A DNA stretch of 64,000 nucleotides, taken from positions 13,829,835-13,893,834 of the forward strand of contig NC_003076.8 of the NCBI RefSeq assembly GCF_000001735.4, in the 5' to 3' direction. This document shows, in pieces, positions 1-64,000 of the stretch (position 1 is its first letter; each line of letters begins with the position of its first letter). The stretch is from Arabidopsis thaliana. Lineage: Eukaryota > Streptophyta > Magnoliopsida > Brassicales > Brassicaceae. The translations under genes were made by a program, and so were the position numbers. The notes below the pieces were generated by a model that did not search any database, had not been told where the DNA came from, and saw only the letters and a program-made list of their open reading frames with translations.

Positions 1-775
1 AAATAGCATGGGCATAATCAAAATCGGGACTATTACGATGAAAAAGATAGTTAAATTGTATGATAAAATAAAATGTGTAAGATTAAAATTTTGGGTTTTA
101 GAAAATTACTAAACAAAATATAGACAAAGTATGTTGACTATTATTTAAAATTTAAATATCATCAATAAGATATAGTTAAAGTCATTAAGTGTATAGCAAA
201 ATGAAAATTCTAAGATTAAAATTCGATTAAAATTTTTTTTACTAAATTAAATATTTAAAAATAGGGATTATCATTTACTATTTACAATTCTAATATCATG
301 GGTAAAAATTGATAACTTTTTTTAAACCCGCCTATCTAGGTGGGCCTAACCTAGTTTACTAATTACTATATGATTAACTTATTACCACTTTTACTTCTTC
401 TTTTTTGGTCAAATTACTTTATTGTTTTTTATAAAGTCAAATTACTCTTTGCATTGTAAATAATAGTAGTAACTAAAATCTTAAAACAAAATATTCAACC
501 TTTCCCATTATTGGAATGGTAATGTCTTCAACACCATTGACCAACGTTAAGGAATGTCTTTTAATATTTTTGGAACCTAAATGCTAATACTGTATACCAC
601 AATCACTTATGAGTATTGAAGTTGAGATAGAGGAGGTACAAGGAGACCTTATCTGCAGAAGACAAAAAGCCATTTTTAGCAAAACTAAAGAAAGAAAAAA
701 GATTGAAACACAAATATGCGCCACTCGTAGTCCACCCCTATCTCTTTGGCAAAAGCCACTTCACTCTTTTTCCCT
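1..775. other. AT-rich upstream region of GLN2
   Basis: No gene is seen here. The sequence is AT-rich with poly-A and poly-T runs and leads into the GLN2 promoter. Transposon relics may be present, but I recognise no family. Confidence 0.5.
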
Positions 776-787
776 TTTTATATATTA
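776..787 (+). promoter_or_regulatory. GLN2: TATA box of GLN2
   Basis: A TTTTATATATTA block lies about 25-40 bases before the likely transcript start. Downstream is a 5'UTR exon ending at 904 (CCCAG|GTAACT) and a leader intron of 905-1371. The position suits a plant TATA promoter. The actual start site cannot be read from sequence. Confidence 0.55.
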
Positions 788-1260
788 AAAATAAAGATTC
801 TTAAGGCTCTTCATATTTTGCTTTTTGTCAACTCTTTCTTTGCCATCTGTTACAAACACCAAACTCTCCTGATTCATCAGTTTTAAGTCTTCTTCAAGTC
901 CCAGGTAACTTCTTCTTAATTGTTTCCTCTTGTGTTTTGTTAACTTTTTTTCTAGCATTCTTGATCTGTTGTTCTTGTCACTTGTTTTGTTTTCTGGTAA
1001 GAGAATAGAATCTTGTTGTAATAAAGTTAAACTCTGTCTTTCAGTTGCTAATCTAAGCTTTGGTTCCAGTAGATCTTAGGGTCCACACATTTTACTAATT
1101 AATCCACTCTCTCTACTTTTTAAACATGGATCATCACACCTTTTTGGTATTATAATGGATCTCTTTGTCTTTTGCTTTTAATTTAATGTATTTTGGTTAC
1201 TTACTAATCACCTTTTTGCATAGTGAATTGGGTTTAGTTTAATCACCAATCTGGTCAAGA

Positions 1261-1318
1261 ATCTGAATGATTCAGACCAAAGTACACCAGCAATCTGGAT
1301 GATTCAGACCAAAGTACA
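1261..1318 (+). repeat. 32-bp tandem duplication in the GLN2 leader intron
   Basis: A unit beginning ATCTGRATGATTCAGACC occurs at 1261 and again at 1293, nearly identical, inside the 5'UTR intron just before the start codon. It does not touch coding sequence. Confidence 0.8.
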
Positions 1319-1385
1319 AAAGTCTTTAGATTCTTGATTTGGATTTTGATTGACTTTTGGTTTTTGATCAGGGATCATCAATCCA

Positions 1386-3405
<2,020 letters not shown>

Positions 3406-4798
3406 AATTAGTCGAAACTTTCATGAATCTGATGAACACACGTGTCTATGTGGTCTCTCAAGTTGTTTAAACATTCGGATTAAGACATTGTTTGTTGTCT
3501 TTTCATTTGCATTTTTAAAACTCAGAATTGTATGGACAATGTTCATCCTTTTATATTGGTTCTTTTGACTGTTAGAGCATGTCCAATGGTTGAATTTAAG
3601 CTGGTTCTTAACTGTTGAAAGATTTAATGTGTAATTGTGTATTTAAGTGTAACATCCTCAATCTCAAAGGTTGGGCTTTCATTTAAATTAAATGATAAGC
3701 TTCAGCCCATAAGCCCAAGTGATTATAAACCTCAAAATTGGAAGGGTTTTGACTATGTGTGTTGCCATATATGTGTATAAGCGTAAACATCTCTCTCAAC
3801 ACCGCCAAGAGAAGAAACGAGAGAGAGAGGGAGAGACAAAGACTGAGACAAAGGAGGATCGTAGTGGGCAAAGTCACCATCGTTGCTTCGTACGTGGCCG
3901 TCTTTCATTGAAGTTGTTGCCGGTTAGAGGATCGTAGTGGGCAAAGTCACCATCGTTGCTTCGTACGTGGCCGTCTTTCATTGAAGTTGTTGCCGGTGCT
4001 AACCGGAGTCGAGCCTTGTCATCATTGGTTTGTTGGGTAAGGAAACCTAACCTGTTTATGTCTTCTTCTTCTGCAAGTTCGTGTTTTGATCTCATAAACT
4101 CTTTAGTTTAAGGTTTTGTTTGTGAAGAAGAAAAAGACGAAACTGTGACAAGTAAGGGTTTTGTGGACTAATTTCCCGTCGAACCAAAGAGAGTTACTTC
4201 GAGATTTTTCCGTCGCTGGATAGATCTTGCTGCAAGGAATCCATAGAAATTGACGGTATTTCAAACGAACGTATATTCCATTCTAAATCCATCTCGAAAG
4301 TTGAGGGAAAATCACTGGTTCTGATTTCTGCAAAACCCTGTTTTTCAGATAAACTTTCAGATTCAAGTTGGAGTTTCTGGAGGAGATTTTCGGTAAGACC
4401 TGAGCTGTTTAGAAACCATAGACGGTGGTTTTTGATACAAAAAGTGTTAGGGAAGCTATCTGAGCCGTCAAAACCGTCAGAAAAGGTAAATCATAATCAC
4501 CATAACGATTGCTTCTTACGCAAGAAATTTCTGTTTCTGCCAATTCCTGAAACCCTAGATACACAGATTCAATGTGTCATCTTTAGAACAGCGTATAGAG
4601 GTCTCAACGTATTTCGATCGGAATGAATTTTTGTGGACAGTTACGTCGCACTATAGGGTTGAGAATCAACGGTGGGATTAAGAAGTTAACGGTCCATTGT
4701 TAAGTTACTAGCACGTTTTGGTGACACTTAAAGATTGATTTGGTTCTCCAAATTCTAAATTTCAGTTTGATTTTTCTTTTCAGGTTTTAAAGTCTTGA
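3406..4798. other. GLN2 3' region and intergenic leader of the next gene
   Basis: No coding gene is supported. Near 3576 a TTAGAGCATGTCCAATGG motif resembles the termini of plant MITEs, but no partner end was found. From about 4080 on, the sequence looks like a long leader (possibly spliced, for example GAAAAG|GTAAAT near 4485) of the NYN gene. Confidence 0.4.
3856..3997 (+). repeat. 73-bp tandem duplication
   Basis: Two nearly perfect head-to-tail copies of a unit starting GGATCGTAGTGGGCAAAGTC lie at 3856-3928 and 3929-3997. They fall in the presumed leader of the NYN-domain gene. The identity suggests a recent local duplication. Confidence 0.85.
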
Positions 4799-6095
4799 AT
4801 GATGATGAAGACCAAGGAGGCCGATGCCTCGACCGTGAACGGGGCCTCGACCGGCTTCAGTTGGGACATCAACAGGTGTTCGGCTGGGGCTGCAGCGACA
4901 AGCGTCTGGTGGGACATCAACAGGTGTCCGCTTCCCAATGACGTTGATGTTCGTCGGGTGAGTCCGTTTATAAAACGGGCGTTGGAGAAATTAGGCTACA
5001 CTGGTGCTCTCACAACCACTGCCATTGGCATACTAACAGACGTTCCTCATGACTTCCTCACACAAGTCTATTCTTCTGGAATCGCTATTCACCACATCCC
5101 TCTTGGTTAGTGTCTTTTTACATTATTAGATTGGATTTTTTGTAGATGAATAGGTTGAACAATTTTCTTTTATAATTTGTCAAATGGTTGCATGTAGATG
5201 AATGGTTGGGAAATTTCGGTATTGATCACAATAAAAAGTTGAACATCATTTAAATAATTTAAACAATTTTCTTTTATAATTAATTCATTTTTTAACTTTT
5301 TGACAAATTTTTGGTTTCGGGTTTTCGGGTAGAGGAATTTAAGACCCAATACGGTAAATTTTTGGGTTCAATTTCGGGTCTAATTTTTCGGGTTGGTTCC
5401 GATTCTGGTAATCGGTTTCGGTTTTTTTTCCCAGGCCTAAATGGTTCATTCAACTCTCTGGACTACATTTTTTTGAGAGTTTATCTTTTAATTCTTGAAG
5501 TTTCTGAAACAGATATCTTTGAACTTAGTTCGGCTGTCATTTATTGGACTTGGGACAATCTACCTCCGTCTAATATAATGCTCATATCAAATGAGTTAAT
5601 CTTCTCGAGTCTTCTTGACAAGCTATGTGGATTCGGATACAACGTCGTTCGGTCAATATTTCCAGATGATCCTCAGCAAGCCGCGTCCGCTTCCACTTCC
5701 CAGGGCCGTACTTATTCTGGGAAAGCTTACTGGCAAGCTTACGGGCAGATGCTATGGGTTCGGAGGCACTAGAAGAGGACAAGTGTAGTGAAACGTGTGA
5801 AACTGCCTTTCCTTGTGCGCAATTCATAGTTGTTGTCCAAGGCTTTGAAAATTTCTCCACGCATCTCAAGAGTGAAGAACATAGAAAGAATGTAAGCATC
5901 CTATCCAAAAAAAGACAGACTTGTTGTGTCCATACATTTTTCATTGTCTAACTACATATGTAGGGTTCTTCTAGTTATCTGTTGCCTTAATTTGACTAGA
6001 TTTTTTTTCCGTCCGAGCAGGGACGATACTTCGATAACGATACAAAGCAGCTGAAAGCAAGAAGAAGAAGAAGAAGAAGAGGATATAAGAGTTGA
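4799..6095 (+). CDS. NYN/limkain-b1-like domain protein, reduced copy (AT5G35640-like)
   Basis: Exon 4799-5105 encodes TSVWWDINRCPLPNDVDV followed by IKRALEKLGYTG and the IAIHHIPLG end, the first half of the plant NYN (limkain-b1, MARF1-type RNase) domain. An intron of about 330 bases leads to 5435, where the frame continues to DNLPPSNIMLISNELIFSSL, the second half of the fold. A C2H2-like stretch follows (CSETC...HLKSEEHRKN, to 5891). A last exon, 6021-6095, ends in an Arg run. Between about 5700 and 5754 the frame changes without a plausible intron, so there is either a frameshift or an unusual junction. The motif WDINRC occurs twice near the N-terminus through a short duplication. The usual NPAPANIMLISGDRDFS acidic residue is altered (ISNELIFS), so nuclease activity is doubtful. 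It may be a decaying paralogue. Confidence 0.6.
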
Positions 6096-6146
6096 TGGGT
6101 CCATATGGCGAATGTCAAGACTCGCTTTTACTTTTCAGTTAACTAA

Positions 6147-6155
6147 TACTTTTAT
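6147..6155 (+). repeat. Left target-site duplication of the VANDAL-like element
   Basis: TACTTTTAT, repeated exactly at 22006-22014. Nine bases is the usual Mutator-type target duplication. Confidence 0.9.
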
Positions 6156-6260
6156 AAGAAATTTTCACGGAAGTGGACGAAAAAAGATTTGCTCTCACCG
6201 TTTGTCAAAGTGAGAACTGGTTTTCACGGTTTGTCTTTTCATTCAATTTCGGACCAAATT
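6156..6260 (+). repeat. Left terminal inverted repeat of the MULE
   Basis: About 100 bases, imperfectly inverted at 21900-22005. The best conserved block is 6199-6242 (TTTGTCAAAG, then GGTTTTCACGGTTTGTCTTT). Confidence 0.75.
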
Positions 6261-6663
6261 ACCCTGAGAAAACTTAATAATTGCACAAACCAAACCGTGC
6301 AGCAGTTCGTATCGGTTAAGTTGATGGCATAAACCAAACCCTACAGCAGTTGTTTTCGGTTTAGTTTATGCGGTTCAGTTTTGAAAAAGACAAAAAAAAA
6401 AAAACTGAAACGAAGAAACCGAAGAAAAAGAAAAAGAGAAGAGAGTAACGGAGAGATTTGAGAGAGAATTAGAAAGCGAAACGAAATTCAGTATCCATTG
6501 CTTCAAAATTCGACATAACTTCGAATTGTTGGGTAGTTGAATTGAGCCACTGAACTCCCACAACCGGGGAAGAGAAAGTTACTGTTTTTCCCCGCGAAGC
6601 CAAGAGAAAGTTACTGTTTATTCCGGCGAAATTTGAACCTCCGGCGAAATAGCAACTTTAGCT

Positions 6664-9600
6664 ATGGCTGGGAATAAAGCAAACGACAAAGTCCCGAGGA
6701 AGTAGCATGGTCCAGGGAAGGAGAAGCGGGTATTAAGAGTTTCCCTGCGGAGAAAACGCTCTGCGACAAAGGCAACGGAGGAACTGGGTTAGAATCTCTA
6801 ATTTACCGTTTGTTGTCTTTGGGTGTATCAGAATTGTAAAGCTTGTTTGATTAAAAGGTTAGAACTAGTCGGAATTTAGCATATCTTTAGGATGAAAAAT
6901 TGAGAAGTAGAATTGGAAATCTCTGTTTCCGCCAAAAATATGATTTTGAGTTATAATCTGGAAAATGTTTGTGTACGTACACTACTTCGGTTTGCTTAGC
7001 AGTATATCACTTTTAATTGCAGGTAGTCCAAGTGTTGCTCCGACTGAAGATCTTACAGTTGAAGAGTTACCACCAAGACTCTTTGCTCTAGACCGGTACC
7101 CTTCTGAGACGAAGATGAACGCGTACTCTAAACCGGAGTACATTTCTTACATAGCAAATGTACTAAAGGGGAAACCAGAGATGCAGTTTCTTCTCGATTC
7201 TCCATTTGGGGAACTTTTTAAAATACCCAAAAACAAGGCATCTTTCAATGCTAAGCTTGTCCTTGGACTAATATGCCGTCAGTTAGTGACAAAGAAGGTG
7301 AATGAGATGTGGATTGTATTCGGCGGTCATCCAATCAAATTTGGATTAAGAGAATTTAGTATTCTAACTGGGCTGGAATGTGGGAAGTATCCCAAGAAGA
7401 AAGACGTGGAGGATGTTATCAGTGTGAAACCTGAGTGTGAAAGTGTTTGGAAGACTCTGTTTGATGAGAGGTTTGGGGACACGGTTCCAACAATTGCTGA
7501 TTTGGTGAGCTGGCTGCAGGAGGAGGAAAGCATGGAGGGGTGGAAGCAACTGGCACTATCTCTTATTATTTTGGTTGACGGTGTGGTAGCGGCCCACAGT
7601 AACCCCAACAGGGCTACTTCGAAGACTGTCGAGAAGACGAAGAACCTGGAGTTCTTCTGCAAATACCCATGGGGAAGGGTGTCCTTTACCCGTACTTTGG
7701 GGAGGATAGCAAAATTCCAAACTCCTTACGATGCTCAACAACTAATAAGGGGTTTACTTATAGGGTCTTATGCACTCCATGGCTTCCCATTAGCTCTCCA
7801 GCTTTTACCTTTTCGAAACAATCCCATCAATTGCTAAGCTAGGACCTGATGATGTACCTAACATGACATTTGCTGAGAGGTCTATCCATCGTCTTGCCTC
7901 ACTACGGGCAATCCGGACATCTCGCATTTTGGAGTGTGAGGCTGCTGATGAGGTGTGTTAAATTGTGTATGTACGTACATAATAAGTAAATGTACATTAT
8001 CTATGGTTAACATACTTATTTGTGTAGGTTGAGGTCAACTATATTGTGAAACCAGCTGATAATGTTTGTCCTCCATCTCTTTCATGGGATGATGAAGTTG
8101 ATGATCCAAGGGTTGATTACATTGAGGCACTGTTGATAGATGGGCACCAGTGGCAGGAGGATGAATGGGTTGGAGGCTATGCTAGAGTACCAAAGCAGGT
8201 GCGCCCACCACAAAAAGAAGAGATAGGTAAGTATAAGTATAAAGGTTGTTTACAAATTTTTTTGTTATTGCACTTAGAAGAAAACCAATTAATAGCAGCA
8301 ACTGGTCTATTGTAAATGTTAAGAGGAAACGAAATGCACCGGGCCCGAGCCCTAAAGAACCTGCTATGAAAAAACAGAAATCTCAAATGGACTGTGATAA
8401 TGAAGAAAATGCTGAGGATTGTTTTGGAGAGCCTGTGCCTGAGAGGATTATTGTTGAAATGAGAAGGTCTTTCAAGGAGCTGGAAGACCAAATGTATCAA
8501 ATGCAAGAAGATATGAAAGACTTTGTCCGTGAGCAGATACGTGTTGCCCTTGATCCAAAAGGCAAAAGGCCAGAACAAACCATACTTTCCCATGATTCGC
8601 GGGAACCACCTACTTCTATGGATAAGGCACCGGTTACTGCGAAGAAGCCATCGAGAAGGATGTCTACAAAAGGAAGCACTGGAACGAGAAAGTCTTCAAG
8701 GCTGACTCGTGTTTCTCATGATGTGGACACTTTTGCGCTTTCTGTTGGCTGTAATTCCAAAGAGGAAGATTTGGATGTCCCTGGTGTACATACCACTGCT
8801 GTCGGCGGAAGAAGAAAACCTTCAAAGCCGAAGAAAAATGTTTCTTTTGCTGTTGACACTACTGAGCTATCTGATTCCAATAAGGAAGATATGCAAGGAT
8901 TCATTGATGAACAGGTAAGTCATGTACGTACATTGCTAAAATATTTATAATCCATATGTATAACTGTACTGTCTGCTTTGATACAGTATGGCGCTAATAA
9001 TGAAAGTGATTTTACTACAAATGATGGATTGGATTCTTCGGCCGCTGAAGAAGAGATATTAGACACTGGATTTTTAATAGTTCCTTATGCTGGATCCACA
9101 CAATCCCATCTGGTATGTCGTCTACTAATACTCTTAACAATCTGTTTAAATGGTGTACATACATATTCGCTTAAGAAGTTAGTTAAACTATGTTTCAGGA
9201 TCGAGGAAATGTTGTTGTTGGTAAGACTGTCTTTTTAGGTTCAATGTCTGGGTTGTCTATGTTACACAGGAAAGGAGGCCTGTGGAAGAAGCTACTGTTG
9301 ACACCGAGATGGAAGAAGTTCCATCTAATGTGTCTGCAAGAGTTTCAGAGGTAGATCTTGTGGTAATCGTTATATACAGATTTCCATGACTATATGCGTA
9401 TATATTACATTAATTTATCCACTTATCTACCGCTTAACTCTATGGTAGCCTATGTTTCAGGATAATGGACCAAAGGATGTTGTTGAACCTGGCTTAGTTG
9501 GTACCCATACAGGGGCCGATGAAATAGCTGATGCTGACACAGAGATGGTAGACAATCCATCAGGTTTACCTTCAACATCTGCACAGGTATGTGTTAGTCA

Positions 9601-12319
9601 CTTGTTCTTTTTCCATATGTGTACGCCCATAAGACTTTGAAAATTATTTTTGTTTCAGGAAGAAACAAGAGATGTCAGTGTTGCGACTGAAGCTAATGGC
9701 AGCGAGTCAGAAGAAACTTATGAGCAATGTTTTTAAACCCGACCCAGACAGTGAACCGGACTACCTTCTGAGTCACTGGGTCATCGGGTCAACCAGGTTG
9801 GACCATGGGTCAATTAATTAAAATTTATTTAATAAATTTAATATTAATAGAGATTTTAGAGTTTTAAGAGTTCTTATACATTTAAAAACAAAATAATCAT
9901 ATAATGTTTATAAAATATAAAATCAGATTATGTTTAATAAAATATTAAATCATTTGCACCAAATATATATATATATATATATAAGCAAACAATAATAATA
10001 AAGTGACTAAATTTTTAAAATTCAACTAAATGTCTAATACCGTAACAAATATAGTAGGAGATCACCAATGACAGAAATAAACTAATAAAACATCGTGAAT
10101 TCACAGAACTAATATCGGGTGTCTCACTCACTATTCGATTTATTTTTTAAAGCAGCATTGTGAAGTCTTTATCAAAATCTAAAACATCAAATGAGTTTAA
10201 GAACTGAAATTTTTTCTAAAAATGTTTGAATAAAGTCTAAAATCCCATATTTTATTCCGAAATGAAGAGAAATTTTTTAAACCCACACCCAGCCGATTCA
10301 ACCGGTTCACCGGGTCACGGGTTAATGGTGAGTTTTTGTGGTTTTTTTTGGTTTTGAACTTGTCGGGTTTTAGCACTAAACCCTAACCGGAAAAGTATTC
10401 GGGTCACGGTTCAACCGGTCGGACCGAACGGTTCGGGTCGGGCATGAAAACACTGCTTATGAGCCTTCTGATGGAGATACAGCTCACATACCTGGCACAA
10501 GTGTACGTACATTTTTGTCACTATGTTCTGTGTACATATATATTGTTTCATACATTACTAAAAAGTTGCTTTCCGATGATAAATTCTACAGGTTGAGGCG
10601 GCAGGAGAATCCAAATTAGTGACAGGGATGGAAGTTGAAATACCTGAGAAGACCCACAGTGATCCCCCGTCACCATTTCAAGTAGTTAACAATGTAAGCT
10701 AACTCTTGCAAAAAATAAAATGTACTATTAACTGTTCAAATGTATAAAATTTATATTATGCAGGTCATACGGGAGTTGGATACCAAAGCCGTTGGTGATT
10801 TGGCTGCAGCTACTGATGTGGAGGTAACAATTTGTGTGTTTCAATTCCTATTCTCGGAATAACATACATAGGAGTATATGTGTACATTATATAGACTTGT
10901 GTACGTTAACTTGCACAGGTAGTGATGGAAGAGCCGGGTATTGTCGAGGGGTGTGTAGGAACTGAGGATCCTAACCCAGGGTCAGATGAAGCAGACAAGA
11001 CCGATATTCCTAAAAATAATGTATGTACCTATTTTAAACATAGAAAAACATATGAAACTGTTGTTGACAATCATATTTGTTAACAGGATGAATCAAACAA
11101 TGCTGCTGCTGTCGAAGTAAAAGAAGAAAAAAAAGCATCCCCAAAGGTCCCAAAAAAAGTGAAGAAGCAACTTGTCTATGAACAGGATGATGCCCATCCT
11201 GATGGTTTTAGGCAAAAACAGTCTTGGTGCCCGATGTACCAACTCAACAGACAGAGGTTGTTATAAGGGCTGGAAATGTCTCATACAATCCCCTGGACAT
11301 GGTTGACCTTTCAAAAGTAGAGGAATTCAGCAATATCATTAAAGGACCCTCTGTGTAAGTACATTATATTAAAATGGATTATTTAATATCTCAATCATTA
11401 TTTTTGCAAGTCTTAAGCTTGTTATCAAATATTTTTCTGGATTTACAGGATTCACACTCTTTTCGGGTTTCGCAAAGTGCCCAACGATTTTTTTGCGAAA
11501 CTTCTAACACCTAGTGAATGGGTCGAAAGTTCGGTACGTTGCATTTATATACGTACACTCCTTGTTATAAATTGTACATAGATGATTAAATTTTTGGTGG
11601 AAGTGTACGTACACTGATATATTTTTTGAACATTTCAGCATTTAGAAATGATGGCAATGTTGATGTGGGACAAGAACGGGGAACAGATGATAGCAAACAG
11701 ATGTATTGTATTGGACATGATGCTGACACATCTACTTACCAAGCGGGTGGGCGACTTCAAGAAGTGTATTAATAAGAACGGGTTCAAATGGGGTAAATTT
11801 ATGTCCGACATTGCTAATGGAGTACACATAAACCGTGAACCCAATATGAAGTGGTTGAAGGATGTCGATGTTGTGTATGCTCCGATGAACTAGAAGAGTA
11901 AACATTGGGTTGCTTTGGGAATCAACCTTAATGAACGGCTAATAACTGTGTATGACGCTTTAATATCGCACACGCGGGAGTCGGCTGTGAAGGCGAAAAT
12001 GACTCCTATTTGCGAAATGATGTCGTACTTAGTCAGAGCGATGTGCCAGGATGTATTGATTTCTCCGTACTCAGTTGAACCTTTTGAGTATGTGCGTTGT
12101 CCTACCGTTGCTCAAAACCCAACTATAGGAGATTGCGGGTCATACACGATGAAGTTCTTGGAGTTGCTTACGTTTGGACACCCTTTTTCGGAATTGACAA
12201 CCATTCGAGAAGCAGATATGGTCTTCTACCGTCAGAAATACTCGGTTGACATCTACGAGCACGGCAAGCGGGAGGTCGTACTGTGCAATTGCTTTAATCG
12301 TCCAAGAACAATATTCTGA
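6664..12319 (+). pseudogene. VANC-like DUF1985 plus Ulp1 (C48) protease gene, broken
   Basis: The start exon 6664-6787 (MAGNKANDKVPRK, basic) splices to 7023. DUF1985 follows (RLFALDRYPSETKMNAYSKP, then MWIVFGGHPIKFGLREFSIL and LHGFPLALQL), to about 7830. Then comes a long acidic linker spread over about ten small exons (to 11532), and last the Ulp1/SENP fold in 11639-12319. The catalytic triad is visible: His in KHWVALGI, Asp in TVYDALI and Cys in GDCGSYTMKFLE. DUF1985 proteins of VANDAL elements act as anti-silencing factors; Ulp1 proteases cleave SUMO. Damage: a TAG in the first exon, a frame change near 7805-7812, another in the exon after 11086, a TAG at 11891-11893 (APMN*KSKHW) and a hAT element in an exon at 9725. 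Several introns carry the GTACGTAC motif. The junction near 8226-8310 is uncertain. Confidence 0.8.
9725..10455. mobile_element. Non-autonomous hAT element, 731 bp
   Basis: It is flanked by an exact 8-bp direct repeat, CTTATGAG (9717-9724 and 10456-10463), the standard hAT target duplication. The inverted termini are CAATGTTTTTAAACCCGACC and, reversed, CAGTGTTTTCATGCCCGACC. It has no coding capacity and is AT-rich with GGGTC/CCGGTT-rich ends. It sits inside an exon of the DUF1985-Ulp1 gene: without it the reading joins as EETYE-PSDGDT. It is therefore younger than the host MULE. Confidence 0.93.
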
Positions 12320-12662
12320 TTCTTTACAACTAATTATTATGAACAAACCTATCTTACATATGTGATTGCAACTACATTTAATTTGGAGATTGTCTGAAGT
12401 TAATTTAGTTTCCTCGATCATATTGTCGTACACATCGTTCACTTCCAATTACATAATGTAAATGTGTACGTACATATCTATATGTCTCGTACACTGCATA
12501 TTAACTTTATAACATAACTCAAGTGATAAATTGATTTGACAGCCAACGCTTACCAACACAAGTATGACATTCATTTCAACTGTAATTGCCCCAACCAAAT
12601 TCACAGTAGTTGTTATTAAAGTGAAGAAATTACTGACGATCTCTGACTATCTCATTTCAAAC

Positions 12663-13358
12663 ATGGTTAACCCGACTCTTCCCGACGATTTACTCTCGAA
12701 GATAGCTAAGAACCTGGCTGACCAATGCTGGTCCGACCTTGGTCCACTGGTACGATCAGGCACTCGTGGAAGAGACATTGTCTACCGTCCGGATGTCCTC
12801 AAAGATGCCAATATTCTCACCTTGTGTAACTCGCCCGATGACTTCCAAGCTGGAGGGGGCCACAATCTCTCCGGATCCGCTGATGAAGGCCGACATCGAC
12901 CATTTTTTTTAAGGTGTTTTGCAGCTAATAATCCCACGGCCGTGTATTACGAAGGTATTCGTGTTCTAACGCATGAACGAAACATCAATGGAGCCATCAG
13001 GCTCTTACAGCATCATGCTCCAGTACGAGCAAATGCAACACTTGCATGCGCCATTGTATTCATATGTGCTGGGTATGATTATATGGGCGGCTTGTTTCTA
13101 CAGCTCTTCACCCGCAACCATTATCCATTGGACTCGGTTGCCACTCGAATTTTGGGTGATGAGTTCATCGAGGAAATAAAGAAGTTTGACCCTCCATACA
13201 TCAATACATATGGTCCTACGTTCTCTTATCCTACCAGCCATGGAATTAGTATGCCTCCTTGCGCCTTATATTGTTACATGGTATCAGGAGCTTTCCAAAA
13301 CGTTTGCAACCGCTGTTACCTCTGGTCGTGTGCTAGGCGTGTTAGTCAAATGCTATAG
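12663..13358 (+). CDS. F-box-like protein, At2g35280 type, MULE cargo copy 1
   Basis: The open frame is 231 residues without introns. The start MVNPTLPDDLLSKIAKNLA was chosen over an upstream in-frame ATG at 12564 because it matches the start of the second copy. Residues 5 to about 20 resemble the first helix of an F-box (LPDDLL.KIA). From about residue 75, FFLRCFAANNPTAVYYEGIR, then GAIRLLQ and ACAIVFICAGYDYMGGLFLQ, form the Sel1/TPR-like part of the At2g35280 family. The C-terminal C-rich stretch (CNRCYLWSCARRVSQML) is shared by the copies. F-box proteins normally recruit substrates to SCF ubiquitin ligases; that role here is inference. The frame is intact although the transposase and VANC-like genes around it are broken. 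Confidence 0.75.
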   Translation: MVNPTLPDDLLSKIAKNLADQCWSDLGPLVRSGTRGRDIVYRPDVLKDANILTLCNSPDDFQAGGGHNLSGSADEGRHRPFFLRCFAANNPTAVYYEGIRVLTHERNINGAIRLLQHHAPVRANATLACAIVFICAGYDYMGGLFLQLFTRNHYPLDSVATRILGDEFIEEIKKFDPPYINTYGPTFSYPTSHGISMPPCALYCYMVSGAFQNVCNRCYLWSCARRVSQML

Positions 13359-14126
13359 TTATTCAATTCTACTTTATATGTTTGTTTATGTTATCCGCTA
13401 TGTCATGTTTCAAATTATGATAAGGCTTCTACTATGTTGTTTATGTTTATGTAGAAATTATATTATTGCTTAAGAAATTTGCAAGGTGTGTTATGTTTCT
13501 CAAGTTGAATATTTTTCAGCCAAATTCGCATATGATATTTAGTTCCCGTAGTAAATATAAATTGTGGATATTAAAATCTAAGCGTCCACAACTACGTACA
13601 CGTGCATCTACCAAATAATACTTAAAGGTTTTTGGTTTATCTCGGAAAACTAGATATGGACGTACGCTAGCATGAGATATCAACTCTCACGTACACTAAA
13701 AAATACACATGCAAACATATGAGGTCTTTGGTTTGTCTCATAAATGGTGATATTTATGAATAGACGTACACTGATAGTACACTACAGCGTACACTGTTTG
13801 TTGGGCAAATGTAGAAATGTAAATGTGGACGTACACTAAAACGTACACTACAGCGTACACTGTTTTTTGGGCAAATGTAGAAATGTAAATGAGGACGTAC
13901 ACTAAAACGTACACGTCTAGTTTTAAGTTGTTATTAAAAAGAGGTTTCTCATAACAACAATAACAAATTATATATGGAATACTATTACGTTGATTTGACA
14001 ATACGAATACACATCATCATTTAATACCTTTGCAATAAATACAACCATAACTTACCCAACTATATCTTCAATGATGCTTATTTAAGTGTTGGAATTTCAT
14101 TTTGTTGAAACACCTTACTCCTAAAT
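13359..14126. other. Spacer with many ACGTACAC motifs
   Basis: No gene is seen. The spacer holds ACGTACAC at 13594 and 13689, ACGTACG near 13660, and the 65-bp tandem array listed separately. Such a dense cluster next to F-box-like copy 2 suggests a control or protein-binding region of the element. Confidence 0.6.
13763..13920 (+). repeat. 65-66 bp tandem repeat carrying GTACAC motifs
   Basis: About 2.4 units start GACGTACACT at 13763, 13828 and 13894. Each full unit holds three (A/C)GTACAC or AGTACAC words and a shared tail GGGCAAATGTAGAAATGTAA. Confidence 0.9.
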
Positions 14127-14819
14127 ATGCCAAACCCAAATATTCCTGATGATTTGCTTGCGAAGATAGCCAAGAAAATGGCTGACAAATGTTGGTGGTA
14201 CCTCGGACCTATGTTGAAATTCGGTCCTCGTGGAAGAGACATTGTCTACCGTCCAGATGTCCTCAAAAATGCAAACATTTTCAGCATGTGCGACGATCCC
14301 GATGACTTATACGCGGCAGGCCACGATCCAAATGACATCAACTCCGAAAGTCGCTATAGACCCTTCTTCAAACGGTGCTTAGAAGTTGGTAACCCCACAG
14401 CTATTTACCATGAAGGACTGCGTCTCGTTACACATGAGTCTGACATTCAGGGAGCTATCCTACACTTAGAGCGAATTGCCCCAAGGAACGCCGCTGCAAT
14501 CCTTGCATGCGCAATTCTTTACATATGTGCTGGTAATGCTCACATGGGTTGTGTCTACTTTCGGCTCTTCGGAAGCAACCATTATGCTTTGGAATCGGAG
14601 GAGGCACGTGAAATTTGTGAGGAGGTGCTAGAAGATATAAAGAAATATGGTAATACTTTAAAATACACATACGCTAACAGTTTTTCGTTCTCGGAATGTG
14701 GTGACGTAAGCAGTCCTGAATGCGCGGAGATGTGTTACATGAGATCGAGACTCTTCAATAATCTTTGCAATCAATATTACATCTGGTGGTGTGCTAAACG
14801 GATTAGCCAGATTCTGTAG
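14127..14819 (+). CDS. F-box-like protein, At2g35280 type, MULE cargo copy 2
   Basis: The open frame is 230 residues without introns, colinear over its whole length with the gene at 12663. Identical blocks include RGRDIVYRPDVLK. The N-terminal MPNPNIPDDLLAKIAKKMA is the F-box-like helix. The middle has FFKRCLEVGNPTAIYHEGLR and ACAILYICAGNAHMGCVYFR (Sel1/TPR-like), and the end CNQYYIWWCAKRISQIL is conserved. Divergence from copy 1 is large (many substitutions, few gaps), so the duplication is old, yet both frames stay open. The function is not known; a link to ubiquitin ligases is inference from the family. Confidence 0.75.
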   Translation: MPNPNIPDDLLAKIAKKMADKCWWYLGPMLKFGPRGRDIVYRPDVLKNANIFSMCDDPDDLYAAGHDPNDINSESRYRPFFKRCLEVGNPTAIYHEGLRLVTHESDIQGAILHLERIAPRNAAAILACAILYICAGNAHMGCVYFRLFGSNHYALESEEAREICEEVLEDIKKYGNTLKYTYANSFSFSECGDVSSPECAEMCYMRSRLFNNLCNQYYIWWCAKRISQIL

Positions 14820-15622
14820 AGCTCACATTCGCCACGATCCTGTCATATTTATAAGTTTTCCATGCAACAATATGTGAGCTTTTTACGTTGATTATCAGTA
14901 ATGGAAGTTTGTTTTTAATAATTACCACTTTGTAATTGATTCAAACATACTAACTCAAACTACTCTAATATGAGACATCATTAACACAAAATAATAATAA
15001 AATAATAAAATATCTACGTACACGATATATGCTAATGTACACGTGGCATAGTTTAATTCCAACTATAAAGATTACATAGTGAGCGACGATATAGTTAGTA
15101 AATGAAGACGAAAAGAAATTTGATTTGACGTCGTATAACCCATATCTAGAAGATTTTGCTCCATATTAATTACTTGCTGTCAAATACACTCTAGAAGTGA
15201 CCTCTATCACACTCTCATTAATATCTCTATTAGACGTACACGGTTTCCGAGCAACGTACTCAATTGATTTGGCAGATAAAATAAGTAAGTTAATGTTTAT
15301 TTAAAAAGATTGTAAGTAAATGCGTTGACCCCTAATATAGCACTATACATGAAGCCATATTGTTCCACTTATATGCAATACAAACAGACGTCAACTCAAC
15401 CTTGTGTCAGAAAACGTAATGAGTAGTTTATAGACGTACACGGCGCGATTATGAGAGGTACACAGTAGTTTGTTTAATTTAAAAGTTACTAATATGATGC
15501 ACTAAATATACATCCACGTCACCCACCCACTTACATTGATGGTTATTCTCCTCTTTAAAACTCATGTCAAACACACTTAGTTGAATACACGAATCCGTCT
15601 AAACCTCCTCATTTGAAAAACA
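14820..15622. other. Spacer inside the MULE with scattered motifs
   Basis: AT-rich with no open gene. ACGTACAC occurs at 15016, 15234 and 15434, with partial GTACAC words between them. Confidence 0.6.
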
Positions 15623-16258
15623 ATGTCTTTCATACCTCCGCTAACCCCTCCAACCGAGTTGTACCTAGGAATCCAATTGCCAAACCCCATAAGCATACTT
15701 GTCAACTAGCTCCCCGTCAGCCAGACTCCCATAGAGACGCTAAGGAACTTAGTCTACAGTTGTGACATCAACACCCTTGCAATCGATGAATTCATGATGT
15801 GGCCGTCGTTACTCCAACCGGAGTCTACCTTCCGGCCATACTTCGAGCTGCTTGTAGAACGTGGATCCATCCCGGCGGTTTACCTTGAAGGTGTTCGCCA
15901 AGCGAGCAACTTCGTGACATTAGCTCAGGGCCTTTCAGTCATGACAACGGTCGCTTTATCTGATCCCTTTGCTTGCTTCGCAACCGGTTTGTTCTTTACG
16001 TGTACCGGTAATCACTTGGATTTCCTCCAGATCAGCGAAAAGTTCTGGGAAATGACACCCACCCTTGAAGCTGGCCACGCGGTTGCAGAGATGGTGATGT
16101 ATCACATCAGCCAGCTTCACACTGAAAATGTTTGCCGCTGGGAAAGGTCTTGGAGGTTTGTCCACCCGCCGAGTTGCGTAGGGCAATGCACGTTCCATCA
16201 TGGCTGCAGGGTTTGTTTTTTCTACTGGTACGCCAGGGAGATTGCTATATTCTACTAG
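15623..16258 (+). pseudogene. F-box-like protein, At2g35280 type, MULE cargo copy 3, one stop
   Basis: The frame runs from ATG 15623 (MSFIPPLTPPTELYLG) to TAG 16258 with one internal TAG (after ISILVN, about codon 29). Downstream FRPYFELLVERGSIPAVYLE and CFATGLFFTCTGNHLDFLQI align with the Sel1/TPR-like core of copies 1 and 2. The C-rich end CVGQCTFHHGCRVCFFYWYA matches their C-terminal block. It is far more diverged from copies 1 and 2 than they are from each other. Translation could restart at MMWPSLLQ (15794), giving 154 residues without the F-box-like helix. Confidence 0.65.
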
Positions 16259-16460
16259 AAGCAAAGCTGCTAAGGTCTAAGCTACTCTACTCGGCTCTAC
16301 TCTCAAGTCTTTTGGTATGAGGGATGCACACATATTTTGCAACACATGTGTTCCATGTTCTTTGAAAAATTTATGTTTTTTGAATTGTTCCAACTCTGTT
16401 CCATGTTCAAGTTTATTTATCTTATGAATTTCCCCTTTAAGTTTTACTAGATGTCTTCGT

Positions 16461-16650
16461 GTACGTACACTATATAGTACATTAAACTTGGTTTATCGTA
16501 CATTGGAAAATTGCGTACACAACATAAGTATAAATCTAATAGTTTTTGATGTTGAAGGCACCAAAACTTATATACGTACACGATAGCGTACACCAGAAAC
16601 TATACGTACATTGCGAGAGGATTTGAACAATAAAACAAGGCACGTACATA
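16461..16650. repeat. Cluster of GTACGTAC and ACGTACA motifs
   Basis: GTACGTACAC is at 16461-16470. ACGTACAC is at 16574-16581 and ACGTACAT at 16604 and 16642. Shorter CGTACA words lie near 16498, 16515 and 16586. The cluster lies between F-box-like copy 3 and the end of the OB-fold gene. Confidence 0.75.
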
Positions 16651-16816
16651 AAACAACAAATTAGATTAACATTTAAACGGAAACAAGAAACAACAACGAC
16701 TGGAATGTAGTTTGGTTCTTATGGAAACAACAACAACAACAACTGGGAAAGAAAACTTAATTGAAATGTAGTCTTATATTATATTAAAACGGAGAATAAT
16801 GGTTCATTCCCTCTAG

Positions 16817-17753
16817 CTAAAAAACCACCATCGCGATATCCGCAACTTCTGGTCTGTCCGGATTGGCAACCACCTTTGAAATAGCACCATGGCTCTCAAG
16901 CTTCGGGTTAGACAATTCGGTTAAACGCCAAAAGCTGAGTGCGACAACAAAATTTCCCTTACCCAAACTCTGAAAGTAACCATCCAACTACTCCGCCTGT
17001 TGATTGCGGGCTTCGCACTCCAAGACTTCATTGCTACGTTAGAAATAAGGACAGTTAGCGTTTAGAGTGACATTGTAAATAAAACAAATGAAAAGAACAC
17101 TTACAATCTATCTTTTATCTTGAAACTCATTTTGAGACCGTAATAGTCTGTAGTCAATCCGCCAACATCAACCAACGCTCCAACGACATCTAGATGATGG
17201 AGAAACAAAGATAATAATCAAAAAATTTCAAAAATGTAATAAATGAAGCATCGGAGTTATTCCTCCTCACCGACTAAAACGTTCTTGTAAGCAGATTTCT
17301 CCAAAATGTAGTCGAAGGGAGTGAAATCGGAATCTGGAACTGGTGGTGATCTCGGTGGGGCCTGAACGACGACGGTCCGTATGCCGTATTCATGCTTTGT
17401 TTCTCTGACTGAGTCAGTTGCCTTACGGACCAAGAAAGAGGTGATCGTCTTCCACTTATTTTCAACGAATCGGTCTTCGTAAAACGGAGCAAGGCAACGA
17501 TCGACAGTGGCCTCAATACGGGAATTGTATCCCTACAGAACATGATAGTAGACAGTTTAATATACAAGTTAAGCGAATGAACGAGAAATACACATAATGT
17601 TTTGACGGAAATTACCGCGTAATCTGCCAAGATAAGGCCGAGTTCGAAGACGTTGGGCGATATAACCTTCTTGAAGACTCTCACGACAAAGACATAAATT
17701 CGCCACCCAGTGATCAGAGGACACAATTCTGAGACCATATGAAACCCCTCCAT
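16817..17753 (-). pseudogene. OB-fold (DUF223, RPA70-like) gene of the MULE, one in-frame stop
   Basis: Exon 17753-17616 encodes MEGFHMVSELCPLITGWRIY then VFVVRVFKK and ISPNVFELGLILADYA. Exon 2 starts at 17532 with GYNSRIEATVDRCLAPFYED then ENKWKTITSFLV. Exon 3 gives DVVGALVDVGGLTTDYYGLK. Exon 4 gives NEVLECEARNQQAE, a TAG, then LDGYFQSLGKGNFVVALSFW, ending at TAG 16817. This order (WRI.V.V.R..K, KW.TI..F.V, DV.G...DVG, N.V.C..WG..A) is the DUF223 replication-protein-A-like OB-fold set common in plant transposon-linked genes. It should bind single-stranded nucleic acid. Apart from the single TAG, the splice phases and coding sense are kept. I infer that it belongs to the element, since it lies between two of its genes. 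Confidence 0.7.
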
Positions 17754-18334
17754 CTCACGGATAGCAAGAACAAGCGAATCGAAAGACTAATTTTTTTTTG
17801 TGAATGATATAACTGCCGGCACAAGAAATAGGTTTAGAATGAGGATTCTGGATAAAATTAAGGAAGGGAGGAGACTTAAATAGAGGAAATCTGGAACGGC
17901 TACAGTTATTAATGCGGTTCCAACTACACTTGATTCAAATTTTTTGTACTAGTCTGGTAACCGTCATATAGGGTAATTATAACGTTGATTTGACAATAAA
18001 CAGCAACAGTTACGTCCTTTCCATTAAATACCAACACAACCACAATATACCCAACCATGTCTCCAACTCCGTTCATTTAAGAGGGGGAATAAGTTAGATT
18101 TTGAAAAAACTTATTTCAAATTACTCAAAATATTGAGCAACCACCTCTATGTACCCTTATTACATGAACTTTAACACGTACACAGACAAAAACGTACATA
18201 GTTATACGAACGTAGAGTTTAAACGTACGTATACAACGTACATAGTTACAGGTGGATTATATATAAACTTACGTACACCGAGAAAACACAGAAGCGTACA
18301 CTATATTGGCCGGCTCAGAAACTTGTCACCAGAA
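17754..18334. other. Spacer with ACGTACA cluster between OB-fold and transposase genes
   Basis: No gene is supported. ACGTACAC is at 18176 and 18271, ACGTACAT at 18192 and 18237, and ACGTACGT at 18223: five words in about 100 bases, just beyond the transposase stop codon. Confidence 0.7.
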
Positions 18335-21276
18335 CTAGATTGGATTTTTGCACGTCTTCTTGTTATGACCTGCTTGTCGACAGCGTGAGCACTGATTTGG
18401 TAAAAGTCTTTTCTGTCTCTTTTTCTGAAGTGACAAATACAGGAAGTTAAAAATCTCCGCATGGTAATACTCAAAATACAAGTAGATGAAGGAACGATGT
18501 TAGTACATACCCGGTTTTCACCTCTAGATGGGATCCTTTTGGACAGTGGTCTTCCTGGTGGCCGTCTACTGTATGGAGGAATGAGTATCAAATCCACTAT
18601 ATGTTGTGGGATGACAACATCTTTCGGATCCGCGATAGGTAGAATTGGTTCTTGGAAAGAATCAGAAAAAACGTTTGAAGGCCATACCACCATCCGACAC
18701 AAGCCTTCGGATCAATTCCATGCTCGATTGCAGCTGGTAGAGCGTGTTCACATGGGATTCTTAGCTTGGTGTACCTAAGACACGTACACGTACACTGGTC
18801 CAGAACGACATGAAAATGCTCACCGGATTTACTTGTCACTTGATAGCTCCACGGTCCAGACATCTTTACATCGTATTTACCTGACGCAGGAACCTCTTGT
18901 AGAAACCTCTCATCAACCTCAGGTATCACAGAAGATTTGCACCTAGCAACTTTCTTCCTCCTCGATGCGAACCATCGCATTAGGACATCCCGAATGAACT
19001 CGATCATGTAAACAATCGGATAAGTTTTTGCTTTTGTTAACACATGATTCATGGACTCAGAGTTGTTGCTAGACATGATATTGTAGCGTTCTCCTCTACA
19101 GTGAGCTCTTGTCCAATGCTCAAATCCTATGTCCTCTAGGTATTTTGCGCATTTAGCACTCTTTTCCCTTAACAGTTCAAAATATTTCTCGAAATCCCTG
19201 ACCCTATAAGCTTTGGCAGCGCTGAAAAATAAAGCAGACACACCAAACTTACCATAATAGGTGGAGAGGTTTCGCTCAAGGTGAACAGCACATGATCCAT
19301 GATGCACTCTCGGGTAAACAACACTTAGGCCTTTGTATATAGATGAATGTCTGTCTGAGACAATCATTAAATCGTCACTGTCTGGAACAATCTCAGCTAA
19401 CTTTTCAAAAAACCATGCCCAAGAAGCATCGGTCTCACCATCAACAACACCAAAAGCTATTGGGAATATTTGGAAGTTCCCATCTTGGGCACATGCAATA
19501 AGGAGACATTCTTTGTAAGGTCCGACTAGCTGCGTTCCATCTACCACAACTACCTTCCTCATATATATCAGACCTTTGATAGAAGCGCCAAGAGAGACAA
19601 AGACATACTTGAAGCGCTGCTTACCATCATCTTCTGGTGTATAGTGTATGTGTGTTATTGTACCCGGATTAGCTAATTGGAGAATATACAGATAGGTCGG
19701 CAAAAACCTGTAATTTGCTATCTCATCCCCCCTTACATTTTCCACTGCAACCTCTTTTGCTCTCCAAGCGGTAGAATATGAAATCCGCACATTCAGATCA
19801 TTTAGGAGCAGCTGTGGTAAATCGACAGCTCGCAGCCCACCCTGCGTAGAACTGTATCTGCTCCTCACAACTTCTCCGAGGAGCTTATAATTAGCATGTT
19901 TATTGTAGTTCTTCCGAGAGTCGATGTTACACGTATGTGTCGTAGCATACGAAGTGATTTTGAAACTTTATGAATCCTTCACGACGCGAGCAGTCAAATG
20001 CCATGGACAAGTCTCATCAACGCACACCATCTTCAATATTTTAGGACATGACTTAGGTTGCTTGAACCAAAAGCATTGCTTTATCGCTTGAAGAGACATT
20101 GTTTGTTGCAGGACTTTTCTATTCTTAAAAACACTTCCAACAAACAAAGTTTTGTCTGTGGTGCTGATTTCAACCTGTGTCTCATCAGCTCGAAAATTGA
20201 GTAAGTCATCGAACACAGGAGCAGCATCGTTACCGAGAATCGCCAACTCGCCACCATGTAACTTAGGAAATTCATTATACACTTGGTAAGCCTCGGCTGC
20301 GGTAACTACCCCATTATCATTCAGTGTCCCAGTTGAGGAAGCTCCAATACCGTCGATCACTTCATCCCCGGTGACTTCGTCTATACAAATAAGATTGGAA
20401 TCCCTTTGCCCTTCGCAGCGTGTACCGTAACCCAATGGAGAAATTGTTTCTCCGTCAGGTATACTAAGACCAGTGTACGTACACGTTTCCAAGAGACGAC
20501 TGAATTCCCCTGTATCTCCGCCAGGTACACTAACACCCGTGTACGTACACGTTTCCAATAAACAACTGAATTCCCCTGGATGTTGAGCAGTCTGTTGAGT
20601 GAGACTGACGTCTTCCTCAAGATTTCCTTGTACATATTCTTCTACTATTACATCGTTCCACTTGTTGTAATCGTATTCTTCGCCAATACCTTCACTACCG
20701 TCTGTGGTAGGATACAGGGTACTTCCCCCAATAGATCCATCCACACCAAGATAATCATCACACCCATCATCATCTTCGTTGCCATCCTCCACTTCATCCT
20801 CTTCTGTTGTATCGTCTTCAACATCGGCTTGCTCCTCTGCATCCTCATTATTTTCATCAACATTTGTAGCACTATCAAACACACGGTCACTTTCAGAAAC
20901 TTCACCATGAGACCTAGAGACAGTATTCCCGAACGCCTTCACGGTATTATTGAAAGAGACGAACAAGTTGAGAGAAAGATACCTACCACGAACCAAAAAA
21001 AAACGTGTCGAGACCCATCTGACTGTCAATGTATACAGGAGGGCGTTTAGTATCTATCAGCACTGACATTTCTCCCGGCATCCAGTAGCTAATTATGGGA
21101 TTGATCTCGGTGGACTTCAAACTGAAAGCCTCTCGGAGTGTACGGACAAAGTCCGTGTACGTCATGGTTTCCTGAACGCGTACACAACAACCAAACATGC
21201 CTTCCTCAGGTTCACATTTCCATTCTCCTTCTTTGCATTTCCACCCACCGACCATAGTAAATACGGGAATATCCAT
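18335..21276 (-). pseudogene. MuDR-type transposase of the VANDAL-like element, broken
   Basis: It starts at 21276 (MDIPVFTMVGGWKCKEGEW). An acidic region of about 100 residues follows, then the N-terminal zinc-binding region (CVDETCPWHLTARVV, THTCNID). The MULE DDE core has VVDGTQL, IVSDRH and NNSESMN. Next come a SWIM finger (CTCTCLRYTKLRIPCEHA), a basic RRPPGRP stretch and, after an intron (18425-18510), a CCHC knuckle, CSRCRQAGHNKKTC. It ends at 18335. Breaks seen: one extra base in a nine-T run near 21000, a TAA at 19968-19970, and a frame change at a T run near 18680. These are few, so loss of function may be fairly recent. A 22-residue tandem repeat (GEFSRLLETCTYTG) lies in the acidic region. 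Confidence 0.88.
20475..20548 (-). repeat. GTACGTAC-bearing 66-bp repeat in transposase codons
   Basis: GTGTACGTACACGTTTCCA occurs at 20473 and 20539, exactly 66 bases (22 codons) apart. It is translated as part of GEFS(C/R)LLETCTYTG. The full palindrome is kept in both units. Confidence 0.85.
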
Positions 21277-21899
21277 AACCCACCTGCATCATAAATTCAG
21301 GAGACACACATTAAATGCAACTGAAAAATACTATACATATAAAAAACAAATGGAATGTCGATACTACACATTTATAAACCTAAATACCAATTATCATTTG
21401 ACTATTTTAAACAAACAAATATAGATTTTTCAAATTTTCTGATAAAAACATGGAGTTCGAACAAAATCAAGATCCTAATATGACATAACAAAAAACTTCT
21501 TAAAAGAACTTCATTACTTACACGAGCAATGCTTGTTTTGGCTCCAAACTTGGTACAAAAACAAGATCAACACTTCTTCAGCAGCAATGTACGTTCTCAA
21601 TAATTCTTTGTTCCTGGGTTCATCTTCTTTATCTCAACAATTATTATCAATAATTTTTTTAATATTATTTGATGTAATGATGATTTTGCATTAATTGTGA
21701 CAATAGTCACATCTAAACTTTTTGGAGCATTAAATGTTGATGTCACTTCGGAATAATGGAAATAATCTCACTTGTAACGGAACCGAATCGCGTCAACGTG
21801 AAACAAATAATCTTCAACTGAACCGGAACAGTGTACGTAACTAAACATGCTAAACTAAACCGTACATTTCAACAGTTACTAAGAGAGAAGCGCAAGGGC
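21277..21899. other. Upstream region of the transposase gene
   Basis: AT-rich, with no open gene. It should hold the promoter and leader of the minus-strand transposase. A GTGTACGTAA near 21831 and a CCGTACATTT near 21860 are variant motifs. Confidence 0.5.
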
Positions 21900-22005
21900 A
21901 GAAGCGTCATTTTGTAAGCAAAAAGACAAATGGTGAAAACCACATTTGACTTTGACAATCCATGGAAATAAAACATGATCAACGGGTGTGAACCACAATT
22001 TACCC
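21900..22005 (-). repeat. Right terminal inverted repeat of the MULE
   Basis: Imperfect inverse of 6156-6260. Read on the minus strand it starts GGGTAAATTGTGG and holds TTGTCAAAG at base 48 and TTTTCACCATTTGTC further in. Confidence 0.75.
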
Positions 22006-22070
22006 TACTTTTATCAACATCATTTTTACTTTTCAGTTAACTAATACTTTTATCAACATCATTTTTAATC
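22006..22070 (+). repeat. Right target duplication and remnant of the host tandem repeat
   Basis: TACTTTTAT (22006-22014) matches 6147-6155. It is followed by CAACATCATTTTT and a second copy of TTTTACTTTTCAGTTAACTA, which also lies at 6127. The empty site would have been a tandem pair of a unit of about 38 bases. The element landed in its first copy. Confidence 0.85.
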
Positions 22071-22774
22071 CTTATAAACTCTGTTTATACAAATAGAGTA
22101 AAATTGTGATCAAAGGTTTTGTAATACGTTTTAAATTCACTATCCATTGAAATAGCTATAAACTAAAACACAAGACTTCCAAACTTTTTTAATTTATAAC
22201 TACTTGAAGCAGAGAATGTGGCACTTGGAAGAGCAATACAAATAAAACTGTTTGGTTTTATAAGATTTGTTAGCATGATTTGTATTTTATACAAGAAACT
22301 GTGGAAGTGTTCTGTGTGACATATATTCAAAATTCTTTGATTTTATTTCTTAAAACTATGTAATTCATGACAAGAAAGCATATTGATGCCGGCTTAATAA
22401 TCTTAAAATGTTATTTCGTATAAAGAGATGTGAAGAAATGTGTGTGATAGAACATATTATTGTGTATTTCCACATCTGTCTAAACCTAATTAATAAGTAA
22501 TTTGGTAATATGTGTATATCTTAGATATGATAATTGAACACAAAAAAATCGATTTGTTCGAAGTTTTAATATTCACTTATCTTTGATTATACGAAGAGCA
22601 ACAGATATAACTTACATGACAGTTAAGGCTTTGAGCTAGGCTACGTAAGGTGGCTTAATGCATCGGTAAACCGTGCATGAGACGTTATTTGTTTATTATA
22701 GTTTACCATTTGCTTACACTAATATTTCTACTCATAATATTTGGTTTTCAGATGAGTAGAGACGGTCGATTACT

Positions 22775-23871
22775 CTATCCTCCGCCGCCACCGCCTCCTC
22801 TCCATCCTCCTCCGCCACCGCCTCCTCTCCATCCTCCGCCGCCACCGCCTCCTTTCCATCCTCCACCTCTTCCACCGCCTCCCTGCCATCCTCCGCCATG
22901 TCCACCACCTCCTTTCCATCCTCCTCCTCGTCCACCACCTCCCTGCCATCCTCCGCCATGTCCTCCTCCACCTCCCTGCCATCCTCCGCCATGTCCACCT
23001 CCGCCTCCTTGCCATCCTCCGCCATGTCCACCTCCGCCTCCTTGCCATTGAATCTCTTCTGAGGCACCATTTATTTCTTCGTTTTCTAACTCAGCACCAC
23101 CTCCACCGCCACCTCCTCGGCCACCGCCTCCTTTCCATCCTCCGCCTTGGCCACCTCCTCCTTTCCATCCTCCGCCTTGGCCACCGCCTCCCTTCCATCC
23201 TCCGCCTTGGCCACCGCCTCCCTTCCATCCTCCACCTTGGCCACCGCCTCCTTTCCATCCTCCACCTTGGCCACCGCCTCCTTTCCATCCTCCACCTTGG
23301 CCACCGCCTTCCTTCCATCCTCCGCCATGGCCACCTCTATAATTTTGTACATCCTCATCTGACGCACTATCTATTTCTACGGTCTCTAACTCAGCACCGC
23401 CTCCACCACCACCTCCTCGACCACCACCTCCTCCTTTCCATCCCCCACCATGGCCACCGCCTCCCTTCCATCCCCCACCATGGCCACCGCCTCCTTTCCA
23501 TCCCCCACCATGGCCGCCGCCTCCTTTCCATCCCCCACCATGGCCGCCGCCTCCCTTCCATCCCCCACCATGTTGATCAATTTCATAATTGTTTTCTTCC
23601 TCTTTCTCAACGGTAGCCTCAACACCAACGTCTCCTTTATTGAGACTATCCTTAGCGTCGTTTTTTCCTTCTACGGTTGGTATCTCTACTTGCTTTTCAC
23701 CTGTTTCAAACCCCCACTCACATAAGAATTCTATCAAGCTTATAAAACATATACAGAAAAAAAAGTATAGTAAAAACCTTGTTTCTTGTCATCCACGGAA
23801 GTCTCTGCCGCAACAGCTACAACAACCGCCGCTACCAAAAGAAACCATACAATAAACGTTTTCGTATTCAT
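22775..23871 (-). CDS. Secreted glycine-rich protein (AT5G35660-like)
   Basis: Exons 23871-23778 and 23700-22775 give 339 residues. The N-terminus MNTKTFIVWFLLVAAVVVAV plus AAE is a clear signal peptide. A short charged region (EKQVEIPTVEGKNDAKDSLN) leads to three Gly-rich arrays built on GGGWKGGGGHGG, GGGWKGGGGQGG and GGGWQGGGGGHGG. They are divided by two related acidic spacers (AELETVEIDSASDEDVQNY and AELENEEINGASEEIQW). Such proteins usually go to the cell wall or apoplast. The plus strand reads as a Pro-rich frame, and other minus frames as repetitive Arg/Trp or Glu/Ala frames; these are shadows of the triplet repeats. The repeat number probably varies between accessions. Confidence 0.88.
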
Positions 23872-23939
23872 TTTTACTACCATGCAATTGAGTTTACAAG
23901 TTTGCTCGTATGACAAGGTATGCTACTTCACGTATTGTT

Positions 23940-23947
23940 ATTTATAG
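23940..23947 (-). promoter_or_regulatory. TATA box of the glycine-rich protein gene
   Basis: Read on the minus strand it is CTATAAAT, about 70 bases before the ATG at 23871. Confidence 0.6.
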
Positions 23948-25349
23948 TTGCACCGGTCTGCGTAAGCAACAAGTTATTTATTGTAGATACATGTCACGAT
24001 CGATACATGTCAAGCGGTGGAGCTGTTGAGGATGGACATCACTAATTCACTATCAACACCTCATATTTAGTTGGCACGTGAAGATTTTGTCTTGGAGCTC
24101 TCTTCACTTCTACGAAGCTAACACGTACGTTTTCAGACTGCCACGTACGAGGTTCTTTAGAGGATAGTTTTGAACGCTGACAAATGGCTTCTCTCGAGTT
24201 ACTTCAGATAATTAGTGCCTTATCTTAGCTTCTTTTACTCGGGTTTAAACTTCAAAAGCTCGTGATCTTCACGGCTCAAACTCTATTACTCATGAATTAA
24301 TCTTTCGTTTGTGATGTATGAAGAAAAAACAAGAACGTGAAATGAAAACACAAACAGCAAGTAAAGAGCAGTTTTAGTTTAAACGAGTTCAATCTTCTTA
24401 GTTTTATCAAGCTAGTTACACTTAAGTACCAAACAACCCTTAATATGCAAGTTCTTATCATTTCTCCGACGTACAATTTGAAACATAATCATATTTCAGA
24501 AAGCAAGTGAGTTTGTAGTGCTTATCAGGATACTTGAGTCAGGTTCAAGCGCTTTGGCCTTTGGTCTTTATATATTGGACATTAAGTTACATGTTAATTA
24601 GAGTTTTAGTGTGCTTTTCGTTCCGCATGAGAAACACTTCCCCATCAAACTCAAATAAACACTTTACAAAACTCTAGTTTGAATTTATGTTACCTTTATT
24701 ATAGACTTTGGATTCCTGATTTACGTTAGGTATTTTGAAACTCTAATTAAGTAGGTCTAATGCACTATGGAGTATATGTGCTCATTGTTTACATATTGTT
24801 GTTCTGAGTGTTTGTTTGCGGATAGTATCCTCCAAAAGGAATGGTCTGGATGCCATAAACAAAATGCATCATAGCAGACTTTTTTCTTCTTTCCAATTTT
24901 GCAATACTTCAAAAAGATGGTTGTTTTGAAGAATCCATATGCTAGGAGAGAGGTAGATTCGACCTCAAAGTTAATGTTCTGTATAATAAATCTATTTTTG
25001 TTTTTCTTAATGTTTTTTCACCTAATTCCAAAACAAAGTTCTTCAAATTTCAACATGTCACATGAGTTAGACCTAGCTAGCTAAAGTTCTTCACTAAGGC
25101 ACGCTTTGTCTCTGGTAATGTCAAAGTTACTTCGGCCGAGAAGATCATTTAACGAGTTTTACGTACATGTACCTCGATGTAATGGGCCTATAAATAGAGG
25201 AGACCTTTTAATCCCAAAATAAACAACAATAATCTTAAGTTTACTTTTCTCTCTCTTTTTCGTCTTTAGTTTTTTGTTTTTGTCAACCGATATTAATTAA
25301 ATATAGTTTAAAAGAGTTATTCATAAGGAATGTTGTTTACATATGTGAT
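23948..25349. other. Intergenic region upstream of the glycine-rich protein gene
   Basis: No gene is seen. It contains ACACGTACGT near 24122, GCCACGTACG near 24140 and a TATA-like CTATAAATAG at 25190 with no recognisable gene behind it. Confidence 0.5.
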
Positions 25350-25600
25350 ATGATGCGATTCAGTACAGATTTTCCGTGCCAAATTATCCGCTTTACCACG
25401 AGAGATTAAAGATAAAGAAAAACTAATGAATTCTCCTTTGTGGTTATGTAATTCCTTCAAATAAGCTGAAAAAGCTGGTCATTCGGTTGAAGTGGAGAAG
25501 ACACCATCTTCACTAGGTCTGAACAGTCTGTTAAGAAAACTACATCTTGGTTATCGGCGTCAATCATACACCTCATACCCCATTTTTTAGTTCTTCCTTC
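25350..25600 (-). mobile_element. LINE relic, RNase H end, copy A
   Basis: The sequence is homologous along its length to 29340-29610 (for example AGATTAAAGATAAAGAAAAA and TCTGAACAGTCTGTTAA). In the minus-strand reading of the sister copy the RNase H words VQALLWAMKCM and TDCSDLVK can be made out. This marks the 3' end of a Ta11-type LINE. It is heavily decayed. Confidence 0.65.
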
Positions 25601-26335
25601 AATTCTACGGATTTAGATCTATTTCAATAAAGCAATTCCTCATTAATCTCAATTAGATTTTTTTTTTATTAAGATCTCGTTCTCATTTTATCATCGTAAT
25701 AACTAAACCTCGACCTAAAACTTTTGTGAGATTACCACAACACTCCAAACGCAATCCAACAAAATTAGTTGGTTTCGTACAATATCATTACCTTTTCTAG
25801 TCACAAAACAGAGTAAACCGTACCAAATAACTTTTCCATTGCCAATGAAATAAAAAGAAAAAAAGCAAAGCCATTAGGAAAGTGAATAGAGTGAAATTGC
25901 CGTTTGCATAAGAAAAGAACCAATCCAATGATCTCCATGTGCATACCAAAGCATCTCTCTATTACTCTTTAAAGTAATCCAAAGTCGAGACCACAAACAC
26001 TCACGACTTCACTCAAAAATCATTATATAAATATATTTCTCTCATTTACAGAGATGCTTTTCTTCTGGATCACAATCATCACTAATTGCACTATACGCTA
26101 TGTTTCAGCTTTTCTTCTTTTTCTCTCTAATACAATGTCCTTTGAATCTCTTTTTACATGTACTCTTGTACATGACTCATGTGCTTGTGATTCTAAAATA
26201 ATGCACCTTTCTTTTTCTTTTTTCTTCTTTCATAGCTTTTATATAGAGTAATCAATCTCATCACATGTGTGTTTGTTCCCATTTCTCAATTCCCAAGTTC
26301 TTTATCCAAATTGTTCTGAAACATAGAGAGAAACA

Positions 26336-28076
26336 ATGGGTGTTACAGGAGGATTAGTCAGAAGCATTTTCTTCAGGAACAAATCATTTGGAGCTCATGA
26401 CTACAACAATGTATGTGGTTGTCATTTTCATCAAAAACCCATCATCGTTCTGGTTTTTGTTTTATCTACTACTTCAAATGTTGTAATGTTTTCAGGGAAG
26501 AGGCAATCTAGGAGAGAAGAAACGATGGAGCTCGGTTAGATCATACCTTTGCGGAGATGAATTTAACTCTGTTCGCGCTGTGAATGATTCAGAATCGATA
26601 AAGGATTCTGAGGCTCTTCTTACAATGTCTCAGCAACTGAGTTCAGAGTTCGGTATGCCTTTTGGTTCGGTTATCGCAATCGAAGATTCAGCTTCTGTGA
26701 GACATTTGGAGGATGAGGACTCTGGTTCCGTTAAGAGCTCTGAGGCAACAGTGACTCAACCTTTACTGGAGGAGAAATCGAAAGGACTGGATTGTTATCT
26801 AAAAGAAGAAGATGTTGAAGATAACCAAAGCGAAGCAACAGAGACACACATACCCAAGAAGCATCAGACTACTCCAATCTCCAAGTTGTTCCTCGAAGAA
26901 GACGCTGCAGTCATAATTCAGTCAGCATTCAGGAGTTACCTGGTTAGTCTTTCCCTTCAATATGTTTTTTGTCTTCTTCTGGTATGTCCACAACATTGAT
27001 TGTTAGGATTTCTTCAGGCAATACGCCGGAGCAAAGAAGAAGAGGAAACATTTGCTAAGGAGGAGAGCTTCTCAGGAGAGGAATCTCAAGACAATGCATC
27101 CATGGGGACATCACTAGAAGCTCAGACAGGTAATTCCGTGAAAGCACCATTTTTCAGGAGAAAGCGAGTATCTGCGAATCGAAGAACACTACAGAAGAAC
27201 AACACTCAAGTTCTGAGGATAAAGGTAAGTAAAGATCTCGTCCAGTATAGAGGAATTCAAAGAAATAGTGAAAAATAACCATAACATGCTCACGTAACAG
27301 GAAGACTGGGATGATAGTACAGTGAGCAGCACCATATCAAAATCAAGGATTCAAAGCAGAGTCGAAGCAATGACAAAACGGGAGAGAGCACTTGCGTATG
27401 CATTTTCACAGCAGGTAAACGATTTCAAAACACTTGATCACAGATTGAATCCTAAAAGATCCAAAGAACTTATCTTTTCTAAACTAGTGAAACATTTGTT
27501 TAAAGCTAAGAATTTGCTCAAAGAAGAAACAAATAGATCGTAGCAGTGAAGATGATTCCAATATCGGTTGGAGTTGGTTAGAACGCTGGATGGCAACCCG
27601 TGTACCAGACAGCATTCCAATTGAACCAAGAACAGATGTTGCAACGAAAAATCAAAGCTTGATAAGAAAGAATAGAGCTTTTGGTACAGCTGGCGAGTTG
27701 GAGAGCTGTGCTTCCAACGACCTACCTCTCCATTTTGAAAGCATATCAGAGACACAAGGAGATGCAACTACAGTTTTGCAGACCGAAAAAAGTAGTTTTA
27801 AACCAAGTATATCTAAGCGTAAATCTGTTCCAAGCTACAAAAGCCAGAGAAAGCATCACAAGGTAAAGAAAAAACCCCACAATGCATAGAAGTTTCTGAG
27901 TCCCATCTATCTCAAACATACTTACCTGTCTCGTTTTACGTTTGCAGCTTCAGGCCACCAAAAGTGATCTGCAACAACAAACAAAGAAAGCAAAGAAGGC
28001 CAAAACCACACCCACAAGCTGCAAAACAGGAAACGAATGCGAAGAAACCTCACATAAGCTAAATAGCAGCACCTAA
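26336..28076 (+). CDS. IQD33: IQ-domain protein IQD33
   Basis: Six exons (26336-26410, 26496-26942, 27018-27224, 27301-27414, 27506-27862, 27948-28076) sum to 1329 nt, 442 residues. IQD proteins are plant calmodulin-binding scaffolds, often on microtubules or in the nucleus. The start MGVTGGLVRSIFFRNKS is family-like. The IQ motif is ALFLEEDAAVIIQSAFRSYL-like (here FLEEDAAVIIQSAFRSYL), cut by an intron right after SYL as is typical of IQDs, then AIRRSK. Further marks are the R(I/V)QSRVEAMTKRERALAYAF helix and LRICSKKKQ, then GWSWLERWMATR (DUF4005 lead-in). The tail is Lys-rich. A long charged linker (residues 50-150) is less conserved. No damage is seen. A TATA-like ATTATATAAATA lies near 26022. 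Confidence 0.92.
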
Positions 28077-28317
28077 GATAAGCATTACCTGTAAATCTTT
28101 GCATTTAAATCACAAAAGTTTGTTCTTTCGAATCAGATAACAACTTTCTGTAAATTATTTAGGGATTCAAATCAAACCAGTAATAGTAAGGGATAAGAAA
28201 CTGGAAACCCCAGAAATACATAACAATGATAGTATCACAATCTTCTGTATCTAAGAAGATATGTATCTCAAATTTGATAATACAAGCTGGAACAGAGAGC
28301 CAACAACAAAAACAAAC

Positions 28318-28755
28318 TTAGATCCTATCAATATCCTCATCCTCAAACTCAATGTAATCTTCACCAACAACATCATCATCATCATCAAGATCACCAACAA
28401 TACCTTCGTTAAGACGAGTATTCTCCGGAAGCTCACCATACGCCTTAAGAAGCCTAGCCTCATCAGACATATACTTGAGTATAACATCAGCTTTATCATC
28501 CTGGTAATCTCTTAGACCAACAAGTATGATGTCACCAGCAGCAATCCAAACCTTCTTATGCATCTTACCACGGATATGGCAAAGACGCTTAACACCGTCA
28601 ATGCACATAACGTCGCATCGACCGTTACCGAGCATACGAAGAACTTGTGCGTATTCTTGTCCATCTTCTTTGAATATAAGCTCTCGCTTTTCGTCATCAG
28701 CTTCGTTCTTTCCTCTCTTCCTGTTCTTTCCTCCCTTTCCTTTGTTCTTCGGCAT
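28318..28755 (-). CDS. Eukaryotic translation initiation factor eIF1A
   Basis: The frame is 145 residues in one coding exon. eIF1A binds the 40S ribosomal A site, helping the ternary complex to load, scanning and start-codon choice. It shows the basic N-terminal tail ([20 protein letters not shown]), the S1-like OB fold ([60 protein letters not shown]), the helical part and the acidic tail ending EDIDRI. A leader intron (28761-29043) lies before the ATG. It is convergent with IQD33, with about 240 bases between stop codons. It matches AT5G35680 in my memory. Confidence 0.95.
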
Positions 28756-29339
28756 CGTCTCTGTATCAAATTCGATACAGAATCAGAATCTGATCATATA
28801 ATGGCGTAAAGGTTACAAAAGGTTGAAGAATTGATTCGTTTTTTTTTTCAATTTCAGACAAAAAATGGCAAATTCGAGAATCAAAATTCAGATCAAAACA
28901 ATTCCGGTAACGAGAAACAATTAGATCGAAACATAATTGGGTAATTTCAATTCAGTGGAAACCCTAATTTGGAGTTTGAATTGAAAAATTAAGGCGGTGT
29001 AAAGGAAACCCTAATTGAGAAACAAAGGGAAGGAAGAGATTACCAGTAAGGATTGATCGAGTTGTTGAAAGTGATTAGGAAGACGATCTTTGAAGAGAAT
29101 CGATTTCACCAAGTTTTTTCTTTGTTCTTTAAGGAGGTTTCTTAGCTGCGTTGTGTTGCTTGTTCTACTTTTTTTTATCGATGTCGCAAGAGACGTCTTT
29201 TTATTTAAATAGTGTAGCTATTTGTAAAACACCCTCGAAATTAGGTTTTATTACGGAGTCATGCCATTTTTTATTTTATTTTTTTGTCAACATATATTAT
29301 TTACGGTTCAAACGAGCCAATCTTGACGAAACTTGTTTA

Positions 29340-29610
29340 TATAAGTGATATGAAACGATTCAGCACAAACTTATTATCCGCCTTGACATTTACATTACGA
29401 AAAATTAAAGATAAAGAAAAAGAAGTGAACTCTTCCTTGTCGCTCTGAAACTCCTTTAAATATGTTGAAAATGCTGATCATTTAGTTGGGAAATATACTA
29501 TCTTCACCAAATCTGAACAGTCTGTTAAAAAAACTACTTATTGGTTGTTTGCATCAACCATACACTTCATTGCCCAGAGTAAAGCTTGGACTTTAGTATG
29601 GAAAGGAGAA
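29340..29610 (-). mobile_element. LINE relic, RNase H end, copy B
   Basis: The minus strand reads VQALLWAMKCMVDANNQ, then VVFLTDCSDLVKIVYFPT, then STYLKEFQSDKEEFTSFSLS and VNVKADNKFVLNRF. This is the RNase H (RVT_3) domain at the end of plant LINEs, with several stops. Its sister lies at 25350-25600. Confidence 0.75.
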
Positions 29611-31440
29611 AGATTTCTACATAAATTAGCAGCTCTCTTTTCTTAATAAGACTTTGAGTTTTTTTTTTTTTAATTAGAAAGTTTGTGTCTTTGTGAACAT
29701 ATGACATCTCTTTGTGACATGTGATTTCTCTCGTTTTATCTTAATACCATTATTTAGTTTTAATATACTTAATTATCTATATCATTATTATTTTAAAACT
29801 ATAATTTAAGAGACACATTTCATTTCCTTTATTTTCTTTTTCATCAATACAAATAAATATAAACATAAAATTACTTTATCCTACGTTACTATTACATCAT
29901 TTTAATATTGTCAAATTTATTAAAATAGATTGTCTTGCCTTAGATTTTGTTTTTACAATACACATTTAAATATTTGTGCACGAAGACATAAATTAAATAA
30001 ATAGATGAAATGTTGTAGTTACAATTATCACATCTTCTATAAAGTTTTTCCTTTCATCACATATATTGTACAAGAGATTTTGATCAGAACATAATCTCTC
30101 TTTCTACTGCCAAATAATACATGCATGTAGATATATTTTTTTATCTCTAAAGGATTTAATTATAGTATGAGAACTTGTAAAATCATGGATTTATTAATCC
30201 GACTATCTTTTGTTTTGTCTTGACTGAAATGGGGAATTGATGCTCAAAAACATTGATCGATTTCACATAATCATGTTTCTACTTTCTCTATCTTTATATT
30301 CATTTTGAGCTTATCTTCATTACTTTCCAATATCAATTTGACCACATATATTGCATAATAACAAACCAAGACATCTTCCATTATATCTTTCTCACCTATT
30401 TATATGTTTGCATATTGAATAATCATAATCTGTAATATATAAAATCTAGAAATTAGTTATATTCTATTGAAAAGGGCAACCAAGAAAAGAACCCTATACG
30501 AAAGAGGCTTGCGACATCCAACCTTGTCTTTGGAAAAAAAAATTCATTCGTCAAAATTGATTGATTAGTTTTTATTTTCCAATATTCTACAGTTTAATTC
30601 TCATGGTTTAATTATTCATTGCGATTACTAGAGAAATCGATTTTGATGGTAAAATGAATTTGCTTTTTAAGATTCCTTCAAGTTGCTAATAATGCTAGTG
30701 AATTAGATATCTATTTAATTGAGGAGTCGAGGAGTATGGCTTTTGATTTAGAAATTATGAGCTTATTCTTTTGGTTCTAAATTACAAAGTGATTGTTGAG
30801 CTTTAGACCATTTTGAACCGGAGGTCATTCGTAATCTTTATTTGAGAAAAAGATGGATAAGTAGAATATATTACTTGAAAGGTCATATATTACTATTTTG
30901 TTGTGATTATAAATGTAGTCATATGTACTTTCGTATGTACTTACGAAAATCGGCATTTTTTCTTTAAAAATATACCGTTCTACTCTTCAATTATCATATC
31001 GAAGCTAAAGAATAAATTCACAAGTCATGAGCAATGTCGACGAACCTAGATATGCGGTGACCAAAGCTGAATGGAACAGAGAAAGCGACGGAAGCTAACA
31101 ACAACTCGATACCGGCGAGCAGAGGCTCTTTCTCCTTCAAAGCTTCATCTTCTTCTTCTTTTCAATATCACAAAAATAGAACAAATCAGTCACAAAATTT
31201 GTAAAACATTTTACTTGGGTTCCTTCTATACTATCTTAGGGTTTACTTTTCTCTGATTAAAAACGATTTAATCTTGTAGAAAAATGAAAAATAAAAAAGG
31301 AATCATGAAGGAAGATGGAGATGAAGAAATTCGGAGAAAAAAAGTCGTCAGAGTTACAAAGACGGCTAAGGAAAACGTCAATGTCTCATCACTTTGCTAG
31401 GGGCAAAAGCGTCAATTGCAAGGGATCAAAGTTCCATTTT
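29611..31440. other. AT-rich intergenic region
   Basis: No gene is supported. A poor coding-like stretch at 31028-31250 has no recognisable domain. GGGGCAAAAGCGTCAATTGC near 31399 resembles the subterminal GGGCAGAAGCGTCATTTTG of the MULE near 21897 and may be a VANDAL-end relic. Confidence 0.4.
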
Positions 31441-31448
31441 TCGAAGTA

Positions 31449-31550
31449 CACTCGGGAAGTGCCCAATATCAAAGATTTTTTTTAAAATGTGCCCATTTTG
31501 ATCGGGAAGTGCCCAATATCAAAGATTTTTTTAAAAAATGTGCCCATTTT
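31449..31550 (+). repeat. 50-bp tandem duplication
   Basis: A unit containing TCGGGAAGTGCCCAATATCA and AATGTGCCCATTTTG occurs twice in a row, starting near 31449 and 31500. Confidence 0.85.
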
Positions 31551-33019
31551 GAAAATAACCCTATAATTTTATTTCTTTTCATTTGATCATTTCACCATAA
31601 ATTTTATTGGATTTGACAATATCATGAATGGTCAATTGTTATTTATTATAAAAAGACTAAGATAGAGTTTTGATGATGATGCATTTGAAATATATCAATG
31701 CATATATAAAAATTATGGATACAAGTAAACATTAAAAGCTATGGTTATTATGTTAAAAAAAACATGTAAGTTATGATTTAAATACATATTAAACATAAAA
31801 ATATACGTTCCCTTTTAAAAACATATTTAACACATATTATTTTTACATGTAATTACTTTAAATTAAATTTATGATTTTTGTGTTAAAACTTATAAGTTTT
31901 ATTTTTTTTGGTAAATGCATACAGACCAATTATGTATTTAAACACACATTAAATATATGATTAATAAATAGAACATTGTAAGTATTTAAACACACATTAA
32001 ACGAAACTTATGTTCACATTTAATTATTTGACTACATATGTTATTTTTGATAACCGAGAAAAACAGTTGAAGATGTATTTGAAATATGTTAATACATATA
32101 TAAAAAAATATGGATTCAAACATATATTTATTTTTGGTATGACTGATTCGAACATACATTAACACAACTATTAATGTGTAAAAAATTATAAGATATTTAT
32201 TTGTATTGATGAATATAAAAATAAAGTAAAATTTGTTAGGAAGTGGGTGTTTTATCCGCTAATCAGTCTAGACAAATAATATACCGATTTACAACTAAAC
32301 GACAATTAAATTAACTAGAGAATCCTTCCACTCCTTTCATTTCCTTGTGTGTCCCATATCCGAAACTATTATTGTTACATATGATGTATATATAGTATTA
32401 CACTTCATTGCTTGATTGTCCCTTAAAGTCTATTCATATTGTTATATAATGTATGAATTTTGCTGTAGACAATATGAACATGTTCTTGTAGTTCTCAATG
32501 TCAAAGTGATTAAAGACATCTAGACCATTTTAAATTAGGGCTCATTCGTTATCTAAATTTGAAAAGAGAGATGTATGAATAGAATATTTTACTTTAACAA
32601 TCATATATTACCATTTTCCTATCTAAATTTGTAAATGTAGTCACATATTATATTGTTTTTAATCCATTTACTTATTAATTGTGTTGCTCATGCTAGCCAA
32701 TAATTCTATTTATTTCCATTTTATCATAAATTTTGTTGGATTTGACCATATCATGAACGGTCAATTGTTATTTATTATAACGAGTGTAAAATATTAGGGT
32801 TTTGATGATGATGTATTTGAATATATCAATGGATATAGAAAAATTATGGATTCAAACACACATTAAAAACTATGATTATTATGTTTAAAAACTGTATCCA
32901 ATACTATTATTTGGGGGAGTATATACAAACATAAGTTGTAACATTGAAAGTGTAACAAATATCATTAGGATGTCATTATAAAAAAAATTAATAATATATA
33001 AAAAAAGTTTCATCCTTAA

Positions 33020-33256
33020 AGGCAATGATCAGTTTAACAAGGGTGGTCATGGAGGAAGGTGAGTTCATCTTTAGGATATTTTTTTTCTTAAATTGTTAGG
33101 ATTTGTTTTCAATTAAAGTTTTTTCTGCTTTATATAATTATATACTCGATCATCATGGTCTATGCAGGGGAGGAAGAAGAGTGGAATATTCTGGCGGAAG
33201 AGAGGGTCAGATTGCCGGATAGTCGCTGGAACAAAGCTCAGAAAGTAGAAGCATGA
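33020..33256 (+). other. Possible spliced gene scrap
   Basis: A coding-like GGHGG stretch ends at a good donor (GGAAG|GTGAGTTC). After an intron with acceptor TATGCAG, a second piece continues RGGRRVEYSGGREG before a stop. It looks like the end of an RGG-type gene captured in repeats. Too short to identify. Confidence 0.3.
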
Positions 33257-33354
33257 AAGCTTTCTTTCGACTTTGTCTCTCTTTACTAATTGTATTCGAG
33301 TTGTACTTATATTAACTTTATACTTAATTCTCTAAATATTTAGTAATCCAATCA

Positions 33355-33382
<28 letters not shown>
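33355..33382. repeat. (AT)n microsatellite
   Basis: About 14 uninterrupted AT dinucleotides. Confidence 0.95.
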
Positions 33383-33386
<4 letters not shown>

Positions 33387-34179
33387 CTAAAATCTTATTG
33401 CTCAATTAAAAATTAATCTATGTAATCTGAAGTTTATATTCTTTTAAAATTAAATTCAAAACATATTCTGATTTATTGTACCATAAATCTGAAATGTATG
33501 TCTTCCTATCTTACTTTAAAAAATCAAAACATTAAAAATGCTTATAAAAACAATTTAATATATAGATATAACAGGAAGCTTGATTTATCACCGTTCCAAA
33601 ATTAAAAGCGTTATCGTGTTTAGGTTTTTATTTTTAAAAACTGAAACTTTTAAAATGATTCAAAATGTTATAATTTAAATTTGATAAAGTTGAAACTTAA
33701 GTTTAACACCATGATAAATATTTAAACTTTATCAAATGTTTAAAGTATTTATAATATTTAAATTACATAAAAGTTTATAATTATTAATATTTGAACTATA
33801 TTAACTAGAGAATCATATCACGCTTTTCGTTTCCTTGTTTGTCCCAAATCGAAATATATGGGTGTTAGACATGGTGTATATTTAGTATTATACTTTGGGT
33901 CAGGTGAAATTTCCAATTGGGCGAGAAATCTCATTAGGGGTCGATGCATGTCGATCAGCGATGTTAAGGTGGCTCTGGTCAAGAGTTGGCACGACCGGTC
34001 CGGCTTCTTCAAACGGTACAGGTCACTTTGTGGAACGACCGGGCCGGTGGGAGTGGTGGCACTGTGCCTTTTTTGTGTTTTCTTATTTTCTATTTTCTTT
34101 TAATTTTGTTTTATGAAAAACCTGAAACAACAATTAAAATATTTGTAAAAAAAAAAAACCAAATTTAAATCCTTAAGAA

Positions 34180-34827
34180 AGAGTATTTATCTATTGGGTT
34201 GTCTCCCACTCAACACACTTGTTTAACGTTGTTGGCTCGACATTTAGGGTCTTACTAGGCATAGGAAGACGAATTATTTGTCCCTAAACAACCTCTCTTT
34301 GATTTGAACCCGTTAGGTTATTCTTCCGAGTCGATATTTCTCTTACGAAAACTTGATTCTCTTATCTTCTCGAATGTATCTCAAACGCAATCCTTGGAGA
34401 TATAAATTTCCATGAAGAGTCGTTTCACCGAAAACTTCTCCCATGCTTCCAGAAACGAAGTGTCAAGCGAGATGGCTCTAACTAAGTCTATAAATGTGCA
34501 ACGCATACCGTTTTCATGTGTAGTACGGATCATCTTCTCGATATCTAAAGCTTCTATCTCTCCATCTTCTTCTTCAATCGAAGAATGGGTGGCTGATTCA
34601 TCTTGCGAACTCGATGAATTGTATCCCTCTTCTTCCTCCGAATTCTCCTCGATATCGATCTCATCCTCTTCTCCTTCAAACTCGAAGATCTCACCATCTC
34701 TTACTTCTCGCAAGGGCTTGACATCCAATGATATCACTGCTTTGCAATCAAGGATGGGTCTCGGGTCCTCCTTGTTGTCTTCATGAGAGTTCCCTTGAAT
34801 TCCAAGGCTAGGGTTCTCGGCTTCCAT
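34180..34827 (-). mobile_element. Athila-like LTR retroelement fossil (internal fragment)
   Basis: Read on the minus strand, an acidic 148-residue frame (MEAENPSLGIQGNSHEDNKE and on) is followed by an AACGTTAAACAAGTGTGTTG and GTGGGAGACAACCCA-like block. That block is a phrase I associate with the sequence after pol in Athila/Tat-type Ty3 elements. No LTR is seen on either side. It is a broken fragment. The family call is tentative, and the acidic frame itself is not recognised. Confidence 0.4.
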
Positions 34828-35192
34828 CGTGTGTTGCAGTTTGTCTTCCCTGAAGCTATCTATGGAGATTGCTGCTTTGATTCAAACAGAGTTCCAACAA
34901 CAGCTCAAAGAGTTTGAAGAGAGGTTATTTGGATCAAGAGATTGCTATGTATAGATCTTAACCCTGCAAATATTTACTTCTAATTACTCTTAAGAGTTTG
35001 CTTTGAGAATTGCATTAGTTTCATCTCCCTTCCTGTAAATAGCATGTTCTGCTTTACAATCAGCAGACTCACACTCTTCATTTATAAATATGTTTGTACA
35101 TGCAGTGTAATAGAAACCGTACTCCTTATATACTCAAGTCTCAAATCACACATTTATGATACAGTTTTACAGAGAAAATGCCATATCATTAA
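34828..35192. other. Intergenic region below WSS1B
   Basis: No gene is supported. A 29-codon plus-strand frame (MEIAALIQTEFQQQLKEFEE, from 34862) is too short to name. The rest is probably the 3'UTR of WSS1B. Confidence 0.4.
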
Positions 35193-38100
35193 CTAGGAAC
35201 CTGTGGGGTGTGACTCTTCAATCATGGACTTGGCAATCCACAAGAGACCTGGGTCATTTCGTTTCAGTACCAAATATGGTTCTTGTGCTCCTGTGCTTTC
35301 TGATACCATCTCATCGACAAAGCCAACGACGGAAAGTATCTCAACCGCAGCTGCAAAACATCCGAACACAGACGGTTAAAACACAAAGATATCATAAAAA
35401 CAATCTGTTGTGAGAAGATGGAAAAAGTAACAATACCTGGAAAGTTGAGAATGTTGCGCTTAATTGCAGGATTTCCCTGAAATGTTATTCATGTAGTTGA
35501 ACAAATCATCACACAGTCAGTTAAAAATAACTCAAAGGAACTATATATTATATCAGCAGCCTAATGAGTCCTCACCTTACGCAGCCTTTTGAATTTCATT
35601 TCATTTGGTTGTTCAATGATGTTCCTGAACCACAAAAAACAAACATAGTATCTTCAGTCATATAACAATGGAATTACATCTACAGACACGCTTATAAGTT
35701 TCCAAGAGCTGAAAAAAAGTACCTGACTATTTTGAGAAGCATTTGTAACACAGTGGTTGCTTGACCGGGGCTGACTTCATTTCTCAAGGCCTTTATGGCT
35801 TTCTTGAGACGGTTAGAGATGATGGTAACAGAGTCTTGGATCCTCTGGATTTCTTGATCATCTGGATCCGGCTCATCAACCTCCATGATTGTTTCCCTCT
35901 CTGTGACCACCAGGTTATAGTCTGGATACGGTTCTGCATTATTAGGCTCAGGTGTCGCCTGCGTAGCTTCATCTGCATTCAGATTCCCACACAACATTAC
36001 AGTGTCATTTACAATTTTCATATTTTCAACTTCCCCTATACTTGTGTGTGTTTCTGAGTCATCCGGATCAGGCTCATCATCATCTTTAGTAGGATGCGCA
36101 AGATCACTTGCCATTTCATATGAATGACATGATTCGGTTTTGGTTGCATCATCTGCAGTGGTATCATCAGGATCAGGCTCAAACTTAGTCATAGAATCAG
36201 ACTGAGCTTTAGGGAGAACAAGCTGTTTATTCTCATCACGAACATCAACCAAGTCATCAGGATCAGGTTCTTCGCTGAGTTTTGAAACACTTGTATGGGA
36301 GAGACGGCGATAAGCAGCAGCAACAGACGATTCACGAGCATTTCCAAGATTATCGGACTGGTTTCCACCAAGCCTTTGAGAAACAGTTTCATTTTCATCG
36401 AAGAAGTAGTCTTCCTCATCATCGTCATTGATAAATTTTGTTCCATTCAAAGTGTGACCCCTTGATTTAGTCCAATCTAAGCTTTCAGCTTCTTTGTTCA
36501 ACTGTCACACAAACACTCATTCGTAAAATCTCTACCGAAACTAAATTTGCGATTAAAATAACATAAACCATCACTTTTGTATATATACATTACCTGGCTA
36601 TCAAGAGCATAAAATTTCTCATCATGCTCCGTGTATACCATGTGAGCCTGACATTTTGATTCAGAGAATATAAGCTCTCAAATTCAAGTTCGTATAGAAA
36701 TGTTCATAGTTATCAGGGAACTTACAAGCTCATGCAATAGAGTCTTTTTTATGCTCTGATACTTTCTGAATCCCTTGAGATCATCAGTCCGAAGGCGTAG
36801 AGAAATCTCCTCTCCTTGATTCTACTCAAGTATTTGGGAAAATCAAAATCAGAACAGACTAGGAGAAACACAAGACGTGGTTTTGTCTTATAAACATAAC
36901 ATGCGTACCTTGTTAAACCCCAGAAGGCATCGTGGACTAACACCAACATAACCAACTGGAGCAAGTTCAGTCATAATCCCTACTCTCCAACGATGCTACA
37001 AATATGAAACAGAATCTATTAGTACAACATCAATAAACAGACCGTTGAATTATAAGTTGCTCACAATTTAGATATAACCTTGTTCATAACAGCAATAATA
37101 CCAGGGTCTGCTGCAAGCATGTGCATTCTCTTTAAAGCAGCAGAAGGAGGAGGGTTTAACTGCATAAACGAACATCTCGGGTCACTTTATATCGAGGCAG
37201 ATTTTAAAGTACTTAACGGTCAAATTATCAGGAAATAAGTTTATGGTAGATAAGAGAGAAGATAGTAGCAACAAAGGACATAGACAAAAGTCTAACATGA
37301 CATATTACTTACAAAAAACGTAAGTACAAATGTTAGACATGGAAATTCAGAGGATGACTTACCTCTATACCCGGGAGCTGAAGAGTGCGGAAATCACCGA
37401 AGATGTAAGTCCCTTGCGGAAGCTTGATTGAAGCGCTCGAAACATACGACTTCTTTTGCTTAAGCCTTCTTTCCTCTTCCTCAAAGCCAAGTATCCTCAT
37501 GTCAGACACTGCCTCTTTTAGAACACCTTCGACCTCTTCTTCAGACACTCCCATCATTCTGATAGTTTTATCCTATAAAACGAAAAGAAAGTACCAAAGA
37601 AGTATATTTAAAACAGATTAAGTGACTTTCACCAATTGGTAAGTGCAAGCTTTAGGTATTGTTCAATTGTTCTTGGCTTCTTGATAATAACCACCAATTC
37701 ATGATTAATAAAGGAACAATCTTTTCTGTGCTAATCATGAACCTTAAGCAAAAATCTACCTAAGAAAATGAACAAAATTGAATTTTTACTTACTCTGCTA
37801 CATATCAATAACCTCAAAATGCACTCTTAAGCTATAATGCAATAACACTAATGACAAAATCAACTTATCTCTTAGCTTCCTAATTGTAACCACCAGTTCA
37901 TGATCAATAAAGGAAGAAACTTTTATTTTCTTACCACTAACCTTAAGCAAAAACCTACCCATAACAATGAAGAAGATTGATTTCAATGCACTGATTAAGA
38001 TATAACTAAAAAAACAAAGACTAACCTCAATTATGTTTGATTCCTGCAAACTCAAGCTCGAGTGTTCATCAGAAAAGGGTAACATCAAGCTTGATCCTTT

Positions 38101-38283
38101 TTCATTCAACCTTGGAACGATCAAACGAAGCGTCTCCGATGTAACGCCGGTTAACTTTCTCAATTCGTAACCTAAATCTTTCAGAGAAGCTCCAGAATCG
38201 ATCTCAACAGAGTATTTGTTTCCTTTCCAAAGAAGAGAAACTCTGATTTTTTTTCCTGAATCTTCCATGCGATGAGAGACCAT
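35193..38283 (-). CDS. WSS1B: WSS1-like metalloprotease with ubiquitin-like and PUB domains
   Basis: Ten exons (38283-38036, 37572-37363, 37159-37079, 36995-36909, 36822-36726, 36647-36594, 36501-35723, 35624-35576, 35476-35437, 35350-35193) sum to 1803 nt, 600 residues. Residues 5-85 form a ubiquitin-like fold (VSLLWKGNKYSVEIDSGASL). The WLM protease follows with zinc site HELAHMVYTEHDEKFY (HExxHxxxxxxH), split by an intron after HEL. A long acidic linker carries EPDPDD four times. The C-terminal PUB domain (VLQMLLKIVRNIIEQPNEMK, EMVSESTGAQEPYLVLKR) would bind Cdc48/p97. WSS1/SPRTN proteases clear DNA-protein crosslinks and SUMO conjugates in the nucleus. The start is placed at MVSHRMEDSGKK; MEDSGKK (38268) or an upstream in-frame ATG (38307) is possible. 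Confidence 0.9.
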
Positions 38284-38499
38284 TGATTCGGTTAATCTGA
38301 AGATCAAGAAATCTGAGAATTTGTGATAAAAAAATTCTTCAATTTAGACAGAACCGTAAAGATTAGTATGTAAGAACAAATTTATTATTATCCATTGGAC
38401 TTGTTGAAGAAGAAAAGAAAGATCTCTCTCTCTCTATCTCTGATGATACGTATGCACATACGATGAATGACGTAATCGAAAGTAGTTCTGTTCTTTTTT

Positions 38500-39055
38500 T
38501 TGGCTGCAAAGATTACAATAACCGTTCCGTTTCGGTTCGGTAAGTTCTGATCGGATATGGCAATATAATAACCATTCAGATATTTTAGGATTACAATTCG
38601 GGTCGATTCGGTTATTTTATTAAATTTGGTTTAGTTTGGATTTTTAGCCAGAATAACCGAAATGAACCGAATAGAAGTGAAATTAATCGGAAAAAATACA
38701 AAAAGGGAAAAAATTAGAAAGAAAAGTATAATTTGGTTCAATTTTTTAAAAGATTCTTTGATTTTGACAAATATAACTTAAAACATTTGGATATGCTGCT
38801 TATATAAAGTATTGATTGTTTGATTTCTAAACGTAATTAATATTTTGAGTTTATAATTATGGTTTTGTGTATTATTTTTGGGTATTTTGGTTAAATGTTT
38901 GGTTCTTTTCGTTTCTGTTAGTTTGGATAGGGGATTTCACTAACCATTTGCTTATTTTATGAACTTCCATTTAAATGCGGTTCAATATTTTTGGTTTGGT
39001 TTTTTTTTCGGTTATTCGGTCGCCATATTTTTTTGTCCAGGCCTTTCATACATAT
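38500..39055. repeat. CGGTT-rich dispersed repeat
   Basis: The ends are rich in TTCGGTTCGG-type words, the middle is AT-rich, and it finishes at TTTTGTCCAGGCCT. A shorter piece of the same look (TTCGGTTTTTTTTCCCAGGCCT-like) forms the end of the NYN gene intron (5283-5440). It is probably a non-autonomous DNA transposon; no target duplication was found. Confidence 0.45.
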
Positions 39056-39329
39056 AAATATACAATGTTACGTTGGACCTGATTGTAGAAACAATATCGT
39101 AAAAATTTTAGATTTTTAGTTTTTGCCCAATTAAGATATAATGTGGCAAATACTGAAATTGAGTCCAAAATTAAGGGGGGTATTGAACGAATGAATGTGA
39201 TGGAATTTAATAGAATATTGAATTCTGGTGTTATTCGTTTAGATACTTTATAAATTCTTTTAAACTCATGCGTTATTGGACTAATATGGAAAGAGATACA
39301 TCTCGTAAAGCTAATATGGAAATGAGTAG

Positions 39330-40107
39330 CTTTGCTTGGGGATATGCAACATGGATAGTGGACTTAGAGCTAACCAAATCTCTCAAAGCTTGAAGGAACA
39401 ATATCTCAAAATGTTTTAGTTATATGTAACTTTGATCTGGAGTTTATCTATGTTCTGAGTGGATGGGAGGGTTCGGCTCACGATTCAAGAGTGTTAAGTG
39501 ATGCATTAAGTAAAAGAACAAACAATTTCCGAGTACTATAAGGTAGAACAATTACAAATTTATTTATAGATCATATGTCTTATAGTAACATATATTATCT
39601 AAATTTTCAGGAAAATTCTATCTGGTTGATTGTGGATTTGCAAATCGTCTCAATTTCTTAGCTCCATTTCGCGGAGTTAGATATCATCTTCAGGAATTTG
39701 CTGGTCAAAGGCGCGATCCTGAAACTCCACATGAGTTATTCAATCTTCGTCATGTTTCTTTGAGAAACGTAATAGAAAGGATATTTGGAATCTTTAAATC
39801 TCGGTTTGCTATTTTTAAATCTGCTCCTCCTTTTTCTTACAAGAAACAAGCTGGATTAGTCTTAACATGTGCAGCGTTGCATAACTTTCTTCGTAAAGAA
39901 TGTCGATCAGATGAAGCCGACTTCCCTGATGAAGTGGGAAATGAAGGTGACGTAGTTAACAATGAAGGTAATGCAATGAACACCAATGAAATTGATAATG
40001 AGGAACCTCTCGAAGCACAAAAACAAGACAGAGAAAACACAAATATGTGGAGAAAATCTATGGCTGAAGACATGTGGAAAGATGCCACAAATTTGGAAAT
40101 TCATTGA
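39330..40107 (+). pseudogene. PIF/Harbinger transposase-derived gene, N-terminal part missing (AT5G35695-like)
   Basis: DDE_Tnp_4 segments are seen in order: [20 protein letters not shown] (about 39430-39500), then after an intron ending TTTTCAG (39610) GKFYLVDCGFANRLNFLAPF, YHLQEFAGQRRDPETPHELF and LRNVIERIFGIFKSRFAIFK. The three acidic positions (D in AHDS, D in LVDCG, E in NVIER) are present. The end AGLVLTCAALHNFLRKECRS is typical of HARBI1-like proteins, followed by an acidic tail to 40107. The DNA-binding half and the first part of the nuclease are absent or unreadable. It is either a broken transposase or a short domesticated remnant. Confidence 0.7.
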
Positions 40108-40292
40108 TAGATGATTTTTTTTAGTTTTCCAGTTTTCATTTAATAAAAATTTGGTTGCAATAACGAAACATTGTTTTTTGTTCAATCACACACCATGCTC
40201 TTTGCTTCTACGTCCCTTTTCACACACCATACTCATTACCCATATACACGTATTGTTGTACATTTGCAGCAGACTTTACTTTCCTTCTTCTA

Positions 40293-40580
40293 CTACCAAA
40301 ATGCAGTCATTACAATGAACTGGGAGTCTAAGAACAATTGCAAAACCAAAGAGTCTTCATTCCACGCCAACAAGAGGGCGTTCTTTAATGATAAGGCAGT
40401 CTTCACTACAATATCTTCTGCTACCAATGTATGGGTGCTAGAACGATAAGGGACAGAAATGTCTCGCAAGGGAACTTCAAGTGTTTTAGAAAACAGCATG
40501 TCCAAACAAGATGCGACAGCGAGTCCACAAACACCAACCAAGCTTTCATTCCCTGCAAATAAAGATTTCCCAACAGGGGA
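40293..40580 (-). mobile_element. LINE RNase H relic
   Basis: The minus strand reads YRSSTHTLVAEDIVVKTALS, then LKNALLLAWNEDSLVLQLFL and DSQF, the core of the RVT_3 RNase H domain (compare AEALALKNALLLA..., DSQ). It is isolated, with no reverse transcriptase next to it. Confidence 0.55.
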
Positions 40581-40740
40581 ATTTGATAAAACATAGATAT
40601 GAGCTAATGTAGTTGATGAGCAATACGAAGAACCACAACACAATTTCTACTTTGATTGAAATACTTAACGAATCAAAATAACCATGAATAATAATAATAT
40701 ATAACTATATTTGTTGTTTACATGATGAATTGATGATATG

Positions 40741-41046
40741 TTATTTGTGAAGGGATGAAAAAGAAGATGAAGGAAGCCATTGATATTCATGTTGATGATA
40801 CCTACACTTGAACGATCTTGGATGCTTCGACGGTGAACACACACACTTTTTCTTTCCATCGCCACTGTTACCACCGTTACGGTGACCAGCGGTGGCTTCC
40901 ACATCTATTGCCACCGTCACTTCTGCCACCGGGGTAATTTCGTGGAAGCTCTCCGGAGAGATAGCAAAGAGGTAGAAGAATTTTGTAAATATATCTTTTA
41001 AGCTTCTCAGCCATATATATTTGAGAATTAGGCAAAACGTATCCAA
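40741..41046 (-). CDS. Small protein with a CxCSPSxHPxSFxCxxH tail
   Basis: The open frame is 101 residues. The C-terminal part CVCSPSKHPRSFKCRYHQHE then YQWLP is a motif of small plant serine-rich-related proteins, where the Cys and His residues suggest a metal site. The middle is Val/Ala/Gly-rich. The first 35 residues look less convincing, and the true start may be at an inner site or behind an intron. Function unknown. Confidence 0.5.
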   Translation of the reverse strand: MDTFCLILKYIWLRSLKDIFTKFFYLFAISPESFHEITPVAEVTVAIDVEATAGHRNGGNSGDGKKKCVCSPSKHPRSFKCRYHQHEYQWLPSSSFSSLHK

Positions 41047-41754
41047 ACAAAATTATCTCACAAATATGTCAATTACGGTAAAATTGGATTCTATTAATAT
41101 TTTTATTTGTCAGAATGGCATCACATATATAGAAATCAACATATAAATATTTAATTTAAAAAGATATTTTGAAATGTTGCATGTAGAAATAAGTTACTAT
41201 AAATAGAAATATTTATATTAAAACAAAAAGGATAAATATATAAAGATATTTACATTTCAGTATAAAAATATATAAATATTCTGTGACTATTTTGAACTTG
41301 TAGTCATAGAATGATATGTTTTAATGAATAAGTTACATAGTCATAGAATGGATATTTCAAAAATGATTTAAGATCAAGGTGATAGATTTGAATAAACAAG
41401 TTACTTACTCACCATGTTGCAGCTGATTTGTTGGTGAAATATGAGAATATTAAATTCATAACTAATACACAAAATTACACAATCTCTATATGAAGTAACT
41501 CTATCTAAATCATACAAAAAAAGGTAACTCTATCTAAAGCATGCATGCCTTAGTAATATCACTAACATTCACATTCAGAAGAGAAAAACACATGTTTTTA
41601 TACAAAAAGGTTCAGCTTTGATTCTCTTTGGTTATTAATTAGTAGCTTTTATAAACCCTATTAAATCAATGACAACTCATTTAACCAAAAAACTAAACAA
41701 ATTTGTTGTTGATTAAGAATATTCTAACCTAATATAAATTAAATACCACAATCT
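41047..41754. other. AT-rich intergenic region
   Basis: No gene, RNA or clear repeat was recognised. Confidence 0.5.
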
Positions 41755-41762
41755 CTATATAA
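41755..41762 (+). promoter_or_regulatory. TATA box of the cysteine-rich peptide gene
   Basis: CTATATAA, about 120 bases before the ATG at 41881. Confidence 0.6.
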
Positions 41763-41880
41763 GTAAGTCATATTGTACTCCAATAACATTCACAATAAAC
41801 AAACATTTTCCATAACCTTCTATAATATTTCATCCTCTCAAGAAAAAAAAAAAAGGAAGAACTATTTGTACTCATATAAA

Positions 41881-42114
41881 ATGGAGAACAAAAGAATGGG
41901 TGTATTTGTGGTGGTGATGTTGATGATTGGAACCCTAATGGTTGAATCAAGGGAAATAGCAACTACTCCAATCACTGTAAAACCAACTTTTCCTATTTGC
42001 TATACTACATGCTTTGCACTGTGCCTTCTTAATCCAATCTTTCTAAACAAAAAAAAATGTCCTGAAAAATGTGGCAATAAATGTCTAGAATCAAAACCAA
42101 ATCCACCAAAATGA
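41881..42114 (+). CDS. Secreted cysteine-rich peptide (thionin-like family)
   Basis: The frame is 77 residues in a single exon. The start MENKRMGVFVVVMLMIGTLM is a signal peptide, cleaved probably after VES. It was chosen over an upstream ATG (41773), which would add a non-hydrophobic extension. The mature part has six Cys as two CxxxCxxxC clusters (CYTTCFALC and CPEKCGNKC), a pattern of plant thionin-like or hairpin-type defence and signalling peptides. The end is Pro/Lys-rich. The function is not known. Confidence 0.7.
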   Translation: MENKRMGVFVVVMLMIGTLMVESREIATTPITVKPTFPICYTTCFALCLLNPIFLNKKKCPEKCGNKCLESKPNPPK

Positions 42115-42998
42115 TATTTCTGCAAAATCAGTTGTGTTTCTGTCGAATATCAAAGTAAGTTTATCGCAAGCTTAATCTTCATTTAAAATTTTAATATGGC
42201 TCATAGAGCTGCTTTTTGTGATGCTTATATGTATGTATCATATACAATATTATGACTCTTTTTAAGTATTAATATTTATCATTATTGTTTTTGTTATTAT
42301 GTGTTATGAACAGATTTGGAGAAGTATGAAGCAGCATTGTATTTTCTATATTTACTATTTTTCTTATTTCAAATAATAGAAGCTTTAAGCCTTTCAGTAA
42401 TGTGGTAAATTCGTATAAAATATAATATGAGTAAATAAAGGTAAATTTGGTGGCCTAAACTATATAGCTAATGTCACAAAATTTGTAGTTCTCAAAAAAA
42501 AATAAAAATATTTGGTGGGTAAATTAAATTAGTCCGAAAGAGAATTCGACCAAAATAATAATAAGCCTTAGAGAAATATAGCTAAACATTATGTTTATGA
42601 AGATAAAAGAATGAACTAATGAAAAAAATTCGAGATTATGACAATTTGAACAATTGCAATTTTTTTATATAAAAATTCTATATTGTGTGTACACATTGTA
42701 AACTAAATGTTATTGTTTTCTGCCTAAACAATTATACAATTTCGAGTTTAGACCGGTGATAAACAAAAATGAAATTGGAAATGAAAAAAAAAAGGTCCAA
42801 TAAACAAAATAAAATAAAGTAGAACTTTAACAATTCAAAAATGAGGTTTACGTACACAATGTAAAACTTGTGTACCAAAACCCTCTTTGTTTGTATACAT
42901 ATCAAACCTTGTTCTTCTTTCTTTGTGTTTCCTTTGTGCCAATCAAAACTTCACGCAATAAACCAAAAAACAACGATCAAAATAAACATTCAAACGCG
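42115..42998. other. Intergenic region, 3' sides of two convergent genes
   Basis: AT-rich with no gene seen. One ACGTACAC lies near 42850. The right end is the FIM5 3'UTR. Confidence 0.5.
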
Positions 42999-45900
42999 TC
43001 ATGCATCTTTATTATTCTCACCATCAACCTCATCCTCATCATTGTCTGCCTTCGTCAGCAATTCTTGATCTTGGACAGTGGGACTGGACTCGGAAGCTCC
43101 ATCAATGGACAAATTGGAGATTTCACCCGCTACAGAGTTTGCGTCGCCATCATCAGTGGCGTCTTCTGAGACAGTAGACTCTGTGTCTGATTGTTGTTGG
43201 AGGCTCCAGTACATGATGCTGGCTGCCAAGATAAGCATCATCTTCTGGTTCACCTGTATCCACCACACAAGTTTACTGACTCAGAAAAACCGAAGAAGCA
43301 CTCAAGTCTGTTTCAATACCATATATATGTCTCTACCTCTATGATATCTTCAGGCAACAAGAATATGGAACATCCAAGCTTTCGTGCAACACTGATGATG
43401 TATGTGGCATTCAACTTCTTATCCTCCTCTGTTTAAGTGCCAATTACAAACAAACAAAAACGGTACAGACAATCAAAAATATGACTTAACACCGGAGAAT
43501 AAGGACCCAGCAATGAAGTTGTAACATCATAGTTTTTACCTGTTTCTCCATTGGTAACGAGGCTCCAGTTGACAACTCTTGGCTCTACCGCACTAAGAAG
43601 TTCCAGAAAGAACATTCCACTAGACAGATTCTTGTCCTAATATCAGAAAAAAGCAACCATCAAACTATTAGGTTTCTGAAGATGAGTCTCCATGAATCAC
43701 ATCCGTACTTGGTTAACACTTACCCTGAAGCTATCAGCCTGACTAGTTCGGCCACCTCTCTTCACTTTCCTATTCGCCCAGTTAAGAATATCTGCATCTG
43801 TAATTTCTTTACCTTGCGAGTGTGATCTCAAGTTCCTCAGAAGTTGGAGCATTGTATATCTCATTAGTTGCCACAAAAATGCTGCAGAATCAATGATGGT
43901 ACAAGAAATTATATACTGCTACCAATTAGAATGAACTTACTATAGCAGATGCATCTTTCAAGAAGAGAAAAGACAGAACAAAACAATACTAACAGTTATG
44001 TGAGTCTGTTATATGAAATTGCATAATCTTATCAGTGTGACTTTTAGGAGAACTCACCGAGAAGAAGTTTCTTATTTCCTTGCACAATGTCATTCCCAGC
44101 TACATTGACAAGGGAAAAGCGCAGTTCCTTCCCAATCTTTATAACTTCATTGCAGTTCTCAACCTTTTTGAATGGCATTTTTATGGGAGGTTTATTTGCG
44201 TGTTTCCAGTTGACCGAGCCAGGTGAAACTTTGTCGAGAACTTCAAGAAGAACCCACCTGAATAAAATGAGGTTTAGATTAAAGCAGATACAAAAATAAA
44301 ACGTCCTCAAACAAAACTCCATAGCTCACCCATTCCTAAGATCCTCAAAAACATTATTGACATAAGTGGCTGTGCCAAGACTGTTAATCCAGAGGCGGAA
44401 ACATCTTTCTTCTCGTGAAGTTTCCACATCATCTGTCATCATCTCAGCAAATGATGTCTTTGAATCGTCAACAGTCAATCCATTCCTGCAACAAACAAAA
44501 CAGCACTAGTAATGTAGCAGAACAGAAATCATTATCATCATTTTCTTACTCATTTAGAAACTTCGTCAAGACACTATCAGAGACATAACAAATGCAAACA
44601 TTGCCACACATTATCACGAACATCATTGGGATTTTAAGATAATCAATAATCCAAACACAACTGAAAAAATGCACTCAAATTGTTTAAAGCAGCCAGTTGC
44701 TACAGACCTGTGCTGAAATATTTGCGCCACAAATGCAAGGTTAAGATTTGCTGAGCCGTCCACTATGTCTTTGGGAGAAAGGTATCGTTTACAATCCAGC
44801 TTCTCAGCCTGCTCAAGAACCTTTTTCGCTCTTTCTGTGGGGTCTTTGGTCTCTAATGCCACATGTGTACTGTGTTCTGGAGCAAGGGCATTAAGCAGGT
44901 ACGCATATGCCTCACCGTCCTAAAAATAGAAAAGAAAGCTCATGTTATGATCAACAAGAAATTGGACTTCATAACATTCTTAGTTGCTAAACAAATCATA
45001 AACAGATACCTAACATAAGGAGAATGTATCACTGTCAAGACTGGTATAAAGTCGTAACTCATGAGAAACGTCTATTATATGAGATATATGTTATTGAGGA
45101 GAAAGAGTAGCAGGGGCAAGTTACCTTCAAATCAGAAGAAAAATTCGTAACCTGCTTTTCATAACCAGCTTTCTTCAGATGGAAATTCATCCATTTTAGC
45201 AAAACTTTTTCAGGAGCCAATCCCATGAGCTCCTCTGCATCCTGCATCGTCAAGAACATTTTGTAATGTTTCAATATCATGAAAACAAATCTTCATGGAA
45301 AGCGCTGAACAACTCAAATATATTTACCTGAGTGTCGTCCACCAGTTGAAAAAGCGAAGGAGTTTTCTTAAAATTGAGATCAGCCAACATTTGGATCTGA
45401 TATTTTGCACCAAGAACACCAAATTTGTCAGGAGTTAGTAAGTTTTTTAACAAGTCAACATTAAACAAAATGAAACCATCATATAAATTCCTATAAACTA
45501 TCAATGAAAAAGCTTAAAGGTGGTACCTTTATAATCTGAGATATCAACCCAAGTACGAGATATGGCTGCAAGAAAATAAGAAGAAGGAGGAGGACCAATT
45601 AAAATTGATAAATCAAGCAAACAGAGGAACAATAGATATATGTTTTCATTGTAATTACTCACTCTTCCTTCAGCTATGTCCTGTGTTCCAATGTTGACCA
45701 CTGTGCAGCCAATAGCTTTGGCAGAATTGAGACCTAAAGTAAGGTTCTCATTCCTCTCCCATGGGTTAAGCGTTTTCTTTGTGTTGATAGCTCGTTCGTC
45801 GATGGTCCCAGGAACAGCAACATTTATAAGCTTACTGCAAAAAAGTGACAAAGATGACTACTAAGAAACTTCAAAACAAACAGTAAACACCAAGGACGAA

Positions 45901-46598
45901 AGTAACCAAAGACATACCACAAAAGAACACCATCTTTAACAAGATCAAAGAAAGCATTTGTTGCGGGATCAATAGGAAGATAGCTCTTCAAGAAAGGATC
46001 ATCTCTCAAGTAATTATTAACATGCGAAACATAAGAAGCCTTCTCGGATTCATTGATCGCATGGTGCACCGTTGTAGTACTGGTTTTGAGGAATGAAGAA
46101 GCACCTTTTGACCCTCCTGATTTCTCAACTCCTCGTGCTTGCACACTTAAAAAGGCCTATCAAACATGTCACCATAAACCATGTAAAAAAAATGACCTTC
46201 CTAGTTTCTATTCTAAACCTTCAGACTCATCATCATAAGTACAAAAACTCACCCGAAGAAAGAACTCAAAATCGACTTCATCATCAGCATTGGGATAAGA
46301 CTTGTCCAATACAGATTTGATCTCATCCTCATCAATGGTACCGTTAAAAGCTTTCAACTTTTCGAAAACAGGTGGTAAATCTCCGACAGTGAAACGTCCT
46401 AATTGAGTTTTGTTCGAAACAAACTAAAATGTACAAAAAAAAATGAAAACTTTCAACACAGAGGTAATGTAATGATACACCTGAATCAAAAAGAATGCGA
46501 TCTAGATATACCTTAGATTTAAGGGTACGCAATTCCACTTGTGTAAATTGGCTCTGTAACCAAGGATCAGAGACAAGAACACCAACGTAACTAGACAT
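42999..46598 (-). CDS. FIM5: Fimbrin (actin-bundling protein)
   Basis: About fourteen coding exons. It starts [20 protein letters not shown] with the EF-hand-like headpiece ([20 protein letters not shown]). Four calponin-homology domains follow: [20 protein letters not shown] and [40 protein letters not shown]; then the second pair with [60 protein letters not shown] and [20 protein letters not shown]. The acidic, Ser-rich tail ([20 protein letters not shown]) is long. Fimbrins cross-link actin filaments; FIM5 is known for pollen tube growth. A leader intron (about 46643-46860) lies upstream. Frames and splice sites look intact. Confidence 0.93.
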
Positions 46599-46639
46599 TT
46601 TTTCTAATCGATTTCTCCGCAGAATCAAGACAAAACAAA

Positions 46640-47689
46640 TCCCTGCAACATAAAAATGTCTTTAATCAAACAGGAACCAGAAAATTTGTAAGAAAAAAGA
46701 CCAAACTTTTTGACCCACAAGATCAAAAATGGCAATTCGATAAACAAACACGCAAAGAAACGATTTTGAGATAATTATGGCGTTGATGCATCGATCCGAT
46801 GTAATGGGAAGAAGAAAAAAGAGATGATCAGAATCGAAATATTGAAAAGATGATAATAGACCTTAGAGCAGATTGAGAGATTGAATGTGGTTCGTGTTCA
46901 TATTCTCTTTATCAGGATAAAGTTTTGATCTTTGAAGCTTAAAAAGAGATCTGTTTCGAAATAATGAATTTCGTGTTGAGTTTTTCGAGCGCACGACCTG
47001 CGATGAAATGGAATGATTTGACAGAGAGAGAAGAAGGTGAGGGTTTCTATTTGGCATTTATTTAATTTTGTTATTTAATTTTAATCATTTTTATCTTTCT
47101 TATTAACATTGAACAAATCGTTGAAATTACAAGAAAGATAAAAATGAAATCTTTCAACGATTGATAACATTGATAATCGTTGAAAGATTTCATCGTTAAA
47201 AGAATATAAGAAAGATAAAAAATAATTATTAACATTGAACAAATTGTTGAAATAATTAGATTTAATCGTTGTAAAAACACATTGGTGTTTAAGAAAAATT
47301 CGAATAAATTCTCGTAAAACTAAACTTATACATTATATTCTTTTATATAACTATATAAAGGATGATATTAATCTAACTATTTTAATATAAAATAAACATA
47401 AATATAAATAATATAGTTAAAGATAATTATAAATAACTTAAACTTTAATATTAATAATATTAGACCATCATTTTTGCTATGCTGCAATTTTATTTTTTTA
47501 TAATATATTTTTATATATATAAATTTGAAATATTTAATCATCCACTCATTTAATGAGTACTACTTTTAGTGTTACAGCTTTTTTTAATAATATTCTCAAT
47601 AATGTATCATTCACAATTTTTAAATAATCATTTGTTAGTTTTGAATTATAAACGCGTCATAAACTAATTTTGTAGATGTTAATGTTAGA
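46640..47689. other. FIM5 leader and AT-rich intergenic region
   Basis: The first part is the FIM5 5'UTR and promoter. From about 47080 the sequence is AT-rich with the short inverted repeat described separately. No gene is seen. Confidence 0.5.
47145..47192. repeat. Perfect 18-bp inverted repeat with 12-base loop
   Basis: TGAAATCTTTCAACGATT (47145-47162) and its exact complement (47175-47192). Direct repeats of ATTAACATTGAACAAAT flank it near 47102 and 47226. Confidence 0.9.
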
Positions 47690-48684
47690 ATTATAGGCAG
47701 CCTCCTCCTCTTTGCCAAGTGTTGCTCTGATCTCGGCAAACTACGTCTCGCGTACACAAAACCAAAAATCGCACCAAGATAAACAACGCTTTACTCAAAA
47801 ACAGACTTAGAATGGTAAAAATCAACAAACCTATCAGCTCAAATCTGACAACTGAATGACAAAGGGCTACCAAAGAAAGTGTCAATTGTGTGGCGTGTTT
47901 GGTCACATCGCCAAACGATGTCCTCAACTTCATCAGCAACAAACCAACCCACAACAATGTCTACTCCCGTCACCTTTCTGTCTGTGGCACTCACGAGCAA
48001 ATCTCGCTGCAATATCCCCGCATCCACCAATATGTGGCTTCTAGACAATGGCGCAACACATCGCTTAAACAGTGATCTTCACAACCTAGCCTTGCATCAT
48101 CCTTACTTTGCTGATGAATCTGTTCTCATCGGAGATGGTTCGGGTATTCCAATTACGCATACTGGTCACTTTCCCTACCCTCTACTACTCGAAACCTGAC
48201 TTTAAACAATGCTTAATGTGTTCCAAATATTGCCAAAACTCTCATCTCTCATAATTTATGCACAAACCTACAACTGATCATCTTCAATCTGCCAAACGGG
48301 TTCTCTGTTACTTGGTCGGGAGTACTACTCATGGTATCTTCTTTGCAGCAAAGAATGAGCTAACTCTACATGGATTCTCGGATGTAGACTACCATTTTAT
48401 TCGAGGGCAGATTCAGAATGGAGTTTTGCGCGTTGTTCATGACAACACCAACGATCATCTTGTTGACGCATTAACTAAACCGTTACCAAGAGCAAGATTC
48501 CTTAACTTTCGAGACAATATTGGCGTTGCCCTTGCACCTCCATCTTGAGGGGGGGTGTCAAGAATATTCAAAGATCCTCCATTATGATTAGAATGTTTTA
48601 TTGATTCGATTATAGAATCCGTTGTAATTACCATTCTCTAGAATTAATATTTCTTTGTAAACACTATATATTCCTCTATACATT
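47690..48684 (+). mobile_element. Ty1/Copia fossil: gag knuckle, RNase H end and 3' LTR start
   Basis: A gag CCHC knuckle (CQLCGVFGHIAKRC), protease-region words (LDNGATHRLNSD), and after a large gap the end of RNase H (DALTKPLPRARF), a purine tract and an LTR start (TGTCAAGAATATTC, about 48557). Most of integrase and reverse transcriptase is absent. It is an old, broken copy. Confidence 0.7.
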
Positions 48685-48687
48685 TTA

Positions 48688-49623
48688 AGGGTGATTGGAT
48701 TAGACTTTTAAAACTTACGAAGTTTTTGAATGTTTTCAATGCTTTTTTCAATCAATTTATTTTGTCTTTCATATATTTTAAAGCTTTTGAAGTTTCTTTT
48801 TTATTTTTTACTCCTGTTTTCATATATTTTTATAAGTGGGGTATATGTGACCTTAGAAATAAATAAATAAAAAGCTTATACTAGTTTTCTTCTTTTCTTC
48901 TTCCCAATATTTATATAAACTCTCATAACATTCACAAATAAATTAATTTTTGAAAAATTTTAATTGATTTGTAACCGATTTTTTTTTGTTCTTTTAAGAT
49001 CCATTTTCCCATATATTTGATAGTTATTTAAAATCGTAATTTTTATAGTCACAATCTTTACCAAGAGTATAAAATTTATGCAGTTAAAGTCTTTATAGCA
49101 AAAGTTTCTACAGCGAAAGTTCTTACCGTCAAAATCTTTACAACAACAATTAACAGTCGTTATCAATCCTCCCCTCTATTGGTAATATACAATTAATTAT
49201 CATTCTCTAGAGAGAATAGCCAAAAAAAACTCAAAGATAGAAGAGAAGAGACATGATAGAACATAGAGAAAAGATGGTGGTCAAGAAGAAAAGGAAAGAA
49301 AAGAGACAAGGAGAGGAAACATCGGAGAAAACTAAGAGAAGGAAGCTCGACGATCAAAAACTTCAAAAAATAGCTAAAAAAAATAGTTAAAATTTTCTAT
49401 TTTAAAAACTCTTTGCTTTTTTCAGGTTTCTCGAAATTTGTATCTGAGAGAGTCCCTTACCTACGCTTTTGAGAGAGTCTAGTTATTTTTTTCCATTTTA
49501 AACATTTAGGTGCTATATTCTTACACCCCACATTCAAGCATTCGATTTCAAAATCCAATCTACGTTAAGTAATATTATATGTCAGTTCAAATCCATTAAA
49601 AACTCAAATCCAATAACGTCCTC
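48688..49623. mobile_element. Harbinger-like MITE, about 936 bp
   Basis: It has a TTA duplication on both sides (48685-48687 and 49624-49626) and imperfect inverted ends (AGGGTGATTGGATTAGAC against, reversed, GAGGACGTTATTGGATTTGA). There is no coding capacity. It interrupts Copia LTR-like sequence. Confidence 0.5.
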
Positions 49624-49626
49624 TTA

Positions 49627-50190
49627 GCAACATTTGTATGTGGGTTATTCACATAAAGCGTCTTTATTAACAGATAGAATATCCTTAAATATTAGTTTGA
49701 AATACTATGGATATTCTTCATGTATCTAGAAGAATCCCATAACATATTGTATCTAGAAGACTTTCAATATCTTTCACGGTATTAGAGCGCAGCTCTTTCT
49801 AAATCGCTTCTTTTCTGATTAAATCTTTTTCTTTTCTCTTTCTCGTCCTCTATTCTCTTCCTGTTTTCTCCAAATTCTTTCAATGGCCGACGCAGTCAAT
49901 CCCTCTAACAAGATCTATGGAGTCTCTAACATCAAGTCTCACATCTCTGTGATTTTTGATATTGAAAAAAAACAACTAAGATACGTGGAGAGAACTTTTT
50001 CTCACCCACTGTCTCAGCTTTGACGTTCTCGGACACATCGACGACACTCTCCTCCCAGCCGATGACAATGATCTCGTGTGGCAGAAACGTGATGGGATTG
50101 TAAAGCTTTGGCTTCATGGTACCCTCACCCCAAAGCAGTTTCAAGGCTCATTCATTTCCGGATCGACGTCACGTGATATCTGGTTATAGA
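49627..50190 (+). mobile_element. Ty1/Copia fossil: LTR end, primer site and gag start
   Basis: LTR-like sequence is followed by a primer-binding site (GGTATTAGAGC, initiator Met-tRNA type) and a gag N-terminal region (MADAVNPSNKIYGVSNIKSH, then FDVLGHIDDTLLPADDND). It is broken, with no pol present. Confidence 0.65.
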
Positions 50191-50470
50191 TTTTTGTTAA
50201 ATAAGCCAAATTATTCAGACTGTTAAATGGTTTGATTAAACCGATAATTTTTCCGTTAGATAACTTAACAATTCAGCGATGTAACTTATTTAGTAAAATC
50301 AACAAAAAAAATTAGGTTGAATTACATTGATTTTGTTTCTTTTATTTAAGAAGGAGTGAACCCAAGAATTGTTCTTTTAATATATTATTAGTAATTGAAC
50401 TGAAAATGTTGAATTTCTAAACAATAATAAGAAGGAGATAATATACAATAAAATTAGAAATTTAATTCAA

Positions 50471-51248
50471 TTGAGATCAAAAAGTTCGTTTACATCTGAG
50501 TTTCCTGCTTTTTGATGGATATTTTTTCTTATGGTTTTGATCCGATCAAAAACCTTATTATATTTCATATGAATTTGTAAGTTCATTCGGACCATCAATC
50601 CTGTTCACGAACAAATCAAGTTTGACCATCGATGACGACTTTCATTCCGGCATTAGTCCATGGAATTGTTTTCTTTTCTTTTTAACAAAATCAGTAATTA
50701 TATTAGTTATTATTTTAAAAATTTAGCACATTATATTGAGATATCGAAACGCTATAAATCTTTTTTGGTCAACATTTGGACCACAACTGGCCGACCCATT
50801 AGCCAATTCACTACAAATTGTAGGGAGCGGGACTTGATCTCTAGTGTGATGGTGCCTGTCTTCAGTGGACTTATCTCTATTAATCCCGAAATAAATAAAC
50901 CTCATAATAAATTTTTTTATGAAAGCCTACCATAGTTAATTTATGGCACTCTACGCGTGCTTGATTATTTTTTGTTTTCTTTAGGATATTTCATATTTCC
51001 CATATAATATAAAAATATTAAAAAAATCATCAAACTAAATTAGTTATGGTTTTTTTAACTAATTACCAAATTAGTTATGGCTACACGAATGAGTTCCACA
51101 AAAAATGTTTGGATTTGTAGCTTACCAGATTATGTTGTCGGTTTGGTTAGAGATAGAGCATTGCATCTAACCTGTGTTTTTTTTGTGGCTTTTCCCATTA
51201 AAAAGAAAACGATATGTCTCGAGAGAGTTGCCTTTAATTAATTCAATT
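50471..51248 (+). repeat. CYP71B8 promoter, present twice in the window
   Basis: It is homologous in order to 61307-62090. Shared words include TTTGATCC(G/A)(G/A)TCAAAAA, TTTCATAT, ATATAATATAAAAA and ATATGTCTCGAGAGAGTT. A non-homologous stretch at about 50755-50940 lies only in this copy. Confidence 0.8.
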
Positions 51249-51293
51249 CCTCTGCTTTCATATACAGTACTACAAAAGCCTAACCACATGCAT

Positions 51294-51304
51294 TTCCTAT
51301 ATAT
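51294..51304 (+). promoter_or_regulatory. CYP71B8: TATA box of CYP71B8
   Basis: CCTATATATTG, about 85-95 bases before the ATG at 51388. Confidence 0.55.
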
Positions 51305-51387
51305 TGCCTCTTCGAGAACAAAATGTTATTCACTCCAAATACAAAGGAAAACAGAAACGTAGCCAAAAAAAAAAAAAAAAGAAGACA

Positions 51388-53103
51388 ATGATAAAGTCTA
51401 TCTTACTATGTTTCTTCTTCCTTTTCCCTCTCCTTTTAACCCTCTTTAAGAAGCTTTTACCTTCGAAATGGAAGCTTCCTCCCGGACCTACAGGTCTTCC
51501 GATCATCGGAAACTTGCACCAAGCTTGGAAGATTGCTTCATAGTTCTTTTCACAAGCTCTCTTTAGAACATGGACCAGTGATGCTTCTCCGTTTCGGGGT
51601 CGTCCCGATGGTTGTTATCTCTTCCAAGGAAGCAGCTAAACAAGTTCTAAAGTCTCGCGATCTAGAGACATGCTCCCGACCTAAGCTGGTTGCGAACGGG
51701 TTGTTTACTCGCAACTTCAAAGACATTGCTTTCGCTCAGTATGGTGAGGACTGGCGAGAGATGAAAAAGCTCGTGGGGCTTGAGCTCTTCAATCCAAAGA
51801 AGCACAAATTTTTCAGGTATATCAGAGAGGAAGAGGGTGACTTGCTGGTCAAGAAACTATCCAAATCTTCTCAAACACAAACTTTAGTGGATTTGAGAAA
51901 AGCCTTTTTCTCCTTCACCGCGGGTATCATATTTAGAGTCTCCTTTGGACAGAACTTCCGCGAGTGCGATTTCATCGATATGGACAGACTTGAAGAGTTG
52001 GTGCAAGAGTCAGAGACCAACGTATTCAGCTTCGCATTCACTGACTTCTTCCCAACGGGTCTCGGTTGGCTTGTAGACCGGATCTCCGGTCAACATTCGA
52101 GGATCGAGAAAGCCTTTTCAAAACTCACCAAGTTCTTTCAACATGTAATCGATGAGGAGTTGAAGATTGGACAATCCCAAGATCACTCAAACCTCGTCAG
52201 TTCCATGTTGGATATGATCAATAGATCCACTGAATACGGTTCTTTCAAGATCACTTCTGATCATCTCATAGCAATGATGACGGTGAGTGCGAATAATCTC
52301 TTAGTTAGTACCATTCTTTTAGGTTCTGTAACTTAAGCAGAGAAGTTATAGCTTGGTTAGAAAGTTAACTCGCAATATAGACATAATTAATTGTCTTGTA
52401 CTTCTACATCTATTTTCTAATTTATTTTTGTTTTCTCTTAAATTTAGAACCTAAACTACGTATGTCATTTAATCAGGACATAGTTTTGGGGGGAGTGAAC
52501 GCAGGAACAATCACAATGATATGGACGATGACAGAGCTAACCAGACATCCAAGAGTGATGAAGAAACTCCGAGAAGAGATTCGAGCAACACTTGGACCCA
52601 ACAAAGAGAGAATCACAGAAGAAGATCTAGAGAAAGTTGAGTACTTGAAGTTGGTGATCAAAGAAACTTTCAGATTACATCCACCAGGTCCTTTCTTGCT
52701 CCCAAGACAAGTAATGTCCGACATAGAGATTCAAGGCTACCACATTCCCAAGAACGCACATATCAAGATCAGCACTTACGCCATAGGACGTGATCCCAAA
52801 TGTTGGACTAATCCTGAAGAATTCAATCCTGAGAGGTTTGCAAATACCTCAATCAACTACAAAGGTCAGCATTACGAGCTTTTACCCTTTGGAGCCGGTC
52901 GTAGGAGCTGTCCTGGTATGACTTTGGGAATCACCATTCTTGAGCTAGGCCTTCTTAACATTCTTTACTACTTCGATTGGAGTTTACCCAATGGAATGAC
53001 CATTAAAGACATTGACATGGAAGAAGATGGAGCTTTGACCATCGCCAAGAAAGTCCCTCTTGAGCTCATACCTACGCTCCCAGCATCACTATGCATTAAA
53101 TAA
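51388..53103 (+). CDS. CYP71B8: Cytochrome P450 of the CYP71B subfamily, one frameshift near the N-terminus
   Basis: Exons are 51388-52282 and 52477-53103. The first codons give an ER anchor ([20 protein letters not shown]) and the Pro-rich hinge [16 protein letters not shown]. Right after this one extra base (around 51525) breaks the frame, with a stop at TCA TAG. The rest is open: [21 protein letters not shown]-helix [10 protein letters not shown], ExxR in [15 protein letters not shown], and the haem site [11 protein letters not shown]. Without the extra base the two exons would encode 506 residues, the normal family size. A shorter product from ATG 51533 would lack the anchor. Its substrate is unknown; CYP71B members oxidise small specialised metabolites at the ER. 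It is either a pseudogene or an N-truncated gene in this accession. Confidence 0.85.
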
Positions 53104-53299
53104 GATGACTTTCTCAATCACCTACTTTTGATGGGTTGTTTTGATAATATTTATCTATAATAAAAATAAATGAAGATTTGTATTTTTTTTTTTTTTTTTT
53201 ACAAAAATGAAGATTTGTATGTTTGCCTATACCGTAGTATATTTGTTTTTTTTTTTATTTTTATTTTTCTTACATTTATCCTGGTTTGTTTGTATATTA

Positions 53300-53486
53300 T
53301 ACAGTAAAACTTCTATATGTTACTAATGTTGGGACCATAAAACTTTATTATATTTTATTAATTTATTAAAATTATTAATTTATTAATATACGAATTGAAC
53401 CAAAAATTAATTTGGGACTAAAAATCTATTAATTTAGCAATTTATTAATTCATCTAGTATTAATTTACAGAGGTTATACGGTACTT
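53300..53486. mobile_element. Small MITE with imperfect inverted ends
   Basis: It begins CAGTAAAACTTCTATATGTT and ends, reversed, TACCGTATAACCTCTGTAAA. The inside is very AT-rich. It has the look of a common plant hAT-type MITE. No clear target duplication. Confidence 0.45.
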
Positions 53487-53584
53487 AGGGATATTTGGTT
53501 CTAATTTTTTTTCATAAACCGTATTAAACCGAAATTTAAGTTGTTTACTTAAAAGGTTAAATACTAAACAAATAGAAATATTAA

Positions 53585-53690
53585 CACCAATTGTTGCCTG
53601 GCTAAGTGGTAATGACTCGGTGTCTTATCAGGGTTTGATATTGGTACCATATGCCTATACCACATGGTGAGGTAATCTAAATTACCTTTT
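53585..53690 (+). mobile_element. SINE-like, tRNA-related fragment
   Basis: TGGCTAAGTGG fits the tRNA A box, and GGTTTGATATT some 35 bases later resembles the B box (GGTTCGANNCC). The rest does not fold as a whole tRNA, so a SINE head is the better reading. Confidence 0.5.
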
Positions 53691-54032
53691 TCTAATTTTG
53701 ATTTTTAATTTACTTTTCAAATTTATAAAAACATAAATTTTATTCGATATACATTTTAGTTTTAATATATATTGCAATATTTTATTCAATTCAATGTTAC
53801 TTTGATTATAATTTGTTCAATTAAGTAAATATTTTTATTTTTATTCGATTTTTTTTTTAGGTTTTAATTTTATTTTTTAATTTACTTTTGAAATCTATAA
53901 AAACGTAAATGTTATTTGATATACATTTTAGTTTTTAATAAATATTACTATTTTTTTATTCAATTCAATGTTACTTTGGTTATAATTTGTTATAAATTAA
54001 GTAAATATTTTTATTTTGATTAGATTTAATTT
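53690..54032 (+). repeat. Tandem duplication of about 172 bp
   Basis: Two copies start near 53690 and 53864, sharing TTTTTAATTTACTTTT, GATATACATTTTAGTTTT and TTATTCAATTCAATGTTACT. They are AT-rich and non-coding. Confidence 0.8.
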
Positions 54033-54035
54033 TGC

Positions 54036-55461
54036 TTAGGCTGATGAGCATAGCACACATAAAAGAGAGACGGAAAGTCCCCAACTCAATAGTCTATCCC
54101 TCGTAGGCAGTCTTTCTTTCATAGCTACCCATGTAATGAAAGAGAATTTTGGTATTGCTTCCTTAAACCAAATAACTTTGTTCCATGGTAAAAGAGGAGA
54201 GTGATTTCGCAATTGCTCCCAAGTTTCCTTAGACACGGCGCCAAAGGTATATGTCATACCCTTTCGAGCTGTCCGGTGGAGGGATTGTCGTAAGAGTTAT
54301 CATAAGTTGTTGTTGTGCCTCAGATCTTGCTCTCGGCATCCACCATTGCCCATTTCTAACTGCAGCAGAAACTTTAGCTTCCTTAGCTACCCGTAACTGA
54401 GCTGGTCCATTTTCTCCAATGAAACTTATTAACGGTCCACGAACATTCCAATGATCAAACCAAAAAGAAGCTGTTTGTCCATCATTCAACTCACATCGCA
54501 TAAAATCAACAATGTAAGGTCTTAGACGAATCAGATTCCTTATTGTCCCTGATAATCTCGGTGATTTGTCAAGAGTCCAATAACATCTTCTTGATAGGAT
54601 GTTTCCTTTAATCCATGCAACCCATAGAGAACCTACATTAGTGAGTAGATCCCAAATCTGTTTGAGCTGAAAAACAATGGCAAAGTCCTCTAGGAGACGT
54701 ATGCCTAGTCCATCTTCTTCCTTTGGCTTGCAAACATCCTGCCAAGCTATTATTGCTCCAACTGCATTGGTAATCTTGTTCTTCCAAAGAAAAGTTGCAC
54801 ATAAGGAATCAACTTTCGCATAAAGTCTCTTTGAGAGATTAAAAACTGCCCTCCAAAAGTTTACCATGCCATATATCACTGAAGAGATAAGCTTAATGTT
54901 CCCAGCAAATGATAGAAACCCCACTGTCCATGCATGTAGCTTGTTGGTTATCTTCTCAATAAAAGGCTGAAGGGTTGTATAGCATATTCTGGCCTGGTTT
55001 AAAGGCAGCCCCAGATACCGAGTAGGAAATATTCCAAGCTTTGTCCCTTGCAAATCACTTAGAACAACAACTTGAATGTCTGAATAACTACCAAAGAAGA
55101 GTTCTAACTTTGCTTGATTTACATCCAACCCACTTAGTTCTTTGAAGTGTTTCATGACTTCACTTATACTAGTCAGAGAGTGCTTTGCTTCATCGGAGAA
55201 AATCAGCAGAGCATCAGCAAATAGCAAATGAGTTAGTCTTGGTGAGTCACAAAGTGGGTGCAATCTGAACTTTCCTTCATATGTAGCTTGGCTGAGGAGA
55301 TTGGAGAGCACTTTCATGACTATAATGAAGAGATATGGAGAAATTGGGTCACCTTGACGTAGTCCCTTTTGCCCTGGGAAGAAACCAGCTAGTTCTCCAT
55401 TTACAGAGATGGAAAACCTTGGAGAAGTAATACATTCCTTAATCCTTGGAGAAGTAATACA
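54036..55461 (-). mobile_element. LINE (older copy), second half of reverse transcriptase and zf-RVT
   Basis: From the high end: IKECITSPRFSISVNGELAG, KGLRQGDPISPYLFIIVMKV, then FADALLIFSDE (changed from the FADD motif), YLGLPLNQARI, the thumb-like KLHAWTVGFLSFAGNIKLIS, and the zf-RVT part (HSPLLPWNKVIWFKEAIPKF) with a frame change near 54240. The first half of the reverse transcriptase lies at 60830-61070, beyond the younger LINE. A 22-bp duplication containing CCTTGGAGAAGTAATAC lies at the break. Confidence 0.85.
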
Positions 55462-58400
55462 GAGGCGACTAGGGTTTTTTGCTTTCTCATCACGCATGAT
55501 ACCGTCAGCGGCTTCTCTGAGCCAGCCTGGAGGTTCGCCAGTGGCCGTAACAGGGGTTTCTTCTCCCCATGTGGTTGTTACAATTCCAGAAGTCGGTTAG
55601 AAAGAGGTAATGGAGAGGAGATCTCAGTTTTTGGTTCGGGATCGAATGTAGGGTTAGGGGGAACCTTTTCAAAACTCAATCAGGCAGCATCGTCATCTCA
55701 CGGGAAAGGGAATCAGAACGGGAAATCCTCTTGGGTCAATGTGGCAAAAAAGCATATCTTCACTCAACAAAAGTTTGTGGTATCGGAGGTTAATGGTAAG
55801 GAGAGAGTAGTAGTACCAAAGGATGTGTTTGTAGGGGCAAAACTATTGTGGGAAGATTTCTTGATAGGAAAGTTCATAAACACCAAGGCTCCACATGTGG
55901 GGAAAATTCATATGATAGTGAATAAGATTTGGAGGTTGGGAGATCGGTCTTCCCTTATCGATGTATTTGAAGTTAATGAAACCACAGTGAAGTTTCATAT
56001 AAGAAACGAGGGTATGAGGCAGCGAATCTTGAATAGAGGATTGTGGAACATTACGGATATCCCTATGATAGTCTCAAAGTGGACTCCATTTACAGAGGAA
56101 GCTCACCCGGCAATGAAATCAATACCATTATGGGTCACTCTCACAAATGTTCCAACAATGATGTTTACGGACAAGGGCTTGGAGTTTCTAGCAAGTGTAG
56201 ATGGTAAACCGATCCGTCTTCATCCTAGAACAGATGCATGCGTCAGTTTTGATGAGGCTCAGATTTTAGTAGAGGATGATTTAACAAAGGAACTACCAAA
56301 GGAATGTGCCTTCACCAGAGAAGAGAAAGGAGAGCTTGACTCGGTTAATCAGTACTCTTATCCTTGGTTACCACCAAGGTGTAGTTGCTGTTAAAAATGG
56401 GGTCATCTACGTGCAACATGTCTCTCCCCGAAGAACAAGTCCACTTAAGATATCTCACCTCCAGCTATGTCCCAAGTTGATGGCGAAGCGATAATGCGGG
56501 ACCATTCCTCTGCCATACAAAGTGTTTCAGAGCAGCTTGGTTTTGCACCTGCAGAAAGAGACCTGCAATTTAAAGAAATTGAGCTAGGGGCCACAAGAAG
56601 TGGTGGTGCCCAAGGAAAAGAGGAGGGGACCAACAATAAGGACGATGAGGGTTGGATTATACCTGCAAATACAGGCCGCAGTCCGGGGAAACAAGCAGAA
56701 GGACTTAAGTTTGGTGAGGTATCCATCCTATCTAACTCTTTCTCTACTTTGGGAGAAGAGAAAGTTTTGGGAGAAGAAAAGGAATCAAAGGAAGTAGTTA
56801 ATGGAGATTTAGAGCCTGTTATGACAGAGATAGACACGGGAAAGGAGTTCCCAAAGGAGGCTGAAGATAAGGAGACTAGACCACGAGGAAGTAAAGAAAT
56901 TCTTATGCGATCATCTTTACCTCGTGCATCAAAATCTGCTCATAAAGTGATTTCTACTAACTCTTCAATTTTCACAAGGGATATCCCTAAGGATCAGACC
57001 AAGAAACCCCCTCTTAAACGTTGTTAATGTCGGGGTTCTCATGGAATGTTAGAGGTTTAAATAAGACATCAAAGCATGCTGTAATCAAAAAGTGGGTGGA
57101 GGAAACTCAATTTCAGTTTGGTTGTTTGTTAGAGACAAGGGTTAAGGAGAAGAAAGCAGAAAGTTTGAGGAGTAAACCTTTTAAGAATTAGTCGGTTATA
57201 ACAAATTACGAGCATAATCCAAGAGGCCGCATATGGGTCATGTGGCGTAGCAGTACAAGACTAAGCCCCTTCTATAAGAATGCTCAGTTGATTACCTGCT
57301 CAGTTAAACTCGAAAACCATCAAGATGAAATCTTTTGCTCTTTTGTTTATGCGTTGAACAGTGCCGAAGAACGTAAGATACTGTGGCAGGAATTGAAAGA
57401 TCACTCTGATTCACCAATTATTCGGAAACGTCCTTGGTTAATATTGGGAGATTTCAACGAAACTTTGGATTTAGAAGAACACTCTCAGGCGGTTTTTCAC
57501 CCTGTAGTTACTGCAGGTATGAAAGATTTTCAGCAGATTGTGAATTACTGCTCTATAACGGATATGTCTTCTCAGGGTCCTCTTTTTACATGGTGTAATA
57601 AGCGAGAAAACGATCTCATAATGAAAAAACTGGATCGGGTGTTGATAAATGATGTTTGGCTGCAAACATTCCCACAATCTTACGTTATTTTTTAGGCTGG
57701 AGGGTGCTCAGATCACTTATGAGGAAGAATTAACCTTAGTAGAGAAGAAGGCAGTCATAAAAATAGATGAAAACCTTTCAAATTTGTTAATGTTATTGCA
57801 GAAATGGAGGAGTTCAAGCCTGTGGTAGATGACTACTGGAAGGATACAGAGCCATTATTCCTATCTACGTCTACGCTTTTCCATTTTACAAAGAAGTTAA
57901 AGGATCTTAAACCTAAGATAAAGTTGTAGGCAAAAGATAGAATGGGTAACCTGGTGAAGAAATCCAAAGAAGCTTTTGAGATATTGTGCAAGACACAAGA
58001 GGAGAACTTATCAAACCCATCACTGCATTCTATGGAAGCAGAGAATGAGGCTTATACCCGTTGGGATTTTGTGGCAGGCCTGGAAGAGAAATACTTAAAG
58101 CAAAAATCGAAGCAACATTGGATGCAAGTGGGAGATAAGAACAACAAAACTTTTCATCGGGCTGTGGTGGCTAGAGAGTCAACGAATCAGATCAAGGAAA
58201 TCCATTGTGTAGATGGTAGTGTTGCAAAAGGAGATAAGATAAAAGTGGAAGCTGAGAGATTCTTTTGAGAATTTCTGCAGCTTATCCCAGATGATTATAC
58301 AGGTGTCGAAGTCAGTGAGCTTCAAAACCTGCTGCCTTTCGTTGTTCTGATACCTATCAAAAGCTGCTTACACGTGAGGTGTTAGCGGAGGAGGTGCAGA

Positions 58401-60830
58401 GGGTTCTGTTTTCTATGCCAAAGGACAAATCTCCAGGTCCCGACGGTTATACCACTGAGTTTTATAAGGCAGCATGGGCTACCATAGGTCATGAATTCAC
58501 TTTGGCAGTCCAATCTTTTTTTGTGAAAGGTTTCCTCCCTAAAGGAATAAACTCAACTATTTTAGCTCTAATTCCGAAGAAGCTGAGAGCCAAGGAAATG
58601 AAGGATTATAGACCTATCTCTTGCTGTAATGTTATCTACAAGGTAATTTCCAAGATCATTGCTAATAGATTGAAAGTGCTACTGCCAATATTTGTTGCGG
58701 GAAATCAGTCGGTATTTGTAAAAGACAGATTACTCATTGAGAATCTATTACTTGCTACAGAATTAGTCAAGGACTATCATAAAGATTCAGTCTCTACTTG
58801 CTGCGCTATTAAAATTGATATCTCTAAAGCGTTTGACTCGGTTCAATGGTCTTTTCTGATTAATGTCCTAACAACTATGAAATTTCCAGCGGTTTTTACT
58901 CATTGGATAAAACTGTGTATTATTACGGCCTCGTTCTCAGTTCAAGTAAACGGTGATCTCGCTGGTTATTTCCAAAGTGCAAGGGGTTTGCGTCAGGGTT
59001 GCTCTTTATCTCCATATCTGTTTGTAATATGTATGGATGTCCTCTCCAAGATGTTGGATAAGGCTGCTGGTGCTCATAAATTTGGTTTCCATCCCAAATG
59101 TAAACGTCTAGGCCTAACACATCTCAGTTTTGCTGACGATTTGATGGTTCTTTCTGATGGTAAGGTTCGTTCCATAGAGGGAATAGTGGAGATTTTCTAT
59201 GAGTTTTATAAGCATTCTGGCTTAAAAATTAGTATGGAGAAGTCGACTTTGTATATGGCTGGAGCGTCACCAATAGTAAGAGCTGAGATTGCAGATAAAT
59301 TTCTTTTTGAGGTTGGTCAATTACCCGTCAGATACTTAGGCTTACCTTTGGTTACTAAGAGACTCTCGGCTGGGGACTATGCTCCGCTTCTCGAGCAGAT
59401 AAGAAAACGCATTGCATCATGGACGTCACGCTACCTCTCTTATGCGGGTAGGCTCAACTTGATAAACTCTATTCTCTGCATTATTTGCAATTTCTGGTTA
59501 GCTGCTTTCCGATTACCCCGACAATGTATCCGGGAGATTGATAAGACTTGTTCAGCTTATCTTTGGTCGAGTCCTGAACTGAATTCAAAGAAGGCAAAAC
59601 TTTCTTTGGATAAGGTGTGTAAGCCAAAAACAGAGGGGGGGTTTAGGCTTGCAAAACTTGAAAGAGGCAAACGACGTTAGTTGCTTAAAGTTGGTCTGGA
59701 GAATCATTTCAAATAGTAACTCCTTATGGGTTAAATGGATTTCCACATAGCTAATTCGGAGGAAGCTTTTTTGGACAATGAAACAGAGCACAAATGCAGG
59801 CTCTTGGATTTGGAGAAAAAATCTAAAGTACAGAGACAAGGCTCAAACGTTTAGTAAAATGGAGGTGGGGAATGGACGCTTAATTTCTTTTTGGTTTGAT
59901 GACTGGTCAGCTCTTGGCAGATTAATGGATGTTGCAGGTGAGAGGGGTGTTATTGATATGGGAATTAGTAAAGAGGCAACGTTGGCAGAGGCTTGGACTG
60001 GAAGACAACCAAGAAGACATCGTCTAGATCACCTAAATGAAATCGAAAAGGAGATGTTAATCTCTCTGCAGAACAGAACGGACGTTGATGATATAGCTAA
60101 GTGGAAAGGTAAAAATGATGCGTACACAACTTCTTTCTCTACCAAACATACATGGAACCATATCAGAGCTCTCTCTCCCATAGTTCCATGGCTTAGAGGG
60201 GTATGGTTCAATCACGCTACTCCTAAGTACTCGTTTTGTACTTGGCTTGCGGTTCATGATAGGCTTTCAACAGGGGAACGCATGGTTAAATGGAATAGAG
60301 GAGCGTCGAGGGTTTGTGTCTTCTGCACGAACACTATGGAAACTAGGGATCATTTGTTCTTCTCCTGTACTTATGTTTCGATAATTTGGGTTGAGGTAGC
60401 TAAGAAGTTATGGCGTTCCAGATTCACTACGGTATGGCCACAGATTTTGGCTTATATCTCTGATAACTCGCTGAACCAAGTCGATGGTTTTTTAATCAGA
60501 TATGTCTTCCAAGCTACAATCTACGCAGTTTGGAGAGAGAGATATGGGCGTCGCCATGGGGAATCTCCAACTACCCAATCTCAGTTGATATAACTGTGTG
60601 ATGAATCCGGTCACCATCATTAATCGTACCGGTGATCGATGCTACGACAAGGGCATGCAAGACTGGCTCAAAACCAGAAACTGACCACTTCAAACCATCT
60701 CTAAGAACATCTAATTCTCATTTTTTTTTTCCTCAGCTTTCTTCTTCGATAAATGTCGCACAAGTTGTACAAACGTTATTTTATCTTTTTTGAATATTAT
60801 TTAATATTATTTTTTTTTTAAAAAGGAGGA
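55462..60830 (+). mobile_element. LINE (younger copy), nearly full length
   Basis: ORF1 (from about 55741) has the DUF4283 gag-like domain (MIVNKIWRLGDRSSLIDVFE, SIPLWVTLTNVPTMMFTDKG) and a CCHC knuckle interrupted by a stop (CSCC*KWGHLRATC), with an acidic tail to 57027. ORF2 starts near 57027 (MSGFSWNVRGLNKTSKHAVI) with the APE-type endonuclease (WLILGDFNETLDLEEHSQAV). The reverse transcriptase follows, 58379-59680 (DKSPGPDGYTTEFYKAAW, KIDISKAFDSVQW, SFADDLMVLSDG). The zf-RVT region is 59778-60593 (TPKYSFCTWLAVHDRLSTGE). It ends in A/T-rich runs near 60830. ORF2 has several stops and frame changes (for example a TAG at 57189 and breaks near 57695 and 58268). It is a Ta11/ATLINE1-type element, dead but fairly well preserved. 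Confidence 0.88.
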
Positions 60831-61070
60831 TAATTCTGAGCCTCTAGTGCTTTAAGCACCAAATCTCAACAAACTGTATCAAAAGCTTTGTGAATGTGCA
60901 ACTTTAGCTTATAATTTTTGGGGCATGTTGTTTTCTGGTAATTCCTGATCAGCTCCGAAGCAAGCATAACATTCTCTCCGAGGCTCTTCCCTTTTAGAAA
61001 AGCCGCTTGGTTATTGGTTGGCTCGAAATTCAAATCTCTCTCAAGATAGTTGAAAAAAAAATCCAAAAAT
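60830..61070 (-). mobile_element. LINE (older copy), first half of reverse transcriptase
   Basis: The minus strand reads NQAAFLKGKSLGENVMLASE, LIRNYQKTTCPKNYKLKLHI, HKAFDTVC, then DLVLKALEAQNYPP, and stops at 60830. The next reverse transcriptase piece resumes at 55461, so the younger LINE lies inside this older one. Confidence 0.8.
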
Positions 61071-61306
61071 AAGAAAGATCTGGAAAAAAAAATTGGATTG
61101 ATGGATTTTTTATATTTAGAATTTAACAAGATGTATGATTATATTTATTGGTTATAAAGATGTATGATTATACTATTATTTTAAGTTAATCTTAGAAAAA
61201 AAAGTGGTGTACTATTTATTTTAATCACAGAATTGGGAAGTTCAATTTAGAAAAAAACTGAAAATGTGAAGAAGATAATATACAATAAATTTAGAAACTT
61301 TAATTG

Positions 61307-62090
61307 AATTTAGATTAACAAGTACACTCATATCTCAGTTGGCATGTTTTTTATGGATTCTTTTCTAAGAGTTTTTTGATCCGGTCAAAAACTTCTTGCA
61401 TTTCATATAGCCCTATAAAATCCTATGTTTAATCCGACCACTAACCCAATTCACGATCAATAAATGATCGTCGGTTCAGTCTGGCCCTTGATCCCGTTCC
61501 CGTAGATATTTTTTTCTTTTTGGAAAATTAGTTATTAGTTTTTCAAAAATTAACACATGATATCCAGATTTTATCGAACTATAGCCAACTAATCCGGAGA
61601 TAAGTATCTTGGTTAACACATGATATCTAAATTAAACCTACGTACCACATGAACACAATTCATTTCCCTTCCGATATTTCATATTTTCCATATAATATAA
61701 AAAGGGTAATACTAAAAAATCAACAAACTAAAACTAATTAGTTTTTTTTTTTGGTTAAATGAATTAGTTCCACAATTAATGTTTAGATTTGTTATTTGTA
61801 TAGATTAGCAAATTAGTTATGGTTAAATGAATTAGTTACACAATTAATGTTTAGACTTGTAGATAAGCAAATTAGTTATGGTTACTCAAATCAGTTCCAC
61901 AAAAAAATGTTTAGTTTTGTATCTTACCACATCTTGTTGTCGGTTTGGTTAGAGAGGGACCTTTACATCTAACCTGTATTTTTTGGGCTTCTTCTCTTTC
62001 TCAACCCATTAAACACAGAATTCTTCTCTTTCTCAACCCATTAAACACAGAACAAGATATGTCTCGAGAGAGTTATCTTAATTAATTCAA
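61307..62090 (+). repeat. Second copy of the CYP71B8 promoter, without a gene
   Basis: It is colinear with 50471-51248 up to the leader words ATATGTCTCGAGAGAGTTAT and TTAATTAATTCAA, where a Helitron end begins. Within it, a block of about 55-60 bases (AATTAGTT(A/C)CACAA, ATGTTTAG) occurs three times between 61749 and 61920. No P450 coding sequence follows. Confidence 0.8.
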
Positions 62091-62856
62091 CTAGATGAGT
62101 ATCCATGCTACGCGTGGGCTTTTGTTTTAAAAGTTGTTATAGCAATTCTCTGTTGATAGTTTTTGTTGTTGGTTATGTTCATTTTTTTATGAGCATTTGT
62201 TTTAAAAATTGTTGAAATATCTATATTGGTAGTTTTGTTGTTAATTATGTTTATATGTTTTTTAGTAAAGTTAGATCTACTTATATAGTTATAAAACTAG
62301 ATTTTAACCTGCGGTATACCGCGGAAACAATTTATTTTTTAAAGTTAGTATATATAAAAGTTTACAAATTGTATCTATCTATAAAATAATTTTATTTTAT
62401 AGTTTACAAATGTTATTAAATAACGTCCTGCTAAACCCGTCCTGTAAAAAAAAAACCATTTATTTTATTAATGTTGATCTTATTTATGATATGCTTATGA
62501 ATCATTGTCTAAATATTTTGTAATTTTGTAGTAATTAAATGCTATCAGATTATATCTCTGCGCTTTGATGATTATAATCGAATTGTTATAGTTATGGAGA
62601 AAATCAATATCAAAAATGATAATTTTATAGTAATTAAATGATATTAAATATTTTGGAAGTATTATTTTAGTAAATAATCGTGTAGTTAATGTGGAGAGAT
62701 TTTGGGAAGATTGTTAAATGTCAAATATTTAATTCGAAGATTTTATTTTTAATTATCAAAAACAAACATTAAAATCCAGTGGCAGCCATTGTAAATAAGT
62801 CCCAACTACAGGATTTATTTCACAAAATGGCTGCAAAAATGTATATATAGATTAGA
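62091..62856 (-). mobile_element. Helitron relic with two 3'-type ends
   Basis: On the minus strand it starts TCTAATCTATATATACA (62856) after an A. One CTAG end is at 62297-62300, preceded by the GC hairpin CCGCGGTATACCGC. A second CTAG is at 62091-62094, preceded by CCCACGCGTAGCATGG. Both are followed by T on the minus strand. An A/T insertion site, TC start, CTAG end and short GC hairpin are Helitron traits. No Rep/helicase gene is present, so it is non-autonomous. Confidence 0.6.
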
Positions 62857-64000
62857 TTCATCTTGGCTCCAGATGACAATTAAACATTTCTTGCAAGTGA
62901 AACTATAAACTAAAATTAAATTGTCATCGTGGAAGAGATTTTGGTAGAGAGATCACATTGTAACCAAAATATTTTTCATTACTTGTCTCATGTGTACTAC
63001 CTTGAAAATGAACCAGAAATATCATGTAATCGTCCCAATGTTAAAACTTTTAACACACATTTCAATTCTTAAAATAGAGCAAAGGTTTGTAGAAGAGACT
63101 GTAAGATCCTCATGACTATTATAGCCGCTTTTGCCCACATAAAAAAAAGAATTTTTGGTGAGCGATAGATTTAATCAATCACATAACTCTCACAACATCT
63201 AGTTTGTGCTATAATCGTTGCATGGTTATGCTTAAACTTGTGTCATCCCAATCATTTGGTCCCGGTATACCAGCTTCTCATACTTGTCATCATCAACATA
63301 ATGATTCACACTGTAAATGATAGGTGAGATATAGATTTAGATGATATATTTTCAAGATGTTAGGAACTTATTGACCACAAGATTGGGCCCACTAACAGAA
63401 TTCAGGATATGCATAACTTATTGTATATATGATATATAACTTCATTGACAAAGCTCTATTAGGTTCAAATATTTACTCTTTGTTTTGAAGATCAAAGAGC
63501 AAGTCAAGCATGTACCGTTACTAAAATAAAAATTTAATCATATAATAAAATTATAGTAAAAATATTAATATTTTTTTTGTTTGAGAAACTATTTGGGTTT
63601 CTCTTTGATGGAGATGCTCTTTGACTATATATTTTCGGTTAAATTTTGCCAATTTTTTTTTAATTTTTTAATATGCTATTTATAATTATTTTTTCCAAAT
63701 ACACGTATTTTTTCTTTAAGTAATGAGGTGTCAGAAGGATGAAGAGAGTTCACCTTCTTTCATATGATTAGTCTCCAAAAGCTTTAATTTACTGAAAGCC
63801 TTAACACACCAATACTAAGCCTACAGGCTTTAGTAAAGCCCAAATCAATACAATAAAAATCCTAAATTAATAAACAAAGAGTCTTCTTCTTCTTCTAAAT
63901 CCCAACGGAAAAAGAAGAAGAATAGAGTTTTCGCTTAATCTCTACTCAATACGTTGAATTTGTGAAAGCGGAGATCTACAAAGCGTAAAAGAGTTCTTCT
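62857..64000. other. Intergenic region and probable promoter of the next gene
   Basis: No gene was recognised. Near 63837 AGCCCA-type words (site II-like) are followed by a pyrimidine/purine-rich leader-like stretch with TCTTCTTCTTCTTC. This suggests that a plus-strand gene starts just beyond the window. Confidence 0.4.

Follow-up and report, generated by a model that had tools for sequence, protein, structure and literature searches.

The window, the whole 64,000-nucleotide stretch analysed here, raises the question of why one short word is so frequent within a single transposon, and what might recognize it. With the element taken as 6150-22015 and both strands counted, ACGTACA occurs 42 times inside it, as against 3 occurrences in the remaining 48 kb. 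This bears out both the enrichment proposed by a sequence-only reading of this DNA and its estimate of about four good copies outside. The shorter ACGTAC occurs 47 times inside and 10 times outside, both strands included. The shuffled control called for by that reading was run: 300 dinucleotide shuffles gave on average 1.96 ACGTACA and at most 8, and the observed 42 were never reached in 300 shuffles each preserving 2-, 3-, 4- or 5-mers (means of 1.96, 2.72, 7.22 and 18.68, respectively). The nine copies of GTACGTAC were equalled only when 5-mers were preserved, in 2 of 300 shuffles. With no word preset, CGTACA, ACGTACA and ACGTACAC came top of all 6-, 7- and 8-mers in the comparison of inside with outside.

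The palindrome had been taken as the recognition unit; the unit is rather the half-word, and GTACGTAC is the core that results from its doubling. CGTACA is followed by C or T at all 54 sites of the window element, and the nine GTACGTAC of the 64-kb window all lie inside the element, every one of them as TGTACGTACA. The core word, CGTACAY, frequently occurs in doubled form as the palindrome TGTACGTACA. Among the 27 positions first listed, 26 match exactly; the exception, 18237, is a base off, the true position being 18236; position 18223 is ACGTAC without the next A. That list did not include the copies at 13841, 13907 and 18788, nor the reverse-strand copies at 10900, 21156, 21588 and 21832.

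The element is a transposon of the MULE/VANDAL type. The extent first given, 6973-20548, does lie within it but is too short, the true span being 6156-22005. Sister copies align with it over about 6150-22015, and the 9-bp target-site duplication is also visible by eye in several sisters, e.g. A4, A8, A9 and A11. Its parts are the following.

6147-6155, no strand: left target-site duplication TACTTTTAT, a 9-bp repeat beside the element end
6156-22005, no strand: whole MULE/VANDAL-type element, 15,850 bp, from sister alignments, ends and 9-bp repeat
7064-7837, forward strand: DUF1985 exon of a VANC-type gene (PF09331, E 7.1e-35)
9725-10455, no strand: 731-bp insertion with imperfect inverted ends and 8-bp repeats CTTATGAG, inside the VANC region of the window copy
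11894-12319, forward strand: Ulp1 (Peptidase_C48) exon (PF02902, E 7.5e-41)
12564-13358, forward strand: ORF with a weak TPR_27 profile match, under the Pfam cut-off
14127-14819, forward strand: related ORF, TPR_27 profile match at the Pfam cut-off
18597-19967, reverse strand: MULE transposase, catalytic part (PF10551, E 1.6e-16)
19968-21053, reverse strand: MULE transposase, N-terminal part, weak MuDR DNA-binding profile match under the Pfam cut-off
22006-22014, no strand: right target-site duplication TACTTTTAT, a 9-bp repeat beside the element end

The DUF1985 exon matches VANC21 of PDB 9lnj, a solved structure (E 2.8e-8), and the similarity of its region to B2, a copy from a sister subfamily, starts at 7063-7064. 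A single-sequence structure prediction of this exon had a mean pLDDT of 47.9 and was set aside. The DUF1985 and Ulp1 exons lie on the same (forward) strand, and B2, at C1:17035600-17050800, has both of them too, each as an open frame; with this predicted content, read from separate exons, the element is classed as a Ulp1-carrying (KIU) VANDAL. The 731-bp insertion is missing from all ten sisters compared, and because of its location in the VANC region the VANC of the window copy is probably defective. The catalytic part of the transposase forms an open frame of 456 aa in the window copy versus 994 aa in several sisters, and the catalytic and N-terminal parts are in separate frames in the window copy.

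Sites are denser outside the conserved coding-like blocks than within them, both in the window element (4.02 versus 1.27 per kb) and in B2 (5.17 versus 1.40). The main groups and single sites of interest are listed below.

7970-7979, no strand: palindrome TGTACGTACA, just inside an intron-like start, at the same place in B2
13763-13914, forward strand: 66-bp tandem array with CGTACAC words, noncoding, two core units in the window copy
15016-15440, forward strand: scattered CGTACA sites, noncoding
16460-16648, forward strand: cluster of CGTACA sites including one palindrome, noncoding
18176-18300, forward strand: cluster of CGTACA sites, noncoding
20445-20578, reverse strand: 66-bp repeat of two units, one palindrome per unit, within the transposase frame

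The 66-bp array has 2 to 5 core units in eight of ten sisters, and none was found in the remaining two. A helical period of 10.5 bp was sought in 87 distances and none was seen (R 0.098).

The word had been linked to this element's own protein. It is indeed family-wide, but it is the property of a clade: the enrichment looked for in relatives is present in all ten other close copies fetched (20 to 52 ACGTACA each), B2 carries 49, and two short loci with ends common to both subfamilies also carry the word. When the word was masked, 47 of the 54 CGTACA sites of the window element and 45 of the 51 of B2 fell in stretches for which the two copies cannot be aligned. Genome-wide, 64 clusters of three words were counted, versus 4 when the pattern was reversed. 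Of these 64, 56 are located at most 10 kb from clade landmarks, which cover 1.25% of the genome, and 8 are away from these landmarks. For sites picked from the majority of copies, conservation (353/380) was not significantly different from that of other CG hexamers (941/1058; p 0.063). In some short loci, e.g. C5:16908673, palindromes are spaced by 21 bp.

Anti-silencing of the VANC type with family-specific words is a kind of system already known. According to PMC5735166, VANC21 of VANDAL21 (Hiun) has the motif YAGTATTAY, located in noncoding DNA, and VANC6 of VANDAL6 has the motifs AGTTGTCC and AGTTGTAC. The window element shares with VANDAL21 a MULE-encoded DUF1985 protein and a short word enriched in noncoding DNA, often as variable-number tandem repeats, and with VANDAL6 the same architecture and principle. 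The words themselves are different, those of VANC21 and VANC6 having no CpG whereas CGTACAY has one, and the DUF1985 of the window element is only about 25% identical to that of VANC21 and 24% to that of VANC6. Unlike VANDAL21, the window element carries a Ulp1 exon besides. Its coding-like blocks hold 10 of the 42 ACGTACA, and two of the palindromes do fall within the transposase reading frame. Both VANC21 and VANC6 contain DUF287; the single ORF of the window element examined for this domain, 8028-8312, gave no match to it.

Loci of other families carry other words. The VANDAL21 locus has no ACGTACA and 11 YAGTATTAY, the VANDAL6 locus one ACGTACA and 6 AGTTGTCC/AGTTGTAC, and a third related family, C, one ACGTACA and 12 AACTAGTT; at one locus each, the word thus differs between VANC families. 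From their coordinates we take the first two, L028 and L027, to be the Hi/VANDAL21 and VANDAL6 (AT4G09370) loci, an assignment with which the published words and the DUF1985/DUF287 domains are consistent. The VANC6 word AGTTGTAC has one copy in the window element and two in B2. Another family C stretch, L031, has 5 AACTAGTT and is not independent of the first, since the two are 98.8% identical over 5.3 kb. A search for paired AACTAGTT gave 24 matches versus 62 for the reversed control and is uninformative on family C.

These comparisons lead us to consider it likely, with a probability of about 0.85, that CGTACAY, doubled as TGTACGTACA, serves the VANC anti-silencing protein of this VANDAL-type clade as its recognition word. 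The initial proposal of a recognition word for the element's anti-silencing protein agrees with the enrichment and family-wide presence of the word, its specificity to the clade in the copies examined, the noncoding bias, the array turnover, the two short derivatives and the homology of the DUF1985 exon to VANC21. It has to be amended as regards the unit, which is the half-word, and the protein, which would belong to the clade rather than to a single copy whose own VANC is probably defective. Some observations speak against this reading: the ACGTACA in coding-like blocks and the two palindromes in the transposase frame, the non-significant conservation relative to other CG hexamers, the missing 10.5-bp period, the negative DUF287 result in the single ORF examined, the 8 clusters distant from landmarks and the few copies of the VANC6 word. 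We infer that the VANC of the clade reads CGTACAY, binds it and demethylates. A clade member whose gene is intact would make the DUF1985/Ulp1 protein. This protein would bind where words cluster, in the introns and intergenic sequence of its relatives and of short derivatives lacking genes, and strip DNA methylation there. Loss of methylation would allow transcription and transposition of these copies, while word-poor DNA would be spared.

Three other explanations were considered and all are ranked low. The word could be a host transcription-factor site recruited to drive the element genes; one such site is that of SBP-box/SPL proteins, with a GTAC core and the consensus TNCGTACAA. The common core CGTAC and the 7 of 51 B2 sites that fit this consensus are in its favour. 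However, none of the 54 window element sites fits it, the sites extend over 16 kb, through introns, intergenic sequence and arrays, instead of lying at promoters, and different words are found at the loci of VANDAL21, VANDAL6 and family C, which makes a host site very improbable. Binding sites for the transposase would explain why all fetched copies, and short derivatives as well, have the word. Yet CGTACA is absent from the first 800 bp of the element and occurs just three times in its last 700 bp. The sites are mostly internal, and we regard this explanation as the least probable of all.

Many sites are carried by 66-bp and 114-bp arrays of variable size, and neutral growth of tandem arrays together with shared descent could have spread a word without function. 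Nevertheless, the majority of site blocks do not consist of arrays, the word is abundant in stretches of the window element and B2 that cannot be aligned with each other, and motif bases are less diverged than their flanks (0.021 versus 0.045) despite the CpG. We therefore hold neutral growth to be highly unlikely, to the same degree as a host site.

The proposed recognition of CGTACAY by a VANC of the clade may have precedents. Two reports describe a VANC1 system acting on VANDAL1, 2, 22, 1N1 and 2N1 (PMC10398659, which names DRA013178 as public VANC1 bisulfite data) and Ulp1-carrying VANDALs that recognize specific noncoding motifs in one another (PMC13317346, citing Sasaki 2022, EMBO J 41:e110070). 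Ulp1-carrying VANDALs with mutual recognition of noncoding motifs, and several related families with short derivatives, would be features common to VANC1 and the clade studied here. The VANC1 system (Sasaki 2022) may be this very system; the idea of word recognition within such VANDALs is probably already in print, and the CGTACAY word itself may have been published for VANC1 in the same work. If so, the value of our result is confirmation only. Few VANC recognition words are known, and the analysis contributes a clear candidate, one that is retained across sister subfamilies though their noncoding DNA mostly no longer aligns, and that is carried by gene-less derivatives.

The CpG at the centre of the word, which is often a palindrome, allows speculation that VANC binds as a dimer and in direct dependence on whether the word is CG-methylated, anti-silencing then being a self-reinforcing switch in which methylated words would resist and demethylated words would hold the protein. 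We consider this doubtful. If the CpG does matter for binding, the word would provide a simple handle on a transposon protein reading and erasing methylation. Silencing would also erode the word, as 20 of the 39 substitutions at majority sites are C-to-T or G-to-A at its CpG.

The word ACGTACA is strongly concentrated in the MULE/VANDAL-type transposon of the window (C5:13829835-13893834 within the 119.66-Mb genome), with 42 occurrences inside the element against 3 in the 48 kb outside. The sequence-only reading had listed 27 positions of the motif, of which 26 are exact and one is shifted by one base. Dinucleotide-keeping shuffles (300) gave a mean of 1.96 and a maximum of 8, and 42 occurrences were also never attained when 3-, 4- or 5-mers were kept (300 shuffles each). 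All 9 copies of GTACGTAC in the window fall within the element, a number attained by 5-mer-keeping shuffles only (2/300). When all words were ranked by occurrence inside versus outside the element, CGTACA, ACGTACA and ACGTACAC came first at their own lengths. The element has 54 CGTACA sites, and the base that comes next is always C (41 sites) or T (13), so the enriched word is CGTACAY; A precedes it at 42 sites, and a tendency to TGT upstream produces the palindrome TGTACGTACA.

The motif is also present in relatives: each of the 10 other close copies sampled, from at least 15, carries 20 to 52 ACGTACA (both strands, flanks included). Ten sister copies align over approximately 6150-22015, with gaps in some, and the exact ends of the element are 6156 and 22005, both flanked by the 9-bp repeat TACTTTTAT. 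B2, one copy of the sister subfamily (78% identity in the transposase, 60% in DUF1985), has 49 ACGTACA, 16 GTACGTAC and a 114-bp array containing the word, and differs in having A or G after CGTACA at 14 of 51 sites. With the word masked, 47/54 sites of the window element and 45/51 of B2 lie in DNA without alignment between the two (blastn E 1e-3). L001 and L003, short loci with ends of either subfamily, contain 14 and 19 ACGTACA in 3 kb (shuffle means 0.40 and 0.56), a richness partly due to their having been picked via the palindrome.

Genome-wide, clusters of three words number 64 versus 4 with the reversed pattern; 56 of them are no more than 10 kb from a clade landmark, in stretches making up 1.25% of the genome, and the other 8 are in four places. 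Palindrome-plus-half pairs number 157 versus 12 for the control pattern, and 73 of the 86 distinct starts among the first 100 matches listed are near a landmark. One landmark set came from an L003-derived query, L003 itself having been discovered through the word.

The window element carries the following genes:

Plus strand: DUF1985 exon (Pfam)
Plus strand: Ulp1 peptidase exon (Pfam)
12564-16258, plus strand: three further ORFs between the Ulp1 exon and the transposase, one attaining the Pfam TPR_27 cut-off
Minus strand: MULE transposase (Pfam), split over two frames in the window copy

The three ORFs are retained in B2. The DUF1985 exon is homologous to VANC21, the VANDAL21 anti-silencing protein, as it matches the sequence of the solved structure (PDB 9lnj) with an E value of 2.8e-8.

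Control families, represented by one locus each, have words of their own. The Hi (VANDAL21) locus contains no ACGTACA, 11 YAGTATTAY and 12 AGTATTAC (shuffle mean 0.31), and the VANDAL6 locus 1 ACGTACA and 6 AGTTGTCC/AGTTGTAC (raw counts). The related family C, which carries Ulp1 and has a DUF1985 41% identical, was sampled in two stretches:

C5:14157500-14166500: L029
C5:14169501-14179500: L030

It has 1 ACGTACA and 12 AACTAGTT (shuffle mean 0.52), 8 of them in the region of a 321-bp array; CCATATGG (6, mean 0.25) and TATCCATA (16, mean 1.09) are enriched as well. These three are candidate words of another VANC. Since the control loci have 0 or 1 ACGTACA and their own words, CGTACAY follows the VANC clade. 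This agrees with the rule, stated in PMC5735166 for VANC21/VANDAL21 and VANC6/VANDAL6, that words differ from one VANC family to another. The words of VANC21 and VANC6, published there, are without CpG, whereas that of the window clade has a central CpG, which we consider the most interesting point.

The sites prefer noncoding DNA. Outside the protein-level blocks conserved between the window element and B2, ACGTACA reaches 4.02 per kb in the former and 5.17 in the latter, versus 1.27 and 1.40 inside; the blocks were drawn from tblastx rather than transcripts, and some sites assigned to coding DNA, 7970 among them, fall immediately beyond an intron-like start. The palindromes at 20474 and 20540 are truly within the transposase frame. 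The number of core units in the 66-bp array (13763-13914) is two in the window copy and ranges from two to five among 8 of the 10 others; none were found in A3 and A10, both of which are without the region. Across copies, divergence in noncoding DNA is 0.021 for CGTACA bases versus 0.045 for 20-bp flanks. With sites chosen from the window, 327/360 CGTACA are intact versus 817/1119 other CG hexamers (p 0.011); with sites chosen from the majority, the fairer comparison, 353/380 versus 941/1058 (p 0.063), so that conservation beyond other CG hexamers is only suggestive.

Non-palindromic sites are polarized in the window element, with 30 forward versus 6 reverse (28 and 0 within 11500-18800), and in B2, with 22 versus 9 overall and 19 versus 5 in the matching stretch. 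The split is 5:5 in the shortened copy A10, 3:4 in L001 and 4:7 in L003. Short elements at C5:16908673-16908823, similar places and L003 show the palindrome every 21 bp, equal to two helical turns. A 10.5-bp period was sought in site spacing and not found.

The sequence-only reading took the word for the recognition word of the element's own anti-silencing protein. Most likely, the VANC of this clade would dock on CGTACAY clusters in noncoding DNA and strip methylation there. VANC1 is listed as targeting VANDAL1, 2, 22, 1N1 and 2N1 (PMC10398659), and Ulp1-carrying VANDALs recognize one another's specific noncoding motifs (PMC13317346, citing Sasaki 2022). No paper combining CGTAC with VANDAL transposons of Arabidopsis turned up in a search of article texts without figures and with few subscription journals. 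The Sasaki 2022 abstract reportedly deals with DUF1985, DUF287 and Ulp1 domains and with the sequence of motifs, their density and their helical periodicity, and is said to count at least 10 systems in Arabidopsis. Quite possibly, CGTACAY has already been printed as the VANC1 word.

The window copy itself is probably defective, because its transposase lies in two frames and its VANC region is interrupted:

9725-10455: insertion of 731 bp whose inverted ends are imperfect and whose 8-bp repeats CTTATGAG are exact

This insertion is missing from all 10 other copies compared and looks like a non-autonomous element, presumably of hAT type. To one side of the transposon, a long tandem array of approximately 30-bp units occupies 22753-23632, where the minus strand has an open frame for a glycine-rich repeat protein.
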